Origin: Vibrio marisflavi CECT 7928 | GTDB lineage: Bacteria; Pseudomonadota; Gammaproteobacteria; Enterobacterales; Vibrionaceae | Direction of reading: 5' to 3' | NCBI RefSeq assembly: GCF_921294215.1 | Contig: NZ_CAKLDM010000002.1 | Coordinates: 1,798,001 to 1,862,000, forward strand | DNA length: 64,000 bases | Part shown: in pieces, positions 1 through 64,000 of the stretch | How positions within the stretch are numbered: position 1 is the stretch's first letter | Layout: each line of letters opens with the position of its first letter | The notes under the pieces: generated by a model | What the model saw: only the letters and a program-made list of their open reading frames with translations | Database searches by the model: none | Told to the model about the DNA's origin: nothing | Translations under genes and position numbers: made by a program

Positions 1-388
1 TTTTTACAGTATTGCAAAGTGTGGGCTATTTTGAACTATCTTGAAGCACGTAATTTTGTCTTTTATCAATAAAACTCACTATTTTCTATACCTTTGCCAC
101 AAAAAAGATACCGAGAGTTCTATATCTAGTCTGAAATTCTGATTTTCTGCTCAAGTTGCATGAGTAAGATGTGAGACTTTGCCAACCAACGAGTCTGATT
201 TCTAATCGAATTAGTTTCTGATGGCTGTAGATTATAGGCTATTTAGGGTTGCTGACATGTAGGTTTTAAGGGCTTATGAGCAATTAAGCAGAGTCTTAGT
301 AACCAGCGGGACCGCTGGATAATTTGGAGGCAATCACGAGTGAGTATATTTAAGTGCTATAAATATGGCTTAGTTTGCAAACATCAAA
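1..388. other. gene-free stretch downstream of ffs
   Basis: No convincing coding region was found here; the reading frames are short and lack family signatures. A compact perfect inverted repeat, CCAGCGG-GA-CCGCTGG, lies at 302-317. The 10-bp palindrome GTTTGCAAAC lies at 373-382, close to the SRP RNA terminator. The stretch may hold the end of a neighbouring transcript's leader, but nothing here shows that. Confidence 0.4.
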
Positions 389-499
389 AAGGGTGGAAGC
401 CCCAGCCACATCCCGGCACACAAGTCACACGCTGCGGCTGCTTCCTTCCGGACCTGACCGAGTTCACGAGCTATTGTTGCGGGAGGACCAGGGCCTCCA
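389..499 (-). ncRNA. ffs: signal recognition particle RNA (4.5S)
   Basis: This is the small bacterial SRP RNA, partner of Ffh in co-translational targeting of membrane proteins. Read on the minus strand it contains the near-invariant apical core GGTCCGGAAGGAAGCAGC and, further on, GTGTGCCGGGATGTGGCTGG, both diagnostic of 4.5S RNA. The two ends (GGAGGCCC near 499 and CCACCC near 391) can close the terminal stem. Length is about 110 nt, matching the roughly 114-nt enterobacterial form. The 3' end is followed by TTTTT. The ends are estimated from pairing. A plus-strand frame over the same DNA is only a shadow. Confidence 0.95.
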
Positions 500-620
500 T
501 AGATTTGGTTTCAAAAGCGTTGTACGCTCAAGAAGTGGGAAGGATTATCAGGGATACTGCCATCCAATGCAAGGGCTTACAGCGGAATTTATGTAATTTT
601 ACAACTAAGTGATTATCAAA

Positions 621-655
621 TGCTCAAATTAGATATTTTCTATCTAACTTGAGCA
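621..655 (-). terminator. long hairpin terminator of the 678-1418 gene
   Basis: Arms 621-635 and 641-655 form a 15-bp stem with one mismatch and a 5-nt loop, just past the stop of the minus-strand membrane-protein gene. The T run after it on the minus strand is short, so termination strength is uncertain. Confidence 0.6.
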
Positions 656-677
656 CTTCTTCGTTGGTAGCGGGCTG

Positions 678-1418
678 TTACAACTCTTCATTTTCTTCTT
701 CAGCACGCAAGATATAGTCGGTCATCCAAGCTGTGGCAAGCAAGCAAAACCATACGACAAAAACAGGGCTTGGCACATCAACATCAGGGGCGACCACAAG
801 AGAAGCGAAGGCTATAGTCGGCAAGACCCAACAGAGTAATTCATTCCAGCCAGCAAACTTCGGTTTTATATAGCTTTCCATAGACGCGATGATTGCAATG
901 AAGCCTATCGACACAACCGCCGCAAAACCTAAGCCTGCGACCCAAAGAGGAAGAACAAGTAATAAAGCCCACCACCTTCTCATATTGGTTGGCTTCCAAT
1001 TATTCGCTGCCCACCAAATAGCAACCACCGATAATGTTTGAATTGCGGTCATCATTGCACTTCCCCCTAACTTACCGGAAGATTGGGTTACCATAAGGCC
1101 AATTTGCAATGTGACGACTATTAATGCTGCAGTCCACACAACACCAATACTGCTTCTCTTAGAAAAAATCACCATCAGCAGAGGCATTATGATCCACACA
1201 CTCACCGAGACCGAGGCGGGTTGATTGGGCAAAGTAAACCCATATGCTATCATTCCTGCAAGTAGAACGGTGCTAGCAATTCTCCGTTCGGATAGAACCC
1301 ATAGCGCTGGAATTAGCATGGCTAATACTGGGACATCACCTTCTCCAAGCGCTATCGCTCGTGAACAAATAATGACAAGAAAAGCTGTTGCTAAAAACTG
1401 AAACATTGATAATACCAT
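678..1418 (-). CDS. uncharacterised polytopic membrane protein
   Basis: The 246-aa product is very hydrophobic, with about seven likely membrane segments spread along its length and an acidic C-terminal tail (AEEENEEL). I do not recognise a family signature, catalytic motif or signal peptide beyond the first hydrophobic segment. The start is supported by an AAGGAGAGG ribosome site six bases before ATG. It is divergent from the alkyltransferase-like gene at 1471, with a gap of about 50 bp that must hold both promoters, and ends before a long hairpin. It is probably an inner-membrane protein of unknown function. Confidence 0.7.
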   Translation of the reverse strand: MVLSMFQFLATAFLVIICSRAIALGEGDVPVLAMLIPALWVLSERRIASTVLLAGMIAYGFTLPNQPASVSVSVWIIMPLLMVIFSKRSSIGVVWTAALIVVTLQIGLMVTQSSGKLGGSAMMTAIQTLSVVAIWWAANNWKPTNMRRWWALLLVLPLWVAGLGFAAVVSIGFIAIIASMESYIKPKFAGWNELLCWVLPTIAFASLVVAPDVDVPSPVFVVWFCLLATAWMTDYILRAEEENEEL

Positions 1419-1470
1419 TCCCTCTCCTTAGACCTTTCCGTGGTAACTTTTGAATTAGGACTTTTTTAGT

Positions 1471-1773
1471 ATGGACCAATTTTTACAGCAGATCCTGCTA
1501 GTAATCTCTCAAATTCCCCAAGGGAAAGTAACCACTTACGGGGAAATTGCACGTATGGCAGGATATCCGGGCTATGCGCGGCACGTTGGAAAGGCGCTAG
1601 GAAATTTACCAGAAGGCAGTAAGTTACCTTGGTTTCGAGTCATTAACAGTCAAGGAAAAATCTCATTGACAGGTGAAAATGCTGCTCGGCAAAAAAGCTT
1701 ACTAGAGCTCGATGGAATAAAGGTTAATGAAAATGGGAAAGTTCAATTAAACCAATACAAATGGCAACCATAG
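1471..1773 (+). CDS. alkyltransferase-like protein (ATL), MGMT fold without catalytic Cys
   Basis: The 100-aa protein matches the DNA-binding domain of O6-methylguanine-DNA methyltransferase: GKVTTYGEIA near residues 18-27 and the active-site strip at 53-57. There the catalytic Cys of PCHRV is replaced by Trp (PWFRV, W54). That change is the hallmark of ATL proteins such as E. coli YbaZ, which bind O6-alkylguanine lesions without repairing them and hand them to nucleotide excision repair. Length is typical for a stand-alone ATL. No clear Shine-Dalgarno sequence precedes the ATG. It is a single gene between a divergent membrane protein and the PilZ gene. Confidence 0.9.
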   Translation: MDQFLQQILLVISQIPQGKVTTYGEIARMAGYPGYARHVGKALGNLPEGSKLPWFRVINSQGKISLTGENAARQKSLLELDGIKVNENGKVQLNQYKWQP

Positions 1774-1890
1774 CAATAGTATGTATTAGATAACATCGGA
1801 AAACTGCTCACAAATACGATAATTTTTTAGTCAAATATTCTAAGTTTGTCGTATCTTTTAATTAGGCTTAATTAGAAAGAAAAGTAAACG

Positions 1891-2679
1891 ATGACTCAGT
1901 TAGCGCATAATTCCGGATCTGATGCTAAACAAAATAGTGTTGACTCAAACACAGAGAAGGAAAAAGCCGAAAACTTGACTGAAAAAGCTTCATCTAGAGA
2001 AACTACCCCAATGAAAGGTGAAGACGCGCTTGCACTGGTTTCTCCACTCAGTGACTTTGCATTTTATGTTGCTGCGCCTAAACAAAAACCTATAAAGTGC
2101 CGTTCAAAATACGTTGGTATGCACTCAAAGAATTACGTCTTATTCGAAACCCCGGACATCACACAAGAACAATTTCAGCTCTACTTTCAAAAGGGTAATC
2201 CGATAAAGTGTTGCGCTCTATCTCAACGGGGTGAAGGTGCAAGAATTTATTTTAGAAGCAAACTAGCATTCATTATGCCGATTGAAGGGTCGGGAAAAAG
2301 CATCGTTTTTGTCGCTTTGCCTCGCACTGCAGATGTTGTGTTTGGACTACGCTCTGAAGCTCGCCTTGAAATTGCGATCCCAGGTGTCGCTAACCCAGCT
2401 CAAGACAATTACGAGTGTGAGATTAGAGACTTTTCGACAAATGGCTGTCAAGTCGTCATTGATATAGAAAGCAGTAACTACAAATTAGGCGATACCATTG
2501 ATATCAAACTTAGCAACGAAGATGAAGAAACTGTCTTGCAAGGCACCATAAAAAACAAAAAGCGCAGTAATCAGTATTGGAAGTATGGTGTGCAGTTCAG
2601 TGAGGAAAGCTGTGAAACTTCTGCAGAATTGCTGGAGCGGTTGTCATTTGATGAAGGCTTAAGTCGATACCACCTTTAA
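1891..2679 (+). CDS. PilZ-domain c-di-GMP receptor, YcgR-like layout
   Basis: The 262-aa protein has a low-complexity polar N-terminus (1-45), a beta-rich YcgR-type N-terminal region (about 48-150) and a C-terminal PilZ domain. Both halves of the PilZ c-di-GMP site are present: RxxxR as RSEAR at 154-158 and DxSxxG as DFSTNG at 180-185. Binding is therefore expected to be intact. Such proteins act as c-di-GMP-dependent brakes or effectors of motility or matrix production. It stands alone, so its partner is not given by context, although a flagellar/chemotaxis block lies elsewhere in the window. It ends before a convergent hairpin. Confidence 0.88.
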   Translation: MTQLAHNSGSDAKQNSVDSNTEKEKAENLTEKASSRETTPMKGEDALALVSPLSDFAFYVAAPKQKPIKCRSKYVGMHSKNYVLFETPDITQEQFQLYFQKGNPIKCCALSQRGEGARIYFRSKLAFIMPIEGSGKSIVFVALPRTADVVFGLRSEARLEIAIPGVANPAQDNYECEIRDFSTNGCQVVIDIESSNYKLGDTIDIKLSNEDEETVLQGTIKNKKRSNQYWKYGVQFSEESCETSAELLERLSFDEGLSRYHL

Positions 2680-2710
2680 CCATTTTAGACATGAGCTCTC
2701 CCTAAATTAA

Positions 2711-2732
2711 CAAAGGAGCCAAGGCTCCTTTG
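2711..2732. terminator. convergent hairpin between PilZ and OMP genes
   Basis: A perfect 10-bp inverted repeat (arms 2711-2720 and 2723-2732, loop AA) sits between two convergent genes and can serve either strand. It has no long U tract on the plus side, so strength is uncertain. Confidence 0.6.
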
Positions 2733-2748
2733 CCTCTATAACAACGAC

Positions 2749-3243
2749 TTAACCGAAGTGGAAGCTGGAGTTGATCGTAACAGAGTGAAGGTCATCTTCT
2801 CTCATATCGTAGAGGTTGTAACCTAAGCCTAGAGAAAATCTTTCATTGAAATGGTATTCAGCGCCAAAGCCATACATAGGAGCTGCATGATTCTCTTTAT
2901 AGCCATTTTCGCCAGTCACACTGTAATCATCGATGCCTACTCGTACATATAAGTTGTAAGGGCCAATATCTACATTCGGACGCACTGCTAAGTATCTCGC
3001 TCTAACTTTTATATCTTTGTTGGTATTGTCATAACCTGAGTCATCAAACTTTCCGTTGAACTGATAACCTGCTTCAACACCAATATTAGGCGTAACACTT
3101 GTTCCAATGTGAAAGCCATATGTTGCAGAAGAGTCGTTGCCTAAATTAGCCACACCAATTTGAGAACCACCGTAAAACCTTGTATCAGCGCTAGCTGCTG
3201 CCGAGACTGAAAGTAGTGTTAATACGATTAGGGCTTTTTTCAT
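2749..3243 (-). CDS. small outer-membrane beta-barrel protein
   Basis: The 164-aa precursor begins with a Sec signal peptide (KKALIVLTLLSVSAAASA, cleavage near residue 19). It continues with alternating polar and aromatic strands such as FYGGSQIGVANLG, NLYVRVGIDDYSV and FSLGLGYNLYDM. It ends in a strand closing with SSFHFG, typical of an OmpA/OmpX-like eight-strand barrel. Function is unknown; such porin-like proteins mediate adhesion, integrity or phage binding. It lies downstream of a second barrel gene in the same direction, with 202 bp between them containing inverted repeats, so it probably has its own promoter. Confidence 0.78.
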   Translation of the reverse strand: MKKALIVLTLLSVSAAASADTRFYGGSQIGVANLGNDSSATYGFHIGTSVTPNIGVEAGYQFNGKFDDSGYDNTNKDIKVRARYLAVRPNVDIGPYNLYVRVGIDDYSVTGENGYKENHAAPMYGFGAEYHFNERFSLGLGYNLYDMREDDLHSVTINSSFHFG

Positions 3244-3274
3244 TACAAACCTTCTTTGATTAGAAAAATAAGAC

Positions 3275-3290
3275 TATCGATATGTCGATA
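3275..3290. promoter_or_regulatory. short palindrome TATCGA-TATG-TCGATA
   Basis: A perfect 6-bp inverted repeat lies about 32-47 bp upstream of the start of the barrel gene at 3243, where a promoter or operator would be expected. No regulator can be named. Confidence 0.35.
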
Positions 3291-3386
3291 ACGTCAAAGG
3301 AGGCATATTGTAAAGACTGGTAAATGTTCACTCTAGGGTTACCAATACCCATTAAATGTCAATAATGTCAACATCTTGTCATCAGA

Positions 3387-3415
3387 ATGTCTTGTAAGTA
3401 ATGTATACAAGACAT
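3387..3415. promoter_or_regulatory. 10-bp inverted repeat between two OMP genes
   Basis: The arms ATGTCTTGTA (3387-3396) and TACAAGACAT (3406-3415) are exact complements around a 9-nt spacer. The same gap carries repeated AATGTC units (3355-3370). It lies after the stop of the 3446 gene and upstream of the 3243 gene. No U tract follows on the minus strand, so an operator is at least as likely as a terminator. Confidence 0.45.
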
Positions 3416-3445
3416 GAATTTTAGTGAATAAGGAATAGGATCGAG

Positions 3446-4063
3446 CTAGTAGAACTCGTAATGTATGCTGAACATAAAATTGTCGACTACAGGAACAAAC
3501 TCGTTGGTATTATCTGCGTTGACAGACTTGTCTCCGAAGTAGTGCGTTACCGAAGCTTGTAAACTAAGAGCTTCATCTAGGCTGTACCTCACCCCAACGC
3601 CAACCAATGGTTTAAAGGCTCCGTCATCTGTCTTCGTGTTGGTACTTGCGTCAGTAACATCAGACATCATATACGCCATACCAGCTTTTCCAAACATACT
3701 CCAAAGCTCATCTACTCGGTAATAGACCTTTCCTGCGAGATCAACTGAAGAGCCTCGAACCTTGTACTCATCCGTGTTTGTATACTGAAAGGTCGCATCA
3801 CCGAAGTTGGTATAACCCACTTCTAAACCACCTTCCATTTCCATCGCTATAGGTTGCGAATAACCCACAGCAATTCGGCTAGAGACGTGTGACTCAGTGG
3901 TGTTGTTAAAACCTGTGTGCGGTATCGTTTGTACAGCACTGCCCAGTCCTCCCTCAAAATAGAGAGTTTCGGCGTTGGCTGAGGTCGAAACAAGCCCAAA
4001 TATAGCTGCGCCCACGCACACCGAGCTTATTACCTTTTTAACGATACCCCATTGTTTCATCAT
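3446..4063 (-). CDS. OmpA-like outer-membrane beta-barrel protein
   Basis: The 205-aa precursor has a signal peptide (cleavage likely after ANA at about residue 31). The mature protein is made of amphipathic strands, for example LYFEGGLGSAVQ, MEGGLEVGYTNFG and LVGVGVRYSLDEALSLQASV. The last strand, FMFSIHYEFY, ends in an aromatic residue, the usual signal for outer-membrane insertion by the Bam machinery. Size and pattern fit the OmpA-like/OMP_b-brl group. No peptidoglycan-binding OmpA C-terminal domain is present. Two starts one codon apart (MM) are possible. Function is unknown. Confidence 0.78.
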   Translation of the reverse strand: MMKQWGIVKKVISSVCVGAAIFGLVSTSANAETLYFEGGLGSAVQTIPHTGFNNTTESHVSSRIAVGYSQPIAMEMEGGLEVGYTNFGDATFQYTNTDEYKVRGSSVDLAGKVYYRVDELWSMFGKAGMAYMMSDVTDASTNTKTDDGAFKPLVGVGVRYSLDEALSLQASVTHYFGDKSVNADNTNEFVPVVDNFMFSIHYEFY

Positions 4064-4156
4064 GACACCACTGATAAGAAATTAACCACGCGATTGTAAA
4101 GTATACACTCATTTATGCAAATAAACTGAACAACCCAAACTCATCACGGAATCTCG

Positions 4157-5119
4157 TTAACCACAGACACTGCGGTAGAAATACTTTTCACAAAACCGTT
4201 CATCCACTTTCCTAACAAGCATTGCTATGATTGAAACGAGAACAACAGCGAACACTAACCTTCCCCAGAAAATGGCATAAAAGTCAGCGCCAATCATTAA
4301 AATCAAAACAGTGTCTTCTATTAAACTGTGCAAAAGATTTAGCAGCATCACCGCAGTAAACACATCTCTTGCCGGTATGTGACCTTTTTTTGCCTCGTTG
4401 ATCAATAAGCCGCCACCGAAAGATATACCCAGAGTTACTCCGATGATGGTCAGATTCGTCGCCTCACGACTGATACCTAATACTCTAAATAATGGACTCA
4501 GCAATATCGCCATAAGCTTTTCGATCCCCAGCAGCTTAAGCACTTTAAGGGCAAATAACAAAACAGAGACCACAGCCATTATCATGAATAGGCTTTCAAC
4601 CTGCCCTAATAGCCAGTTAGACCAATGAGGGTCAGTGATTGAATCCGGTTGCCACAGTACAATTGCTGGTTGATCTAAATAGTTGCCATACTGATAAATC
4701 AAATGAAGTATCCAACCAAATAGTAGGCTGCCTCCCACTCGCAACAAAATAGTGCTCCACCAGCTAACACCTGCTTTCTTGGCAACGGCACCTTCAATTG
4801 GTATCGAGTGAGCTAGTAACATCATACTGCCTAAAACGGACGCTTGAGCAATGGTAAGAGGTACACCTAAATTGAGCAGTACAGCAACACCCGCATAGTT
4901 ATTCGTTAGTAGTGCCGTAGCCCAAACAATGCCCATTTCACTAGGTAAACCAACAAGACTCATTATGGGGTGTAAGGCATGACTCAATACGTCAATACCG
5001 CCGATCTCCTCGAACAGCTTCATCAAGAAAATGATAGGAATCATAATTTTGAAAAGGGTCAGTGTTACTTCAAAAATCTCTTTTCCTAGCTCTCTAAAAA
5101 ATAGGCTCAGTCGTTTCAC
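4157..5119 (-). CDS. nucleoside-recognition (Gate) domain membrane protein
   Basis: The 320-aa polytopic protein carries two copies of the nucleoside-recognition/Gate-type module. N-terminal: FKIMIPIIFLMKLFEEIGG followed by ALLTNNYAGVAVLLNLG. C-terminal: LSPLFRVLGISREATNLTIIG followed by GISFGGGLLINEAKKG. This layout is shared with SpmA/SpmB and YjiG/YjiH-type proteins, whose substrates are mostly undefined; nucleoside or purine movement is suspected by family name only. It is divergent from an Lrp-type regulator whose gene starts 154 bp away, so it may be that regulator's target. Confidence 0.75.
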   Translation of the reverse strand: MKRLSLFFRELGKEIFEVTLTLFKIMIPIIFLMKLFEEIGGIDVLSHALHPIMSLVGLPSEMGIVWATALLTNNYAGVAVLLNLGVPLTIAQASVLGSMMLLAHSIPIEGAVAKKAGVSWWSTILLRVGGSLLFGWILHLIYQYGNYLDQPAIVLWQPDSITDPHWSNWLLGQVESLFMIMAVVSVLLFALKVLKLLGIEKLMAILLSPLFRVLGISREATNLTIIGVTLGISFGGGLLINEAKKGHIPARDVFTAVMLLNLLHSLIEDTVLILMIGADFYAIFWGRLVFAVVLVSIIAMLVRKVDERFCEKYFYRSVCG

Positions 5120-5209
5120 GTCACTCTCCTAATCCTTGTTTTTGTTCTACCTAAAATTCTACATATCTCGCCACTGTTAAAGTTTCTTTAAACAAAGGTC
5201 TAAGTAGTC

Positions 5210-5243
5210 AATATTTCTTTTTTCTCCTATATTGAGAAATATT
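5210..5243. promoter_or_regulatory. inverted repeat in the Lrp/Gate divergent promoter region
   Basis: AATATTTC (5210-5217) and GAAATATT (5236-5243) are exact complements separated by 18 bp, in the gap between the two divergent genes and 30-60 bp before the Lrp-type start. AT-rich spaced repeats of this kind are typical operators for Lrp/AsnC proteins. Autoregulation plus control of the Gate-domain gene is inferred. Confidence 0.45.
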
Positions 5244-5272
5244 CAGTCCTAAAATTATAGATATAAGAAATC

Positions 5273-5740
5273 ATGCAACTCGACCGACTCGACATCGCCA
5301 TTTTGAAGCACCTACAAAAAAATAATCGCATCGCCAACAACGAACTGGCAGACAAAGTTGGATTGTCAGCACCAGCGTGCTTAAAACGCGTAAAACGCTT
5401 GAGAGAGGAGAACATTATTGTCGGCGATGTATCGATTCTGAACCCTGAACTTGCAGGTAACACCATGACATTGATTGTTTCAGTAGAAATGGAAAGAGAT
5501 CGCGCAGATCTTTACCAACGATTTAGGCAATCGATGGCTGAAGCTTCACAAGTCACCCAATGTTATCAAGTTTCTGGCAACTACGACTTTTTGCTCATTG
5601 TTTGTGTAAAAGACATCCAAGGCTATGAACACTTCGTCGAGCGCGTATTGCACACTCAACTCAATATCCGAAAGTTCCACACTTCCGTCTCTCTAAGAAC
5701 GGTTAAGTTTTCCACGGAGATTGAGTTGAGCGAGAAGTGA
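5273..5740 (+). CDS. Lrp/AsnC-family transcriptional regulator
   Basis: The 155-aa protein opens with the family's DNA-binding domain: LDRLDIAILKHLQKNNRI followed by a helix-turn-helix, ELADKVGLSAPACLKRVKRL (about residues 25-45). A C-terminal RAM/ligand-binding domain includes VTQCYQVSGNYDFLL. The length is typical. Members form octamers that respond to amino acids. The divergent neighbour at 4157 and the inverted repeat in the shared gap suggest local control. It is not Lrp itself, judged by its divergent sequence. The effector is unknown. Confidence 0.9.
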   Translation: MQLDRLDIAILKHLQKNNRIANNELADKVGLSAPACLKRVKRLREENIIVGDVSILNPELAGNTMTLIVSVEMERDRADLYQRFRQSMAEASQVTQCYQVSGNYDFLLIVCVKDIQGYEHFVERVLHTQLNIRKFHTSVSLRTVKFSTEIELSEK

Positions 5741-5761
5741 GTTATCAATTGTAGGGTATTG

Positions 5762-5791
5762 TTTGAAGAACATACGCCTACGTTCTTCAAA
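5762..5791. terminator. bidirectional hairpin terminator
   Basis: Perfect 10-bp arms TTTGAAGAAC (5762-5771) and GTTCTTCAAA (5782-5791) lie between the convergent Lrp-type and DUF218 genes. Confidence 0.6.
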
Positions 5792-5820
5792 ATCACCTAA
5801 ACAAAAGCCTAGACTGCGCT

Positions 5821-6549
5821 CTAAATTACTGAAGACGTCCAATTTTTCAGCATATTCCAGCACAAACCTAAATATTCATGAAAAGCCTTTCTGGTATTAG
5901 AGATTGCATCTCCATTGGGAACTGAAAGAAGCTGGGGACTATTTCCTGACATTGGTACTTCAGTTGGTGCGGGAATTGGGTGTAGACCTTCTTTGAGGAA
6001 GATACTCATTGCTCTAGGCATGTGATACGCCGAAGTCACCAAAATAAAAGGCTCATTCCCAATTAACCTCTTAATATTCTGCGCTTCTTCGCGTGTATCT
6101 CGCGGTTTGCTTTGGATAAGTATATCTTTTTTAGGTATACCTATACTTACCAGCTTGTTCGCGTTCAATATCGCTTCCGGAATATCAAGGCCTGGTGCAG
6201 CATAACCCGAAGTTATAATTTTCGTACCATGTAAATGATGAAATAGCCGAATAGCTTCATAGGCTCTTCCATTGAAGTCACCGCCAAGCAGTAAGATATA
6301 TTTCGCATCAATATGGGCGTAGCTATTCAAAGTCAATGGTGGATAAGCTGTCTCCAATGGTTCTATAAGAGAATTAGATATAGGAGCATACCCAATTAAA
6401 AACAACCAGATAAATGAGACTGTCAAAAATACTTTTGCTTTTTTGTAACTCTGCCTATAGAGAAACCAAAGTCCTAAAAATAGTAGAAGTAGCCCAATAG
6501 AAAAAGGCATTAAAAATGCCGATATCACTTTTTTTAAAATAAAACCCAT
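5821..6549 (-). CDS. DUF218 (YdcF/ElyC-type) membrane-anchored protein
   Basis: The 242-aa protein has two N-terminal membrane segments (about residues 9-28 and 38-58) followed by a soluble DUF218 domain. Marks are ILLLGGDFNGRAYEAIRLFHHL, KIITSGYAAPG, SKPRDTREEAQNIKRLIG and LVTSAYHMPRAMSIFLKEG. The topology and order match E. coli ElyC (YcbC), which acts in envelope biogenesis at the undecaprenyl-phosphate step, but SanA and YdcF share the domain. The exact role is uncertain. The gene is monocistronic and convergent with the Lrp-type gene. Confidence 0.8.
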   Translation of the reverse strand: MGFILKKVISAFLMPFSIGLLLLFLGLWFLYRQSYKKAKVFLTVSFIWLFLIGYAPISNSLIEPLETAYPPLTLNSYAHIDAKYILLLGGDFNGRAYEAIRLFHHLHGTKIITSGYAAPGLDIPEAILNANKLVSIGIPKKDILIQSKPRDTREEAQNIKRLIGNEPFILVTSAYHMPRAMSIFLKEGLHPIPAPTEVPMSGNSPQLLSVPNGDAISNTRKAFHEYLGLCWNMLKNWTSSVI

Positions 6550-6693
6550 GATTCCTCTTCATATATGGTTATTTTGCAAACGGAAGACAAAGCCCCAGTT
6601 TACTATTGCCAAAACAAAGCGATACAAGATTTAGAAAAATACTAGACAAAAATCAATCGACTGTTTCATATTGAGGATAGGGGCTCCTTTAGA

Positions 6694-7134
6694 CTACACG
6701 CCCCTCGGGTGATTCAAGATATGATCTTCCCAATCAACCACATCAATTTCATAGACAACTTTGTTGCGAACGCTTTCTCCCGCTGCGTGCATGGCAGATT
6801 TAGAGCCAGTAAGAAGTGGGTGCCATTCAGGTAAAGGTTTGTTTTCAGAGAGTAATCGATATGCGCATGTATCTGGCAACCAATTGAACTCAGGAATTGT
6901 TTCGCGAGTGAGCTTTAGACACTCTTCACCAGATTCAAAACGATTCGGGTAATCCTTACAAGAGCAGGTTTTGCTGTTTAACCAACTGCAAGCTACATTG
7001 GTGTAATAAAGCTCGTCAGTATCTTCGTCTACAAGCTTGTGTAAACAGCACTTTCCACAGCCATCACAAAGAGATTCCCACTCTTCATCGTTCATCTGCT
7101 CTAGTGATTTTGACTGCCAAAATGGTGTGCTCAT
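6694..7134 (-). CDS. YcgN-type Cys-cluster protein (UPF0260)
   Basis: I start this at the internal ATG giving [16 protein letters not shown] (146 aa), because the upstream extension to 7200 has no family resemblance and would run into the promoter of the divergent gene. Marks of the YkgJ/YcgN zinc- or iron-chelating family are [12 protein letters not shown] near the N-terminus, [18 protein letters not shown] in the middle, and the end WHPLLTGSK...[12 protein letters not shown], which matches E. coli YcgN closely. The biochemical role is unknown. It is divergent from a second, smaller Cys-cluster gene at 7280. Confidence 0.85.
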
Positions 7135-7279
7135 ATGCCTTGTTTCTTTGAGTAGTGTAATTACGCTTGGCTTTATAACTCTCCACACGTAAAAGTGCAA
7201 GCCACACTTTTATAGTTAAGTTTACGTCTTGAGCTATTTTTTGCTAGTATTCGCACCCTTTAGAAATACGAGAAAAGTT

Positions 7280-7540
7280 ATGGATTGTCGCCTAGGTTGC
7301 GGAGCTTGCTGTATTGCTCCAAGCATTTCTACCCCGATTCCCGGGATGCCAAATGGCAAACCAGCGGGAGAGCGCTGCGTACAATTGAATGAAGATAATT
7401 TGTGTCGTCTGTTTGGAAAGCCGGAACGACCTAAAGTCTGTCTTAGCTTTAAACCGTGTGCAGATGTTTGTGGTAGTACAAATGAAAGTGCGCTGGAAAC
7501 CCTGCTCGAATTAGAATCGGTGACTAAAGCCAGCGCATAA
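7280..7540 (+). CDS. small YkgJ-family Cys-cluster protein
   Basis: Starting at ATG 7280 gives 86 aa: MDCRLGCGACCIAPSIST, then CVQLNEDNLCRLFGKPERPKVCLSFKPCADVCG. The CxxxCGACC and later Cys residues fit the zinc/iron-chelating YkgJ family. The longer frame from 7229 adds a hydrophobic stretch unlike the family and overlaps the likely promoter, so I reject it. Function is unknown. Two different members of one Cys-cluster family sit head to head here, which suggests a shared regulatory region. Confidence 0.82.
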   Translation: MDCRLGCGACCIAPSISTPIPGMPNGKPAGERCVQLNEDNLCRLFGKPERPKVCLSFKPCADVCGSTNESALETLLELESVTKASA

Positions 7541-7566
7541 GCTTCCTTTTGCCACCGTAATGAGCG

Positions 7567-8166
7567 TTATAGCTTCTGTCGCCCTAATAAAGAGTGAGAA
7601 AGTGTTGTGCCATCTACGAGCTCAAGCTCTCCACCAACGGGAACACCATGAGCAATTCGTGATGCGCTCACTTCATGAACTTTGCATAAGTCAGCGATAT
7701 AGTACGCCGTTGCTTCACCTTCAACGGTAGGGTTTGTGGCAAGAATGACTTCTGAGATATCCCCTTGCCTAAGGCGATAGTCAAGAACATCTAATCCAAT
7801 ATCACTTGGCCCTACCCCATCTAGCGGCGATAAATGTCCCATCAGTACAAAATACCGACCTGAATACTGGCCTGTTGCCTCAACCGCAGCAATATCTGCA
7901 GGGCTTTCAACAACGCAAATTTGGCCATTTTCTTGTCTTTTAGGGTTGGTACAAATATGACAAACGTCTTGTTCAGTAAATGTTCGACACTCTGAGCAGT
8001 GACCAATTTCGGTCATCGCTTTGTTCAGTGCATCAGCCAACAGAAGGCCGCCTTGTCGATCTCGCTGCAATAAATGAAAGGCCATACGTTGTGCTGACTT
8101 GGGACCAACCCCAGGTAAACAACGTAAGGCCTCCATTAACTGCTCCAGCATGTGACTGGTACGCAT
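7567..8166 (-). CDS. recR: recombination mediator RecR
   Basis: RecR acts with RecF/RecO to load RecA on gapped DNA. The 199-aa protein has the N-terminal helix-hairpin-helix region ([20 protein letters not shown]), a four-Cys zinc site (C57, C60, C69, C72) and a Toprim domain starting at [17 protein letters not shown], with [30 protein letters not shown] following. Length equals the family norm. It is the last gene of an apt-dnaX-ybaB-recR order conserved in gammaproteobacteria, 24 bp after ybaB. Confidence 0.97.
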
Positions 8167-8190
8167 TCAATAGATACTTTATCTAATGAA

Positions 8191-8520
8191 TTAGAAAGGC
8201 ATTTTCATACCAGGTGGTAGCTGCATTCCACCTGTTACTGATGCCATTTTCTCTTTCTGTGTCTCTTCTACGCGACGTGCTGCATCATTAAATGCCGCTG
8301 CGATAAGGTCTTCAAGCATTTCCTTATCATCTTCCATCAGGCTTTCGTCGATATCAACACGACGAACGCTGTGGCTGCCAGTAATGGTGACTTTTACAAG
8401 TCCAGCTCCAGATTCACCTGTTACTTCCATATTCGCGATTTCTTCTTGAAGCTTTTGCATTTGCTCTTGCATTTGCTGGGCTTGCTTCATTAGATTGCCC
8501 ATGCCACCTTTACCAAACAT
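8191..8520 (-). CDS. ybaB: YbaB/EbfC nucleoid-associated protein
   Basis: The 109-aa protein starts [20 protein letters not shown] and contains the conserved [18 protein letters not shown]. It ends in the Met/Pro-rich tail ([13 protein letters not shown]) seen in gammaproteobacterial YbaB. The family forms tweezer-like dimers that bind DNA; EbfC in Borrelia is the best-studied member. It lies between dnaX and recR, as in E. coli. Confidence 0.96.
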
Positions 8521-8594
8521 GTTTATCTCTCTGATTTACTGGTTATGTCCTGTTTATGGGGTAGAACACTTCAATTTTCAACCCCACAAATTAT

Positions 8595-10769
8595 TTAGAT
8601 AGGTCGAATACTATCTGTATCTATGTCGGCAACAAAGCGAGCCTTTAAGAATTTAACATTCTCATCATTCTCTAGACTCTCAATTGCAGACTTCAATTTG
8701 TGCTGATAAATATCTTCTCGCAGTTCAAAAGGCGTGATCCCCTGATTACCAACCTCAATGCTAATCTGCAGTTCTTCTCCTGTTGCTGTGCGAATGGCAT
8801 CTAGTAGTTCAAGCCTAGCCTTATCAGTATTGAGGTGCGCTTGGTTCTTTCGTAGCGTGAGTTCAATCTGATTATCGACTCTTTGATAGGCAGAGTTTAA
8901 CGCCAATTGTTGCACCAACTTGGACGTTTGTAGCTTGCAAATTAAAGCTGACCAATCATCTTTTTCGACAGATTCACGTAAAAGCTTTTCCGTCATCTCA
9001 GGTGTCTTAACATGTTCCAAGGCTGACTTTATCTGAGTTGGAGTAAGCTCTTTCTTTTCTGCCTTAATCGGTTGCTGAGAAGGCTTCCACTGATATGGCT
9101 CATTGGAAGTCTCTCTTTCTATGACCTGCTGCTTAGTTGACACTTGCGACGCTACAGAAGTTCCGTCATGTTTTTGCGCGACTCGCTGTAAAACAGAGTC
9201 CGCTGTCGCTAGTGCCGCCTTAGACTTTTTTCCGCTATCACCGTTATTTCGCTCGTTTGAGCTTAACCCTTTACGTTTAGACCTCAGTTGGTGCCTCAGG
9301 CCACCTAAACCTGAAGGTTTGGTCTGCTTAGATTCCTCAACACTGCTCTTTTCTGTCGATGTTGTTTGAACAGGTTCTGCTTGTTGATACTGCTCATAAC
9401 CCGAAGGCGGCTCATAAGAATCTGGAGCATAGTCAGCCTGTGGAATATTGATATCTTGATAACTGCTAATTGGTGGCTGATCTTGAGTATGACCTGAGCT
9501 TTGGTCATTGCTACTCTGCGATCGTAGTGTTGAAGCTTCAGCTTGCACCACCTTCTCTTCAACTGCAGGCGAAAGCTGCTGGGGTGCCTGGAGAGGCTCA
9601 GAAGACTGCACAGAAACACTCGGAGAGACATTTAAGCTAGGTTGCTGAACCATCTCCGTACTAATAGCACTTGCTGTTAAAATAGTCGCAGGACGAAATG
9701 CCATCATCCGAAGAACGATCATTTCAACACCAGCTCTCTCTGTTGGAGAAAGAGCTAAATCATCACGCCCTTTGAGAGCGATTTGATAAAACAGCTGCAC
9801 ATCTTGCGGATTCAATACACGACTTAACAACTCAATTTTCTCAGCATCAGGTTGAGAAGAGTCTAACGTTGAAGGTAGCGCTTGGTACATAGCTACGCGA
9901 TGTAACTGGGCAGCGAGTTGTTGCAGCAAACCATCCCAGTCAATGCCATTTTCAGCGAACAACTTCAGTTGGTCCATCGCCGCTTGGGGTTGTTTACTGC
10001 TGATAGCTTCCAGTAAGTGGATCGCTTGAGCTGTATCTAAAGTGCCAAGCATGTCTGCCACTAAACCCGATTCTACTCGTCCATTGCCTAGTGCAATCGC
10101 TTGATCAGTTAGGCTTAGCGCATCACGCATACTTCCATCAGCTGCATGTGATAGCAGACCTAATGCCCTTTGTTCAAAAGACACTGATTCACTATTTAAT
10201 ATGAATTCTAGCTGCTGGTGTATGTTGTCTACACTGATAGGTTTGAGGTGGAATTGTAGGCAGCGCGATAGAATAGTCACTGGTAGTTTTTGTGGATCCG
10301 TCGTCGCCAACAAAAACTTAACGTACTCTGGCGGCTCCTCTAACGTTTTCAGCAACGCGTTGAAGCTATGCCTTGAAAGCATGTGCACTTCATCGATTAG
10401 ATAAACTTTGAACCGTCCACGAGCAGGCTTGTATTGAACATTGTCCAGCAGGTCACGCGTATCTTCTACTTTTGTTCGAGACGCCGCGTCGATTTCTAAA
10501 AGATCGACAAATCGACCTTGGTCAATTTCCTTACATGTATCACACTGGCCACAAGGCGTAGAGGTAATGCCTGTCTCACAGTTTAGCCCTTTTGCCAGCA
10601 ATCGTCCTATGGTGGTTTTCCCCACCCCTCGAGTGCCGCTAAATAGATAGGCGTGATGCAATCGGTTGTGTGCTAGGGCATTTTCTAAAGCCGTAAGCAC
10701 ATGAGATTGACCAACAACTTGCTCAAACGTTGTTGGTCGCCATTTTCGTGCTAATGCAAGATAACTCAT
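8595..10769 (-). CDS. dnaX: DNA polymerase III tau subunit (and gamma by frameshift)
   Basis: The clamp-loader ATPase is 724 aa when started at MSYLALARKWRP, the conserved N-terminus; an upstream in-frame extension to 10811 overlaps apt and has no family match. Walker A GTRGVGKT is at 45-52, zinc-site Cys at 64, 73, 76 and 79, and the DExx motif is LIDEVHMLS. Domains I-III are followed by a long Ser/Gln-rich linker and the tau-specific C-terminus (DnaB and alpha binding). In the linker the in-frame heptamer A AAA AAG (9225-9231) is followed in the -1 frame by GTC TAA, predicting a gamma protein of about 516 aa. Confidence 0.97.
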   Translation of the reverse strand: MSYLALARKWRPTTFEQVVGQSHVLTALENALAHNRLHHAYLFSGTRGVGKTTIGRLLAKGLNCETGITSTPCGQCDTCKEIDQGRFVDLLEIDAASRTKVEDTRDLLDNVQYKPARGRFKVYLIDEVHMLSRHSFNALLKTLEEPPEYVKFLLATTDPQKLPVTILSRCLQFHLKPISVDNIHQQLEFILNSESVSFEQRALGLLSHAADGSMRDALSLTDQAIALGNGRVESGLVADMLGTLDTAQAIHLLEAISSKQPQAAMDQLKLFAENGIDWDGLLQQLAAQLHRVAMYQALPSTLDSSQPDAEKIELLSRVLNPQDVQLFYQIALKGRDDLALSPTERAGVEMIVLRMMAFRPATILTASAISTEMVQQPSLNVSPSVSVQSSEPLQAPQQLSPAVEEKVVQAEASTLRSQSSNDQSSGHTQDQPPISSYQDINIPQADYAPDSYEPPSGYEQYQQAEPVQTTSTEKSSVEESKQTKPSGLGGLRHQLRSKRKGLSSNERNNGDSGKKSKAALATADSVLQRVAQKHDGTSVASQVSTKQQVIERETSNEPYQWKPSQQPIKAEKKELTPTQIKSALEHVKTPEMTEKLLRESVEKDDWSALICKLQTSKLVQQLALNSAYQRVDNQIELTLRKNQAHLNTDKARLELLDAIRTATGEELQISIEVGNQGITPFELREDIYQHKLKSAIESLENDENVKFLKARFVADIDTDSIRPI
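9220..9231 (-). other. programmed -1 ribosomal frameshift site in dnaX
   Basis: The minus strand reads GGA AAA AAG TCT AAG in the tau frame. Slippage on A AAA AAG by -1 gives GTC then the stop TAA (9220-9222). A GGTGAT element complementary to the 16S 3' end lies five bases upstream of the heptamer. A possible stem (GCGAC...GTCGC with an inner CTGT...ACAG) lies downstream. This matches the three-part E. coli dnaX signal. Confidence 0.85.
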
Positions 10770-10791
10770 GAACGATTCCAATTCGTGGTAA

Positions 10792-11337
10792 TCAATGACC
10801 GTCAAACTCACAAATACTAAATACGTTTAGGCCTAACGCTTCTAAACGTTTATCCCCACCAAGCTCAGGTAGATTAATGACAAATGCAGCGTGCTCTGCG
10901 GTTCCACCTAGTTGACGAATCAACTTCGCTGTTGCTTCAATTGTTCCACCTGTAGCCAGCAAATCATCCACAACTAGTACTTTGTCGCCTTCGCTTATGG
11001 AGTCAACATGAATGTGCAATTCATCAGTACCGTATTCAAGGTCGTAACTTTGTCCGATAGTTTTTCTTGGCAGCTTACCCGGCTTACGCACTGGCACAAA
11101 TCCAATACCAAGTTCGAGTGCCAAAGGCGCGCCAAACAAAAATCCGCGAGCTTCTGTACCCACCACTTTTGTAAAGCCTAGATCTTTATATTTCTCGACT
11201 AGCAGCTGGATAGTCTCGCGGTACGCCTTTGCGTCTTCTAATAAGCTAGTTACGTCCCTAAATAGAATACCTGCTTTTGGGTAGTCCGGGATGCTTTTGA
11301 TGCTCGATTTGATTAATGAAATTCTGTCAGTTGTCAT
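10792..11337 (-). CDS. apt: adenine phosphoribosyltransferase
   Basis: The enzyme salvages adenine to AMP using PRPP. The 181-aa protein shows the opening [21 protein letters not shown], the adenine-site region [17 protein letters not shown] and the PRPP motif [13 protein letters not shown] at about 120-132. Length matches E. coli Apt (183). It precedes dnaX by 22 bp, as in enteric bacteria, and is probably co-transcribed with it. Confidence 0.97.
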
Positions 11338-11369
11338 AATGCAGCGGTATCTTCTCTAAAATGGTAATG

Positions 11370-11759
11370 CTAGTGATTTTCGCGCTTGTGCGCAACAAAC
11401 TCAAGCGTTGGTAAACGGATAAACCAGCAAATTAATACTAGATAAGTTAATAACAGTAAGATTTTCAACCAATCCACTGAAACAATCCAAATAGATAATG
11501 CAAACGATACGGTAATCAGTATTACTCCACGGCGTTTAACTGATCGGCTTACCGCCCGGCTTTTATGCCAATTATCCAATATTGGGCCAAATACTGAATG
11601 GTTGTGTAACCAGCTTCGAAACTTAGCACTACCTCGCATAAAGCACGCACTTGCTAGCAACACAAAAGGAGTCGTGGGTAGCACAGGTAATACAATGCCG
11701 ATTACAGCAAGTAACAGGCAAATAAACCCCAAAGAGTTAAAAACAACGTTTCTCACCAA
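11370..11759 (-). CDS. ybaN: YbaN-type DUF454 inner-membrane protein
   Basis: The 129-aa protein has two hydrophobic hairpins. The first carries the family signature GIVLPVLPTTPFVLLASACFMRGS, followed by FRSWLHNHSVFGPILDNW. The second pair spans VILITVSFALSIWIVSVDWLKILLLLTYLVLICWFI. The family (DUF454) has no assigned activity. Its position just upstream of apt-dnaX copies the E. coli order ybaN-(priC)-apt-dnaX; no priC homologue lies between them here. Confidence 0.88.
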   Translation of the reverse strand: MVRNVVFNSLGFICLLLAVIGIVLPVLPTTPFVLLASACFMRGSAKFRSWLHNHSVFGPILDNWHKSRAVSRSVKRRGVILITVSFALSIWIVSVDWLKILLLLTYLVLICWFIRLPTLEFVAHKRENH

Positions 11760-11779
11760 TTTGCTTTGTCCATAAAAAA

Positions 11780-11808
11780 GAGCCCATTTAACATTGTTAA
11801 TTGGGCTC
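11780..11808 (-). terminator. rho-independent terminator of the response-regulator gene
   Basis: On the minus strand GAGCCCA...TGGGCTC (arms at 11780-11786 and 11802-11808) is followed by six T. It separates the response regulator from ybaN. Confidence 0.8.
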
Positions 11809-11827
11809 CTTATCCAAGTAAAGTTAT

Positions 11828-12910
11828 TTATGCATTGGACGCTTGGTGAATGTCCATGCTGAAGCTACTTGAACCTAGTCGATTGAGCGACAATTGCCCT
11901 GCACTATTGATTGGTAAATCAGTGACGATAAAGTTCTTAATGCAATTTTCCCCAAGCTTTGTCCCCGCAGAAATGTGCTGCGTGATGTACCCATTTGACC
12001 ACTGAGCATCAAGGCCTGCTGGTAAAAGTGATACCGTACCTTCAGATAAATCTGCAATACCAAACATCGCCTTAACTGGGCTAGCACAATCTGAGCAGCT
12101 AATTCCCTTTTCAAGTAGATACGCCATATCTTTTAGATCTGCGTTGAAGCTTTTCAAATTTCTTAGGTAATCGTGGAATAAAGCTCTAACGAGCAACGTT
12201 GTCGCAGTCCCATGCCCTTCATGTGCAGCTGAGTCGACCAAATAAAAAGCGAATTGGCCGTTCATCAACCAAGCATAATCAAATACCAACGGCATAATGT
12301 CCGTCGATTGAAGCAATCGATAGCTACACTTCCAGGAACCTTGTGAGGTGTCTTTGTCAGGAAGCAAAGCATGCAGTAAATCTCTTGCTGCACTTGGGTT
12401 TTGTTGCAAGAAATCTAGATGCCAATGCAGCTCCTGTTCTTCTGGCATATCACCAGCATCGACTCGAAACCACTGGCTGGAAAAGTCTCGCTGATCGGCA
12501 ATATGGTTAAAGGTATCATCTAGCGTATTTTCAATCGCGCTAGTTAAGTGTTCGTGATTGCCAATTGGCTTTGGCAAAAAGTCTTTGATACCAAATCTTA
12601 GTGCTTTAGCAACATCAGACATATCTTCTGTCGCAGACACTACGATCATAGGGAGTGAAGGATATTCCAAGCTAACTTCTTCAGCGAATTCAATGCCATC
12701 AAGGACAGGCATTGCAATATCACATAGAATTAGATCAGGTTCCGCGGTGCGGAGTTTTTGAAGTCCGTCCAAGCCATTTTCTGCTTCCATAACTTCGTAA
12801 CCCTGAGCAGTCAAATATCCTGACGTTACTCGACGGAATATAGGGTCATCATCAACCAACATTATAAGGGTCTGATTTTCAGAAGTTTTAACCGAGTCCA
12901 CAGTAGCCAT
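11828..12910 (-). CDS. response regulator with C-terminal PP2C-like domain (RssB-like layout)
   Basis: From MATVDSVKTSENQ the product is 360 aa; the six-residue extension to 12928 is possible. Residues 15-135 form a receiver: acidic LVDDDP, phospho-acceptor in LILCDIAMPVLDGIEF, Thr/Ser switch MIVVSATEDM and Lys in FLPKPIG. The remainder (about 150-360) resembles the PP2C/SpoIIE phosphatase fold: VFDYAWLMNGQFAFYLVDSAAHEGHGTATTLLVRALFH and SLLPAGLDAQWSNG. Several metal-binding Asp appear weak, as in the pseudophosphatase RssB. A link to sigma-factor or anti-sigma control is plausible but unproven. No cognate kinase is adjacent. Confidence 0.8.
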   Translation of the reverse strand: MATVDSVKTSENQTLIMLVDDDPIFRRVTSGYLTAQGYEVMEAENGLDGLQKLRTAEPDLILCDIAMPVLDGIEFAEEVSLEYPSLPMIVVSATEDMSDVAKALRFGIKDFLPKPIGNHEHLTSAIENTLDDTFNHIADQRDFSSQWFRVDAGDMPEEQELHWHLDFLQQNPSAARDLLHALLPDKDTSQGSWKCSYRLLQSTDIMPLVFDYAWLMNGQFAFYLVDSAAHEGHGTATTLLVRALFHDYLRNLKSFNADLKDMAYLLEKGISCSDCASPVKAMFGIADLSEGTVSLLPAGLDAQWSNGYITQHISAGTKLGENCIKNFIVTDLPINSAGQLSLNRLGSSSFSMDIHQASNA

Positions 12911-13149
12911 ATTATGAGTTCCATACATAAGCTTTCGCCTCTAGCATCTCATTTAATGTAATTTATTATGATTTTATTTTTTTAGAGCACTCATTTAAAA
13001 GTAGCTGTGAAATTCGATTTATACAAATATTCCACTTTTCTCGGCTCTGACATACTATATGTACGGAAGATATAGAATTATGTCTGCTTAAAGTGACTCA
13101 AGCCTTGAGTTCTGATATACATATAAATTATGTCAATTTGCAATGAAAT

Positions 13150-14037
13150 GTGTCTGAAAAAATGAAATTAGATGATCTGAACTTATTTAGACTGGTTGTG
13201 GAGAATGGTAGTTATACCGCGACGTCCCGAAAAACAATGATTCCAGTGGCTACTATCACCCGACGAGTTCAGGCTTTAGAAGATTCGTTAAACCTAAGAC
13301 TACTTAACCGTCATGCTCGCAAATTATCACTGACTGAGGCTGGCGAGCGCTTCTTTCAAGAGTGCTCCCCTCTTCTGCAACGTCTATCAGTAACAGCCGA
13401 AGAGTTAACGGACGAATGTCGCGGAGCAGCAGGCAAGATTAAAATATCAGCACCGTCGAACCTAACAAAACGTACCATGATGCCAATGTTCAACGAGTTC
13501 ATGAGGCATTACCCAGACATTAATATCGAGCTGACAACAAGCAACCATGCGGATCAATTAGACCCGACAGAGTGGGACGTGATTTTCCGTGTTGGTCCTC
13601 AACGCGACTCTAGCCTAATCGCCAGAAAGATAAGTGAAGTCAAAGATATACTAGTTGCAAGTCCCGACTATTTCGCTAACAATCCAGTTCCAAAACATGC
13701 GGAAGATTTAGCCAATCACTCATTGCTAAAGGGCCATCCGTTAATTAAGTGGCAACTGACTAATTCTTCTGGGGAAACTATCGTCAACAATGACAAAGGG
13801 CGTTTTCAAGCTAACACACTAGACGTAGTACGTATCGCCTCTACAGAAGGGCTAGGCATTACCCTGATGCCAGATGTAATGCTGAAAGAGCACATAGAAA
13901 GTGGTGCGTTAATTCGCGTTTTAGACGACTGGAGTGCAAACCCTCGTGATATTTATATGCTGTATAACCATAAAGATCACCTACCTGAAAAAGTAAGACT
14001 TTTCATAGACTTCGTCATTGCATACAAGATTCATTAA
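13150..14037 (+). CDS. LysR-family transcriptional regulator
   Basis: The 295-aa protein has the N-terminal winged helix-turn-helix (LDDLNLFRLVVENGSYTATSRKTMIPVATITRRVQALEDSL, split across residues 6-46) and a LysR effector-binding domain (KIKISAPSNLTKRTMMPMFNEF and DVIFRVGPQRDSSLIARKI). The frame starts at GTG 13150; an ATG four codons later is equally plausible and neither has a strong ribosome site. It is divergent from the response-regulator gene and ends in a strong bidirectional terminator. Target and co-inducer are unknown. Confidence 0.9.
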   Translation: MSEKMKLDDLNLFRLVVENGSYTATSRKTMIPVATITRRVQALEDSLNLRLLNRHARKLSLTEAGERFFQECSPLLQRLSVTAEELTDECRGAAGKIKISAPSNLTKRTMMPMFNEFMRHYPDINIELTTSNHADQLDPTEWDVIFRVGPQRDSSLIARKISEVKDILVASPDYFANNPVPKHAEDLANHSLLKGHPLIKWQLTNSSGETIVNNDKGRFQANTLDVVRIASTEGLGITLMPDVMLKEHIESGALIRVLDDWSANPRDIYMLYNHKDHLPEKVRLFIDFVIAYKIH

Positions 14038-14053
14038 TTGACAAAAAAATGAC

Positions 14054-14088
14054 AGAAGGCCCGATGATACACATCGGGCCTTCTTTTT
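14054..14088. terminator. bidirectional terminator
   Basis: A perfect 13-bp stem (14054-14066 with 14072-14084) around a 5-nt loop is followed by T on the plus side and preceded by A on the left. It serves both the LysR gene and the convergent nitroreductase gene. Confidence 0.88.
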
Positions 14089-14114
14089 ATTAGTTTAAAT
14101 ATATGAGCAAGGTA

Positions 14115-14663
14115 TCACATAAATTCTACAAATTTGCTCAGTTCCCTTTCTGGCACTCTCATTGGCATACAGCCTGGAGTCCCGAGATATAGGAAGCCAA
14201 CTATTTCATCTTCCCCTTGTAGGCCAAACGCTTTATGCACCTCTGGGTGGAACATCCACTCCCCTGAACGCCAGTAGCCTTGAAAGCCTTGCGCACAGGC
14301 TGCCATTTGCATCGCTTGAACAGCGCAACCTGCCGATAAATGCTGCTCTAACGCTGGCACTTTTTTATGCTCTTTTACTTTAGCAATAACGGTAATCACC
14401 ATTGGTGCTCTAAAAGGCGCATTTTTTAGTTTTTCGACGATAGCCTCTTCACTATTTTCTGACTTGGCCGCATTAACCAAAATGTCAGACAGTTTTTGTA
14501 ACCCTTCACCTTGCGAAATAACAAACTTCCATGGCGTAAGACCGCCATGATCTGGCGCTCTTAAACCCGCTTTAATGATATTTTCTAGCGCTTGCCCTTC
14601 TGGTGCAGGCTCGGTTAATTTGGCAATTGAGCGACGATTTAAAAGCAGTTCTAATGCTTCCAT
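14115..14663 (-). CDS. ydjA: YdjA-type NAD(P)H nitroreductase
   Basis: The 182-aa flavoprotein belongs to the FMN-dependent nitroreductase fold. It shows LLLNRRSIAKLTEPAPEG, the flavin-site segment LRAPDHGGLTPWKFVI and the second flavin segment GLQGEDEIVGFLYLGTP. Size and motifs fit the minimal enzyme YdjA of E. coli (183 aa). The natural substrate is not known. The gene is flanked by terminators on both sides and so looks monocistronic. Confidence 0.9.
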   Translation of the reverse strand: MEALELLLNRRSIAKLTEPAPEGQALENIIKAGLRAPDHGGLTPWKFVISQGEGLQKLSDILVNAAKSENSEEAIVEKLKNAPFRAPMVITVIAKVKEHKKVPALEQHLSAGCAVQAMQMAACAQGFQGYWRSGEWMFHPEVHKAFGLQGEDEIVGFLYLGTPGCMPMRVPERELSKFVEFM

Positions 14664-14750
14664 TTTGAATCCTTCTTTATTTTTCTCGACGTTGTAAACG
14701 ACTATTAGACTTATTAAGGCTTGAGAAAATAGTAACCCTGCAAAACTAAA

Positions 14751-14774
14751 AAGGCGAACACTAATGTCCGCCTT
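14751..14774 (-). terminator. terminator of the fadIJ operon
   Basis: On the minus strand AAGGCGGACA...TGTTCGCCTT folds into a stem followed by TTTTTAG, about 20 bp after the fadJ stop. Confidence 0.75.
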
Positions 14775-14795
14775 CCAATAGCAATTTAGAGAAAG

Positions 14796-16922
14796 TTAGT
14801 AAAAGGTTTCGCCCTTGCCTGCTCTAGTCAACAGACCATCACACGGTGCAAAAACATCACCATATTTCTGTGCATGATCATTCATTAACTCAATAAGCGT
14901 TTTCAAACCTAGCTGATCCATATACTTGAAAGGGCCTCCTAAGAAAGGTGGGAAACCAATGCCAAAGATAGCACCAATATCTCCATCCCTCGCACTGCTG
15001 ATGATGCCTTCATCCAAACAACGTACTGCTTCATTGAGCATCGGTAGTAGGCAACGTAGCGCAATTTCCTCCTCGGAAAGCTTAGATTCTGGCTTAATGG
15101 AAAGCAGCTTATAGACTGACTTATCTACCTTTTTCTTCTTGCCTTTGTACTGATAAAACCCTTTACCACTTTTACGTCCTTTTCTGCCATCATTCAACAA
15201 AGTGTCAAACACTTCTGGCCCTCGAAAACGAACACCAAGCTCATTGACCAAAATCGGAGTAATTTTCGCACCGATATCAATACCAACTTCGTCTAACAGA
15301 GTAATAGGCCCGACAGGGAAGCCTTGGTTCAGTAGAGCTGAGTCAAGCCTTTCAATTGGCTCTCCCGCCATTAGAGCGTAAGCAGCCTGATTCATGTAAG
15401 GAGCGAGGATCCTATTCACGTAAAAGCCTGCTTTATCTTTTACCACTATTGGCGTTTTTCCTTGCTTACGAGCAAACTCCACCGTTGTTGCTATGGTTTG
15501 CGGTGATGTCCCTTCGTGAGGTATCACTTCTACCAATGGCATTTTCTCGACCGGACTAAAGTAATGCAGTCCAACCACATTTTCAGGTCTTTTTGCTCCA
15601 TCTGCTATTTGCTTGATTGGCAAAGATGATGTGTTGGTAGCGAAAATCGTCTGTTCATTCCCGTGTTCTTCGATATCGCTGATCATTTGTTGTTTGAGCG
15701 ACAAATCTTCAAAAACTGCTTCTACAACAATGTCATTGTTCTTAAAGCTAGTGAAGTCTGTTCCGCCAGAGAGCATTAGCATATTCTTCTGCAATTGAGC
15801 TTTGGACAAAATTCTACGCTTACGCTGCTTTTCAAACAGTTTGTAGTTGTAAGAAAGGGCATTGAGAATGCCATCGTTAGACACATCTTTGATTCTCACA
15901 GGCACATTAGCTTTAGCAACACTTACATGGCTAATTCCAGCTCCCATCAGTCCACCACCTAAGACGCCAGCTTTCTGTACCGTTTTAGGTTCAGCATCAG
16001 CCCCTGTTTCTTTTTTCATTTCAGTTGTAGCAAAGAATATTGAACGTAATGCCTTTGACTCAGAGGTCATTACCAGTTCGCCAAACCGTTTCGCCTCTAA
16101 CTGAAAACCTTCTGATATCCCTTGCTCAAACCCAGTTCGTATTACTTCGAGAATAGCTGGAACTGCAGGGTAATTACCCCTTGTCTTTTGCTGGCTCTTC
16201 TTGGCCGCCTGTTCAAAAACAAGTTTTCGCCCAAGGTTGGTATTGGTTAGAACATTTTCCTTTAGATTGGTTTTCTTTGCTTGCCCACGCTTTCTCTTCG
16301 ACTTTTCAATAAAACTTTTGGCGGCTTCCAATAAAATCGTGTCAGGCACACAAGCATCAACCATACCTAGCTTTTTGGCTTTTTTAGCTCTAACTTGTTT
16401 GCCTGTAAGAATCAGATCTAAAGAAGGAAGCAAACCAATAAGCCTTGGCAAACGCTGAGTCCCACCCGAACCTGGAAGCAGGCCAAGCTGAACCTCAGGT
16501 AGACCTAAGCGTGTTTTATCACTATCACTACACACTCGATAGTCACATGCTAAAGCTAGCTCCATTCCTCCACCTAAACAGGGACCATGAATTGCAGCAA
16601 CAACCGGATAAGGTAAGTCAGATAAGCGTTGAAACAGCTCCTGCCCTTGTTTAGCCAACTCTGTTGCTTCGCTAGCACTCTTGCAACTATCGAGCATGCG
16701 GACATCTGCACCGGCCACAAAATTATCTGGTTTGGTAGAATGGACAATCAAGCCTTTCAAAACCGAAGCACTTTCGTCAAGCTGTTCAAATACTTGCTGC
16801 ATCTCTTGAGCAAACTCAGCTTGTAAAGTGTTCATCTTCTCGCCAGGGACATCAATAGCAAGCCAAGCATAATTGCTTTCGTCGATTGTTAGGTTAAATG
16901 CTTTTTCTGTTTTGCTACTCAT
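14796..16922 (-). CDS. fadJ: fatty acid oxidation complex alpha subunit FadJ
   Basis: FadJ carries enoyl-CoA hydratase and 3-hydroxyacyl-CoA dehydrogenase activities for (often anaerobic) beta-oxidation. Starting at [16 protein letters not shown] gives 708 aa. The N-terminal crotonase domain shows [20 protein letters not shown] and [20 protein letters not shown]. The dehydrogenase domain shows the NAD loop [14 protein letters not shown] and [17 protein letters not shown]. The start is fixed by a 4-bp ATGA overlap with the fadI stop; the longer frame to 16970 lies inside fadI. Gene pairing with fadI, rather than fadBA order, marks it as FadJ. Confidence 0.96.
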
Positions 16923-18229
16923 GAGTCCACCTCCAAAACCATTGCAGCCCCCAAGCCTCCAGCTGCACAAGCTGTATTAAGGGCAAGACCGCCACCTCTA
17001 CGTTTAAGCTCTCGAAGAGTTTGTGTAATCATGCGAGCCCCTGTCGCGGCGAACGGGTGACCATACGCAATCGAGCCACCCAGCACATTAAACTTATCCA
17101 TGTCTATCTCACCAATTGCTTTCGAGCGGCCAAGCTTATCATTAGCAAAAGATTGGCTGGCAAACATTTTTACGTTCGCTAAAGTTTGCGCAGCAAAGGC
17201 TTCATGCATATCAATTAAATCAAGATCGGATAATGCAATACCTGCTCTATCAAGCGCTATTGGTGTTGCATAGGAAGGCCCCATTAACATGTCTTGTTCT
17301 ACACCGATTGCTGAGAATGCATAAGAACGTATATAACCTAACGGCTCTAGGCCCAATTCTTTCGCTTTACCCTCTCTCATTACCATAACCGCCGCCGCAC
17401 CATCTGTTAACGGCGTACTATTTGCGGCCGTCACAGAGCCATATTGACGGTCAAATGCAGGACGCAGTTTTGCATAACCTTCGACTGTCGAGTCATAGCG
17501 AATGTTGTTATCCTTATCTAACCACTTCTTATAAGGCTCGGGAAAAGCAGTCATCACTTCATCAGAGATTTTGCCATTGTTCCAAGCCTCTGAAGCAAGT
17601 GAATGAGACCTGTGAGCCAGAGCATCTTGTTCAAGACGAGAAATGGCATGAGTTTTTGCCATCTGCTCTGCGGTTTGGCCCATAGACAGGCCTGTAGAGT
17701 ATTCCGCAACTGCTGGAGGAACAGGGAGTAAATCCTTAAAAGACAGTGTTTTCAGAATACTTAGTTTTTGCGCTATCGTCTTGGATTTACTTAATGCAAG
17801 TAGGCCTGCTGCTAATTTTTTTGAAACACCAATTGGCAATACTGAGGAAGAGTCAGCACCGCCCGCAATACCAATATCCGCACTCCCCGCCATGATGCTT
17901 TCTGCGACATTCACTACAGACTGAAAGCTAGTCGCACATGCGCGAGTCACACTGTAAGCATCAGTTCCGACATCCATACCCGTGCCCAATACAATTTCTC
18001 GAGCAATATTTGGCGCTTCTGGCATTTGAATCACTTGCCCAAACACAACTTGATCGATTAGCTCTGGTTTTATATCGGTTCTGGCAAGTAACTCACTCAC
18101 CACCATTTTCCCAAGGTCCACTGCAGGAACTTTCTTAAACTCAGTACTTTGGCGTGCAAAAGGCGTTCTTAGCCCTGCGACAATCGCAACTCGCTCACCT
18201 GAACGCGTTTTTACTTCCAGCGTGCTCAT
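16919..18229 (-). CDS. fadI: 3-ketoacyl-CoA thiolase FadI
   Basis: The 436-aa thiolase cleaves 3-ketoacyl-CoA in beta-oxidation as partner of FadJ. The nucleophilic Cys lies in [13 protein letters not shown]. The conserved His is in [17 protein letters not shown] and the second Cys in [17 protein letters not shown]. Length matches E. coli FadI (436). A good ribosome site (AAGGAGATTTC) precedes the ATG. Upstream lie a FadR-type operator and a sigma-70-like promoter. Confidence 0.97.
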
Positions 18230-18245
18230 GAAATCTCCTTTTGTA

Positions 18246-18258
18246 GAGGTCTGACCTG
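18246..18258 (-). promoter_or_regulatory. FadR-type operator before fadIJ
   Basis: The core GGTCAGACC on the minus strand (reverse GGTCTGACC) matches the FadR consensus TGGTCNGACC in nine of ten positions. It lies just downstream of the inferred transcription start and 17-29 bp before the fadI ATG, where binding would block transcription unless long-chain acyl-CoA is present. Inferred by eye. Confidence 0.7.
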
Positions 18259-18262
18259 AAAC

Positions 18263-18290
18263 AGTGTAAATTATTTGTTAAACAATTCAA
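18263..18290 (-). promoter_or_regulatory. sigma-70-like promoter of fadIJ
   Basis: On the minus strand TTGAAT (18285-18290) and TACACT (18263-18268) are spaced by 16 bp, directly upstream of the FadR-type site. Confidence 0.55.
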
Positions 18291-18478
18291 ACATGCGTTT
18301 GAGTAAACGTGATATACCTATACCCAAGTGACCGCTAGAAGCATTTCAGTACAAAATGCAACCTGCCTATCTTTTTTACCTCCCCACATTTCTATTTCTG
18401 TTCATTCATAAATAAGCTTAATAAATATAAGTGAGCAAATAACGTGCAGTTCAATACCTTGCTAGGATGGAGATAAAA

Positions 18479-19009
18479 ATGAGTGAAGTGGTAATAAGAA
18501 AGCTAGAACAATTTGAACATTTTGGTTTTAAATGGATAGCAGCGGGTAGCGGTGGTTTTCATCACTGGGTTACAGATTCAAAAAGCGATGAACAGCCCGA
18601 ATTTATGACTTGCGGTCTGTGTTGCTTCCACTTGCCAATCGTAGCTGGTATCGAAACTGGAAGGCTGTCTAAAGATGAAGCGGGCGACTTAATTGTCAGT
18701 CAAATGAAAAGTGGTATCAGTGGTGGCGAACCTGATGCATGGTTTCAAGGCAAACTAACCAAGAAGGGCATGTTTTCTAGTACCCCAAGTAGAGGGGATA
18801 TTGTGTTCTTTTCGGCTAAAGAGGCGAAATACTTTGCTCATGTAGCAGTAGCGACTGGTAATGATGACGAAATCATTACTTTTGGCCACGACGCGCCATA
18901 TCTGCAAGGTGGTAAGCATACTTTATTGGTTGAAAGGAAAACGATTGACGATGTAAAAAGCCTCAACCGCCTTCTGACTGACGTGCACTATTGCTCGCCA
19001 TCTTGGTAA
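18479..19009 (+). CDS. small NlpC/P60-like (papain-fold) protein, uncharacterised
   Basis: The start at 18479 (MSEVVIRKL, 176 aa) is chosen because GGAGA lies six bases upstream; an ATG at 18467 would place that site inside the gene. Visible marks are a Cys cluster EFMTCGLCCF (C45, C48, C49) and, later, PSRGDIVFFSAKEAKYFAHVAVATG. That later strip is the usual second half of NlpC/P60-type cysteine peptidases or amidases, with H121 as likely catalytic His. No signal peptide or membrane segment is present, so it acts in the cytoplasm or is exported by another route. The substrate is unknown and an effector-like role cannot be excluded. Confidence 0.6.
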   Translation: MSEVVIRKLEQFEHFGFKWIAAGSGGFHHWVTDSKSDEQPEFMTCGLCCFHLPIVAGIETGRLSKDEAGDLIVSQMKSGISGGEPDAWFQGKLTKKGMFSSTPSRGDIVFFSAKEAKYFAHVAVATGNDDEIITFGHDAPYLQGGKHTLLVERKTIDDVKSLNRLLTDVHYCSPSW

Positions 19010-19020
19010 CTTTACATTGA

Positions 19021-19050
19021 AGCGCTCATTGAAAGTGGGCGTTTTCTTTA
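19021..19050 (+). terminator. terminator of the papain-fold gene
   Basis: An 8-bp stem with two G-U pairs (19021-19028 with 19036-19043) is followed by TTTTCTTT, eleven bases after the stop. Confidence 0.65.
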
Positions 19051-19085
19051 CCTATGTCATCTCATCCATTACTTTTCTTACGGAT

Positions 19086-19244
19086 AAAAAAAACCACACT
19101 AAACAGTGTGGTCGGAAATATAAAGCAATTAACTTACGCCAATTGAAAATAATCAGTTTCCTGATTAGGAGAAAGTAAAGTCAGCCTTCAAAAGGAAGTG
19201 TCATCTTGCTCAACGTGCCAGTCACAAGGACTGACCAGATGACA
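19086..19244 (-). ncRNA. candidate structured sRNA with FNR-like promoter
   Basis: No ORF fits here, but the minus strand shows a full transcription unit. Its 5' end folds into an 8-bp stem (19237-19244 with 19199-19206) enclosing a 7-bp hairpin (19229-19235 with 19217-19223). Next come a small CCTT-TTG-AAGG hairpin and a pyrimidine-rich single strand containing ACTTTACTTTCTCC. Then follow a perfect 7-bp hairpin with a GAAA loop (19150-19167) and a 7-bp terminator (19094-19111) with eight T. The length is about 159 nt. The C/U-rich segments could pair with ribosome sites. I cannot match it to a known sRNA; the architecture recalls FnrS. Confidence 0.7.
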
Positions 19245-19250
19245 GGACGT

Positions 19251-19291
19251 ACTATAACCCCTCCTTGTATTTACATTTTGAAGTAGATCAA
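19251..19291 (-). promoter_or_regulatory. FNR-like promoter of the sRNA candidate
   Basis: On the minus strand TTGATCTACTTCAA (19278-19291) differs from the FNR consensus TTGATNNNNATCAA at one position. Its centre is 28.5 bp before the -10 hexamer TATAGT (19251-19256), within one base of class II spacing. The predicted start is near 19244, at the foot of the first hairpin. Confidence 0.6.
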
Positions 19292-19485
19292 TTTTACGTT
19301 CGATTAAACTCGTTTTGGCTAGTCATATTTGTTTAGCATCAATTTATCGTTAGTTAAATAACTACGACTGATTGTCCTCGCAGCACAAATGGACACCTCA
19401 TTCGAACCAACTTTCAGGCTTGAGCTACGATAAATAGGTGGAATTGCGTAGTTTGCAGTCATCGACGAGCAAAGAGGAGGCTCAT

Positions 19486-20046
19486 GTGACATTTGGGAAA
19501 ATATTTGGAAATAAAAAACCAAATAGTCCGGTCAGCTCAAATATGGACAGACAAAGAAAATACGAAGCGCTTGTTCGCGCTTATCATAGGGATTTATTCC
19601 GTTATGCATTTTGGCTATGTAAAGACAAAAGCATTGCCGAAGATTTAGTGCAGGAGACCTGCCTAAGAGCATGGAAATCTCTTGATAGCTTACAGGACGA
19701 AAAGGCAGCGAAATCTTGGCTTATCACCATACTTAGGCGAGAAAACGCTCGGCGCTTTGAAAGAAAGCAATTTGACTTAGTAGACATTGACGACCACGGT
19801 AACGACGCAAAAGTCAGTGATGACCCACACCATCAATCTGAGTGGGTACAAGCTCAGATAATGAAATTGGATACGGATTATCGAGAACCACTGTTTTTGC
19901 AAGTTGTTGGTGGGTTCAGTGGCGAAGAGATCAGTGAGATACTCGAATTAAACAAGAATACAGTAATGACAAGGTTGTTCAGAGCACGTAATCAACTAAA
20001 GGAAATGCTGGATTCACGAGACAACAGAGGGCAGCAAAATGGATGA
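19486..20046 (+). CDS. ECF-type RNA polymerase sigma factor
   Basis: I choose GTG 19486 (186 aa, MTFGKIFGNKK) because GGAGG lies five bases upstream; the frame continues further upstream without a better site. Sigma region 2 is YHRDLFRYAFWLCKDKSIAEDLVQETCLRAWKSLDSL followed by AAKSWLITILRRENARRFER. Region 4 is LDTDYREPLFLQVVGGFSGEEISEILELNKNTVMTRLFRARNQL. There is no region 1.1 or 3, as expected for an ECF factor. The stop overlaps the next gene by 8 bp. That gene encodes a membrane-spanning DUF3379 protein that is probably its anti-sigma factor. Stimulus and regulon are unknown. Confidence 0.9.
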   Translation: MTFGKIFGNKKPNSPVSSNMDRQRKYEALVRAYHRDLFRYAFWLCKDKSIAEDLVQETCLRAWKSLDSLQDEKAAKSWLITILRRENARRFERKQFDLVDIDDHGNDAKVSDDPHHQSEWVQAQIMKLDTDYREPLFLQVVGGFSGEEISEILELNKNTVMTRLFRARNQLKEMLDSRDNRGQQNG

Positions 20047-20767
20047 TTTAGAATTTCGCCGCCAAATAATGTCAGACCCCAAGTATCGGGACAATGAGAT
20101 ATTAGAGGCGATACAAAGGAGTGACGCAAACAACAAGTTTGTCGATGATATATTAGAGCTAGATGATATTGTCGCTAAAGCAATGAATGTAGATGTGCCC
20201 GACGATCTTGCCGACCGCATACTATTCAATCAAAGCTCGTCGGAAAACAGCAACGTAATAAAAGCAAGTTTTACAAAACGCTCAATGGCGATGGCCGCTT
20301 CTATAGCGTTTGTAATCGGTATTGTTGTGGGGCAAATTAAATGGGGAAACATCATTGTCTCCCCAGTGCATGCCAGCTTAGAAACAACGGCAATGAAGCA
20401 TGTTATTGATGAGAAGCCTTTCGTCGAACACCTTGATGAACAAGTTACCTCTAAGCAAATTAACACCAAGTTACGCCCATTTGCATATCAATTTGATCAA
20501 GCCTTTCCATATCATGTGTTTTACTTAAATCACTGCGGTTTTGGCCAATCAAATGCACTACATATGGTCTTTCAAGGTGAGAAAGGTAAGGTCACACTGT
20601 TTGTCACCAATATACCATCACAGAAATCAATCGATTTTAACAAAGATGGGATGTCGGGTGCTATTGAACCAGTGGGATCCAGCAGCCTAATTTTAGTTGG
20701 TGTGCAAGGTGAGAATGTTGATCAAATGGCGAAAAAACTTTCTGCGATGCTTCTTCCCGCCAGCTAG
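20039..20767 (+). CDS. DUF3379 membrane protein, putative anti-sigma factor
   Basis: The 242-aa protein has an acidic N-terminal cytoplasmic part (DLEFRRQIMSDPKYRDNEILEAI and LELDDIVAKAMNVDVPDDLADRILF). One membrane segment follows near residues 81-101 (SMAMAASIAFVIGIVVGQI), then a periplasmic domain with HVFYLNHCGFGQ and KVTLFVTNIPSQ. Overlap with the ECF gene and this topology are what a transmembrane anti-sigma factor shows, but no zinc-binding anti-sigma motif is visible. The role is inferred from context. A strong terminator follows. Confidence 0.75.
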   Translation: MDDLEFRRQIMSDPKYRDNEILEAIQRSDANNKFVDDILELDDIVAKAMNVDVPDDLADRILFNQSSSENSNVIKASFTKRSMAMAASIAFVIGIVVGQIKWGNIIVSPVHASLETTAMKHVIDEKPFVEHLDEQVTSKQINTKLRPFAYQFDQAFPYHVFYLNHCGFGQSNALHMVFQGEKGKVTLFVTNIPSQKSIDFNKDGMSGAIEPVGSSSLILVGVQGENVDQMAKKLSAMLLPAS

Positions 20768-20784
20768 ACACTACTTTCTGAAAC

Positions 20785-20812
20785 AAAGCCCGACGCTGTT
20801 CGGGCTTTTTTT
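20785..20812 (+). terminator. terminator after the ECF/DUF3379 operon
   Basis: A perfect 9-bp stem AAAGCCCGA/TCGGGCTTT (20785-20793 with 20800-20808) is followed by seven T in total. Confidence 0.9.
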
Positions 20813-20883
20813 AAACACCTGTTTAGAGTCAAAACTCTAAAAACACCATTCAATTATTGCTTTTTTGCATTTAAGTTAACAGT

Positions 20884-20922
20884 TTGTTAAATCAGACCAC
20901 CGAACCTATAGTGGTCAGAGCT
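20884..20922 (+). promoter_or_regulatory. fadL promoter with two FadR-like sites
   Basis: TTGTTA (20884-20889), a 17-bp spacer and TATAGT (20907-20912) form a good sigma-70 promoter. A FadR-like core (reverse strand GTGGTCTGA) lies in the spacer at 20892-20900. A second, TGGTCAGAGC, covers the end of the -10 and the start region at 20912-20921. The two form an imperfect inverted repeat. Repression by FadR is inferred. Confidence 0.6.
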
Positions 20923-21012
20923 CTAATAAGTATACTTAGGGCAACTCAGAGCACTTGCTCCACAGCACCCGAGAAGAGGTGCAATTAACTGAACAACAAA
21001 AGGAAAGCTTCG

Positions 21013-22263
21013 ATGAATAAAATGCGTGTTTACAGAAAGTCGATACTAGCAGTGATGGTCGGCCTTGCTTCTCAGCAAGCTTTCGCTGCTGGATTTCAGC
21101 TCAACGCTCAATCAGCTACTGGATTAGGGCGAGCCTTTGCAGGTGATGCTGTAATTGCTGACAACGCTTCAGTTATGGCTCGTAATGCGGCCGCGATGGC
21201 ATTGTTTGATAAAACTGCATTTTCAATGGGCTTCGAGTCTATTACTTCTAAGATTGAGGTTAAGGATGCAACTTATTCGGTCTTTGGCTCAGACCAAAGT
21301 GCTAATTATGGCAACGCCGGTGATACTACTATCGCACCAAATATTCATCTAATTGTACCTATCAACGACAAGTTTGCTTGGGGGGTGGATGTATACTCTA
21401 ACTTCGGAACTAAAACCGATTTTGGTGACAACTACACTGCCTCAGAGTATGGCGGCTTTACAGAAATTAAAACTTTAAACCTCGGCCTAGCTGGTTCATA
21501 TAGAATTGATGAGCATTGGAGTGTTGGTGCTGGCTTAGACATAGTCTATGGATATGGAAAGCTAAAGCGCACATCTAGTGATGCTTTACGGACAGCAGTT
21601 CCTAGCTACCCAACAACAGTCGCTAACATTGATGCAGATGGATTTGGATTAGGCTTTAACATAGGTACAGTTTACGAATTGGATGACAAAAACAGGTTTG
21701 GGTTTTCGTACCACTACCAACCAGATGTAAAAGCTAAGGGTGATGATACCTATGCTGATACTAGTTATCCAGATGACGAAGTAACTCTCAAATTACCTGA
21801 TATGGCGGAGTTTTCTGGTTATCATCGACTAAATCAAGAATTCGCTGTGCACTATAGTATCCAGTGGATTAATTGGAGTGAGTTCGACACTTTAGACTCT
21901 AGCTCTTTGTCAGTGCCTATCAAAACTTACAATTGGAAAGATGGTTGGCACTATGCTGTTGGCGGAACTTACTACCTAAACTCAACTTGGACGCTACGTG
22001 CTGGATACATGTATGACACGAGCGCACAAGACAGTCTCACTTCTATTTCGGTACCTGATTCCGATAGACAATGGTTCTCGACTGGCTTCACGTATCATAT
22101 TGATGAAGAATCAAATGTCGACTTCGGCTTTACATACTTACTAGGCAAGGACGTTAACGTATCAGAAAGCACCACTAGTGGCGGTACTGAGCTCTCATCT
22201 TTAACTGCTGTGACACATGCTGATGCTATTCTAATGGGTCTTCAATATAGCCGCACTTTCTAA
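21013..22263 (+). CDS. fadL: FadL-family outer-membrane fatty acid transporter
   Basis: The 416-aa precursor has a signal peptide ending AFA at residue 25. Next comes the family opening GFQLNAQSATGLGRAFAGDAVIADNASVMARNAAAMALF, which is the N-terminal hatch and NPA-like segment of FadL/TodX proteins. The rest is a beta barrel ending MGLQYSRTF with a terminal aromatic. FadL imports long-chain fatty acids, and some paralogues take hydrocarbons. The ribosome site AAGGAAAG precedes ATG. Its own promoter carries FadR-like sites, which fits the fadIJ operon about 3 kb away. Confidence 0.93.
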   Translation: MNKMRVYRKSILAVMVGLASQQAFAAGFQLNAQSATGLGRAFAGDAVIADNASVMARNAAAMALFDKTAFSMGFESITSKIEVKDATYSVFGSDQSANYGNAGDTTIAPNIHLIVPINDKFAWGVDVYSNFGTKTDFGDNYTASEYGGFTEIKTLNLGLAGSYRIDEHWSVGAGLDIVYGYGKLKRTSSDALRTAVPSYPTTVANIDADGFGLGFNIGTVYELDDKNRFGFSYHYQPDVKAKGDDTYADTSYPDDEVTLKLPDMAEFSGYHRLNQEFAVHYSIQWINWSEFDTLDSSSLSVPIKTYNWKDGWHYAVGGTYYLNSTWTLRAGYMYDTSAQDSLTSISVPDSDRQWFSTGFTYHIDEESNVDFGFTYLLGKDVNVSESTTSGGTELSSLTAVTHADAILMGLQYSRTF

Positions 22264-22287
22264 TATAAATTGGTCTCCTCACACTAA

Positions 22288-22315
22288 AAAGGGCTGATAA
22301 TTCAGCCCTTTATTT
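22288..22315. terminator. bidirectional terminator between fadL and mlaA
   Basis: A perfect 10-bp stem (22288-22297 with 22302-22311) has T on the right and A on the left, between convergent genes. Confidence 0.88.
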
Positions 22316-22328
22316 TCTCATCAAATTA

Positions 22329-23120
22329 TTATTGAAATCCGCTATCCATGTACTCATCAATGAGCGCGTCATCATCAGAGGTATCTTTCGTCTGAGGTGG
22401 GGTCACCTCTGCTTTAAAGTTTTGATGTTGGATATACATGTCGCGAGTTAGCGCATATGGATCTGGTGAGTTATTGATCATCGGCTCTTGTGAAACCAAT
22501 GCTGCACGAGACTCCATTCCTTGCAGTGCCCATTTACCAACTGCTGCCCAAATGTTGAGTAGCGAAAGCGGCGCATATAAATCATCTGCGTAGTCAGCAG
22601 ACTCCCTCACTGTCCATGGGCCATAACCGGGAACCATCACATAAGGACCATTACCCACCCCATAGTGGCCTACCACATCACCAAAGCTTCTGTCCCCGTA
22701 ATTGGTAATACCGGCTTCACCAGCAATATCAATCAAACCGAGCAAACCTATTGTCGAGTTAATCCAGAATCGATTAAAGTGCGCCAGCGCTTGCTTACCA
22801 TTACCCATTAGCAAACTGTTGATCATGCTAGAAGGCTCATCAAGGTTGGAAAGGAAGTTCGAGATTCCGGTACGAATTGGAGAAGGAACATGATGTACAT
22901 AGGCAAGAGAAACTGGCCTAACAATATATGGGTCTAGGTAGTTGTAGTTAATGTCCCACATCTCGCGGTTAAAGCCCTCCAGTGGATCACTTACATGAGA
23001 TCCAGAGGCTGCTTGTTGATTGGTCGAGTCTTCTGACTTTTCATCTGGCCCACTTGCACAGCCAGAAAGTGTGAATACAAAGAGTAGCATCAGCCACGCT
23101 TTGGATCGTCGAGTCTTCAT
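22329..23120 (-). CDS. mlaA: MlaA (VacJ) outer-membrane lipoprotein
   Basis: MlaA sits in the outer membrane as part of the Mla system, removing misplaced phospholipids from the outer leaflet. From MKTRRSKAWLMLLF the product is 263 aa with the lipobox LSGC near residue 20. Family marks are DPLEGFNREMWDINYNYLDPYIVRPVSLAY, NFLSNLDEPSSMINSLLMG, FWINSTIGLLGLIDIA and FGDVVGHYGVGNGPYVMVPGYGPWTVRE. The longer frame to 23141 places extra residues before the signal peptide. The mlaBCDEF genes are not in the window. Confidence 0.95.
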   Translation of the reverse strand: MKTRRSKAWLMLLFVFTLSGCASGPDEKSEDSTNQQAASGSHVSDPLEGFNREMWDINYNYLDPYIVRPVSLAYVHHVPSPIRTGISNFLSNLDEPSSMINSLLMGNGKQALAHFNRFWINSTIGLLGLIDIAGEAGITNYGDRSFGDVVGHYGVGNGPYVMVPGYGPWTVRESADYADDLYAPLSLLNIWAAVGKWALQGMESRAALVSQEPMINNSPDPYALTRDMYIQHQNFKAEVTPPQTKDTSDDDALIDEYMDSGFQ

Positions 23121-23144
23121 TATTCTTTTTCCATAAAACAAAGA

Positions 23145-23160
23145 CCGGTTAACAAACCGG
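23145..23160 (-). terminator. hairpin at the end of the ccm gene cluster
   Basis: CCGGTT (23145-23150) and AACCGG (23155-23160) form a 6-bp stem. On the minus strand it is followed by TCTTTGTTTT, about 55 bp after the ccmI stop. Confidence 0.55.
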
Positions 23161-23216
23161 CCTACAAACTTCAGATATTTCCTGAAAGAACCTATAGATT
23201 GCTATACATAGAGCAA

Positions 23217-24440
23217 CTACTTGAACTGTTTATCTATTAGTATATTAATAGGTTGGCCCAATTTTACAACCTCACTCTCTCCGTACCAGTCGCCTTTCTT
23301 AGTTGACACATTGCCGTCGCTGTCGATTCTCGCTTTTACAATCAAGTCTTTCAGATCGGATATTTTCCTGCCTTGAATCATGCTATTGCTGTCGTCAAGC
23401 ACGATTGAAACAGGAAACTTTGTAGCTGGATAACGCGCTGCTGCAACAGGCATTGGTGAGCCATCAGCAGTATGAACCGAAACGATTAGAACAGAGTTAG
23501 GGTTGACTGAAACACCCTTTGCAAGGGATACCTTCACTGGCACCGAAACACCATGAACTACTTTGCTACCAGACAGCTGCTTCTGAGCAAGAGCAATGCT
23601 TCGCTCTAACATGCTGTAACGAGCATCTTCAGGAGTGACCAATCGTTGCATCTGTTGCCAGTATTCAATGGCTCTCGTATATTGCTGATTTTCAAACGCA
23701 TCAAACGCTATAAGCGATAACACCTGCAAATTGGCATAGCCTTGACGAACCAAGCCCTCAAGTAAGCCACGAGCTTTCTCGTGATCTTGTTCGTCTTGAG
23801 ACATCATCAATGCCTGCGCATAGCCAAGCTGTATAGTAGGACTGGCAGAGTTCATTTTGTACGCTCTCTCCATTGCCTCTACTGCAGTATTCGCATCTCG
23901 ATTGGCGATGCCTATTTTGCCAAGCAGAAGCCAACCCATCGCATCATCTGGCTGATAATACAAGCGAGTGCGCAACGCCAAGCTAAGATCCTTCAACTCT
24001 TGTTCTGTCATCGGTTGACTAGATTCAGTCATCAGTTTTTTGGACAGCTCAGGTAAACGGGCAGTGACTTGCTGCCAATCTTGAACCTGCTTTAGCCCGC
24101 CAACTGACATATATATTCCGTATGAAGCAACGATAACAAAAAGCATAGATAGCGCTAGGATAGCTTTAGGTGAAAAGCCTGAGCCTTTGGAACCATTTTG
24201 ACTAGCGGGAATATCATCCAACAAAGACTGTTTGAGGTCGCTGACTAACTCCTGTTGGTCGACAACTAAGCCAGCCTCTGCTTCTTTGCTCAATTCACCA
24301 AGCCTGTCTTTATAAAACGCTTTGTTTAATTCATCCCTTAATGCTCTATCACCTTTTGAGTTGCTTTTCATTAATGGGATAGCGACGATAAAGCAACTAA
24401 ACAGAACAATCGCAACTGTAGCAAACCAAAATATTGCCAT
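23217..24440 (-). CDS. ccmI: cytochrome c biogenesis protein CcmI
   Basis: CcmI holds apocytochrome c for heme ligation. The 407-aa protein has an N-terminal membrane segment (residues 2-22), a cytoplasmic loop (ALRDELNKAFYKDRLGELSKEAEAGLV), a second segment near 90-110, and then TPR-like periplasmic repeats (DDAMGWLLLGKIGIANRDANTAVEAMERAY). A C-terminal domain follows with VSVHTADGSPMPVAAARYPATKFPVSIVLDD. In E. coli this is fused to CcmH; here the two are separate genes with touching ends (24440). Confidence 0.93.
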   Translation of the reverse strand: MAIFWFATVAIVLFSCFIVAIPLMKSNSKGDRALRDELNKAFYKDRLGELSKEAEAGLVVDQQELVSDLKQSLLDDIPASQNGSKGSGFSPKAILALSMLFVIVASYGIYMSVGGLKQVQDWQQVTARLPELSKKLMTESSQPMTEQELKDLSLALRTRLYYQPDDAMGWLLLGKIGIANRDANTAVEAMERAYKMNSASPTIQLGYAQALMMSQDEQDHEKARGLLEGLVRQGYANLQVLSLIAFDAFENQQYTRAIEYWQQMQRLVTPEDARYSMLERSIALAQKQLSGSKVVHGVSVPVKVSLAKGVSVNPNSVLIVSVHTADGSPMPVAAARYPATKFPVSIVLDDSNSMIQGRKISDLKDLIVKARIDSDGNVSTKKGDWYGESEVVKLGQPINILIDKQFK

Positions 24441-24916
24441 TATTCGTCCTCTCCGTGTTGTTTTTTGTTTAGAAGCTCATTGAGTTTCGCTTCTTTATCC
24501 TCATCCCATGTTGAATCTGGGGTCACCTTCTTAGCTTTTCGGCTCCTTAGCACTATTACAGTGAAACCAAATACAAGCACAAAGCCTGGGCCAATCCACA
24601 AAATAGCTGTTGACCAGTTAAAGGGAGGATTGTAGGTGACAAAATTGCCATATCTAGCAACCATATAGTCTACGATTTGGGCCTTAGACTTTCCTTCTTT
24701 CGTCATCACATAGACTTTTTGACGTAAGTCTTGAGCAAGCCCTGCATTAGAATCAGCAATAGTGTTGTTTTGACACTTTGGACAGCGCAACGTATTGCTG
24801 AGCTCTTGGAATTGCTTTTCCTGCTGCTGGTTGTCGAAATCATACACTTCAATAGCGGCTTGAGCTACTGAGCAAAAGGCCAATGTAGCGAATAAAATCA
24901 TCAAGAATTTTTTCAT
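24440..24916 (-). CDS. ccmH: apocytochrome c thioredoxin-like CcmH
   Basis: The 158-aa protein is the short CcmH/NrfF/CycL type. It has a signal peptide (to about AQA, residue 20), the redox motif LRCPKCQNNTIADSNAGLAQDLR, and a C-terminal membrane anchor (AILWIGPGFVLVFGFTVIVL). It reduces the CXXCH thiols of apocytochrome c with CcmG. The 1-bp contact with ccmI and the 4-bp overlap with ccmG show one transcript. Confidence 0.95.
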   Translation of the reverse strand: MKKFLMILFATLAFCSVAQAAIEVYDFDNQQQEKQFQELSNTLRCPKCQNNTIADSNAGLAQDLRQKVYVMTKEGKSKAQIVDYMVARYGNFVTYNPPFNWSTAILWIGPGFVLVFGFTVIVLRSRKAKKVTPDSTWDEDKEAKLNELLNKKQHGEDE

Positions 24917-25467
24917 GATTTTGCCTCCGCTTTCATTTGCTCATAAATCGGTTGCAATGTTTTCTTCCAATTAGTCGGGTTTACATCCCCAATATGGCGA
25001 TAACGAATAATACCATTCGCATCAATGAAGAAAGTTTCAGGTGCCCCATAAACACCCAGGTCTAGCCCAAGCATACCGTTACCATCATACAAGCTGATCA
25101 AATACGGGTTTCCAAGCTTATTTAGCCAGTTAACCGCTTTATCTCTTTGGTCTTTGTAATCAAGACCAATTATTTTCACGCCTTGTCCTGCTAGTTCGTT
25201 AAGGTATTGATGCTCAGAGTAACAAGTTGGGCACCATGTCGCCCAAACGTTGAGAAGCATAGGCTCGCCTTTGAAAATGCTCTGATCATAAAGTTTTCCT
25301 GGCTCGGCCAAGTCTTCTAGGTGAAAGTTGGGCACGGGTTTTCCTACCAGCACTGACTCTAACTTAGTCGGGTCATCTCCATCGGAATTACGTACCAATT
25401 GAACGGCAAACACCAAAACCAAAAGTAAAAAAGCAGCTAGAGGAATAAACAGTATTTTCTTGTTCAT
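24913..25467 (-). CDS. ccmG: thiol:disulfide interchange protein CcmG (DsbE)
   Basis: The 184-aa thioredoxin-like protein is tethered by an N-terminal membrane segment (ILFIPLAAFLLLVLVFAVQL) and carries the active site WATWCPTCYSEHQYL. The family also shows GKPVPNFHLEDL and GVYGAPETFFIDANGIIRYRHIG. It supplies electrons to keep apocytochrome heme-binding Cys reduced. Overlap with ccmH and a 2-bp gap from ccmF keep it in the operon. Confidence 0.96.
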   Translation of the reverse strand: MNKKILFIPLAAFLLLVLVFAVQLVRNSDGDDPTKLESVLVGKPVPNFHLEDLAEPGKLYDQSIFKGEPMLLNVWATWCPTCYSEHQYLNELAGQGVKIIGLDYKDQRDKAVNWLNKLGNPYLISLYDGNGMLGLDLGVYGAPETFFIDANGIIRYRHIGDVNPTNWKKTLQPIYEQMKAEAKS

Positions 25468-25469
25468 TT

Positions 25470-27443
25470 TTATGCCTCCTGCTCTTGAATACGGATTTTT
25501 GCTGAGCTCTTTCTGAAGCGATATCGCTTATCACTGATAGCAAGAATGCCACCGATCGCCATAAACAATGCCCCTGCCCAGATCCAGCGTACAAATGGTT
25601 TGTAGTAAATGCGAACAGCCCAAGACTTACCATCATCTAAGCGCTCGCCCATCGCAATATATAGATCTCGAGTCAAGCCGCGATCTATAGCAGCCTCAGT
25701 CATCATGGACCTTGCGGTTCGATAGAAACGTTTTTCAGCGTATAATGTGTTAATTGGTTTTCCGTTATTAGTCACATCAAATTGTGCAACATAGCCATCA
25801 TAGTTAGGCCCATCTCTGTTACTCAATCCAGCAAAATAGAAGTCATAGCCTTCAATCTGGAAATGTTCCCCCGGTGCTAGACGAACGTCTCGTTCAATAC
25901 TGTAGTTCTGCACCATTGCTATGCCGATTACGGTTACTGCCAAACCAATGTGTCCTAACATCATTGACCAATGGCTGCGCTGTAGCTTCGTTATACCTTG
26001 CCAGAATGTATGTCGATGCGTCGCTCGCTCATAGAGTTCCAAGCCGTGCATACTAATAATCCACAGTGCCATAATCCAGCCAAGGTAAGCCATAACGCTA
26101 AAACTATCTGCTAGTAAGTACACACATACAAAGCCACCAAGCAACGAAACAACAGCAGATACGATTGATGGCTTAACCAGCTTAGATAAATCGTCTCGTT
26201 TCCATCTAATTAGTGGCCCAATACCTAGCAATAATGCGAACGGTATCATCAGCCAAGCAAACAACATATTGAAAAATGGCGCACCAATTGACACAGAACC
26301 CAATCCAAGTTGTTTGTGCACAAGTGGCAACAAGGTGCCAATCAATACCACTACCAATGCCGCTATCAATATAACGTTGTTTCCGAGCAGTGCATTTTCT
26401 CTAGAAATCAAACTAAAGTTGCCTCGTACTCGTACCGCACCACCTTTCAATGCAAACAGCAACAGCGAACCACCAATCACCAGTACGAGGAAGGCTAGAA
26501 TGAACATTCCTCTCGCCGGATCTGAAGCAAAAGCATGAACAGAAACCAGAATCCCTGAACGGACTAAGAATGTCCCTAGTAGGCTCAATGAGAACGCCGA
26601 GATTGCGAGCAATACCGTCCAAGCCTTAAACGTGCCTCGTTTTTCAGTGACAGCAAGAGAGTGCATGAGCGCTGTTCCTGCCAACCAAGGCATAAACGAA
26701 GCGTTTTCTACAGGATCCCAGAACCACCAGCCTCCCCAGCCAAGTTCGTAATATGCCCACCATGATCCTAGTGCAATGCCAAGTGTCAAAAATAGCCAAG
26801 CAGCTGTTGTCCACGGCCTAGACCAACGTGCCCAAGCTGTATCTAAACGCCCTGTCATGAGTGACGCAATGGCAAACGAAAAAGCGACCGAAAAGCCAAC
26901 ATATCCCATGTAGAGCATAGGCGGATGGATAATTAGCCCTGGGTCTTGTAGGAGTGGATTCAAATCCCGACCATCTACTGGGAAGAAAGGAAGTGTTCTA
27001 ATGAATGGGTTTGAAGTGATGATGATGAACAACAGGAAGCCGACACTAATTAGGCCCATGATTGCCAGAACCCGTGCCACTGACTCTTGTGGCATTCCTC
27101 GGCTAAATACAGCAACAGCAACTGTCCAACCAGCTTGAATCAAAACCCAAAGCAACAATGAACCTTCATGTGCTCCCCAAACTGCTGTTAAGCGGTAGTA
27201 CCAAGGTAGTTGGCTATTTGAGTTGCTGGCGACGTATTGTAACGTGAAGTCGTTGGTATAAAACGCCCATAATAAAATACAGAATGACAATAAAATCAGA
27301 GCAAACATACCAAACGACAATGGCCTAGCGGTAGCCATTAATACGTCATTGTTTTTCGATGCTCCAATCAAAGGCAATACGCTCAATAGTACAGCCATTG
27401 ACAACGCTACGATCAATGCAAACTGACCTACTTCAGCAATCAT
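25470..27443 (-). CDS. ccmF: heme lyase subunit CcmF
   Basis: The 657-aa polytopic protein moves heme from CcmE to apocytochrome c. The tryptophan-rich WWD heme-handling strip is [22 protein letters not shown]. Conserved His-bearing loops are seen in [16 protein letters not shown] and [24 protein letters not shown] large periplasmic loop near the C-terminus ([23 protein letters not shown]) is followed by the last membrane segment. Length matches E. coli CcmF (647). It overlaps ccmE by 4 bp. Confidence 0.97.
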
Positions 27444-27925
27444 TGAGCAGTTCCTTGAGTTTGTTGTTGTGTATATTTCAAAGGTTGATGGTTTTTCTGC
27501 ATAGCTTCCGCAATTTCAGGTGGCATGTATTCTTCATCGTGTTTTGCCAGTACTTCAAACGCTTCAACTGTGTTAGCATTTTTCAATACACCTTGAGCAA
27601 CGATACCTTGCCCTTCTCGGAACAGATCAGGAAGAATGCCGTTATAAGTCACCGTTACCGCAGGACCCACATCTTTTAGCTGGAAACTAACCATTAGGGA
27701 ATTAGGGTCACGCTTTACCGAACCTGCGACAACCATTCCCCCTATTCTAAGACGCTGTCCTACTTCTGGCTTCGTTCCGTCAGGCTTACCTTGAACTAAC
27801 TCTGTTGGAGTATAAAACAAGTCCATATTTTGGCTAAGAGCATATAAAATCAAGCCAACAGTCGCTCCTACCCCGATCAACAAAGACAAAACGATACCTA
27901 AGCGCTTTTTTCTTCGTGGGTTCAT
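27440..27925 (-). CDS. ccmE: heme chaperone CcmE
   Basis: The 161-aa protein binds heme covalently in the periplasm and passes it to CcmF. It has a positively charged N-terminus ([13 protein letters not shown]), one membrane anchor, an OB-fold domain ([26 protein letters not shown]) and the heme-binding segment [18 protein letters not shown]. That segment carries the conserved His and Tyr of HxxxY. It overlaps ccmD and ccmF by 4 bp each. Confidence 0.97.
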
Positions 27926-28128
27926 AACGTATTCTCCAAATCTTTTGCAGCTTCAATTCTGGCAAGTCGATCCTTCCTACTTTTTACTTGTTTGAGAACT
28001 TTGCTCTGCTGACGAATACTAGAAAGTAGTAATAGAAGCAAAGCGCTAAAAGTGATACCAAACGCACTCCACACATAAGCTGCATAGCCACCCATTTGTA
28101 GAAAGTCATGTACAGTTTGAAAATGCAT
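27922..28128 (-). CDS. ccmD: heme exporter accessory protein CcmD
   Basis: The 68-aa single-pass protein assists release of holo-CcmE from CcmABC. It shows [30 protein letters not shown] followed by a basic cytoplasmic tail, the standard CcmD layout. Overlaps on both sides show tight translational coupling. Confidence 0.93.
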
Positions 28129-28883
28129 TATTCACTCACCTCGCTAAATTTCTCAGAGGCCAGCTTCTCAACCCATGGCCGATGACTTTCTTTGCTAAGT
28201 ATCTCGCTACGTAAGCGAATCAACGTTACAGAGGCAAAGAAAAATGCAAATCCAAATATATTAAATAGAAGTGGCCAAAGCATATCGCTGGCAATAGAAG
28301 GTTTATCGAATTTAGTAATCGTGGCTCCTTGATGCAGAGTGTTCCACCACTCTACGGAATAATGAATTATTGGAATATTCACTACCCCGACAAGAGCCAA
28401 AATTCCAGCTGCTTTAGCGCCAGTTTTTTGGTCATCAAATGCGTGATATAAGGCAATAACACCAAGATATAAAAACAATAAGATGAGCTCTGAGGTCAGG
28501 CGAGCATCCCATACCCACCATGTACCCCACATGGGTTTGCCCCACACAGAGCCTGTCACCAAAGCGATAAACGTAAATACCGCTCCAATTGGAGCCATGG
28601 CCGAGGCCGCTAAGTCTGAGATCCGCAGCTGCCAAACCATACCGATGAAAGCTGCTATCGCCATAGACATATACACTCCCATCGACCAAATAGCCGCTGG
28701 AACATGGATATAGATGATTCTAAAACTATCGCCTTGCTGATAGTCAGTCGGAGCAAATGCAAGCCCCCAAACCGTTCCAACTACTAAGCACACAATTGCC
28801 AATACCGAGAACCAAGGCAGCATTTTCCCACATAGCTGGAATGCTGATTCTGGTTTTGCATACGGATGAAGCCATTTCCACAT
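28128..28883 (-). CDS. ccmC: heme-handling protein CcmC
   Basis: CcmC presents heme to CcmE. The 251-aa polytopic protein has the WWD strip GKPMWGTWWVWDARLTSELILL and flanking conserved His (IYIHVPAAIWSMGVYMSMAI and IIHYSVEWWNTLHQGATI). Length matches the family. It is separated from ccmB by 146 bp, unlike the rest of the operon, where genes touch. Confidence 0.96.
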   Translation of the reverse strand: MWKWLHPYAKPESAFQLCGKMLPWFSVLAIVCLVVGTVWGLAFAPTDYQQGDSFRIIYIHVPAAIWSMGVYMSMAIAAFIGMVWQLRISDLAASAMAPIGAVFTFIALVTGSVWGKPMWGTWWVWDARLTSELILLFLYLGVIALYHAFDDQKTGAKAAGILALVGVVNIPIIHYSVEWWNTLHQGATITKFDKPSIASDMLWPLLFNIFGFAFFFASVTLIRLRSEILSKESHRPWVEKLASEKFSEVSE

Positions 28884-29029
28884 TACATATACTCACTATT
28901 TTCCTTGGACATCCTGCTTCTTATCTATTGGAGATATATTATTCTTGTTTTCGGAAGTCCATTTACTCTTAATTAATAAAATACGTTATACATTAAAATC
29001 GTGTCACAATTCGCCTCAAAGAATTCACA

Positions 29030-29698
29030 CTAGTTCACACTTACTTTCAGTGCTGCTGCTATCGCAAAAGGGGTCAGAGTAATGGAGCCGACCAGCATTG
29101 CGCCCAAAACAGCAAGCTGACCACTGTATGGCATTCCCAAGGATCCTGCTTCTATTGCTGAAGTAGCGAATATGAGAACAGGCACGTAAAGAGGCAGCAC
29201 AAGCAAGCTCAGTAATACTCCACCTTTTTGCAGCCCTACAGTCAAAGCAACACCAATCGCACCAATAAAGCTCAATGTTGGGGTTCCTATCAGGAGAGTT
29301 AACACCACAGCAAGCCAGGTATTGAAGTCTAAAGAAAGTAGAATAGACAAAAGCGGGCTGATAATTAAAAGTGGTAACCCGGTTAATATCCAATGAGCCA
29401 ATACCTTTGCGATAGCAATGATGGGGACAGGAACAGGAGTCAGCATCATTTGCTCTAGTGACCCATCTTGGAAATCATCACGAAACAACCTCTCTAGAGA
29501 CAGTAGTGATGCCAACAATGCAGCTACCCATACTATACCCGGTGCAATCCTAGCGAGTAAGTTTGGCTCAGGACCTATTCCAAGAGGGAACAAAGTGATA
29601 ACAATAATAAAAAACCACAGCGGATTTAGAATATCGGCTTGCCTGCGAAAAGCGATTAATAACTCACGCCGAATAACGGTAAGCATTGCTGAAATCAT
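29030..29698 (-). CDS. ccmB: ABC transporter permease CcmB
   Basis: The 222-aa membrane subunit pairs with the ATPase CcmA to drive release of holo-CcmE. Typical are LTVIRRELLIAFRRQADILNPL at the N-terminus, LERLFRDDFQDGSLEQMMLTPVP, and several long hydrophobic segments. A 3-bp gap from ccmA indicates co-transcription. Confidence 0.95.
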   Translation of the reverse strand: MISAMLTVIRRELLIAFRRQADILNPLWFFIIVITLFPLGIGPEPNLLARIAPGIVWVAALLASLLSLERLFRDDFQDGSLEQMMLTPVPVPIIAIAKVLAHWILTGLPLLIISPLLSILLSLDFNTWLAVVLTLLIGTPTLSFIGAIGVALTVGLQKGGVLLSLLVLPLYVPVLIFATSAIEAGSLGMPYSGQLAVLGAMLVGSITLTPFAIAAALKVSVN

Positions 29699-29701
29699 TG
29701 C

Positions 29702-30322
29702 TTAGTCCCCCAGCCTAATTTTTCTTAAGCTGTTATTATCGGTAAACATGTCTTGGTGTGTGGTAAGAAGTACCATTCCGCCTTTCTTAGCATGAGACAA
29801 AAACAGTGACTCCAATACTTTAACACCTTGTTTATCGATAGCCGTAAGCGGTTCATCTAATATCCAAAGCTTCTGCGAACTTAACCAAAGCCTTGCTAAT
29901 GCGACTCTACGCTGCTGACCTGCAGACAATTGAGAAACAAGAACGTCTTCACGTCCCGCTAAGCCCACTTGAGTTAGCGCGCGATAAATATCGTTCTTAC
30001 TTACGAGTTGAGAAGAATGGATAGATAGGAAAAAACGCAAATTCTCGTATGCGGTTAGGTCTTTTTTAATACCTGTTTGATGACCTAAAAAAATCAGTTC
30101 TGAATAGTAACTATCGCGAGCAACTTTGATAGGTTCTTTGTTCCACAGAACTTCACCAGCATCGCAATCACTCAAACCAGCAATAGCTCGCAACAGAGTC
30201 GTTTTTCCAGCTCCATTGCGCCCTTCTATTTGAACTATTTCTCCAGTATCAATCGAGAATGAAAGTGAGTCAAAAAGAACCCTTTCATCACGTACTACAG
30301 TGAGCTTGTTTACGTCTAACAT
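29702..30322 (-). CDS. ccmA: ABC transporter ATP-binding protein CcmA
   Basis: The 206-aa ATPase has Walker [15 protein letters not shown], the ABC signature [16 protein letters not shown], Walker [14 protein letters not shown] and the H-loop LLTTHQD. It is the first gene of the ccm cluster on the minus strand. The upstream gap (30323-30515) presumably holds the operon promoter; I could not fix a regulator box there. Confidence 0.96.
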
Positions 30323-30515
30323 ATTCCATTACGTAGATTGATTGAAGGTGTTAGTTTACCACAGCCCATAAGGGACTACAGGTAGCTACGACCGCTTTCA
30401 ATCACGAAACAAGGTAAGAACATATTAATATTTGTTATGCATTTGTAAAATCAAATTAGAATAAGATATCTAGGTGATCATTTCTATCGGATAAGGCTCT
30501 GTACAAAGTTTAGAG

Positions 30516-31010
30516 TTACTTTCTACCAGCCGCTCGTTTTCTTATTTTTCCAGCCCGTTCTGGGCTACTTTCCAATGGTGGGATTTTTTCTTTGCCCGCA
30601 ATTTTTTTTTGCAATGACATCATTAGTTCTGCCTCTGCCTTAGGCAACTCACATTCTTCGATTAGCTCTTCGACATCAGCACCCAACTGAACCATTTTGG
30701 TAGCTCTAGAGTAAAGCCGTCCATCATTGTCCTCTTGTTCAAGTTCTACAAGCCGTTCATTGAGGTGCTGGATGATTTCTTGCTGCTCGCTAACACGTTG
30801 GCCTAAGCCGACTACCACGGAGCGCACTTCAAGAATTTGCTTGTTTGACTTTTTCAACTCTTTATCGAGCAAACGAACCTGTTGGCGGGTTGCATCTGTA
30901 ACAGACGTGAGCCGCCCTTTTAGCTTATATATCGCAACTATCAGTAACAATATAACCAAGACTGCTACTCCAGCGATCACTGGAGCACTTGTGATAAGCG
31001 AAATATTCAT
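30516..31010 (-). CDS. DUF2802 protein of the chemotaxis block
   Basis: The 164-aa protein has an N-terminal membrane segment (about residues 10-27). A coiled-coil stretch follows (TDATRQQVRLLDKELKKSNKQILEVRSVVVGLGQRVSEQQEIIQHLNERLVELEQ), then the DUF2802 C-terminal part with MVQLGADVEELIEECELPKAEAELMMSLQ and a basic end. It abuts cheW (shared base 31010) at the end of the polar chemotaxis operon in vibrios. Its function is not established. Confidence 0.85.
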   Translation of the reverse strand: MNISLITSAPVIAGVAVLVILLLIVAIYKLKGRLTSVTDATRQQVRLLDKELKKSNKQILEVRSVVVGLGQRVSEQQEIIQHLNERLVELEQEDNDGRLYSRATKMVQLGADVEELIEECELPKAEAELMMSLQKKIAGKEKIPPLESSPERAGKIRKRAAGRK

Positions 31011-31504
31011 TACAAACTGGCCATTTCATCCCACTCTTCTTCAGTAAGAAGTTTGTTTAGATCGACGAGAATCAGTAGTTTTCCATCGCGATTGCTGACG
31101 CCTTGAATGAACTTAGCACTTTCATCGGTACCTACACTCGGCGTGGTATCAATTTCAGAAGAGCGTAGGTATACCACTTCAGCAACACTGTCTACCAAGA
31201 TACCTATCACTTGACGCTCTGACTCAATAACAATAATCCGAGTATTGTCGGTGATTTCGCCGTCACTAAGACCAAATCGAGACCGTGTATCAATAACTGT
31301 TACTACGTTGCCACGCAGGTTAATGATCCCCAAAACGTAATTCGGCGCACCAGGTACAGGCGCAATTTCTGTGTAGCGTAAAACTTCACGGACCTGCATT
31401 ACATTGATACCGTAAGTTTCTTCTTCTAATTGGAACGTCACCCACTGAAGCACTTCGTCATTGGATTGATCTTTCCTTACTTCTACTTCACTTGTTTGAG
31501 ACAT
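31010..31504 (-). CDS. cheW: chemotaxis coupling protein CheW
   Basis: CheW links chemoreceptors to CheA in polar arrays. The 164-aa protein is essentially one CheW domain: QWVTFQLEEETYGINVMQVREVLRY, PNYVLGIINLRGNVVTVIDTRSRFG and IVIESERQVIGILVDSVAEVVYL. It stands immediately after parP and before the DUF2802 gene. Confidence 0.96.
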   Translation of the reverse strand: MSQTSEVEVRKDQSNDEVLQWVTFQLEEETYGINVMQVREVLRYTEIAPVPGAPNYVLGIINLRGNVVTVIDTRSRFGLSDGEITDNTRIIVIESERQVIGILVDSVAEVVYLRSSEIDTTPSVGTDESAKFIQGVSNRDGKLLILVDLNKLLTEEEWDEMASL

Positions 31505-31538
31505 ACCTTTTCCTCTCTTGTCGTTACCGACATTTTTC

Positions 31539-32558
31539 CTATTTTTCGAGTGCTTTTACATCTAGCCCTGCATTAAGCATAGCTATCAATGCTTCTACAT
31601 GTATTAAAGCACACATTTTTTCTTTAACCATTCCAGCAAGCCAAGGGCGTTTTCCAGCCTGTTCACGCCAGCGAACTTTCTCTGAGTCGAGTACTTCAGT
31701 TCCTTTCAATAAAGTGCTTGCTAATCCCCACATACTGCTGCCAAGCATTACGATATACTGATAATCGTCCTTATAACTCTCATCTTGAAGTTTTTCAGAC
31801 ATTACCCAGCGAGCAGTATCAACGACATCCAACTGACTATCATTGTTGGTTTGTAACCCTAAATACCAGTCTGGGCGGCCAAGTAAATGATTCAGTTCCT
31901 CACCGATTTTGTGTATACCACCTAACTCGTCCAGCGGTACGGCAAAAGTCATCGCATTGACTTCAAAATATAGAACTTGGAAGCTTTCATCACGAGCGGT
32001 ATTATGCCATTCCTTAACTTCACGAGTTTCTGCTTCCAGCTCTGGCTCAAGCGCGACTTCTGTTTCAACTTCGGGCTCAATAGCTGCTACTTGCTCTTCA
32101 ATGATTTCTATCGTTTCTTCTTCAACGACTTCTATTGGCGGAGCTTCATAGACCTCTTCAATCGCACTATCAAAAGCTTCGGCCTCCAGCTCTTGTTCAA
32201 TCACTGGCTCGGGTTCGACAACTGTTTCCGTTTTACTTTGAGCTTGCTGCTTACTGATAGCGATCTGATCAGTATTTTGCTCTAAAATCTCTTCGAGATT
32301 GAGCTTATCAACAATATTTTCTGTTTCGAGCTGCTCTAACAACCGTTCGACATCTTGAAGGTTCGGCACCTCAGGCTCATCTTGAGGCGCTTCATAATAA
32401 CTACTTTCAGCTACAGGTTGGCGTTTAGGTTCAAAAGTGGGTTCATGATCCTTATTCGGCTCGTCTTTTTCGATGACTGCCGTCTCCTCATCCAACAACG
32501 CTGAGAAGTAATTATCAAGCGCCTGTTCACTTGATAACCAAGAGTCATTGCTCATCAA
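31539..32558 (-). CDS. parP: ParP, polar array stabiliser with CheW-like domain
   Basis: The 339-aa protein has a long acidic Glu/Pro-rich N-terminal region (about 50-190) and a C-terminal CheW-like domain (FQVLYFEVNAMTFAVPLDELGGIHK to the end), called AIF in vibrios. In Vibrio, ParP binds CheA and is recruited by ParC to hold chemotaxis arrays at the flagellated pole. The gene overlaps parC by 14 bp and precedes cheW, the order known from V. cholerae and V. parahaemolyticus. Confidence 0.9.
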   Translation of the reverse strand: MMSNDSWLSSEQALDNYFSALLDEETAVIEKDEPNKDHEPTFEPKRQPVAESSYYEAPQDEPEVPNLQDVERLLEQLETENIVDKLNLEEILEQNTDQIAISKQQAQSKTETVVEPEPVIEQELEAEAFDSAIEEVYEAPPIEVVEEETIEIIEEQVAAIEPEVETEVALEPELEAETREVKEWHNTARDESFQVLYFEVNAMTFAVPLDELGGIHKIGEELNHLLGRPDWYLGLQTNNDSQLDVVDTARWVMSEKLQDESYKDDYQYIVMLGSSMWGLASTLLKGTEVLDSEKVRWREQAGKRPWLAGMVKEKMCALIHVEALIAMLNAGLDVKALEK

Positions 32559-33324
32559 ACGCTGACCTCTCTAAGAAAATAAGTAACTGCTTATACGCGA
32601 ACACCCCACGGCTCCCAGCTGCAAAGTGAGATACGGGAAGGTGCTTCAAACTAGCATCACGAAATTTAGTGTCTATTGGAACCGCAGATTTCCAAACCTG
32701 CTCAGGGTAGTTTTTCTTAAGCTGACTGAGAGTCTGCAAGGAAGCATTGGTGCGCTTATCGTACATGGTTGGAACAATCGTCACTTTGAACGGATCATTT
32801 CTAGATTTTTGCATGATGGCAAGAGTACGAATCATTCGCTCTAAACCTTTCATCGCCAAAAATTCTGTTTGCACTGGAATGAGAATACGATCACTAGCTG
32901 CAAGAGCATTAACCATCATCACACCTAGAATTGGTGGGCAGTCAATCAATACATAATCATATATTTCACTCAAGCACTCCAATGAGCGCTTTAAGATAAG
33001 GCCCATGCCGCTGCGGTTGCCCATCACCCTATCGAGTGTTGCCAAAGACATATGCGCAGGGATAAGGTCTATTCCTTCAACGTTGGAATCACAAATCAAC
33101 GGGGTGATTAGTTCTGCCGAAAACTCTCTAAGCTGAAATAAATCAAATAGGCTTTTAGAAACACTATCAGGGTCGTACCCAAGATAAGTGGTCAGGGACG
33201 CATGTGGATCTGTATCCACTAATAGAACACGCTTTCCCTGCTTACTTAACAAACCAGCCAGAGTGATAGTCGTTGTCGTTTTCCCGACACCACCCTTTTG
33301 ATTTGCAACACTCCATACAATCAT
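32545..33324 (-). CDS. parC: ParC, ParA-like ATPase for polar chemotaxis arrays
   Basis: The 259-aa protein is a ParA/MinD-type ATPase with the deviant Walker A motif NQKGGVGKTTTTITLAG, LLVDTDPHASLTTYLG and LIDCPPILGVMMVNAL. In vibrios this chemotaxis-operon ParA (ParC) localises to the old pole and directs array inheritance. It lies between cheB and parP. It is not the chromosome-partition ParA, judged by location and length. Confidence 0.92.
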   Translation of the reverse strand: MIVWSVANQKGGVGKTTTTITLAGLLSKQGKRVLLVDTDPHASLTTYLGYDPDSVSKSLFDLFQLREFSAELITPLICDSNVEGIDLIPAHMSLATLDRVMGNRSGMGLILKRSLECLSEIYDYVLIDCPPILGVMMVNALAASDRILIPVQTEFLAMKGLERMIRTLAIMQKSRNDPFKVTIVPTMYDKRTNASLQTLSQLKKNYPEQVWKSAVPIDTKFRDASLKHLPVSHFAAGSRGVFAYKQLLIFLERSAFDEQ

Positions 33325-33334
33325 TGCTGTACCC

Positions 33335-34447
33335 CTATGTTAGGCCGACTTCAACCAACATACGTTCTGCGATGCGATCCAAAGGTAAGTCCTCAGACGA
33401 AATACCCGCCTTAGCTACAGCTTGCGGCATTCCGTAAACTACACAACTTTCTTCATCCTGAGCCCAAATTGTAGCTCCAGCAGATTTAAGCATTCGGGCA
33501 CCTTCTCTACCGTCAGCCCCCATACCTGTCAAAATCATTGACAATACTTTGTCTGAAAAAATTTTGGCCGCGGAGCCAAAAGTCACATCGACACACGGTT
33601 TATAGTTCATTTTGTCACCACCATCGATGACTTTGAGTTTAGTAGAACCTGGCCTACCATCAAACATCATTTGCTTGCCACCCGGAGCCAAATAAGCAAC
33701 GCCGGGCCTTAATATATCTCCATCTTGAGCTTCCTTAACCTCGATCTTACACAAGCTATTTAATCGGCTAGCGAAAGCCGATGTAAACGTCGCTGGCATG
33801 TGCTGTATCAGCACAATCGGGTGAGGGTAATTAGCTGGTAGCTTTGTTAAGATTTTTTGCAATGCTACGGGGCCACCTGTCGAGGTGCCTATTGCTGTCA
33901 ACTTATAGCTTTTACCTGAGGAGCGAAAGCGCCCCCTAGTTTGCTCTTTCGGTTTTGCCGCAACATTGGCTCCACCAGCAGGTCGAGTAGAAGTCGCGGG
34001 TTTCTGCACCGCTGTTCGAGGCTGCGATATTGGCCGGCGAAGGCTAGTACGCTTATTCGCAATCTGCAGAACTCGTTGCTGAAGCAATGAGACTGCTTCA
34101 TCACGGTTTCTTGCAATATCCTCAAATTTTTTCGGTAAGAAATCTAAAGCTCCCGCATCAAGCGCGTCCAAAGTAGCTTTAGCCCCTTCATGCGTAAGAG
34201 ACGAGAACATTAATATTGGTACAGGAGATTGAGCCATTATTTTCTTCACCGCGGTAATGCCGTCCATTATCGGCATTTCAATATCCATGGTGATGACGTC
34301 AGGTTTTATCTCTATCGCCTTTTCAACAGCTTCCTTACCATTTGTTGCTACACCTACCACTTCCATGCGCGATTCAGAGTTAATGATCTCACTCACTCGA
34401 CGACGAAAAAAACTAGAATCATCAACAACTAATACTCTAATCGCCAT
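33335..34447 (-). CDS. cheB: chemoreceptor methylesterase CheB
   Basis: The 370-aa protein removes methyl groups from receptors during adaptation. Receiver domain: [19 protein letters not shown] and [18 protein letters not shown] Pro/Ala/Arg-rich linker follows (about 140-190). The catalytic domain shows [18 protein letters not shown] (catalytic Ser), [19 protein letters not shown] (His) and [17 protein letters not shown] (Asp). It sits between cheA and parC. Confidence 0.97.
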
Positions 34448-34473
34448 ATAAGTCCTTCTTAATACGGTCTACG

Positions 34474-36774
34474 CTACACTCTTGAGGCAGCAGCGTACTG
34501 CTTGAGTAAATCTGGTACATCTAAAATCAAAGCTATGTGCCCATCACTCGTGATGGTAGCTCCGGCCATACCAGGCGTACCTTGCAATAAGTTATCTAAA
34601 GGTTTAATAACCACTTCTTCCTGACCAATTAACGTATCTACGACAAAGCCCACTCGCTGGCTCCCAAGCTGCACAATCACAACATGCCCGTGGCCTTTTC
34701 TGGCTTCAACTAGTCCAGCTTGTGGCGCTAACCAGTTTTGTAGGTAGAAAAGTGGTATCGATTTTTCTCTAACAATGATGGTAAGTTGTCCATCAACCAC
34801 ATTGGTTCTGCTTAGATCTAGGTGGAATATTTCATTCACACTGGCAAGTGGAAGTGCAAACGGATTCCCGGCAACTCCAACCATAAGAGTCGGTAAAATC
34901 GCTAATGTCAGAGGAACCTTGATGGTAATTTTGGTTCCTTTACCCATTTCAGAATCAATATCTATTGAACCATTTAGTGTGTTAATCGCAGTTTTCACTA
35001 CGTCCATTCCCACACCACGCCCAGATATATCCGATATTTGTTCTTTACTTGAAAAGCCCGGCATGAATATCAAATTAAAGCACTCTTTGTCGGTTAACCT
35101 AGAGGCCGCATCTTCATCCATTACACCACGTTTCACGGCAATACCGCGCAGCTTGTCTGGATCCATACCTCCGCCGTCATCAACGATAGACAGCTCTATG
35201 TGATCCCCCTCTTGTGCAGCGGATAAGATGACCTTACCACCTCGAGGTTTACCTGCTGCTACACGGTCTGCAGGCATTTCAATACCATGGTCGACTGAAT
35301 TTCTAACCAAGTGAATCAACGGATCGGCAAGAGCCTCAACAAGGTTTTTATCAAGGTCGGTATCCTCACCTCGCATCTCCAAGTTAATCTCTTTGTTCAA
35401 ACTCCTAGCAAGATCTCGGACAACCCTAGGGAAGCGACCAAATACCTTTTTAATTGGCTGCATGCGAGTTTTCATCACAGCACCTTGCAGGTCAGCGGTA
35501 ACTACATCTAAGTTCGATACGGCTTTAGACATTTCTTCATCGTTACTATTAAGACCTAGGCTAAGCAATCTGTTCCGAACAAGAACCAACTCTCCAACCA
35601 TATTCATTATGATATCGAGCGTAGAAGTATCGACACGAACGGTTGCTTCTGCTTGTGGCTTTTTAGCTTGAGCTGCAGGTGGAGCAGCATCTGCTTTCGC
35701 AGGCGGTTTCGCACTTTCTTTTGCTGGCGCCTTCGCGGGTGCTTTTGCCGCGACGGGTTTCGCGTCTGCTTTCGGTTTCGCAGCAGGCTTAGATTTTTTA
35801 GCCGGTGCTTCAGCTGGTTTACTCGCTGCATCTGCTGCAGCTTGAGCCTGTTCTTCTAGAGAAGGGCCTTTTCCTGAACCATGTAAATCATCAAGTAATT
35901 GCTCAAATTCATCATCTGTCATCAAGCCGTCATCGGCTTTAGGTGCTGCTGACTTTTTATCTGCAGCTGCTGGTTTTTCTGCTGCAGGTGCACTCGCCTT
36001 TGGTGGTGGAGGTGGAGCTTCAGCACCGTCAGCTGAAGGCCCTTTTCCTGAGCCATGGAGTTCATCAAGAAGCTTCTCAAATTCATCATCTGTGATATCA
36101 CTATCTGGATCAGGAGCGGCTGCAGGTGATGGAGGTGGCGTAGCAGCAGGAGCACTAGCTGCTTCTTCTTTTCCTGGTGCTGCGCCTTGACCATGTAATT
36201 CATCTAGCAATTGTTCAAATTCATCTTGCGTGATCTCATCAATTGAATTCGGATCGACATTTGATTCTGGTGCACTTTGCTGTGGTGGTTCTGGCTCGGG
36301 TTGCTCAGCTACGGGTTCAGGCGTTTCTTCTACTTCTTCAGCTTCAGCAACTTCTGTTACTTCAGCCTCTGCCTCGTCTTCTGACTCAGGTTTACATAAA
36401 CGGTGTAACTCTTCTAACAATGCAGGGTCTGCTGGTGTTAACTCTTCTCGCTCTTGCACTGCTTGGAACTGTTCATTAACAGTATCAAGCGCTTGCAGCA
36501 TGGTATCCATCAAACCAGCCGTCACCGACCTTTGCCCATTGCGAAGAATATCAAACACGTTCTCAGCACCATGGCAAGTATCAACTAGCTCAGTTAAAGC
36601 CAAAAACCCTGCACCACCTTTAACGGTGTGAAATCCACGGAAGATAGCGTTAAGAAGATCTTTGTCTTCTGGGTTATTTTCTAGTTCAACTAATTGCTCG
36701 GATAACAGCTCAAGAATTTCACCCGCCTCAACTAAAAAGTCCTGAAGAATGTCTTCGTCTAAATCGTAGCTCAT
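34474..36774 (-). CDS. cheA: chemotaxis histidine kinase CheA
   Basis: The 766-aa kinase has an Hpt domain with FHTVKGGAGFLAL (H49). Next is a long acidic then Ala/Pro/Lys-rich region (130-375) in place of a clear CheY-binding P2 domain. Then come dimerisation (VDTSTLDIIMNMVGELVLVRNRL), ATPase (LVRNSVDHGIEMP, IVDDGGGMDPDKLRG, GRGVGMDVVKTAI) and a CheW-like end. The middle region holds three near-identical 15-residue repeats (181-195, 227-241, 285-299) of the form TDDEFEQLLDELHG. They resemble the C-terminal helix of CheZ. In vibrios this region also binds ParP. Confidence 0.96.
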   Translation of the reverse strand: MSYDLDEDILQDFLVEAGEILELLSEQLVELENNPEDKDLLNAIFRGFHTVKGGAGFLALTELVDTCHGAENVFDILRNGQRSVTAGLMDTMLQALDTVNEQFQAVQEREELTPADPALLEELHRLCKPESEDEAEAEVTEVAEAEEVEETPEPVAEQPEPEPPQQSAPESNVDPNSIDEITQDEFEQLLDELHGQGAAPGKEEAASAPAATPPPSPAAAPDPDSDITDDEFEKLLDELHGSGKGPSADGAEAPPPPPKASAPAAEKPAAADKKSAAPKADDGLMTDDEFEQLLDDLHGSGKGPSLEEQAQAAADAASKPAEAPAKKSKPAAKPKADAKPVAAKAPAKAPAKESAKPPAKADAAPPAAQAKKPQAEATVRVDTSTLDIIMNMVGELVLVRNRLLSLGLNSNDEEMSKAVSNLDVVTADLQGAVMKTRMQPIKKVFGRFPRVVRDLARSLNKEINLEMRGEDTDLDKNLVEALADPLIHLVRNSVDHGIEMPADRVAAGKPRGGKVILSAAQEGDHIELSIVDDGGGMDPDKLRGIAVKRGVMDEDAASRLTDKECFNLIFMPGFSSKEQISDISGRGVGMDVVKTAINTLNGSIDIDSEMGKGTKITIKVPLTLAILPTLMVGVAGNPFALPLASVNEIFHLDLSRTNVVDGQLTIIVREKSIPLFYLQNWLAPQAGLVEARKGHGHVVIVQLGSQRVGFVVDTLIGQEEVVIKPLDNLLQGTPGMAGATITSDGHIALILDVPDLLKQYAAASRV
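35878..36234 (-). repeat. three CheZ/FliM-like motif repeats inside cheA
   Basis: Codons for ITQDEFEQLLDELHG (36190-36234), ITDDEFEKLLDELHG (36052-36096) and MTDDEFEQLLDDLHG (35878-35922) recur every 46-58 residues, each followed by a Gly/Lys/Pro linker. CheZ in this window ends with SQDEVDDLLSSLGF. Confidence 0.85.
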
Positions 36775-36783
36775 ACACTTCCC

Positions 36784-37503
36784 CTAAAAACCAAGACTCG
36801 ACAGCAAGTCATCGACTTCGTCTTGTGATGAAACCGCATCGGCTCTTTCGTGAGGATTTAGAATAGGTCCCTCTGCTTCAGTAGAAGCTTTATTCTTCCC
36901 TGCCGATTCTTCTAGTTGGCTCGCTCCAAATACTGTGAGTATTTCAACTAATCGTCCTTCCACTTCATTAACCAAAGTAATCACTCGGCTTATTATCTGC
37001 CCAGTCAAATCTTGGAAGTCTTGAGCCATCAGAATTTCTGTTAGTTGCCCCCTTAATTCGGAGCTATCACCTTCAACCTGCCCTAATAGGCCATCTATCC
37101 GGTGACATAAAGCCTTAAATTCCGCTAATTCGATACGCCCCTTCATTAATTCGTTCCACTGAGGACGTACTTTTAAAAGCCCTTCATGCAAGTTGTCTGC
37201 AATGGGCATACAGCGGTCAACAGCATCCATAGTCTTGTTCGCTGCGACCTCAGTTTTATCAATTACATATTGGAGGCGATCTCGAGCATCGGGAATTTCG
37301 TCGTTGGCTATTTCGTTCATTCTTTCGTCAAGGCTGAACTGTTTGAGAGATTCGTGTAAATCACGAGTCAACGTCCCTATCTCTTGAAGCATCGGACTGG
37401 AAACTTTACTTTCGTAAATCTCCGTGACGAGCGAGTCCGCTTCCTGCTGCTTTTCGCTTTCTAACAGCTCAACTAGCTGTTTTGCCTGTTCTAATGAAAT
37501 CAT
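36784..37503 (-). CDS. cheZ: CheY-phosphate phosphatase CheZ
   Basis: The 239-aa protein dephosphorylates CheY-P. It is largely helical, with the catalytic-site strip EILMAQDFQDLTGQIISRVI (the conserved Gln in QDLTGQ) and the CheY-binding C-terminal helix SQDEVDDLLSSLGF. Length is slightly above E. coli CheZ (214). It lies between cheY and cheA. Confidence 0.96.
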   Translation of the reverse strand: MISLEQAKQLVELLESEKQQEADSLVTEIYESKVSSPMLQEIGTLTRDLHESLKQFSLDERMNEIANDEIPDARDRLQYVIDKTEVAANKTMDAVDRCMPIADNLHEGLLKVRPQWNELMKGRIELAEFKALCHRIDGLLGQVEGDSSELRGQLTEILMAQDFQDLTGQIISRVITLVNEVEGRLVEILTVFGASQLEESAGKNKASTEAEGPILNPHERADAVSSQDEVDDLLSSLGF

Positions 37504-37554
37504 CCTTAATTGGCCTTTCCGCGCGTATTAAATTAATTCGGTCAACAAGTCGGA

Positions 37555-37947
37555 CTATAAGCGCTCAAAAATCTTATCTAATTTCTCTTTGAGCGTAGCC
37601 GCTGTAAATGGCTTAACAATATAACCATTTACACCTGCTTGAGCGGCCTCGATAATCTGCTCGCGCTTGGCTTCTGCAGTAATCATTAACACAGGTAAGT
37701 GTTTCAGCTCGTCATCTGCTCGAATATTTTTAAGCAAATCGATTCCCTGCATACCTGGCATATTCCAGTCTGTGACAACAAAATCGAATTCACCCTTTTT
37801 AAGCATTGGCAATGCCGTCAACCCATCGTCAGCTTCTGAGGTGTTATTAAACCCCAAATCACGAAGTAGGTTTTTCACAATACGGCGCATTGTTGAAAAG
37901 TCATCAACAATAAGGATCTTCATGTTTTTATTCAAAATTGCCTCCAC
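37555..37947 (-). CDS. cheY: chemotaxis response regulator CheY
   Basis: The 130-aa single receiver domain shows [19 protein letters not shown], the phospho-acceptor in [31 protein letters not shown] and the Lys in [12 protein letters not shown]. The N-terminus [12 protein letters not shown] matches the flagellar-operon CheY of V. cholerae (CheY3 type), the one that controls the motor switch. It lies 20 bp after fliA. Confidence 0.97.
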
Positions 37948-37967
37948 TGAGTTTGATATCAGTGTTT

Positions 37968-38705
37968 TTAGTCATGTTCAGTCCAAGCACTTAACTTCGT
38001 GCGTAGACGCTGCATTGATTGGCTTAGTATCTGGCTAACACGAGACTCGCTAACTCCGATTACCTCGCCAATTTCCTTTAAGTTTAACTCTTCATCGTAA
38101 TAAAGTGAAAGAACCAAAGCTTCACGCTCAGGTAGTGTTTTTATCGCCTCTATCAAAGAGGTACGAAAAGATTCGTCTGCAACCCCTTTAAAAGGAGAAC
38201 TATCCTCTTCGTCATCTGCTGGCGAAATGGCATCATCAGAAACGCCGAGATCTTCGATGCCAACAAGCCTAGAGCAATTGATATCTGTTAGAGCACTATG
38301 ATACTGCTCTAAAGACATCTCCAAGTGTGCAGCAACCTCAGCATCAGTTGGGTCTCTATTCAGCTCTCCTTCAAGTATAGAGATTGCTTGACTTATTTCC
38401 CGATTGTTTTTGTGAACTGATCGAGGAACCCAGTCACCACGTCGGATATCATCAAGCATAGCACCTCTTATTCGAATACCTGCATAGGTATCAAAACTGG
38501 CACCTTTTGTGCTGTCATAGTTCTTTTGCGCTTCAAGCAGGCCAATCATGCCTGCTTGAATGAGATCGTCAACTTGTACACTTGGTGGTAACCGTCCAAG
38601 TAAGTGGTGCGCTATCCGCCGAACCAATACCGAGTATTTCTCTAGAAATGCTCGTTGGTTTCCTTGTTTTGCATATTGGTCATAAGTCAGCGCTTTATTC
38701 ACCAA
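37968..38705 (-). CDS. fliA: flagellar sigma-28 factor FliA
   Basis: The 245-aa sigma factor transcribes late flagellar and chemotaxis genes. Regions 2-4 are visible: [59 protein letters not shown] and [39 protein letters not shown]. It overlaps the flhG stop by 11 bp, so it is read in the flhA-flhF-flhG-fliA operon. Confidence 0.97.
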
Positions 38706-39582
38706 AAGGTTCCTCTAAGGTCTCAGTCCTATTAAGTAAGCGTTCTACAAAGAACTCGAGATGTCCACTCGGTGTTTTCGGAATAGGCCACGTTAAAGCC
38801 TTATTAGCCAACGATCCGATCGCTAGGGAAGCGGGAGAACGAGGGAAAGCATCTACGACATTTTTTTGTTTTTTAACAGCTTGTCGAACTTTATCATCCA
38901 ACGGAATACATGCTACGAGTTCTAAGCTTACATTCAAGAATCGCTCTGTGACTAAAGTCAACTTTGCAAACAATTCCCTACCTTCACGATAGCTCCTGAC
39001 CATATTTGCTACAATTTTAAATCTCTGAACTTGATGGTCTTTACTCAATAATTTGATCAAAGCATATGCATCTGTGATCGAGGTCGGTTCATCACAAACC
39101 ACGACAACCACATCTTGAGCTGCTCTTGAAAAGCTCACAACCATGTCTGAAATTCCGGCCGCAGTATCAATGAGTAAAACATCCATTTCGTCTTCAAGGC
39201 TACCAAATGCGCGGATCAGGCCGGCGTGTTGTGCATGACTGAGCTCCGTCATTGATTGAGTACCAGATGTCGCCGGGATAATTTTTATACCAAACGGACC
39301 CTCAACAATTGCATCGCTGAGTTCACATTCACCCTCGAGCACGTGCCCTAAATTCTTTTTGGGTCTAATTCCTAGCATGACATCGATATTGGCAAGCCCC
39401 AAGTCAGCGTCGAGCACCATGACTTTCTTGCCTTGTTTAGCCATGCAAATGGCCAAACCCAAAGTTACATTTGATTTTCCAACACCACCTTTGCCCCCAG
39501 TAACAGAGATTACCTTGGTAAGAGATGGTTGAGTTAAACGGCGTAAACCGCTTGCTTGGTCATGTATCATATTGTTTGTCAT
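38695..39582 (-). CDS. flhG: flagellar number regulator FlhG
   Basis: The 295-aa MinD-like ATPase (also called FleN or YlxH) limits flagellar number at the pole. Deviant Walker A: VTGGKGGVGKSNVTLGLAI; then VLDADLGLANIDVMLGI and LLIDTAAGISDMVVSF. An N-terminal extension, ASGLRRLTQPSLTKV, contains the DQASGLR-like motif that activates FlhF. It is 12 bp after flhF. Confidence 0.95.
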   Translation of the reverse strand: MTNNMIHDQASGLRRLTQPSLTKVISVTGGKGGVGKSNVTLGLAICMAKQGKKVMVLDADLGLANIDVMLGIRPKKNLGHVLEGECELSDAIVEGPFGIKIIPATSGTQSMTELSHAQHAGLIRAFGSLEDEMDVLLIDTAAGISDMVVSFSRAAQDVVVVVCDEPTSITDAYALIKLLSKDHQVQRFKIVANMVRSYREGRELFAKLTLVTERFLNVSLELVACIPLDDKVRQAVKKQKNVVDAFPRSPASLAIGSLANKALTWPIPKTPSGHLEFFVERLLNRTETLEEPFGE

Positions 39583-39594
39583 AATTTTTGCCGG

Positions 39595-41106
39595 TTAGAA
39601 CCCTTCCACTTCACTGTTCCAATAATGAGGTTCGTTTTCTGTCGACTTTTCTAGCAATTCATTTGCTTTAGCCACCATATATTTGGGCTGAGCAATCACA
39701 ATATCTTCAGGCACCCGTTGCCCATTCGCAATGTACGCTACTGGTAATGCATTTTGCACTACAACGCTTAGAAACTCCCCTAAGCTTAGAGATTCATCTA
39801 ACTTGGTCATAATGCACCCTGACAAAGGAATTCTTCTAAAGTGCTCGATTGTTTCTTGCAGCACTTTTCTTTGTGCGGTTGCTGGCAATACTAAGTAACT
39901 ATGTATCACTTCTCCGCTCTCTTGCATCAAAGTATCAAGCTGCTCAGACAAGCGCACATCTCTTTGCCCCATCCCTGCTGTATCAACCAAAACTAGGCGG
40001 CGATTTCGCAACTGATAAATTACATCGGCTAACTCTTTGGAATCTTTAGCGACTTTTACAGGGCACCCCATAATTCTGCCATAGATGGATAGCTGCTCAT
40101 GAGCGCCAATACGATAGGTATCCGTTGTCACCAATGCCACATTATCTGCGCCATACTCCATGGCTGCACGAGCTGCTAATTTAGCAATGGTAGTCGTTTT
40201 TCCGACACCTGTAGGCCCTAACAGCGCTACAACTCCACCATGTTTTAAGATGTCTTTCTTAGCAATAGGGATTTGGTCAGAGACTAAACCTAGTAGCGCT
40301 TTCCATGCTTTAGGGGGAGGTGTATCTTCAGGAATATAGCAAGCCAACTGATCGGATAAATCAAGAGATAGGCCCATCCGTTCTAGACGTTTGATCAACA
40401 TAGCACGAAGAGGTTCTCGCCGTTCGACTTCTTGCCACATTAGTCCCGATACTTGATGCTCAAGTAGGCGACGAATTGAAGTCATCTCCTCACGCATCTC
40501 TTCTAATTCATCATTGCTGACTTCGGGTTCTTGTTTCTGAGAGCGATCGTATCGAGTTGGATCTAGCTTGGGTGTGTAAGGTCGATCAGCGCTACTTCTG
40601 TCTTCTGCAATGAGTCGAGCAAGCGGGGAATCTTCATTTATCTTCATACCACTTGGATCAGAAGCTCTGGCATTAGCTTGCCTTTCCATTAAAGCAGACA
40701 ACGAATCCTGCTCATCCATACTTCTTTCATTATCCGAAGCTTGGCCATTTTGAGAGTACTGGTTGAGCATGGAAGCAAAGCGCTTGGTCATAGAGGGAGA
40801 AGATTTAGACTTTCCTTGCAAGCTTACACGGTCACCTTCAAGCTGACGTGCTGACGATTTAGAAGCATTTGAGTATTGACTATGAGTCGCTGGCGCTTGT
40901 TTGGGTCGATTAGCAGTATTGGATGGTTGCTTTTTGCCAGAGGCTGCTGCTTTGCTAGCGACTTGCTCACCATCTATTGCCGCGACGACTTCAACACCAC
41001 CCGCAACTTTTTTATTTGACATAATCACCGCGTCAGCCCCTAACTCCTCTTTAACTTGGAGTAGAACTGTTCGCGTGTCCTTGGCAAAAAAGCGTTTGAT
41101 TTTCAA
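39595..41106 (-). CDS. flhF: flagellar polar-localisation GTPase FlhF
   Basis: FlhF is an SRP-type GTPase that marks the pole for flagellum assembly. The 503-aa protein begins with the B domain MKIKRFFAKDTRTVLLQVKEELGADAVIMSNKKV. A long low-complexity region follows, then the NG domain with GPTGVGKTTTIAKLAARAA, VTTDTYRIGAHEQLSIYG, LVDTAGMGQRD and MTKLDESLSLGEFLSV. It is a functional relative of Ffh, whose RNA partner gene lies at 389-499. It precedes flhG. Confidence 0.96.
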   Translation of the reverse strand: MKIKRFFAKDTRTVLLQVKEELGADAVIMSNKKVAGGVEVVAAIDGEQVASKAAASGKKQPSNTANRPKQAPATHSQYSNASKSSARQLEGDRVSLQGKSKSSPSMTKRFASMLNQYSQNGQASDNERSMDEQDSLSALMERQANARASDPSGMKINEDSPLARLIAEDRSSADRPYTPKLDPTRYDRSQKQEPEVSNDELEEMREEMTSIRRLLEHQVSGLMWQEVERREPLRAMLIKRLERMGLSLDLSDQLACYIPEDTPPPKAWKALLGLVSDQIPIAKKDILKHGGVVALLGPTGVGKTTTIAKLAARAAMEYGADNVALVTTDTYRIGAHEQLSIYGRIMGCPVKVAKDSKELADVIYQLRNRRLVLVDTAGMGQRDVRLSEQLDTLMQESGEVIHSYLVLPATAQRKVLQETIEHFRRIPLSGCIMTKLDESLSLGEFLSVVVQNALPVAYIANGQRVPEDIVIAQPKYMVAKANELLEKSTENEPHYWNSEVEGF

Positions 41107-41158
41107 AATAAATATCCATTTCTACATTGCTCGATAGGAGAGTCTAGCTAATTACAAA

Positions 41159-43252
41159 CTAGTTACCCACCGCCTGCACTATCCGTATCTGCTTCTCATC
41201 AGGTATTTCTTGGTAGGATAGTACTCGCAGAGAAGGAATCGTATTCTTCACGAACTTAGCTAGTGTCGAACGTAGTACACCTGATGTTAGCAATACCGCT
41301 GGTTCACCTTTCAGTTCTTGCTCTTGAGTCGCTTGACTCAAAGAGGCTTGCAACCTTTCAGCAAGTCCGGGTTCAATTCCAGCCGATTCTCCTCCTGCCG
41401 CTTGCATAGTCTGATGCAATATTTGTTCCAGCTCAGGAATAAGTGTAATCACTGGCAACTCTGGCTCTATACCATTGATTTCTTGAACAATTAATCGCTT
41501 CAAAGAGATTCGAGCTGCCGCTGTTAATATGTCGGGTTCTTGACTTTTGCTCGCATACTCCGACAAAGTTTGAATTATGGTACGAATATCACGAATTGGA
41601 ATGGCTTCGTTGAGCAAGTTCTGCAGCACTTTAACCACAACACCCAATGACAGCTGGTCTGGAACAAAGTTTTCAATCAGTTTAGGTGCGCTTCGGCCGA
41701 GCATTTCCAACAGGTTCTGAACTTCTTCATGACCAAGAAGCTGTGATGCATTGTTGGTCAACAGCTGGCTTAAGTGTGTTGCTAACACCGTTGATGAATC
41801 AACGACGGTGTAGCCTAACGCTTGGGCGTGTTCTCGTTGCTCTTCTCTAATCCAAACAGCCTCCAACCCAAATGCTGGGTCAACTGTCTGCTCGCCCTCA
41901 ATCATCCCGTAGACCTGCCCCGGGTTTATCGCTAGCTCTTGATCTGGGCGTATTTCTGCCTCACCAACCGCTACACCCATTAAAGTAATCCGATAACTAT
42001 TAGGGGTCAGCTCCAAGTTATCGCGAATATGCACTGCCGGTATGAGGAAGCCAAAGTCTTGTGAAAGCTTTTTCCTCACCCCTTTGACGCGCTCAAGCAG
42101 CTCTCCGCCTTGGTCCCTATCTACAAGCGGTATTAAGCGATAGCCAACTTCCAAGCCAATAATGTCTACGGGTTGCACGTCATCCCAAGAAAGCTCTTTC
42201 TGTGGCGCCGCCTCAGCTTCTGCAGCAACAGGAGTACTTGGCTCCTCTTCTGCTTTTTTCTGTTTTCGAATCAACCAATAAGATATGCCACCAGCAATCA
42301 ACGCTAGTAATAAAAAGGCGAAGTGTGGCATACCAGGAACTAAACCAAGTACACCTAATATACAAGCGGTTATGATAAGTGCTTTTGGGTTGTCAAACAT
42401 TTGGAAGACAACCTGTTGTCCCATATCTTCATCTGTGTTTTGACGTGTCACCATTATGGCAGCACCAATCGATAGAAGTAGTGATGGGATCTGCGCAACC
42501 AAGCCGTCACCAATAGTAAGTAACGTGTAGATACGTACGGCTTCACCAAAACTTAAATCGTATTGCAGCATACCAATAGAAAGGCCGCCAATGATGTTAA
42601 TAAACAGGATCAATATCCCTGCAATCGCATCTCCTTTGACAAATTTCGAAGCACCATCCATTGAACCATAGAAGTCAGCTTCTTTGGTTACTTCAAAGCG
42701 CCTAGTTCTCGCTTGCTCTTGATCGATAAGTCCAGCGTTAAGGTCTGCGTCAATTGCCATTTGTTTGCCGGGTAAGGCATCCAAAGTAAACCTAGCGCTA
42801 ACTTCTGAGATACGCCCCGCACCTTTGGTTACAACCATGAAGTTAATGATCATTAAGATAAGGAATACGACTAAACCAACTGCATAGTTACCGCCGATAA
42901 CGACACTACCAAACGACTCAATAACTTTACCCGCCGCGCCCGGCCCTTCGTGACCATATAATAAAACCACACGGGTTGATGCTACGTTCAAAGCAAGACG
43001 CAATAGTGTGGAGATAAGCAATACTGTTGGGAAAGCTGCAAAATCTAGTGGGCGTCTCGTATAGACCGTGACTAAAAGAATGACCATTGCCAAAGCAATG
43101 TTGAATGAGAAAAATAAGTCGAGAAGAATTGCTGGGATTGGTAAAACCACCATTGCCAACGTTGCTAGAACCATGATCGGAGCACCGATCGCAGGCATTG
43201 CTCGTTGAGGAATTGGTGGCAGCTTGTCTGCAAATGGCAAGGAGAATTTCAT
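41159..43252 (-). CDS. flhA: flagellar export gate protein FlhA
   Basis: The 697-aa protein forms the export-gate ring. Eight membrane segments lie in the first half, with the conserved loop VTKGAGRISEVSARFTLDALPGKQMAIDADLNAG and GDAIAGILILFINIIGG. A cytoplasmic domain follows, including VVIKVLQ-like helices (LSLGVVVKVLQNLLNEAIPIRDIRTI). Length fits the family. It is the first gene of its operon, behind a sigma-54-like promoter at 43303-43318. Confidence 0.97.
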   Translation of the reverse strand: MKFSLPFADKLPPIPQRAMPAIGAPIMVLATLAMVVLPIPAILLDLFFSFNIALAMVILLVTVYTRRPLDFAAFPTVLLISTLLRLALNVASTRVVLLYGHEGPGAAGKVIESFGSVVIGGNYAVGLVVFLILMIINFMVVTKGAGRISEVSARFTLDALPGKQMAIDADLNAGLIDQEQARTRRFEVTKEADFYGSMDGASKFVKGDAIAGILILFINIIGGLSIGMLQYDLSFGEAVRIYTLLTIGDGLVAQIPSLLLSIGAAIMVTRQNTDEDMGQQVVFQMFDNPKALIITACILGVLGLVPGMPHFAFLLLALIAGGISYWLIRKQKKAEEEPSTPVAAEAEAAPQKELSWDDVQPVDIIGLEVGYRLIPLVDRDQGGELLERVKGVRKKLSQDFGFLIPAVHIRDNLELTPNSYRITLMGVAVGEAEIRPDQELAINPGQVYGMIEGEQTVDPAFGLEAVWIREEQREHAQALGYTVVDSSTVLATHLSQLLTNNASQLLGHEEVQNLLEMLGRSAPKLIENFVPDQLSLGVVVKVLQNLLNEAIPIRDIRTIIQTLSEYASKSQEPDILTAAARISLKRLIVQEINGIEPELPVITLIPELEQILHQTMQAAGGESAGIEPGLAERLQASLSQATQEQELKGEPAVLLTSGVLRSTLAKFVKNTIPSLRVLSYQEIPDEKQIRIVQAVGN

Positions 43253-43302
43253 AAGCGAGTTTGTATTAAATTATCCAAACTTTTAATAAGTTAGCTTACG
43301 AA

Positions 43303-43318
43303 TGCAATTATCAGTCCA
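43303..43318 (-). promoter_or_regulatory. sigma-54-like promoter of flhA
   Basis: On the minus strand TGGACTGATAATTGCA has GG and GC separated by exactly ten bases, and a perfect TTGCA half of the consensus TGGCACGNNNNTTGCA. It would start transcription about 40 bases before flhA. RpoN/FlrC control of this operon is known in vibrios. Confidence 0.65.
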
Positions 43319-43373
43319 CTAAACACGTCAAATAAATGGCTATGCGTAAACAAACCACAGATACGTGTTTAGT
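43318..43373. repeat. 11-bp perfect inverted repeat upstream of the flhA promoter
   Basis: ACTAAACACGT (43318-43328) and ACGTGTTTAGT (43363-43373) are exact complements around 34 nt. They lie between the sixA stop and the sigma-54-like promoter. An activator site or a terminator for sixA are both possible. Confidence 0.5.
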
Positions 43374-43419
43374 TTATTTTTGCACAGCCAAAATCTTAGT
43401 TGCTTTTAATTTCCCAAAG

Positions 43420-43884
43420 TTATCGATGGATATGCCAAAGTAACTCACCCTTCCGTGTTTCAGGGTTAAATTCTATACAAGCTAGGCCAGACGTAGTAAA
43501 CATTGGAGGAGCAATTGTAGGAACAAACTCTGATGTTAAAAAGCCTACCAACGGAAGGTGTGAAACCAACAACACAGTATCGAACTTGTTCACCTCACAC
43601 AGTGCCGAAACATATTCAAAAACATCGCTCGATTCACCGTAAGGAGTAATATCTTCACAGGTGCTTTGTTTGGCGCACTGCAAGAGTGGCGAGATGGCTT
43701 GCCATGTTTGTTGTGCTCTTAAGTATGGGCTAACAAGTGCGAGATCAATATCGTTGAACCCTTTTTTAACCCCAGCTTCCGCAACCGAAATTGAATCACT
43801 CCTACCTCTTTCAGTCAACGCACGCTCTGCGTCTGTAGGAGCTAGGTTCTCGGCTTCACCATGACGCATGATATAAATTTTCAT
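43420..43884 (-). CDS. sixA: phosphohistidine phosphatase SixA
   Basis: The 154-aa protein is a histidine phosphatase with the catalytic MRHGEAE (H8) at the N-terminus, SPYLRAQQTWQAI, and the second His in LLVSHLPLVGFLTSE. SixA acts on phosphohistidine in phosphotransfer systems such as the nitrogen-PTS or ArcB. It is divergent from the insulinase-family gene. The 277-bp gap contains no clear operator. Confidence 0.93.
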   Translation of the reverse strand: MKIYIMRHGEAENLAPTDAERALTERGRSDSISVAEAGVKKGFNDIDLALVSPYLRAQQTWQAISPLLQCAKQSTCEDITPYGESSDVFEYVSALCEVNKFDTVLLVSHLPLVGFLTSEFVPTIAPPMFTTSGLACIEFNPETRKGELLWHIHR

Positions 43885-44161
43885 TTTGCAATCCTAAATA
43901 CTTACGCTCGATTCACCTGCAATTGAACCTTTCGTATAGGTTTGAATCCTCATATAGCACAATTATATCAATTGATCTTGCTAATAGGGCGGAGTTTAAT
44001 AACAATCTAATAAGGTCAGAGAACCACAAAAGCTCAACAGGCTCTAACACTAATTTTAATAATGTAAGTAAAATCCAACTTATCTACCAATTCTACACCG
44101 ATTATTTGCAGTGGAATACTTCACCGTCATACTTATAAAAGAATTTCTTCGGAGATAAATT

Positions 44162-46936
44162 GTGCGCATAAGCCCCAATGACAATAATAACTATCGATAC
44201 ATAACTTTAGACAATGATCTAAGGGTGCTACTCGTCTCCGACAATACTGCGCAAAAATCTTCTGCAGCATTAACTGTCAACGTCGGCCACTTTGATGATC
44301 CTAAAGACCGCGAAGGCCTAGCACACTTCGTAGAGCATATGTTATTTCTTGGTACGGATAAATACCCCGAATCAGGTGAATTCCAGTCTTACATCAGTCA
44401 GCAAGGTGGAACAAACAATGCGTGGACAGGTACAGAGCACTCTAGCTTTTTCTTTGATGTATCGACCAACGCTTTCGAAAAGAGCCTCGATAGATTCAGC
44501 CGTTTCTTCATTGCTCCGCTATTTAATCCAGATTCGCTAGAGAAAGAGCGTAAAGCGATTGAATCGGAATACAAACTAAAAGTAAATGAAGATTCACGTC
44601 GCCTTTACCAAGTGCAAAAAGAGACAATTAATCAGGCACACCCTTACGCAAAATTTTCAGTCGGTAACATGGAAACTCTAAACGACAGAAATAATCTCTC
44701 TATTCGTGAAGAAATTACCGATTTTTACGCAAAGCACTATTCCGCAGATCTGATGACCTTATCCATGGTCGGCAATCATTCTCTCGACGAAATGCAGGTT
44801 TGGGCAGAAGCGAAATTTAGCGCCATTCGCAATCTAAACCTAAGCGAAAAAGTAGTCGATATCCCGTACGTAACCCCTGAAAATACAGGTATTTTAGTCT
44901 ACGTTGAGCCAATTAAAGAAATTCGTAAGCTTATTCTAACTTTTCCGTTAGACAACCAACCAGATAGCTATCGTACTAAGCCGCTGTCTTATTTCGCCCA
45001 TTTGGTTGGCTATGAGGGGACAGGGAGTTTAATGGCGGCTTTAAAAGAACGTGGCTGGGTAATGTCACTGTCTGCTGGCGGAGGCGTTAGTGGTAGCAAC
45101 TACCGTGAGTTTACGGTTAGCTGCACTCTAGAGCCTAGAGGCCTTAATCATATCAATGATATTGCTCAAGCAGTATTCGACTATATCCAGATGATTCTGA
45201 ATGATGGGATGGATTCGTGGCGCTATGAAGAGAAAAAGGCCGTTTTGGAATCTGCTTTTCGCTACCAAGAAGCTTTTCGCCCTATTGAGCTAGCTAGCCA
45301 TCTCTCCGTTAACATGCAGCACTACGATGAAGAAAACCTGCTTTACGGTGACTATATGATGGAGGAATATCAACCTCACCATTTGGCGGAGTTAGCAAAA
45401 TTCTTCAATCCGGATAATCTACGCATTACTGTAGTCGCCAAAGGCAAGCACTACGATCAGGAAGCGAAATGGTACTTTACGCCCTACTCAGTGGAGAAGC
45501 TATCTGAAGAGACCAAGAATTTTTTCATTCAGCCCAGTTACTTAAACTTTTCCTTGCCAGACAAAAACCCTTTTATCTCATACAACTTTGAGCCAAAAGA
45601 TCTTGTTAGCAGCAAACCTTGTCCAGAAATTATCGAAGATCAAGCAGGCTTTCGCCTATGGCATTTGCAAGATGACAAATTTAGAGTGCCAAAAGGAGTG
45701 ATTTACGTCGCTATTGACAGCCCTGTCGCAGTTGCGAACCCTAGAAATATAGTAAAAACACGCTTGTGCGTAGAGATGTTCTTGGACTCATTGAGTGATG
45801 ACACTTATCAAGCTGAAATTGCTGGAATGGGATACAACTTATATGCACACCAAGGTGGCGTCACTTTAACGATATCTGGTTTTGCTCAAAAACAGCCAGA
45901 GTTAATGAAACTTATCATCGCTCGCTTTGGAAAGCGTGATTTCAAAGAGAATCGATTTAACCTCATTAAGGAGCAATTGTTAAGAAGGTGGCGCAACGCT
46001 GAAAAAGACAGACCCGTTTCTCAACTATTCAACGCCATGACAGGGCTATTGCAACCCAATAACCCACCATATAAAACTTTGATTGAGCAGCTGGAAACCA
46101 TTGACGTATCTGAGTTGCCAGCATTTGTTGATTACATATTAGCCGAGCTGCAAGTAGAAATGTTCGTTTTCGGTGACTGGACTTCCGACGAAGCCATTCA
46201 CCTCGGCAATGAGCTCAAAAATGCGCTCAGAGTACCCAATCAAAAATATGAAGAAGCGTTTCGACCTTTGGTTATGCTAGGTAAGAACGGAACTTTTCAA
46301 CATGAAGTACAGTGCAATCAAAATGATTCTTCGGTCGTCATCTACTATCAATCTGAAAACATCGATGCACACAGCGTTGCTTTATATTCCCTAGCCAATC
46401 ATCTCATGTCGGCAATTTTCTTTCATGAGATAAGAACTAAGCAGCAACTTGGCTATATGGTTGGCACCGGAAATATGCCACTTAACCGCCATCCTGGGCT
46501 GGTTCTGTATGTTCAATCTCCAAATGCTGCTCCGGTCGATCTTATTCGCTCTATTGATGAGTTTTTGAACGCGTTCTATATGGTGCTACTTGAACTCAAT
46601 GAATACGAGTGGCATAGCAGTAAACGGGGACTATGGAATCAAATTTCAATTCCAGATAAAACGTTAAGAAGCCGAGCACAAAGGCTTTGGGTTGCGATAG
46701 GCAATAAAGATATGGCCTTCAATCATCGTGACAAGGTACTGGAAGAATTGAAAGGCCTCAGCAGAAGTGACATGATCCGATTTGTCGTCAATGAGCTAAA
46801 GCCAAGAACCGCGAACAGGCTTGTTCTTCACACCCAAGGCAAAGCTCATGCTGACGCTGAAAAACTCGATATCGGTAAAGAAATAGATTCGATAAAAGAG
46901 TTCCAATTAAGGTCAAAAGATTACGATTTAGGCTAA
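44162..46936 (+). CDS. insulinase-family (M16) zinc metalloprotease
   Basis: The 924-aa protein is a pitrilysin/insulysin-type M16 protease with inverted zinc motif HFVEH (H55, E58, H59) and the distal Glu in ERKAIESEYKLK. The C-terminal inactive half carries the typical IFFHEIRTKQQLGYMVGTG. Unlike E. coli protease III (962 aa) it has no signal peptide, so it should be cytosolic. The start is GTG at 44162 with GGAG upstream. It degrades small peptides in the family; the substrate here is unknown. It converges with the YecM-like gene with 9 bp overlap. Confidence 0.92.
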   Translation: MRISPNDNNNYRYITLDNDLRVLLVSDNTAQKSSAALTVNVGHFDDPKDREGLAHFVEHMLFLGTDKYPESGEFQSYISQQGGTNNAWTGTEHSSFFFDVSTNAFEKSLDRFSRFFIAPLFNPDSLEKERKAIESEYKLKVNEDSRRLYQVQKETINQAHPYAKFSVGNMETLNDRNNLSIREEITDFYAKHYSADLMTLSMVGNHSLDEMQVWAEAKFSAIRNLNLSEKVVDIPYVTPENTGILVYVEPIKEIRKLILTFPLDNQPDSYRTKPLSYFAHLVGYEGTGSLMAALKERGWVMSLSAGGGVSGSNYREFTVSCTLEPRGLNHINDIAQAVFDYIQMILNDGMDSWRYEEKKAVLESAFRYQEAFRPIELASHLSVNMQHYDEENLLYGDYMMEEYQPHHLAELAKFFNPDNLRITVVAKGKHYDQEAKWYFTPYSVEKLSEETKNFFIQPSYLNFSLPDKNPFISYNFEPKDLVSSKPCPEIIEDQAGFRLWHLQDDKFRVPKGVIYVAIDSPVAVANPRNIVKTRLCVEMFLDSLSDDTYQAEIAGMGYNLYAHQGGVTLTISGFAQKQPELMKLIIARFGKRDFKENRFNLIKEQLLRRWRNAEKDRPVSQLFNAMTGLLQPNNPPYKTLIEQLETIDVSELPAFVDYILAELQVEMFVFGDWTSDEAIHLGNELKNALRVPNQKYEEAFRPLVMLGKNGTFQHEVQCNQNDSSVVIYYQSENIDAHSVALYSLANHLMSAIFFHEIRTKQQLGYMVGTGNMPLNRHPGLVLYVQSPNAAPVDLIRSIDEFLNAFYMVLLELNEYEWHSSKRGLWNQISIPDKTLRSRAQRLWVAIGNKDMAFNHRDKVLEELKGLSRSDMIRFVVNELKPRTANRLVLHTQGKAHADAEKLDIGKEIDSIKEFQLRSKDYDLG

Positions 46937-47527
46937 AGATTCCGATTCAATGATCTTTTTCAAAGGGTGAGGGTGTAGCTTGATACAAATATTATCCCAC
47001 TTAAACGCGACAGTTGGGTTGTTTAGCCGCTCGCCTTCCCCTTTTGGACTGGACAGTTTTGTCTTAACACCCAGCTGCTCTAGCTCAGTAAAGTGGCTGG
47101 CAAACATTGGAAACTGAGACATTAGGTCTAACAAGTAGTCTTCCGCAGAATTGGCTCTAGAAGGCACTACAAACTCCACATGCTCCCACCCTTCAACTGG
47201 ATGTTTTTTATTTATCGCGGGAAATGGAAGCTCCAAGCAATCAATACTCCAATTCTCATACGACAGTGGCGTATCAAACTCCAGAACATATATCGGCCTA
47301 CCATTAATTTGTGCTTGAGACAAAAGTGTTGTCTCCTTTAACCACTCATCTCTAGCCAGTTGCGCCAGTTTTTCGTCGTTAACTCTAAAGGCAATATGAT
47401 CGGCCTGAAGCTGCTGTAAATCGATTTTTAACAGGTCAGCAAGCTGAACAATTTTTTCCATAAATTCAACGAAGTTTGATTTTAATTGCTCAGGCATAAG
47501 TTGAGCATCAGTAAGTAACGCAGGCAT
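46928..47527 (-). CDS. yecM: YecM-like VOC-fold protein
   Basis: The 199-aa protein matches E. coli YecM in order and motifs: LQQLQADHIAFRVN, QINGRPIYVLEF, ELPFPAINKKHPVEGWEHVEFVVPS and TKLSSPKGEGERLNNPTVAFKWDNICIKLHPHPLKKIIESE. The family has a vicinal-oxygen-chelate-like fold; metal binding is suggested but activity is unknown. As in E. coli it is divergent from argS. Confidence 0.88.
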   Translation of the reverse strand: MPALLTDAQLMPEQLKSNFVEFMEKIVQLADLLKIDLQQLQADHIAFRVNDEKLAQLARDEWLKETTLLSQAQINGRPIYVLEFDTPLSYENWSIDCLELPFPAINKKHPVEGWEHVEFVVPSRANSAEDYLLDLMSQFPMFASHFTELEQLGVKTKLSSPKGEGERLNNPTVAFKWDNICIKLHPHPLKKIIESESLA

Positions 47528-47721
47528 ATTTGGCTATTCAATGTATTGATTTTCGCGCAATAGTAGCAGATAGCAAAAAATAAGTAGAAAAAATCCCTTT
47601 CAATTCCCTATAAGCTAATCAATAAAGTTGATACTATTGCCCGCAGATTATGAAAAGTCAGGGTCGAGCTTCCATATGCATCCCCTACTTCAAGCATTCT
47701 AAAGATTTCGGAGAAACATGA

Positions 47722-49455
47722 GTGAATATCCAAGCATTAATTAACGACAAAGTATCGCAAGCTCTAGAAGCTGCTGGAGCACCTGCTGGAACACCAGCAG
47801 CTGTTCGACAATCCGCAAAACCTCAGTTTGGTGACTACCAAGCAAATGGTGTAATGGGCGCTGCGAAGAAGCTAGGTACTAACCCTCGAGAATTTGCTCA
47901 GAAAGTTATTGATGCTTTGGACCTTGAGGGCATTGCTAGTAAAACAGAAGTAGCTGGCCCGGGGTTCATTAACATTTTCCTTGATTCTAAGTTTGTTGCA
48001 GAGCAAGCGGAAAAAGCCTTGGCCGATCCTCGCTTGAGTGTTGCAAGCGAAGCACCTCAAACTATTGTTGCAGATTATTCAGCTCCAAACGTTGCAAAAG
48101 AAATGCACGTTGGTCACTTGCGTTCAACCATTATCGGCGACGCAGTCGTTAGAACATTGGAGTTTTTAGGCCACAATGTCGTTCGAGCTAACCACATTGG
48201 CGACTGGGGAACTCAGTTTGGTATGCTGATCGCGAACCTTGAGCGTAAAGAACAATCTGACAGCGAAACTTCAATGGAGCTTTCCGACTTAGAAGCTTTC
48301 TATAGAGAATCTAAAGTTCTTTATGATGAAGATGAAGAGTTCGCAGAAAAAGCTCGTGGCTATGTTGTGAAACTGCAAAGCGGCGATGAGTTCTGCGCTG
48401 AAATGTGGAAGAAACTGGTCGAGATTACTATGGTTCAAAACCAGCGTAACTATGACCGTTTGAATGTATCTCTGTCCAACGACAATATCATGGGCGAGAG
48501 CATGTACAACGACATGTTACCTGGCATCGTAGCAGACCTAAAAGAGAAAGGTTTGGCGCAAGAAGATGACGGTGCCACCGTTGTATTCTTAGATGAGTAC
48601 AAGAATAAAGATGGTGAGCCAATGGGCGTTATCATCCAAAAACGTGACGGCGGCTTCCTATACACCACAACTGACATTGCTTGCGCAAAATACCGTTGTG
48701 AACAACTAGGCGCTGACCGCGTACTTTACTTCATCGACTCTCGCCAGCATCAACACTTAATGCAAGCATGGACTATCGTTCGTAAGGCGGGATATGTTCC
48801 AGAAGAAGTATCTTTAGAGCACCACGCATTCGGCATGATGCTAGGCAAAGATGGTCGTCCATTTAAGACCCGCGCAGGCGGTACTGTTCGTTTAGCCGAT
48901 TTGTTAGACGAAGCAGATGAACGCGCTAGTAAACTAATTGAATCTAAAAACCCAGACCTAAGCGCTAGTGAGAAATCACAAATTGCAAAAGCAGTAGCGA
49001 CAGCTGCGGTTAAATATGCTGACCTTTCAAAACACCGTACAACTGATTACGTGTTTGATTGGGACAACATGTTGGCATTCGAAGGTAACACGGCACCATA
49101 CATGCAATACGCTTATACTCGCGTTGCTTCCATCTTTGCTAAAGCTGGTGTTTCAATGGATGACGTTACTGGTGAAATGATCATCAGTGAAGAAAAAGAA
49201 AAAGCACTAGTTGCAAAACTTCTGCAGTTTGAAGAAGCCGTACAATCTGTTGCTCGCGAAGGTCAACCACACCTATTGTGTACTTACCTATTCGAACTTG
49301 CTGGCCAATTCTCTAGCTTCTACGAAGCTTGTCCAATTCTTGTCGCAGACAGTGAAGAGATTAAAAATAGCCGTCTGAAAATGGCAGCTCTAACTGCGAA
49401 GACAATTAAGCTTGGCCTATCTCTACTAGGTATTGAAACTCTAGAGCGTATGTAA
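47722..49455 (+). CDS. argS: arginyl-tRNA synthetase
   Basis: The 577-aa enzyme charges tRNA-Arg. The N-terminal Add domain starts [19 protein letters not shown]. The class I HIGH-type motif appears as [18 protein letters not shown]. The KMSKS region is replaced by [21 protein letters not shown], as in E. coli. The anticodon-binding end includes [15 protein letters not shown]. The start is GTG at 47722, matching the E. coli N-terminus. An out-of-frame ATG at 47718 sits closer to the GGAG site. Confidence 0.98.
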
Positions 49456-49471
49456 TCGCCCCCTAATTGCT

Positions 49472-49506
49472 AAAAGGCCCGAATCTATTGATTCGGGCCT
49501 TTTTTC
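49472..49506. terminator. bidirectional terminator between argS and aguA
   Basis: A perfect 13-bp stem (49472-49484 with 49491-49503) with AAAA on the left and T6 on the right lies between convergent genes. Confidence 0.9.
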
Positions 49507-49509
49507 GTT

Positions 49510-50601
49510 TTAAATACTTGGTACTTGCTGGGTAATACAGTGAATATTTCCACCTCCAAGTAATATTTCTCGAGCGTTGATTCCCGTCACTCTATAGCCA
49601 GGATAAAGATCATTTAATATCGCTTCCATTTCTGAATCGTATTTTGTATCAAGAAGCGGATAAATGATTTGGTCATTACTGACTAGATAATTGGCGTAAG
49701 AACCTGCTAACCTTTCGCCTGCTACCCTCTCCATTCCATCTGATATATCCACTCCCGTAGCTTCTTCGTCAGTGATGTATAAAGGCCCAGGCATTGGGAT
49801 TTTGTGCACTTTAATTCGACGCCCTTTTGCATCAGTTTGCGTCTCCAGTGCGTCCAATGCACTCCTTGAAATTTGATACTGCGGATCGCTTGGATCTTCA
49901 CACCAAGTGAGTACTACCTCACCGGGCTGAACCACATGAATGAGATTATCAACATGACCATTAGTTTCATCGTTATACAGCCCTGACGGTATCCAAACAA
50001 CTTTGTCTACCGACAAGTATTCACATAGTACTTGTTCAATTTGTTCTCGGTCCATATCTGGGTTTCGGCTGGGGTGCAACAAACACTCTTCCGTTGTATA
50101 CAACGTACCTTCACCATCGACGTGGATAGAGCCACCTTCAAGCACAATTGGGGCTCGATAGCTGCTATCTTGATTTATTTCACATACTTTTTTAGCAACC
50201 GCATCATCTTTATCCCAAGGGAAATACAAGCCATCCAACAAGCCACCCCACGCATTAAACTGCCAATCGACTCCTCGTCTTTCACCATCGCCATTCACCA
50301 CATAGGATGGTCCTACGTCACGCATCCAAGAATCATCACTGCTCATTTCCACTAAGCGAATATGCTCTGGCAACATGGAGCGGGCATTTTCAAACTGTCC
50401 AACACTAACGACCATTGTTACTGGCGTGGTTTGCGATATCGCATTCGCAACCTCAACAAAGGTCGACTGAGCCGGCTTTGCGCCATAACGCCAGTTGTCA
50501 CAACGCTCAGGCCATATCATCCAAACAGCAGATTGCGGTTCATGTTCACCAGGCATTCTAAATCCGTCTTGACGAGGTGTAGATTCGATTTGCTTGCTCA
50601 T
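49510..50601 (-). CDS. aguA: agmatine deiminase
   Basis: The enzyme converts agmatine to N-carbamoylputrescine and ammonia. The 363-aa protein shows GFRMPGEHEPQSAVWMIWPERCDNWR, SDDSWMRDVGPSYVVN, VLEGGSIHVDGEGTLYTTEECLLHPSRNPD, YNDETNGHVDNLIHVVQPGEV, and the catalytic Cys in ILLGGGNIHCITQQVP. These are the full guanidino-group-modifying active-site set of AguA. It overlaps the permease stop by 4 bp. With the kinase and carbamoyltransferase across the divergent promoter it completes an ATP-yielding agmatine pathway. Confidence 0.96.
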   Translation of the reverse strand: MSKQIESTPRQDGFRMPGEHEPQSAVWMIWPERCDNWRYGAKPAQSTFVEVANAISQTTPVTMVVSVGQFENARSMLPEHIRLVEMSSDDSWMRDVGPSYVVNGDGERRGVDWQFNAWGGLLDGLYFPWDKDDAVAKKVCEINQDSSYRAPIVLEGGSIHVDGEGTLYTTEECLLHPSRNPDMDREQIEQVLCEYLSVDKVVWIPSGLYNDETNGHVDNLIHVVQPGEVVLTWCEDPSDPQYQISRSALDALETQTDAKGRRIKVHKIPMPGPLYITDEEATGVDISDGMERVAGERLAGSYANYLVSNDQIIYPLLDTKYDSEMEAILNDLYPGYRVTGINAREILLGGGNIHCITQQVPSI

Positions 50602-52034
50602 AACTCAGCTTCCTTATTCAAATTTTCAAAACGTTGTAGGGATAACTCTTCACCTCCAGCCTTACGAGCTATAGCTTGCTTGAGTAAAAACTCCCCAATA
50701 AGTACCGTTAAAATCACTCCAATTAACACCGGTCCGCTGTACACCCAACTCACTTTCCATTGCAATAGGTCTGGGAAGATAAATAGAACGACAGCTTGAA
50801 CGATGACAAAGAAACAGATAATGCTTAGTAGCCACTGCACGCCCATTCCACCGCGAACTCTGAAAGGTCTAGGTGTACCTGGGTCGGTCACTCGCAGTTT
50901 TAGATACGATGGAAACATAAACAAATATGGCAATAGGAAAATACAGCTAGAGAAAGCAAACACCGACCAGAACAGTTCATCACTCGTTTGAGCAAATACT
51001 GCGTAAGCGAGAATAACAATTGTAGAGAGGATTCCCGTGATATTGTTAGCGCCGACAGGGGTATCATATTTGTCAGATAGCTTCCCTACTGCTTTTGGTA
51101 ATTCACCTTCACTCGCGGCCTCAGCTGCCGCTCGGCTAGCACCCATGGTCCATGTCACCATATTGCCAATGAAAGTAAGCAAAGCCATGGTCCCAACCGC
51201 GTAAATCATGAAAGAACCAAATAAAGAATCACCAAACAACTTGCGTAGCGTGTCGATAATGCCCGCGACCAAACCAATATCGTTGACAGGAAGCGCCATT
51301 AAAATGCCCAATGTCCCAAAGATATATAGGAAAGCGGTAATCCCCATTGCTAGAAAAACAGACTTGGGAATATCTCGAACGTCCTTCATCTCTTTGGTCA
51401 TAGTCGCGACGAGTTCAAATCCCATTAAGTTAAATACCAAAGCTGGAAGAAACGCCACACCGGTATCTAAACTAGGTTTCATCGCCGCAAAGGAGAATTC
51501 GTTGGCAACACCATGCTTTGCTGCGTAAACGAATCCACCCACACCAAGAACCGCAATGACAGATACTTTAAGAATTGCGCCAATATTAGTGACCCACACT
51601 CCAACATCCACCGATACATTACATATCCAGATAGTGAGCCAAGTAAGCACGATACAAATTGCGATCTGCCAAAACAAAGAAAGCTCCGGAAAAAACAACT
51701 CAGAAAACATACCAGCAAACATGATGTACACGGCGGGCATCCATAAACCAACGTTTATCCAATAAAACCAAGTAGTTCGCACTGCCCATCGATATCCAAA
51801 CGCTTTTTTAACCCAATCATATATCCCACCGTCTCCTGGATACGTCGTACCTAATTCGGAAGTAATTAGAGCGTAAGGGATGACAAACACAACGAGAGTC
51901 ACGACCCACCACCCAATTGCACTCACTCCGATTGAAGCTGAAGCCGTCAAGGTATCGACAACAATGACAGCACATAAACTAAACAGCGCTAGGCTGCCAA
52001 CTCCCATTTTTCCACCAGAAGGTTGAGTTTCCAT
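50598..52034 (-). CDS. APC-family permease, probable agmatine/putrescine exchanger
   Basis: The 478-aa protein (from METQPSGGKMG, with GGAG eight bases upstream; a longer frame begins at 52064) has about twelve membrane segments of the amino acid/polyamine (APC) superfamily. It carries GGIYDWVKKAFGYRWAVRTTWFYWINVGLW and FNLMGFELVATMTKEMKDVRDIPKSV. Translational overlap with aguA and position in the agmatine divergon make agmatine/putrescine exchange the likely job (AguD role), inferred from context. The sequence also recalls other APC exchangers such as AdiC/GadC-type proteins. Confidence 0.85.
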   Translation of the reverse strand: METQPSGGKMGVGSLALFSLCAVIVVDTLTASASIGVSAIGWWVVTLVVFVIPYALITSELGTTYPGDGGIYDWVKKAFGYRWAVRTTWFYWINVGLWMPAVYIMFAGMFSELFFPELSLFWQIAICIVLTWLTIWICNVSVDVGVWVTNIGAILKVSVIAVLGVGGFVYAAKHGVANEFSFAAMKPSLDTGVAFLPALVFNLMGFELVATMTKEMKDVRDIPKSVFLAMGITAFLYIFGTLGILMALPVNDIGLVAGIIDTLRKLFGDSLFGSFMIYAVGTMALLTFIGNMVTWTMGASRAAAEAASEGELPKAVGKLSDKYDTPVGANNITGILSTIVILAYAVFAQTSDELFWSVFAFSSCIFLLPYLFMFPSYLKLRVTDPGTPRPFRVRGGMGVQWLLSIICFFVIVQAVVLFIFPDLLQWKVSWVYSGPVLIGVILTVLIGEFLLKQAIARKAGGEELSLQRFENLNKEAEL

Positions 52035-52157
52035 AATATTTCTCCGTAGTAAGCTTGCTAACAACCTAGTTAATTTCGTCAGCTAATTTTCATCAATATT
52101 AATTTCAGGACGAGTCAAATCTTGTTATTAGAATCACTTATCGACTATCTGAGATAT

Positions 52158-52175
52158 TTTGAAAATTAATTCGTG
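52158..52175. promoter_or_regulatory. possible ArgR box in the agmatine divergon
   Basis: TTTGAAAATTAATTCGTG fits WNTGAATWWWWATTCANW with one mismatch in each half. ArgR control of agmatine catabolism is plausible but weakly supported. Confidence 0.35.
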
Positions 52176-52221
52176 ACTACCTGCATAAATAACTAAGGGT
52201 AAAGTAGTGAGATCACGAAAA

Positions 52222-52264
52222 TTGATTCCGATCAATCTTATCAAGCAAATATCGGCGGTATTTT
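52222..52264 (+). promoter_or_regulatory. FNR box and -10 before the carbamate kinase operon
   Basis: TTGATTCCGATCAA (52222-52235) is a perfect match to the FNR consensus TTGATNNNNATCAA. TATTTT (52259-52264) lies 30.5 bp from its centre, within one base of class II spacing. The predicted start is near 52270, about 34 bases before the kinase ATG. A small GTGAGATCAC palindrome (52207-52216) lies just upstream. Confidence 0.7.
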
Positions 52265-52303
52265 ATTCACTACCCAGCCCTATTGTTAAATTTGGTGAAA
52301 GCA

Positions 52304-53218
52304 ATGAATACTAAGAAACCTATCCTTGTTGTAGCTGTTGGTGGAAACGCACTGCTGAAACGTGGAGAATTAATGAGCTATGAAAATCAAGCTAGAAATA
52401 TTGATATCGCAGCAAGCGCATTAGCTAAATTGAGTAATAACTTTAGAGTCGTCATTGTTCACGGAAATGGTCCACAAGTTGGATTGTTAGCGCTACAAAA
52501 TTTAGCTTATACCGATGCACCACCTTATCCAATGGATGTGCTAGGAGCGGAAACTCAAGGAATGATCGGCTATATGATTGCTCAGGGATTACGAAAATAT
52601 ATGCCTAATAGCAACATAACTAGTGTGCTAACACAAATCGCAGTTGATCAGGCCGACCCCGCTTTTGCAAACCCTAATAAATTCATCGGCCCGGTGTACG
52701 ACGAGAGCACTGCCAAAGAGAAATCCGAAAAACATGCATGGAGCATCAAGCCAGATGGCGACTATTGGCGAAGAGTTGTTCCCTCTCCACAACCTTTGAA
52801 AATTCTCGAAATAGATACTATCCGCACATTGCTAGATGCTGATCATACTGTTATCTGCTGTGGCGGTGGTGGCTGTCCGGTATTGGAAGACTCTGAAGGT
52901 TGTAGAGGCGTCGAAGCGGTTATCGACAAAGACTTATCTGCAGCAACACTGGCGAAACAGCTGAACGCTGAGCACTTCTTAATTTTAACCGACGGTGATT
53001 ATGTCTGTGTAGATTGGGGAAAGCCGAGTGAGAAACCGCTCCTCGACATTACTGTTGATGAAATATCTCAATATACATTCGCAGCTGGATCTATGGCTCC
53101 AAAAGTGGATGCATGCTGTGAGTTTGCTAAGCAAACCTCGGGAATCGGGCACATTGGATCGTTACACAAGGCGGCGCAAATAATGGAAAACAATTCCGGA
53201 ACCCATATTCACATATAA
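52304..53218 (+). CDS. arcC: carbamate kinase
   Basis: The enzyme makes ATP from carbamoyl phosphate and ADP, the energy-yielding last step of the agmatine deiminase route. Starting at MNTKKPILVVAVGGNALL gives 304 aa. Family marks are VIVHGNGPQVGLLALQ, DVLGAETQGMIGYMIAQGL, VVPSPQPLKILE, VICCGGGGCPV and AVIDKDLSAATLAKQLNAEHFLILTD. TTG and GTG codons upstream are in frame but less likely starts. It is followed by the TetR gene after 13 bp. Confidence 0.95.
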   Translation: MNTKKPILVVAVGGNALLKRGELMSYENQARNIDIAASALAKLSNNFRVVIVHGNGPQVGLLALQNLAYTDAPPYPMDVLGAETQGMIGYMIAQGLRKYMPNSNITSVLTQIAVDQADPAFANPNKFIGPVYDESTAKEKSEKHAWSIKPDGDYWRRVVPSPQPLKILEIDTIRTLLDADHTVICCGGGGCPVLEDSEGCRGVEAVIDKDLSAATLAKQLNAEHFLILTDGDYVCVDWGKPSEKPLLDITVDEISQYTFAAGSMAPKVDACCEFAKQTSGIGHIGSLHKAAQIMENNSGTHIHI

Positions 53219-53231
53219 TGTCAGGTTTATT

Positions 53232-53840
53232 ATGAAAAAAGAGTCGACAGAACATCGCCTTGAGCGCATTCGCAATGCCGCTATACGGCTAGCCTCTGAA
53301 CGAAATATCAACACTATTTCTATCTATGATGTTGCCAAGGAAGCCGCTATTGCAGCCTCTACCGTCTATCATCACTACCCCAATATTGAGGCTTTGGTTT
53401 GCGAGTTGATGAATGACGTCTTTGATGATTTTTCCGAAGTGCTCAACTCAGCAATTGTTGAGGAGAATATTCATCATTGGTCAGATATAAACCGAATGAT
53501 CGAGCAAGGTTTTGTCGACTATTACCGCCGTACTCCACTCGCTCAGCACACTTTGCTAGGCCAGCATACTTATGCATCGGTGCGGCACGCTGATGCGCAA
53601 AACGATCAGCTCTTGGGCTATAAAGTAGAACAGATTTATCGACAGTTTTTTTCCCTCCCGGAGCTGCCTAAAGACGTCAATATTTTTGCTGTCGCACTCC
53701 AAGTGGCAGATAAAGTCTATTCGATGAACTATCAAGAAAAAGGGGAAATTGCGTCTGAGATGGCTAGAGAAGCCATAGTAATAACCGAGGCATATATCGG
53801 TTCATATTTGCCAAGGCATATACCTCGATTGGAAAGTTAA
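53232..53840 (+). CDS. TetR-family regulator of the agmatine divergon
   Basis: The 202-aa protein has a TetR DNA-binding domain (RLERIRNAAIRLASERNINTISIYDVAKEAAIAASTVYHHYPNIEALV, residues 8-53) and a helical ligand domain without known signature. It sits 13 bp after the kinase gene, so it is expressed with it. Control of the divergon in response to agmatine or N-carbamoylputrescine is the obvious inference (compare AguR of pseudomonads), not shown by sequence. Confidence 0.85.
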   Translation: MKKESTEHRLERIRNAAIRLASERNINTISIYDVAKEAAIAASTVYHHYPNIEALVCELMNDVFDDFSEVLNSAIVEENIHHWSDINRMIEQGFVDYYRRTPLAQHTLLGQHTYASVRHADAQNDQLLGYKVEQIYRQFFSLPELPKDVNIFAVALQVADKVYSMNYQEKGEIASEMAREAIVITEAYIGSYLPRHIPRLES

Positions 53841-53860
53841 TATATTCGCTAGAATTAAAT

Positions 53861-53884
53861 GCCCCTAATTTGGGGCTTTTTTTG
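53861..53884 (+). terminator. terminator after the TetR gene
   Basis: GCCCC (53861-53865) and GGGGC (53872-53876) form a short G+C stem followed by seven T, so the carbamoyltransferase gene downstream needs its own promoter or readthrough. Confidence 0.75.
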
Positions 53885-54097
53885 GTCCATTAATATTTTA
53901 TCAACCATTAAAATTAAATATCGAAAAACTGTCGATTACCAACCTTTAATTTATGATGACATTCATATAAACAAAGTCAAATATAGCGCTAAAACCGATT
54001 AGTGATTCTAATTTAGTTATCACCTACCAGATTGCAGGATACTAAGCACAAGCCAAGAACATCAAAGAATAAACCTCTTGTAATTAAGGATAGGAAT

Positions 54098-55144
54098 ATG
54101 AAACGTCAATCTTCTACCGCAACTGAACTAAATAAACCTCATCTACGCCATTTTTTGAAAACTCAAGATTTCAGCAAAAAAGAGCTCAGTGATATCCTTA
54201 AACTAATGTCGATGCTAAAACAAGCAAGACGAGATAACGCTGTACCTCCTCTCTTTAAAGGCAAATCAGTGGCAATGATTTTTGAACAACCATCGACTCG
54301 TACTCGCGTATCATTCGAGACAGCTGCAACCATTCTTGGCGGTCACGCACTATTTCTTTCTCCAAAAGACATTCATTTAGGCGCTAAAGAATCGTTAGAA
54401 GATACCGCTCGAGTTTTGTCTCGTATGGTAGACGTTGTGATGGCAAGAGTCGATGAGCATGACACGGTTGCTGGTCTCGCAGAATATGCAAGCGTTCCTG
54501 TTATCAACGGACTTTGCGACTGGCTACACCCAACTCAAATCATGGCGGACTTGTTCACTATGCAAGAACACCTCCCAGAGGGTAAGTCACTAAGTGATCT
54601 AACTGTCGCCTTCGTTGGTGATGCCACCAATGTTGCCTCATCACTCATGTTTGCTTGTACTAAATTTGGTATGACCTTTAAGCATATCTGCCCTGAGCGT
54701 TTCAAAGCACCACAAAAATGGGTCGATATTGCACTAGAAAATTGTGAATACTCTGGCGGCAACTTAGTTATTACCGACGACACAAGCGCTGTTGCAGGAT
54801 GCGATATTGTTGTTGCAGACAGTTTCTACTGGTTTGGTCAAGAAGAAGAAAAAGACATCCGCCTATCTACCTTCATTCCAGAATATGTGGTGACTGAAGA
54901 GCTAATGGCCAAGGCAGGGCCAAACACGATGTTCATGCATTGCTTACCAGCCAACGACCAGCGCGAGTGTACCCGTGAGGTGATGGAGTCTGACAACTCA
55001 CTCATTTTTGATGAAGCAGAAAACCGTCTAACTGCTCAAATGGCACTTCTGGTTTACTTTACTCATAAAGATATGCACATCCCATCTCAACAAATCATAA
55101 AAGAGCATGAATGCAAAATCGGTCAGTTCTTAGAGAGTTTGTAA
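54098..55144 (+). CDS. ptcA: putrescine carbamoyltransferase
   Basis: The 348-aa enzyme (start MKRQSSTATELN, with AAGGATAGG upstream; a longer frame to 54032 is non-homologous) splits N-carbamoylputrescine into putrescine and carbamoyl phosphate. Carbamoyl-phosphate motif: FEQPSTRTRVSFETA. Further marks are GLCDWLHPTQIMADLFTMQEHLPEG, VAFVGDATNVASSL and MFMHCLPANDQRE. The SMG loop of ornithine carbamoyltransferases is absent (DSFYWFGQEEEKDIRL instead). It has a C-terminal helix extension, as in known PTCs. An ornithine-using enzyme is the main alternative. Confidence 0.88.
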   Translation: MKRQSSTATELNKPHLRHFLKTQDFSKKELSDILKLMSMLKQARRDNAVPPLFKGKSVAMIFEQPSTRTRVSFETAATILGGHALFLSPKDIHLGAKESLEDTARVLSRMVDVVMARVDEHDTVAGLAEYASVPVINGLCDWLHPTQIMADLFTMQEHLPEGKSLSDLTVAFVGDATNVASSLMFACTKFGMTFKHICPERFKAPQKWVDIALENCEYSGGNLVITDDTSAVAGCDIVVADSFYWFGQEEEKDIRLSTFIPEYVVTEELMAKAGPNTMFMHCLPANDQRECTREVMESDNSLIFDEAENRLTAQMALLVYFTHKDMHIPSQQIIKEHECKIGQFLESL

Positions 55145-55153
55145 TTTAATATA

Positions 55154-55186
55154 AAATGGGAGAGGTATGCCTTTCCCATTTTTCTT
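55154..55186 (+). terminator. terminator after ptcA
   Basis: AATGGGAGAGG and CCTTTCCCATT pair with one mismatch around a 4-6-nt loop, then TTTTCTTT, starting about 10 bp after the stop. Confidence 0.75.
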
Positions 55187-55213
55187 TACACGATTAATAG
55201 GGATTCGGATACG

Positions 55214-56305
55214 CTAGACATGCACCCAATGGTTGTCCCAAACTATGTTCGAAGCAAATGCGCGCCTGCTATCAACTACATTTTCAACAACCACTTTACC
55301 GCCACCAGAACTGATGCTGAACTGATTACCAATCACCGCAGCACCGCAAGCATCAGGCAACATCGCCAGCTCAACCAACTCATGAGTTTTTACCGACCAA
55401 ATGCCATAGCAATTTCCTCTAGGAGATGTCGCCAGAACGTATTGCTCATCTGCAACAATGCTACCTATATAATTGTCAAAGCGGCTCCATTCTTCTTCTG
55501 TTGCTTTAAATTCAAATACGCTTTCGCCAAAACTATGACCAGCGAGCAGAGGTAAACTGCTTTCTTGTTCCTTGCCTACATACTGCTGAGCGAATATAAC
55601 TATTTCTTGAGAAGAGCTAAGGTGACGAATACTAAGTTGTTGGTTTGACAGTTGTACTGACTCGATAAGCTGCCCTGTCTGGCTTAGATATGATAGGTTG
55701 GGCTGCATGGTATCGATGTTAACAGGCTTGCGGCCAACCGTTTTGATACCACCAACCGCAACCACTAAGCTTCCGTCAGACAACACCTTTAGCTCATGTG
55801 GGCCAACACCAAAACCTGAATATTCATCAACTTTTTTATAATCGCTAGATACATCATATACACCAACGACGCCCTGACTGCTGTCACTCACTCCCTCACT
55901 GACATACAACCATTTTCCATCGGCTGAAAACGCTCCGTGACCATAAAAATATCGATTGGCAGAACTTGGTTGGTATTGGAGAATTTGACCATTGATATAA
56001 TCGATAACCAAAAAGTAATTTCCTGGCCTGCGTGAAAACACTACCGCTTGCTGCTTTTGTCGACTCACCGCAATACCGTGTCCTCTGCTAGGCAGTGGGA
56101 GTTGATATATCGGAGAGCCAAACTGGTCAGCCACGACAACAGAGTACGTCTGCTGCGCTGTTTTCGCACCACCAATCAGAGCCGGTTGCTTTGCAGCTTT
56201 TTTTGCTCCTTGAGTACTTTGGCATCCCCATAATGCGGGAGCTGTGCTAATCAAAGCAGCTTTGAGTAGCACTCGACGAGAAATATCAATCGCCATCGGT
56301 CGCAT
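55214..56305 (-). CDS. DUF1513 protein with twin-arginine/lipoprotein-like leader
   Basis: The 363-aa protein starts MRPMAIDISRRVLLKAALISTAPALWGCQ. SRRVLLK resembles a Tat signal and ALWGC a lipobox, so export as a folded lipoprotein is likely. The rest looks like a beta-propeller (VFSRRPGNYFLVIDYINGQILQYQ, YFYGHGAFSADGKWLYVSE, VGPHELKVLSDGSLVVAVGG). DUF1513 genes recur behind imelysin/DUF1111 genes in proteobacterial iron-linked operons, with no assigned activity. Its start overlaps the imelysin-like gene by 20 bp (or 11 bp from the ATG at 56296). Confidence 0.85.
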   Translation of the reverse strand: MRPMAIDISRRVLLKAALISTAPALWGCQSTQGAKKAAKQPALIGGAKTAQQTYSVVVADQFGSPIYQLPLPSRGHGIAVSRQKQQAVVFSRRPGNYFLVIDYINGQILQYQPSSANRYFYGHGAFSADGKWLYVSEGVSDSSQGVVGVYDVSSDYKKVDEYSGFGVGPHELKVLSDGSLVVAVGGIKTVGRKPVNIDTMQPNLSYLSQTGQLIESVQLSNQQLSIRHLSSSQEIVIFAQQYVGKEQESSLPLLAGHSFGESVFEFKATEEEWSRFDNYIGSIVADEQYVLATSPRGNCYGIWSVKTHELVELAMLPDACGAAVIGNQFSISSGGGKVVVENVVDSRRAFASNIVWDNHWVHV

Positions 56306-57320
56306 TGAACCCTATAGTAATTCCCAATTTGACTGCGGCTTCATCTTGAATGAGATAACGTAGCTGCTCTAATTTATTAAACTGATTAAGAACGGACTGA
56401 TACCCTTGCCGCGTTTGCAATAGCTGAAACAAACTCGGATTTTCAGGCCACAGCTCGATAATCGAAAAGAACTGTTCTGAAATACTATCAGCTAGTTGAT
56501 CAGCGTCATGCTGTCGCAGGCGTTGCTCTAGTCCTGCTTTATAGAGTTTCTCCATCGCTTCGATGTTAGCTTTGATATTAATCATCGAAGTTTGCGAACG
56601 CCAAGATTCGGCAAAATAAGGCTTTGGATGGCCAATCTTAGCAATAGGAAGAGACAGCTTCTTAATCGTGTAATCAAGTTGATGGGAGAGCAAAGAAACA
56701 TAAACCGTCAACCAAGCTTTATCACTGAGAACTTGCCAAGGGTTGCTTCCCCACGCCTGCTTAACTAGTTGAGTTTTAGTAACCAAATTTTGGCTAACCG
56801 CATAGCCTAATTCACAAGCTAGCTCGTCACTAGCTATTGAAGATGCACGATCGTATAGCAGCCACTCAAGTGATCCTAACCCTTGCACTGCAACACTTTG
56901 GGTAGCAATTTCTGATTGGGTCCAATCCTTATCTTGCTTGATAAGCTCACGAACCTTCCGCCCAGTGGTATTTTTTTTGTCAGGCCAAAACTGTATCTTC
57001 CAGCTTTGCTCAAGCGCTTGTTCTGGCCCTCTTTGCTGGCCCTGTAAAGCCATCCAACTTTGCATCGTCTTTTGCCAATATAATCGTGTAGCGTCCAAGT
57101 GATTGCGCGAGCTAGTATCACGGCAAAGCGTCGCAAAACTGTCTTTTAACTTCACTGAATTATCGTAGAGTTTCGTAGAAAATTGAGACTCTACAAGATA
57201 CACCGCATGACTAGAGTTGTTGGCTTCAGTGAATGTCTTCCCAGATCCAACTTGGTTGGTTTGACAGCCAGACAAAATAAGCAAACTGCCAAAGCACAGC
57301 ACTTTTTTTATTCTCTGCAT
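56286..57320 (-). CDS. imelysin-like lipoprotein lacking the conserved His
   Basis: The 344-aa precursor has a lipoprotein signal (LCFGSLLILSGCQ, lipobox Cys near residue 19) and a helical imelysin-family domain (ARLYWQKTMQSWMALQGQQRGPEQAL, SWKIQFWPDKKNTTGRKV, QGLGSLEWLLYDRAS). Where the family has GxHxxE, this copy reads GLGSLE, so the His is lost while Glu stays. It therefore probably differs in metal handling from the upstream imelysin at 58794-60059. It lies in the same operon, 12 bp after the di-heme gene. Confidence 0.82.
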   Translation of the reverse strand: MQRIKKVLCFGSLLILSGCQTNQVGSGKTFTEANNSSHAVYLVESQFSTKLYDNSVKLKDSFATLCRDTSSRNHLDATRLYWQKTMQSWMALQGQQRGPEQALEQSWKIQFWPDKKNTTGRKVRELIKQDKDWTQSEIATQSVAVQGLGSLEWLLYDRASSIASDELACELGYAVSQNLVTKTQLVKQAWGSNPWQVLSDKAWLTVYVSLLSHQLDYTIKKLSLPIAKIGHPKPYFAESWRSQTSMINIKANIEAMEKLYKAGLEQRLRQHDADQLADSISEQFFSIIELWPENPSLFQLLQTRQGYQSVLNQFNKLEQLRYLIQDEAAVKLGITIGFNATDGD

Positions 57321-57332
57321 GATTTAGCCTCT

Positions 57333-58715
57333 TTACAACGAATTCAAAAAGGCAATGAGAGCATCTCGTTGCTGCCGATCCAATTGAAGCACATTCTGTT
57401 TAGCCGTTTCCGCTTCACCGCCGTGCCACAATATGGCTTCCATTAGATTTCGAGCTCTGCCGTCATGTAGAAAATAGGTGTGTCCATTTACTTCCTGCGT
57501 ATAGCCTATTCCCCACAACGGCGGGGTTCTCCACTCTTGGCCGTTTGCAAGAAACTCAGGCCTATTGTCAGCGAGCCCTTCCCCCATATCATGCAAAAGT
57601 AAGTCGGTATATGGATGAATGGTTTGATTGGTTAAGGCGGGTAAACCTTCTCGATACCCTGTCTCTACACTGCTCTTGTGGCAAGATTCACAGCCGATTT
57701 CTGAAAATATTTCCTGACCTTTAACCACTTGGCTATCTTTAACATTTCGACGTACAGGAACCGCTAAATGCTGAGAATAAAACTCAACAAATTTTAATAT
57801 TTTATCGCTAACTTCTGGCTTACCACCATTGGGTAGATCTTTGCAGATGCTCTGGCTGTCACTACAGTTCTCTTCGATAAATAGATGACTAGTAAGTCCT
57901 ATATCTCCATTAAAAGCAGCAGCATTTTGCTGCATTAGAGTCGGTTGCCCCGCTTTCCAACCGAAGCGACCAATAGAAAACTGCCCTTTCTGAACATCCC
58001 AGACATGATTGACTTTGCCACTAACACCATCTTCTTCTTGGCTTTGTTCTTCGGCCCAATTTCTGATGGTTTCTTCTGGGATACTTTCTAGTAACCCTAG
58101 GCCAATCATCATTGGCGCAACTCGAGCAGAAAACTGCACATCAGGGTGCATTGGCCCATATTGCAGTTCAACAATTTCAACAGCTGGTTTTCTTAGCACG
58201 ACTTTAGTCCCATCAGCAAAGGCAACGGGATAATCAGCGTAGGTAATCTTAATTTTCCCTTCGGATTTTTGATTTGCTAGAGAAAAATCTTGTAGCTGGT
58301 CACCATAAACCGGCTCGGGAAGCACTCCGTTTTGCAGGTAAGATCTTTTTTGCTGAGCTGTTTTTGCTGGGATACTCAACCTAACTAACATTGAAACTGC
58401 ATGGAGATCACCCGGCTCAGGCGGATGACCTCGGCCATCTTTGATGTGGCAGTTTTGGCAACCATTAGTATTGAACAGTGGACCCAAACCATCTCGCGCG
58501 TCAGTTGAAGCTGGAGCTTGAACCCACGGGTTACGAAAAAAACTATTGCCGACACTAAAATCTAATCTTTTAGAAAGGGGTAAATTTGCCGCAGGAAGAG
58601 AGTAAGCATTAGCCCCATCTTTCTTTACCGTAGTATCTCCACCTGATTTTGGACCATAAGCAAATGAATAAGTTGAAAGGAAAGCAGCGAATATAACTAA
58701 GAGAGATAACTTCAA
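57333..58715 (-). CDS. DUF1111 di-heme c-type oxidoreductase
   Basis: The 460-aa precursor has a signal peptide (to about FAY, residue 20) and two heme-binding motifs, CQNCH (86-90) and CESCH (342-346). The second half recalls MauG/cytochrome c peroxidase-like proteins: DLLLHDMGEGLADNRPEFLANGQEWRTPPLWGIG and FLHDGRARNLMEAILWHGGEA. It is a periplasmic di-heme protein of the thiol oxidoreductase-annotated DUF1111 group; the electron partner is unknown. Maturation needs the Ccm system encoded at 23-30 kb. The gene follows the imelysin after a 78-bp gap that contains a hairpin. Confidence 0.88.
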   Translation of the reverse strand: MKLSLLVIFAAFLSTYSFAYGPKSGGDTTVKKDGANAYSLPAANLPLSKRLDFSVGNSFFRNPWVQAPASTDARDGLGPLFNTNGCQNCHIKDGRGHPPEPGDLHAVSMLVRLSIPAKTAQQKRSYLQNGVLPEPVYGDQLQDFSLANQKSEGKIKITYADYPVAFADGTKVVLRKPAVEIVELQYGPMHPDVQFSARVAPMMIGLGLLESIPEETIRNWAEEQSQEEDGVSGKVNHVWDVQKGQFSIGRFGWKAGQPTLMQQNAAAFNGDIGLTSHLFIEENCSDSQSICKDLPNGGKPEVSDKILKFVEFYSQHLAVPVRRNVKDSQVVKGQEIFSEIGCESCHKSSVETGYREGLPALTNQTIHPYTDLLLHDMGEGLADNRPEFLANGQEWRTPPLWGIGYTQEVNGHTYFLHDGRARNLMEAILWHGGEAETAKQNVLQLDRQQRDALIAFLNSL

Positions 58716-58754
58716 ATTGGATATACCTTATTGGACCGACTATCAGAAAGAGTA

Positions 58755-58774
58755 AAGGGCTCAGACGAGCCCTT
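58755..58774 (-). other. intra-operon hairpin between imelysin and di-heme genes
   Basis: A perfect 8-bp stem AAGGGCTC/GAGCCCTT with an AGAC loop (58755-58774) lies between two operon genes. On the minus strand only TTTACTC follows, so partial termination or transcript processing is more likely than full termination. Confidence 0.5.
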
Positions 58775-58793
58775 ATAAAGCGTAGACCGAATT

Positions 58794-60059
58794 TTAAAAT
58801 TCATGGTCAGCAGTATCTGGATTTAGGTTATTGATTCCAATTATGCTCGCAGCACGCTCAATAGAAGCTGTCTGTTTGACGAGTGCGACAATCGCATTGT
58901 TGACAATTTTGTGGCCATTTTTGTTGTTTGCGGCGATGAGCTGGTCAAAATGTTGATCATTGTTTTCTGCTTCATCAACGATCTTCTTCACTTCGTTCAA
59001 TGCATTATCAAAGTCTTTCTTAATGATTTTCTCTGCTTGGGCATTTTTCTGGTTTACCAGGTCTGCAATGCTGGCTCCGTTTACGATCGAGCCATCTACG
59101 CGTTTATAAGTTCCGGTATAAACGTTATATATGCCCTTCTCATTGTAGTAGTGAGAATAATGCGTATTATCTGAAAAACAGTCGTGCTCATCTTCTGTGG
59201 AGTTTGCCTCAAGTGCGACTTTCATTCGTTCACCTGCTAACTCACCTAGAGAAAGTGACCCCATTCCGAACAAAATTTTGCGTAATCCTTCTTCAGATGA
59301 CTCACTGACTAAAGTTTCTCGATAGTTCCCCTTAGAGCTAACAGTCCATTGATTTTCCATCCAAGTTAAGTCTTTCACTAACAATTGTGCTGCAGCTTTT
59401 AAATACTGACCGCGGCGGTCACAATGTCCGTTAGTGCAGCCCTTACCGACTACAAAATCAGTATAAGGTCGTTGTCCTGCTCCACTTTTCGTACCATTCA
59501 AGTCCTGCCCCCAAAGCAAAAACTCAATAGCATGGTAACCAGACGCAACGTTTGCTTCAGATCCACCTATCTCGTTGAGCTTTACAATTAGCTCAGCATT
59601 GATGTCTCTTGCATCTACGGAATTGGCTCCCACTTTGATGTTTTTATTTGCGACCACATTCGCAGTGGCACCTTCATTCCCAAGCTCATATTGATAGTCG
59701 GCAGCAACGTAATCAATCAGGCCTTCATCAAGCGGCCAAGCATTCAACTGACCTTCCCAGTCATCAACGACAGGGTTACCGAATCTAAATACTTCTGATT
59801 GCTGGTAAGGAACACGCGCCAATCTCCAAGTATTACGTACTTTTTCAAGACCCTTTTGGGAAGGTGACGCCAAAAAGGTATCGATTGATGTTTCTAACTG
59901 TTTTGCAGTAATTAACGCGTCTGCATAGACAGCATGAGCTAAATCAGCATAGTGCTCAACAACCTGCTCTTTTGTTACGGTATCAGCTGCCTGAGCGACT
60001 CCCGAAAAAGTTAAATAAACTGTAGCAACAGCACCGAAAAAGTGAACTTTAAAACTCAT
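58794..60059 (-). CDS. imelysin-family (M75) periplasmic iron-regulated protein
   Basis: From MSFKVHFFGAVATVYL the precursor is 421 aa with a signal peptide ending AQA; AAGGA lies nine bases upstream, so the frame to 60089 is not needed. The imelysin signature is intact: VASGYHAIEFLLWGQDLNGTKSGAG, with His and Glu of GxHxxE. Also visible are VRNTWRLARVPYQQSEVFRFGNPVVDDWEGQLNAWPLDEGLIDY and GMGSLSLGELAGERM. These IrpA/ICMP-like proteins act in iron uptake and are probably metal-binding rather than peptidases. It is first in a four-gene operon behind a Fur box. Confidence 0.9.
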   Translation of the reverse strand: MSFKVHFFGAVATVYLTFSGVAQAADTVTKEQVVEHYADLAHAVYADALITAKQLETSIDTFLASPSQKGLEKVRNTWRLARVPYQQSEVFRFGNPVVDDWEGQLNAWPLDEGLIDYVAADYQYELGNEGATANVVANKNIKVGANSVDARDINAELIVKLNEIGGSEANVASGYHAIEFLLWGQDLNGTKSGAGQRPYTDFVVGKGCTNGHCDRRGQYLKAAAQLLVKDLTWMENQWTVSSKGNYRETLVSESSEEGLRKILFGMGSLSLGELAGERMKVALEANSTEDEHDCFSDNTHYSHYYNEKGIYNVYTGTYKRVDGSIVNGASIADLVNQKNAQAEKIIKKDFDNALNEVKKIVDEAENNDQHFDQLIAANNKNGHKIVNNAIVALVKQTASIERAASIIGINNLNPDTADHEF

Positions 60060-60093
60060 AGGATGTTTCCTTACAATCAATACCCACAAAAAT

Positions 60094-60112
60094 GAGAATA
60101 GATATTATTATC
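60094..60112 (-). promoter_or_regulatory. Fur box before the imelysin operon
   Basis: The minus strand reads GATAATAATATCTATTCTC, matching 14 of 19 positions of GATAATGATAATCATTATC. It lies 35-53 bp before the imelysin ATG, downstream of a possible -35 TTGCAA. A perfect ATTCAC-TAT-GTGAAT palindrome (60163-60177) lies further upstream. Confidence 0.65.
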
Positions 60113-60256
60113 AATACTATTTGCAACTGTAATTAATTTGAGTAATTTTGCAATAGTTTTGTATTCACTATGTGAATGGAATGAACTTATACAGAGTAAG
60201 GTAAAAGGGTCTGAAGTAGTATTTGGAGAAGAGTAGTTGATAAGTTTTGAAGAAAA

Positions 60257-60287
60257 GCATTGGTGTAAATCGTGGTTACACCAATGC
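60257..60287 (-). terminator. terminator of the feoABC operon
   Basis: A perfect 12-bp stem (60257-60268 with 60276-60287), 7-nt loop, followed on the minus strand by TTTTCTTC, lies 27 bp after feoC. Confidence 0.88.
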
Positions 60288-60313
60288 TTTAAGTAAGAGA
60301 TGAAGTTAAGTAT

Positions 60314-60574
60314 TTAGCTTACTAAACAGACGGTCAATTCAGCTTCATACCAACGATATAAAGTATCGCTTTGCCCTTCACTGCATCCTTTGCAAGTTTT
60401 CTGACTACATGAACCAATAGGAGTATCAGATTTGACTACTTTTCCCCGAGTTTCTAGTTCACATAGCAGAGCTTCCAGCATTTGGTCACTGCCATCAAAC
60501 TGACACTGTAAGTCAGACAATGTCGCTTGATGGTGCTTACGAATATAATTACGTAGCCCTAGCAAAGAATTCAT
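60314..60574 (-). CDS. feoC: ferrous iron transport protein FeoC
   Basis: The 86-aa protein (ATG at 60574, AGGAGG just upstream) has a winged-helix N-terminus (LLGLRNYIRKHHQATLSDLQCQFDGSDQMLEALLCELETRGKV) and a Cys cluster CSQKTCKGC that can bind an Fe-S cluster or metal. FeoC tunes FeoB stability or transcription in enterobacteria and vibrios. It is 9 bp after feoB. Confidence 0.88.
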   Translation of the reverse strand: MNSLLGLRNYIRKHHQATLSDLQCQFDGSDQMLEALLCELETRGKVVKSDTPIGSCSQKTCKGCSEGQSDTLYRWYEAELTVCLVS

Positions 60575-60583
60575 CACTTCCTC

Positions 60584-62914
60584 CTAGCCGCAGCAGCTCT
60601 TATTCGTAGCAGAAACTTCTGGGAGCTCCCAATCCACGCCTGTTTTGCTGTATTTTCTTAACCCATACAAGAAAGCAAAGATCACAGCGAGCATCCCTAA
60701 GATCCAACTTATGCTGGATTGTGGATGTTCCAGAATAGTAGCGGCTTGATAAAAGATAACCGCGACCGCATAAGCAACAAGTAGGCCCCAAGCTGTAGAA
60801 AGGTTTGCCCAGTTACGACCGACTTCACGAGCAATTGCTCCGACAGTTGCAACGCAAGGTACATAAAGCAATACGAAGATTAGGTAAGCATAAGCCGCGA
60901 AAGCTGTGCCAAATAGTAAGCGCATATGGCCCATCGAAGATGTTCCCATTGACGCATCAGCCTGCCCAGCTTCTATTGGGTTTAACCATGTATCAATTGA
61001 GACACTATCTTTCAAACCACTCCAAGTGTCGTCCAACGCCTGCTTTAGCTCAGCACCCAAGTCAAAATTCTTGTAATCGAACGGTTGACTGTCCGCTGCT
61101 TGAGCGGTGTAAAGTGAATTCAAAGTACCGATAACCACTTCTTTTGCAAGGAAACCAGTAAATAGACCTACCGTTGCAGGCCAGTTGTCTTTCTGAACAC
61201 CCATTGGTTCAAATATTGGCGTGACTGTTTTACCAATTTCTGCCAATGCAGATTGCTGCTGTTCACCCGGGTTAATCACTTTTCCTGAGAAGGTAATACT
61301 ATTTAGTCCAAGGACAATAGCACACACAGGAATAATGATTTTGCCCGCTTTGAATAGGAATCTCTTGAGTCGGCTCCAAGTCAATATCAACGCAGTAAAT
61401 GGGTTTGGCAAGTGATAGACAGGCATTTCCATAACAAACGGATGCGGTTCACCAGTCAACAGAGTTTTCTTAAGCAGAAGCCCTGTCAAAACAGCAACCA
61501 CAATACCGAGCAAATACAGAGAGAAAACCACGAAACTGCCGACACCATGGAAGAACGCTGCTGCAAATACGCCAAAGATAGCTAAGCGTGCACCACAAGT
61601 CATAAACGGTGCCATCATGCTTGTCATGATTCGGTCGCGTGGCGTGTCCAGCGTCCGAGTTGCCATCACTGTTGGAATATTACAGCCAAAGCCAACAATT
61701 AGCGGTACAAAAGATTTGCCCGGTAAACCTATCGCTTGCATAAAGCGGTCAATAACAAAAGCAGCTCGCGCCATGTAGCCGGAGTCTTCCAGTAGCGATA
61801 AGTATAAGAACATTAACCCAATTTGAGGTACAAATGGCAAGATAGTATTGATACCACCGCCAATACCTTGAGCAAGGATTGCAGTTAAAGCAGCTGGCAA
61901 ACCAATAAAATGCCCTAACCATGTTGTTCCATCAATAAAGATTGCCGCTGAACCTTCATCAAATATAGGCTGCAAGCCACCACCAATGTTGATGGAAACG
62001 ACAAACATGAAGTACATGACAAGCAAGAATATTGGCAGCCCTAAGTATTTATTCAGCACAATACTATCAACCACTTGAGTCAGCTTATCTCTTGTCGCTA
62101 CTCTATTTTCAACAACACCTTGATAAATTTTGCTGATAGCTTGATATCGAGAATCTGCAACCTCGAGGTCAGCATCTTCAAGGGACCGAACATACTGGGT
62201 CGTTAGGTCTCCCAACTGACCACTTGTATCTGCCTCTGAAATCATATCTCGACTTAGAAGATCATTTTCTAAAAGGCGTAAGCTCAGCCAGTCTGTACGT
62301 TGCAAACCTGGAGCATGTTCCTTAACCTGACTATTAAGATACTCGCGCGCTGCTAGTATATTTTGCGGATAGTCGACAGAAAATGAATTAATGGAAGCGT
62401 TGTTGCATTGTTTAAGAATGGCTTGTTTAAGCTCACTTATACCTTGTTTACGAGTTGTCACCATTGGAATAACAGGGCAGCCTAGGGTTTTCGACAACTC
62501 TTCTGCATCAATATGGATGTTCTTTTTCTTAGCCGTGTCAATCATATTAAGAGCAACAACGACCGGGACCTTCATCTCGAGAAGTTGCAGAGTTAGGTAT
62601 AAGTTTCTTTCAAGGTTAGCAGCATCGACAATGTTCACGATTACATCTGCATCTTCACTCAGAATATACTGACATGCGATGCGCTCATCTAAGCCACCTT
62701 TTGCTGAGACTGAAGCTAGACTATATGTCCCTGGTAAATCAACCGCAGTTACCTGCTGGCCTTCTATCTGGAAATCGCCTTCCTTGCGATCGACTGTAAC
62801 GCCAGACCAATTTCCTGTGCGCTGCTTTGCACCTGTGAGTAAATTGAACAAGGTCGTTTTTCCGCTGTTAGGATTTCCGAGCAGCGCAATCTTTCGAGGT
62901 GTAGACATGATCAT
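60584..62914 (-). CDS. feoB: ferrous iron transporter FeoB
   Basis: The 776-aa protein imports Fe(II) across the inner membrane. The N-terminal G domain shows ALLGNPNSGKTTLFNLLTG, VDLPGTYSLAS and VALNMIDTAKK. The membrane part shows the Gate-type segments PLIVGFGCNIPTVMATRTLDTPRDRIMTSMMAPFMTCGARLAIF and VGLFTGFLAKEVVIGTLNSLY. It ends in Cys (NKSCCG). The ATG at 62914 overlaps the feoA stop (ATGA); a second ATG two codons on is possible. Confidence 0.97.
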   Translation of the reverse strand: MIMSTPRKIALLGNPNSGKTTLFNLLTGAKQRTGNWSGVTVDRKEGDFQIEGQQVTAVDLPGTYSLASVSAKGGLDERIACQYILSEDADVIVNIVDAANLERNLYLTLQLLEMKVPVVVALNMIDTAKKKNIHIDAEELSKTLGCPVIPMVTTRKQGISELKQAILKQCNNASINSFSVDYPQNILAAREYLNSQVKEHAPGLQRTDWLSLRLLENDLLSRDMISEADTSGQLGDLTTQYVRSLEDADLEVADSRYQAISKIYQGVVENRVATRDKLTQVVDSIVLNKYLGLPIFLLVMYFMFVVSINIGGGLQPIFDEGSAAIFIDGTTWLGHFIGLPAALTAILAQGIGGGINTILPFVPQIGLMFLYLSLLEDSGYMARAAFVIDRFMQAIGLPGKSFVPLIVGFGCNIPTVMATRTLDTPRDRIMTSMMAPFMTCGARLAIFGVFAAAFFHGVGSFVVFSLYLLGIVVAVLTGLLLKKTLLTGEPHPFVMEMPVYHLPNPFTALILTWSRLKRFLFKAGKIIIPVCAIVLGLNSITFSGKVINPGEQQQSALAEIGKTVTPIFEPMGVQKDNWPATVGLFTGFLAKEVVIGTLNSLYTAQAADSQPFDYKNFDLGAELKQALDDTWSGLKDSVSIDTWLNPIEAGQADASMGTSSMGHMRLLFGTAFAAYAYLIFVLLYVPCVATVGAIAREVGRNWANLSTAWGLLVAYAVAVIFYQAATILEHPQSSISWILGMLAVIFAFLYGLRKYSKTGVDWELPEVSATNKSCCG

Positions 62915-63141
62915 AATTTCCTAGGAGAAATGTTTAGCAGTGATAATTCTTTTTTTCTTAAGCTAAGTAAAAAGCCTTTGACCTCGATTTCTATTGGGTC
63001 ACCCAATGGTGCTTTGCGAATGACCTGGAAGGTAGAACCAGGAATCATACCCATAGCCATAAGGCGATGGCGGAAATCAAGGCTCATTTCTTTTGTGTAT
63101 TTATCAACAGTGTAATGTTGACCAGGCTGTACCGTAGACAT
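62911..63141 (-). CDS. feoA: ferrous iron transport protein FeoA
   Basis: The 76-aa SH3-like protein shows RHRLMAMGMIPGSTFQVIRKAPLGDPIEIEVKGFLLSLRKKE, the FeoA signature. It interacts with FeoB and is needed for Fe(II) uptake. The stop overlaps the feoB start. The 540-bp upstream leader holds the operon's regulatory sites. Confidence 0.96.
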   Translation of the reverse strand: MSTVQPGQHYTVDKYTKEMSLDFRHRLMAMGMIPGSTFQVIRKAPLGDPIEIEVKGFLLSLRKKELSLLNISPRKL

Positions 63142-63313
63142 ATCAACCTCTAAAAATCAGACAGCTTCATCTTTGCTGTCTATAGAATGAATAACAAAAT
63201 TGCATTGGTGACTCTTCAATCCAAAACTGAGGCCTGACTTGTTTAGAACCCTAGGTGAATACAACAAACACACCACAGGAAGAAACACACAACACGGGAA
63301 TCAAATAACACTT

Positions 63314-63357
63314 AATAAGAACAGTTCTCATTCTACTTATCATTAACTTTCTGTCAC
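63314..63357 (-). promoter_or_regulatory. feo promoter P2 with a Fur-like palindrome over the -10
   Basis: On the minus strand GTGACA (63352-63357), 16 bp, TAGAAT (63330-63335). The palindrome AATGAGAACTGTTCTTATT (63314-63332, arms with one mismatch) overlaps the -10 and start. It matches 13 of 18 fixed positions of AATGATAATNATTATCATT. Confidence 0.55.
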
Positions 63358-63511
63358 GAAAAAAGTCCACTTTTGACTTTACCCTGACAATCCATTCACT
63401 CACCATAAATCAAGCTAATAGATATTCATCACAATATATTTGTTATTCGAATGAAATATTTCACTTTCTCTAGTGGGAGAGCATTCTTACCAAGCTTCCC
63501 TGTATGTTTAT

Positions 63512-63584
63512 GCTAATGAGAAACGTTATTATTTGTATCAAGATATTACAATAGCATTGGTGGTTTCATATTGTTCAGTATCAA
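63512..63584 (-). promoter_or_regulatory. feo promoter P1: FNR-like box, -10 and Fur-like box
   Basis: On the minus strand TTGATACTGAACAA (63571-63584) has one mismatch to the FNR consensus. TAATAT (63543-63548) begins exactly 29.5 bp from its centre, the class II position. A Fur-like box (63512-63530, 14 of 19 to the 19-bp consensus) follows just after the inferred start. This gives anaerobic activation plus iron repression in one unit. Confidence 0.6.
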
Positions 63585-63630
63585 TAAATCGCTAATCCAG
63601 TGAAGTCGAGAGCATAGGAAAAAACGAAAA

Positions 63631-63651
63631 AAGCTCCCGAGATGGGAGCTT
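63631..63651 (-). terminator. terminator of the FeoC-like gene
   Basis: A perfect 8-bp stem AAGCTCCC/GGGAGCTT (63631-63638 with 63644-63651) is followed on the minus strand by T6 counting the stem end. Confidence 0.88.
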
Positions 63652-63683
63652 CAAATAAAACACTGTGTCAGATCGGTTATATT

Positions 63684-63914
63684 CTAAACCGTGACGTTGA
63701 GGGGAATGGAAAGGCCTTCAACTAACTTGTAGCGAACTCTAGTTACTTTCTGGTGCTGATTTGTATCAATGCAGCGGGTTACTTTTCCCTTCTCTACCCA
63801 GACGTTCATCATGGCGTCAACTCCGTCTTCACTCATACGAAAGTGCTTGGCTAGCTCAGCTCTTGTCGCTGCACCACTAGTTTCGACATACAACTTTAGC
63901 TCACTCAATATCAT
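63684..63914 (-). CDS. FeoC-like winged-helix protein without Cys cluster
   Basis: The 76-aa protein (MILSELKLYVETSGAATRAELAKHFRMSEDGVDAMMNVWVEKGKVTRCID, then a short beta-rich end) matches the winged-helix half of FeoC. It has only one Cys and no CxxxxC cluster. Its ATG overlaps the stop of an upstream membrane-protein gene (ATGA), and a terminator follows 33 bp after its stop. It belongs to a different transcript from feoABC. It may be a regulator or assembly partner of the upstream membrane protein; function is unknown. Confidence 0.7.
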   Translation of the reverse strand: MILSELKLYVETSGAATRAELAKHFRMSEDGVDAMMNVWVEKGKVTRCIDTNQHQKVTRVRYKLVEGLSIPLNVTV

Positions 63915-64000
63915 GCGAGACTTTCCTTAAAGGCTTTTTGCTGGTTGGCTTTACGTTTGAGACACTGATACACCAACACTCCTACCAATACTATTCCAGC
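63911..64000 (-). CDS. C-terminal end of a membrane protein (partial)
   Basis: The last 29 codons of an open frame run in from the window edge: AGIVLVGVLVYQCLKRKANQ continuing to KESLA and TGA. A membrane segment followed by a basic tail is seen. The stop overlaps the FeoC-like start by 4 bp, so the two are co-translated. The identity cannot be judged from this fragment. Confidence 0.6.
   Translation of the reverse strand, partial: AGIVLVGVLVYQCLKRKANQQKAFKESLA

What the first reader, a model, noticed from the sequence alone, without database searches (positions are those of the whole stretch)
19086..19291. Unannotated structured sRNA with an FNR-like class II promoter
The gap between the papain-fold gene and the ECF sigma gene holds a complete minus-strand unit without an ORF. 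It has an FNR-like box (one mismatch), TATAGT at class II spacing, and a start coinciding with an 8-bp/7-bp nested hairpin. A perfect 7-bp stem with a GNRA loop and a strong terminator follow. Pyrimidine-rich open stretches (CACTTCC, TTTCTCC) could pair with ribosome sites, as in the anaerobic sRNA FnrS, to which I see no overall alignment.
Basis: partly seen in the sequence, partly recalled or inferred. Interest (0 to 1): 0.8.

Follow-up and report, generated by a model that had tools for sequence, protein, structure and literature searches.

The report
FNR-controlled small RNA of Vibrionaceae
This stretch encodes a small regulatory RNA, already detected in the cholera bacterium as Vcr043 but with no reported oxygen control, and its conserved promoter suggests that the oxygen sensor FNR switches it on to adjust respiration when oxygen runs out.

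Summary
The minus strand carries an FNR-like box (19278-19291), TATAGT (19251-19256), a structured RNA (about 19243-19085) and a terminator. The gene is real. Of 117 loci fetched with a 21-nt core pattern alone, 116 carry the FNR-like box exactly 21 nt before a TATAnT hexamer; the miss is a cut contig. The helices show compensatory changes (15 of 27 pairs; 0 of 500 shuffles); a 25-nt core hardly changes. 'Unannotated' is true for Rfam, not for the literature: position, size and orientation identify it as the ortholog of V. cholerae Vcr043 (between VC1045 and VC1046, about 160 nt, Hfq-dependent, RNase E-processed; reported targets sdhC, grxA, vc0036, rpoS). The input is what is new here: the Vcr043 passages I read do not mention FNR, and my searches of the held library listed no such report. 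The core is predicted to pair with the sdhC start region. Best reading: an FnrS-type, FNR-activated, Hfq-dependent trans-acting sRNA that lowers aerobic respiration under anoxia. It is not shown to be in the FnrS family: RF01796 does not match it, and no genome of 295 in the order matched both models.

The parts
19278..19291 (-). FNR-like box TTGATCTACTTCAA, centred at -41.5 of the inferred start (class II position)
   Evidence: box at exactly 21 nt before TATA[G/T]T in 176 of 178 unique loci and before TATAnT in 116 of 117 loci fetched by the core alone
19251..19256 (-). -10 element TATAGT; on the other strand it is part of ACTATAAC, so a divergent start for the ECF gene may share it (inference)
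   Evidence: TATAGT in 157 and TATATT in 19 of 178 unique loci
19085..19243 (-). small RNA, about 159 nt, ortholog of V. cholerae Vcr043; start inferred
   Evidence: known transcript
19200..19243 (-). 5' nested hairpin: 19243-19237 with 19206-19200, and 19235-19229 with 19223-19217; rich in compensatory changes
   Evidence: helices 1 and 2 are 99.8% and 97.9% paired, 10 of 14 pairs with double changes
19169..19193 (-). nearly invariant 25-nt core UUUUGAAGGCUGACUUUACUUUCUC, presumed target-pairing region; a 5-bp hairpin inside it is predicted in some folds but never varies, so it cannot be tested
   Evidence: inner hairpin in the consensus and best fold, absent in the centroid
19150..19167 (-). 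7-bp stem with GAAA loop
   Evidence: helix 3 is 96.8% paired, but RNAalifold did not choose it
19084..19113 (-). intrinsic terminator: 9-pair stem and T run, likely Hfq-binding tail
19438..20046 (+). divergent ECF sigma factor gene (VC1045 counterpart), neighbour upstream of the sRNA promoter
   Evidence: divergent in 150 of 178 unique loci
16919..18229 (-). fadI (thiolase), same strand downstream; in most relatives probably the next gene after the sRNA
   Evidence: same strand in 170 of 178 unique loci, median about 220 bp after the terminator
18467..19009 (+).

Best explanation
An independent gene for an Hfq-dependent, trans-acting small RNA, the ortholog of V. cholerae Vcr043, under anaerobic activation by FNR. 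Proposed working: without oxygen, the [4Fe-4S] FNR dimer binds TTGATCTACTTCAA at -41.5 and, as a class II activator, recruits sigma-70 polymerase to TATAGT; a roughly 160-nt RNA is made and ends at its own terminator. The 5' nested hairpin and the GAAA hairpin frame a 25-30-nt core. With Hfq, this core pairs with ribosome-binding and start regions, foremost sdhC (succinate dehydrogenase), lowering aerobic TCA and respiratory functions; it also raises rpoS by pairing in its 5' UTR. Shown here: gene architecture, conservation, covariation, synteny, and a 4-Cys FNR encoded in the same genome. Reported by others in V. cholerae: the transcript, Hfq and RNase E dependence, and regulation of sdhC, grxA, vc0036 and rpoS. 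Inferred: FNR binding and activation, the sdhC pairing site, that sdhC is lowered, and the physiology.
For: FNR box plus spacing in 116 of 117 loci fetched by core pattern only and 176 of 178 unique loci in all. Box column conservation 0.956 against 0.525 in the spacer. The box goes with the sRNA, not with the ECF gene: 21 of the 28 loci without an ECF hit have at least 900 nt of upstream DNA, yet all but two of the 178 keep the box at its spacing. Covariation: 98.4% of cells paired, 85 double-change cells against 21.2 +/- 3.3 in shuffles and 9-18 when partners are slid. Diverged orthologs that the DNA search missed (6 of 6 genomes of genus g10, and one g4 genome) keep TTGATCTG[T/C]TTCAA and the 21-nt spacing to a -10-like hexamer although their cores differ. 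The own genome encodes FNR with Cys 16/20/23/29. Vcr043 lies between VC1045 and VC1046, divergent from VC1045, about 160 nt, as here (V. mimicus L137: ECF, sRNA of 160 nt, fadI). Three of its four validated RIL-seq targets have electron-transport roles, as expected of an oxygen-controlled RNA. sdhC pairing in the own genome -24.9 kcal/mol, matched by 18 of 1000 shuffled cores; 26 genomes with the RNA have median -24.2, three without it -17.3, -17.1 and -8.7.
Against: No expression data with and without oxygen or in an fnr mutant. Northern blots in V. cholerae showed Vcr043 at similar levels through growth in LB, so it is not off in ordinary culture. The box departs from the textbook 14-mer in nearly every locus at the same place (TTCAA for ATCAA). 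grxA, a validated target, shows no pairing above chance in my crude test (430 of 1000 shuffled cores as good), and sodA/sodB, FnrS targets (recalled), mostly lie near background. The sdhC contrast rests on three genomes, one of 1 Mb; two genomes with the RNA pair weakly too (G022 -19.0, G016 -18.6), and near the start codon G014, which lacks the RNA, pairs about as well as many of the rest (-16.4 against -17.7). Six Vibrio genomes with a 4-Cys FNR lack box and RNA (G014, G015, G041, G128, G131, G134), so it is not essential. A small hairpin predicted inside the core would hide part of it.
Confidence: 0.83

Rival explanations
1. The RNA is mainly the leader of the fadIJ operon: the FNR promoter drives read-through into fadI/fadJ (enzymes linked to anaerobic beta-oxidation in E. 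coli, recalled) and the short RNA is the terminated part.
For: fadI follows on the same strand in 170 of 178 unique loci, median about 220 bp after the terminator. A paper reports that 14 V. cholerae sRNAs, Vcr043 among them, might also serve as 5' UTRs.
Against: A strong terminator follows the RNA. The fadI examples printed show a FadR-like palindrome (GGTCAGACC) and a -10-like TTACAAT just before the start, so its own promoter is likely (motifs recalled). In this window an opposite-strand gene lies between, yet the RNA is intact. Two loci with over 1.5 kb downstream have no fadI (L009, L184) although the sRNA is there. Hfq-dependent stability and trans targets are reported for Vcr043.
Confidence: 0.08
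2. The box is used by another CRP-family protein (CRP itself) rather than FNR, so the RNA answers to cAMP and not to oxygen.
For: CRP and FNR sites are alike, and PF00325 finds two such proteins in the own genome.
Against: The half-sites are TTGA/TCAA, exact TTGA-N6-TCAA in 109 of 117 loci, the FNR type; CRP wants GTGA/TCAC (recalled). Most reported targets concern electron transport.
Confidence: 0.06
3. It is a true, strongly diverged ortholog of enterobacterial FnrS rather than an analog.
For: Same layout (FNR box, 5' hairpin, open stretch, terminator), shared ACUUCCUUUU and UUUUGAA; the diverged g10 orthologs carry UUCCUUUUUGAAU against UUCCUUUUUUGAAU in FnrS.
Against: The shared 10-mer is reached by 14 of 500 shuffles and the local alignment by 60 of 1000 for the window RNA, 19 of 1000 for g10. 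RF01796 gives no match over cut-off in 121 Vibrionaceae genomes; one sub-threshold hit in G090, a genome that has the Vcr043-type RNA. ECF orthologs sampled outside Vibrionaceae have no convincing FNR-box sRNA beside them.
Confidence: 0.12
4. No RNA gene: a chance array of motifs, or a short coding region.
For: FNR-like 14-mers with one mismatch are common by chance.
Against: Covariation, invariant core, fixed spacing and synteny; the short frame has no ATG in 46 of 178 loci.
Confidence: 0.01

Closest known systems
Vcr043 of Vibrio cholerae (between VC1045 and VC1046)
   Same: Position, orientation, size (about 160 nt), divergent sigma-factor neighbour. I take it to be the same gene. Papers seen as passages only: PMC8545128, PMC9732341, PMC7398697, PMC5089854, PMC7695739, PMC9438474.
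   Different: I did not see the Vcr043 sequence itself (V. cholerae is not among the 80 listed contig loci; V. mimicus and V. metoecus are). FNR control is not mentioned in the passages read.
FnrS (Rfam RF01796) of Enterobacteriaceae
   Same: FNR-like box upstream (TTGAGCGAAGTCAA in L298), 5' hairpin, ACUUCCUUUU motif, terminator, anaerobic role (FnrS biology recalled; Durand and Storz 2010 seen only as a reference-list entry).
   Different: No family-level match, different core, different locus (E. coli position recalled), sod genes not clear targets, and no genome of 295 in the order matching both models.
AniS of Neisseria (FNR-controlled, Hfq-dependent sRNA; name recalled)
   Same: The same kind of logic: Hfq-dependent sRNA under FNR control, made in oxygen limitation (a title in a reference list).
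   Different: Different lineage; sequence not compared here.

Membership tests
Vcr043 family | Gene between the sigma-factor gene VC1045 and VC1046, divergent from VC1045 | tested here: met
   that VC1046 is fadI follows from the V. mimicus gene order, not from a call on V. cholerae
Vcr043 family | RNA of about 160 nt with own promoter and terminator | tested here: met
   159 nt in the window, 160 nt in V. mimicus; both inferred from sequence
Vcr043 family | Sequence identity to the V. cholerae RNA itself | not tested
   V. cholerae sequence not seen; sister species V. mimicus and V. metoecus carry the gene
Vcr043 family | Hfq dependence and regulation of sdhC, grxA, vc0036, rpoS | not testable with these tools
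   reported for V. cholerae; predicted sdhC pairing here
FnrS (RF01796) | Match to the covariance model at the gathering score | tested here: not met
   none in the window; 0 of 121 family genomes over cut-off, one weak hit in G090
FnrS (RF01796) | FNR-type site upstream of a sigma-70 -10 at class II spacing | tested here: met
   met by the window gene
FnrS (RF01796) | Anaerobic, FNR-dependent expression | not testable with these tools
   needs RNA from cells
FnrS (RF01796) | Pairing with FnrS targets such as sodA/sodB (targets recalled) | tested here: inconclusive
   24 sod loci, mostly near the background energy, a few at -20 to -21

The most novel reading that the evidence does not exclude
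One symmetric promoter works as an oxygen switch: FNR at -41.5 activates the sRNA and, because the divergent ECF start appears to share the ACTATAAC/GTTATAGT element (published start distance 25 bp), the same bound FNR sits in the early ECF transcript and blocks the ECF sigma operon. The sRNA then represses sdhC and its own downstream neighbour fadI (start-region pairing median -22.4 kcal/mol in 32 fadI starts, at the 5.8th percentile of 584 other starts; 35 of 1000 shuffled cores as good for the window's fadI). Respiration, beta-oxidation and a sigma factor would thus be coupled to oxygen in one locus, filling the place of FnrS in Vibrionaceae. The ECF half cannot hold everywhere: 21 loci with at least 900 nt upstream show no ECF gene.
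Probability: 0.22. Interest if true: 0.7.

Novelty: new member of a known kind. Interest (0 to 1): 0.57.

Why it matters
Vcr043 gave high numbers of RIL-seq chimeras and was called uncharacterized. A family-wide FNR site gives it an input signal, fits its electron-transport targets, and makes the anaerobic sRNA arm of Vibrionaceae directly testable. Of 295 genomes sampled in the order, 19 match the model of this RNA and 26 the FnrS model (19 over its cut-off), with none in common (strict filters), which suggests separate solutions to the same need in two lineages. It has no Rfam family; alignments A1 and A2 could seed one.

Tried and rejected
Rfam at permissive E-values gave only sub-threshold matches (four, among them STnc480 20.2 bits and VqmR 14.6 bits), taken as chance. 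Short-ORF idea rejected. FnrS orthology by alignment: too weak. grxA pairing: no better than shuffled cores, although grxA is a reported target. sodA/sodB as targets: not supported. ECF start as target: median at the 27th percentile, not notable. Outside Vibrionaceae, ECF orthologs in the seven other families with a close hit show no convincing syntenic FNR-box sRNA; one (L357, family f6) has an 8-of-10 box 21 nt before TATTAT and was not pursued. The two g7 loci in Vibrionaceae have neither box nor core. Two g8 genomes (L345, L346) keep an FNR-like box with the same spacing to TATAGT but no recognisable core: unexplained. A first script for finding sdhC starts failed and was replaced. Target energies use simple duplex folding without accessibility, and background starts were chosen by a script, so they are rough. 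On checking, I corrected an earlier belief that loci lacking the ECF gene were mostly cut short: only 7 of 28 have less than 900 nt upstream; I lowered the novel case slightly for that.

Full report
What is in the sequence. On the minus strand between the 180-aa gene (18467-19009) and the ECF sigma gene (19438-20046) lie an FNR-like 14-mer (19291-19278), 21 nt, TATAGT (19256-19251), and a region ending in a 9-pair terminator with a T run at 19113-19084. The composite of box and -10 occurs once in the window; 0.03 is expected (pattern drawn from the site), whereas the box alone is common by chance. Folding the inferred 159-nt RNA gives z -3.8. Rfam has no family for it: the only window match over a gathering score is the signal recognition particle RNA at 397-493.

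Conservation. A DNA search found the region, whole or in part, in 56 of 61 genomes of the genus (own included) and 75 of 101 of the family, in 8 of 13 genera sampled. Of these 117, chosen without regard to the promoter, 116 have a box of at least 8 of 10 consensus positions exactly 21 nt before TATAnT (109 with 9 of 10); the miss, L189, is a cut contig. Over all 217 loci (178 unique) the figure is 176 of 178; the other miss, L091, has the box but a different -10. Column conservation over 79 rows is 0.956 in the box, 0.525 in the spacer, 0.981 in the -10, 0.998 in the core and about 0.5 on both outer sides. All these loci were found by similarity to the region or by the core, so the core figure is partly selection.

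Structure. On 58 aligned sequences chosen from the loci (A1) the four helices are 98.4% paired. Fifteen of 27 pairs have changes on both sides, and none of 500 shuffles reaches the observed value on any of five measures; slid partners give 23-52% pairing. RNAalifold independently finds the 5' helices and terminator, 14 of 28 pairs with compensatory changes; it does not choose the GAAA hairpin and places an invariant 5-bp hairpin inside the core, which the centroid of the single sequence leaves open. In longer relatives the inner 5' arm is extended while the outer stem and core stay (A2).

Which RNA it is. In V. mimicus (L137) the order is DUF3379-like gene, ECF, divergent 160-nt sRNA, fadI, fadJ (gene names by likeness to the window genes, fadJ by eye). 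fadI lies on the same strand downstream in 170 of 178 unique loci; of the other eight, six are cut short and two (L009, L184) have over 1.5 kb without it. The ECF gene is divergent in 150 of 178; of the other 28, seven have less than 900 nt upstream and 21 show no ECF hit in 900 nt or more, yet the box stays. The box therefore seems to belong to the sRNA. The V. cholerae sRNA Vcr043 lies between VC1045 (sigma factor) and VC1046, is about 160 nt, and is transcribed oppositely to VC1045 with starts 25 bp apart (PMC8545128, passages). I conclude that the window gene is its ortholog, though I did not see the V. cholerae sequence. Known about Vcr043: Hfq-dependent stability (as cited in PMC5089854), multiple RNase E-made intermediates (PMC7398697), rpoS activation about 3-fold on overexpression (PMC8545128), four validated targets of which grxA, vc0036 and sdhC are tied to electron transport, and the label 'uncharacterized' (PMC9732341). 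Six held papers contain the name; I read passages of all six, and none of those passages speaks of FNR control. In PMC8545128 the term 'fnr' does not occur. The searches listed no title or abstract start about an FNR-controlled Vibrio sRNA; several of these lists are capped. A 2025 V. cholerae paper says that many putative sRNAs respond to nitrate and that FNR controls sRNAs in other organisms (PMC11980369, passages). Most subscription papers are not held, and three that I tried by identifier were missing, so earlier priority cannot be excluded.

Input. The own genome encodes an FNR protein with the four N-terminal cysteines. Half-sites TTGA/TCAA are of FNR type (recalled). Diverged orthologs sharpen this: 6 of 6 g10 genomes, missed by the DNA search, keep TTGATCTGTTTCAA with the same spacing to TAAAGT or TACAGT and a core UUCCUUUUUGAAUGAUAUGACUUUCUG, and a g4 genome keeps TTGATCTGCTTCAA and TATAAT. 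Six Vibrio genomes without the RNA (G014, G015, G041, G128, G131, G134) keep a 4-Cys FNR and the ECF gene but have no box of 9 of 10 near it: it looks like a real loss.

Output. In the own genome the core pairs with the sdhC ribosome site and start codon at -24.9 kcal/mol (duplex); 18 of 1000 dinucleotide-shuffled cores do as well. In 26 genomes with the RNA the median is -24.2 (range -27.4 to -18.6); in three without it -17.3, -17.1, -8.7. Three lacking genomes are few, one is a 1-Mb genome, and the part near the start codon alone does not separate G014 from the rest. Background starts average about -15.5. fadI also pairs well (median -22.4 in 32 starts; 35 of 1000 shuffled cores for the window's fadI). 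grxA (430 of 1000) and most sod genes do not stand out. rpoS and vc0036 were not tested here.

Relation to FnrS. The RF01796 model finds nothing over cut-off in 121 family genomes; one weak hit (35 bits, cut-off 60) is in G090. In 295 genomes of the order it matches 26, of which 19 are over cut-off, those all from family f19, while my model R1 matches 19, all Vibrionaceae; no genome matches both (strict filters, weak matches can be lost). Ten identical bases (ACUUCCUUUU) are shared with FnrS, but 14 of 500 shuffles share as many and the local alignment is matched by 60 of 1000 shuffles (19 of 1000 for g10). It works like FnrS, as far as can be inferred; it is not shown to be a member.

Divergent promoter. 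The -10 reads GTTATAGT or GCTATAGT in most loci, so the opposite strand reads ACTATAAC or ACTATAGC, and the reported 25-bp start distance roughly fits two starts sharing one element. FNR at the box would then lie just inside the ECF transcript. This is inference only.

Verdict.

Noticed in passing
L345 and L346, upstream of the ECF gene (genus g8 genomes G088 and G067): FNR-like TTGATTTCCCTCAA, 21 nt, TATAGT and later a T run are kept, but the conserved core is not recognisable: perhaps an sRNA with a replaced pairing region.
   Followed up: partly
L344, L352-L356 (genus g10): Diverged orthologs missed by the DNA search (and by the covariance model in the four g10 genomes): same FNR box and spacing, core closer to FnrS (UUCCUUUUUGAAU), T run at the end.
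   Followed up: partly
G014, G015, G041, G128, G131, G134: Vibrio genomes (3.4-4.2 Mb) that lack the sRNA and its FNR box while keeping FNR and the ECF gene.
   Followed up: partly
window 18467-19009: 180-aa plus-strand gene without Pfam match, between sRNA and fadI in only two of 178 loci (L001, the window itself, and L002): perhaps a recent insertion.
   Followed up: no
window 18230-18279 and relatives: FadR-like palindrome (GGTCAGACC) just before fadI, and TTACAAT in relatives, suggesting its own FadR-controlled promoter (motif recalled; sequences).
   Followed up: no
window 52222-52235: Perfect 14-mer TTGATTCCGATCAA, the only exact FNR consensus match in the window.
   Followed up: no
L357 (family f6), upstream of the ECF ortholog: 8-of-10 FNR-like box 21 nt before TATTAT outside Vibrionaceae; may be chance.
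   Followed up: no
window 397-493: Bacterial small SRP RNA on the minus strand (Rfam RF00169, 73.7 bits).
   Followed up: no
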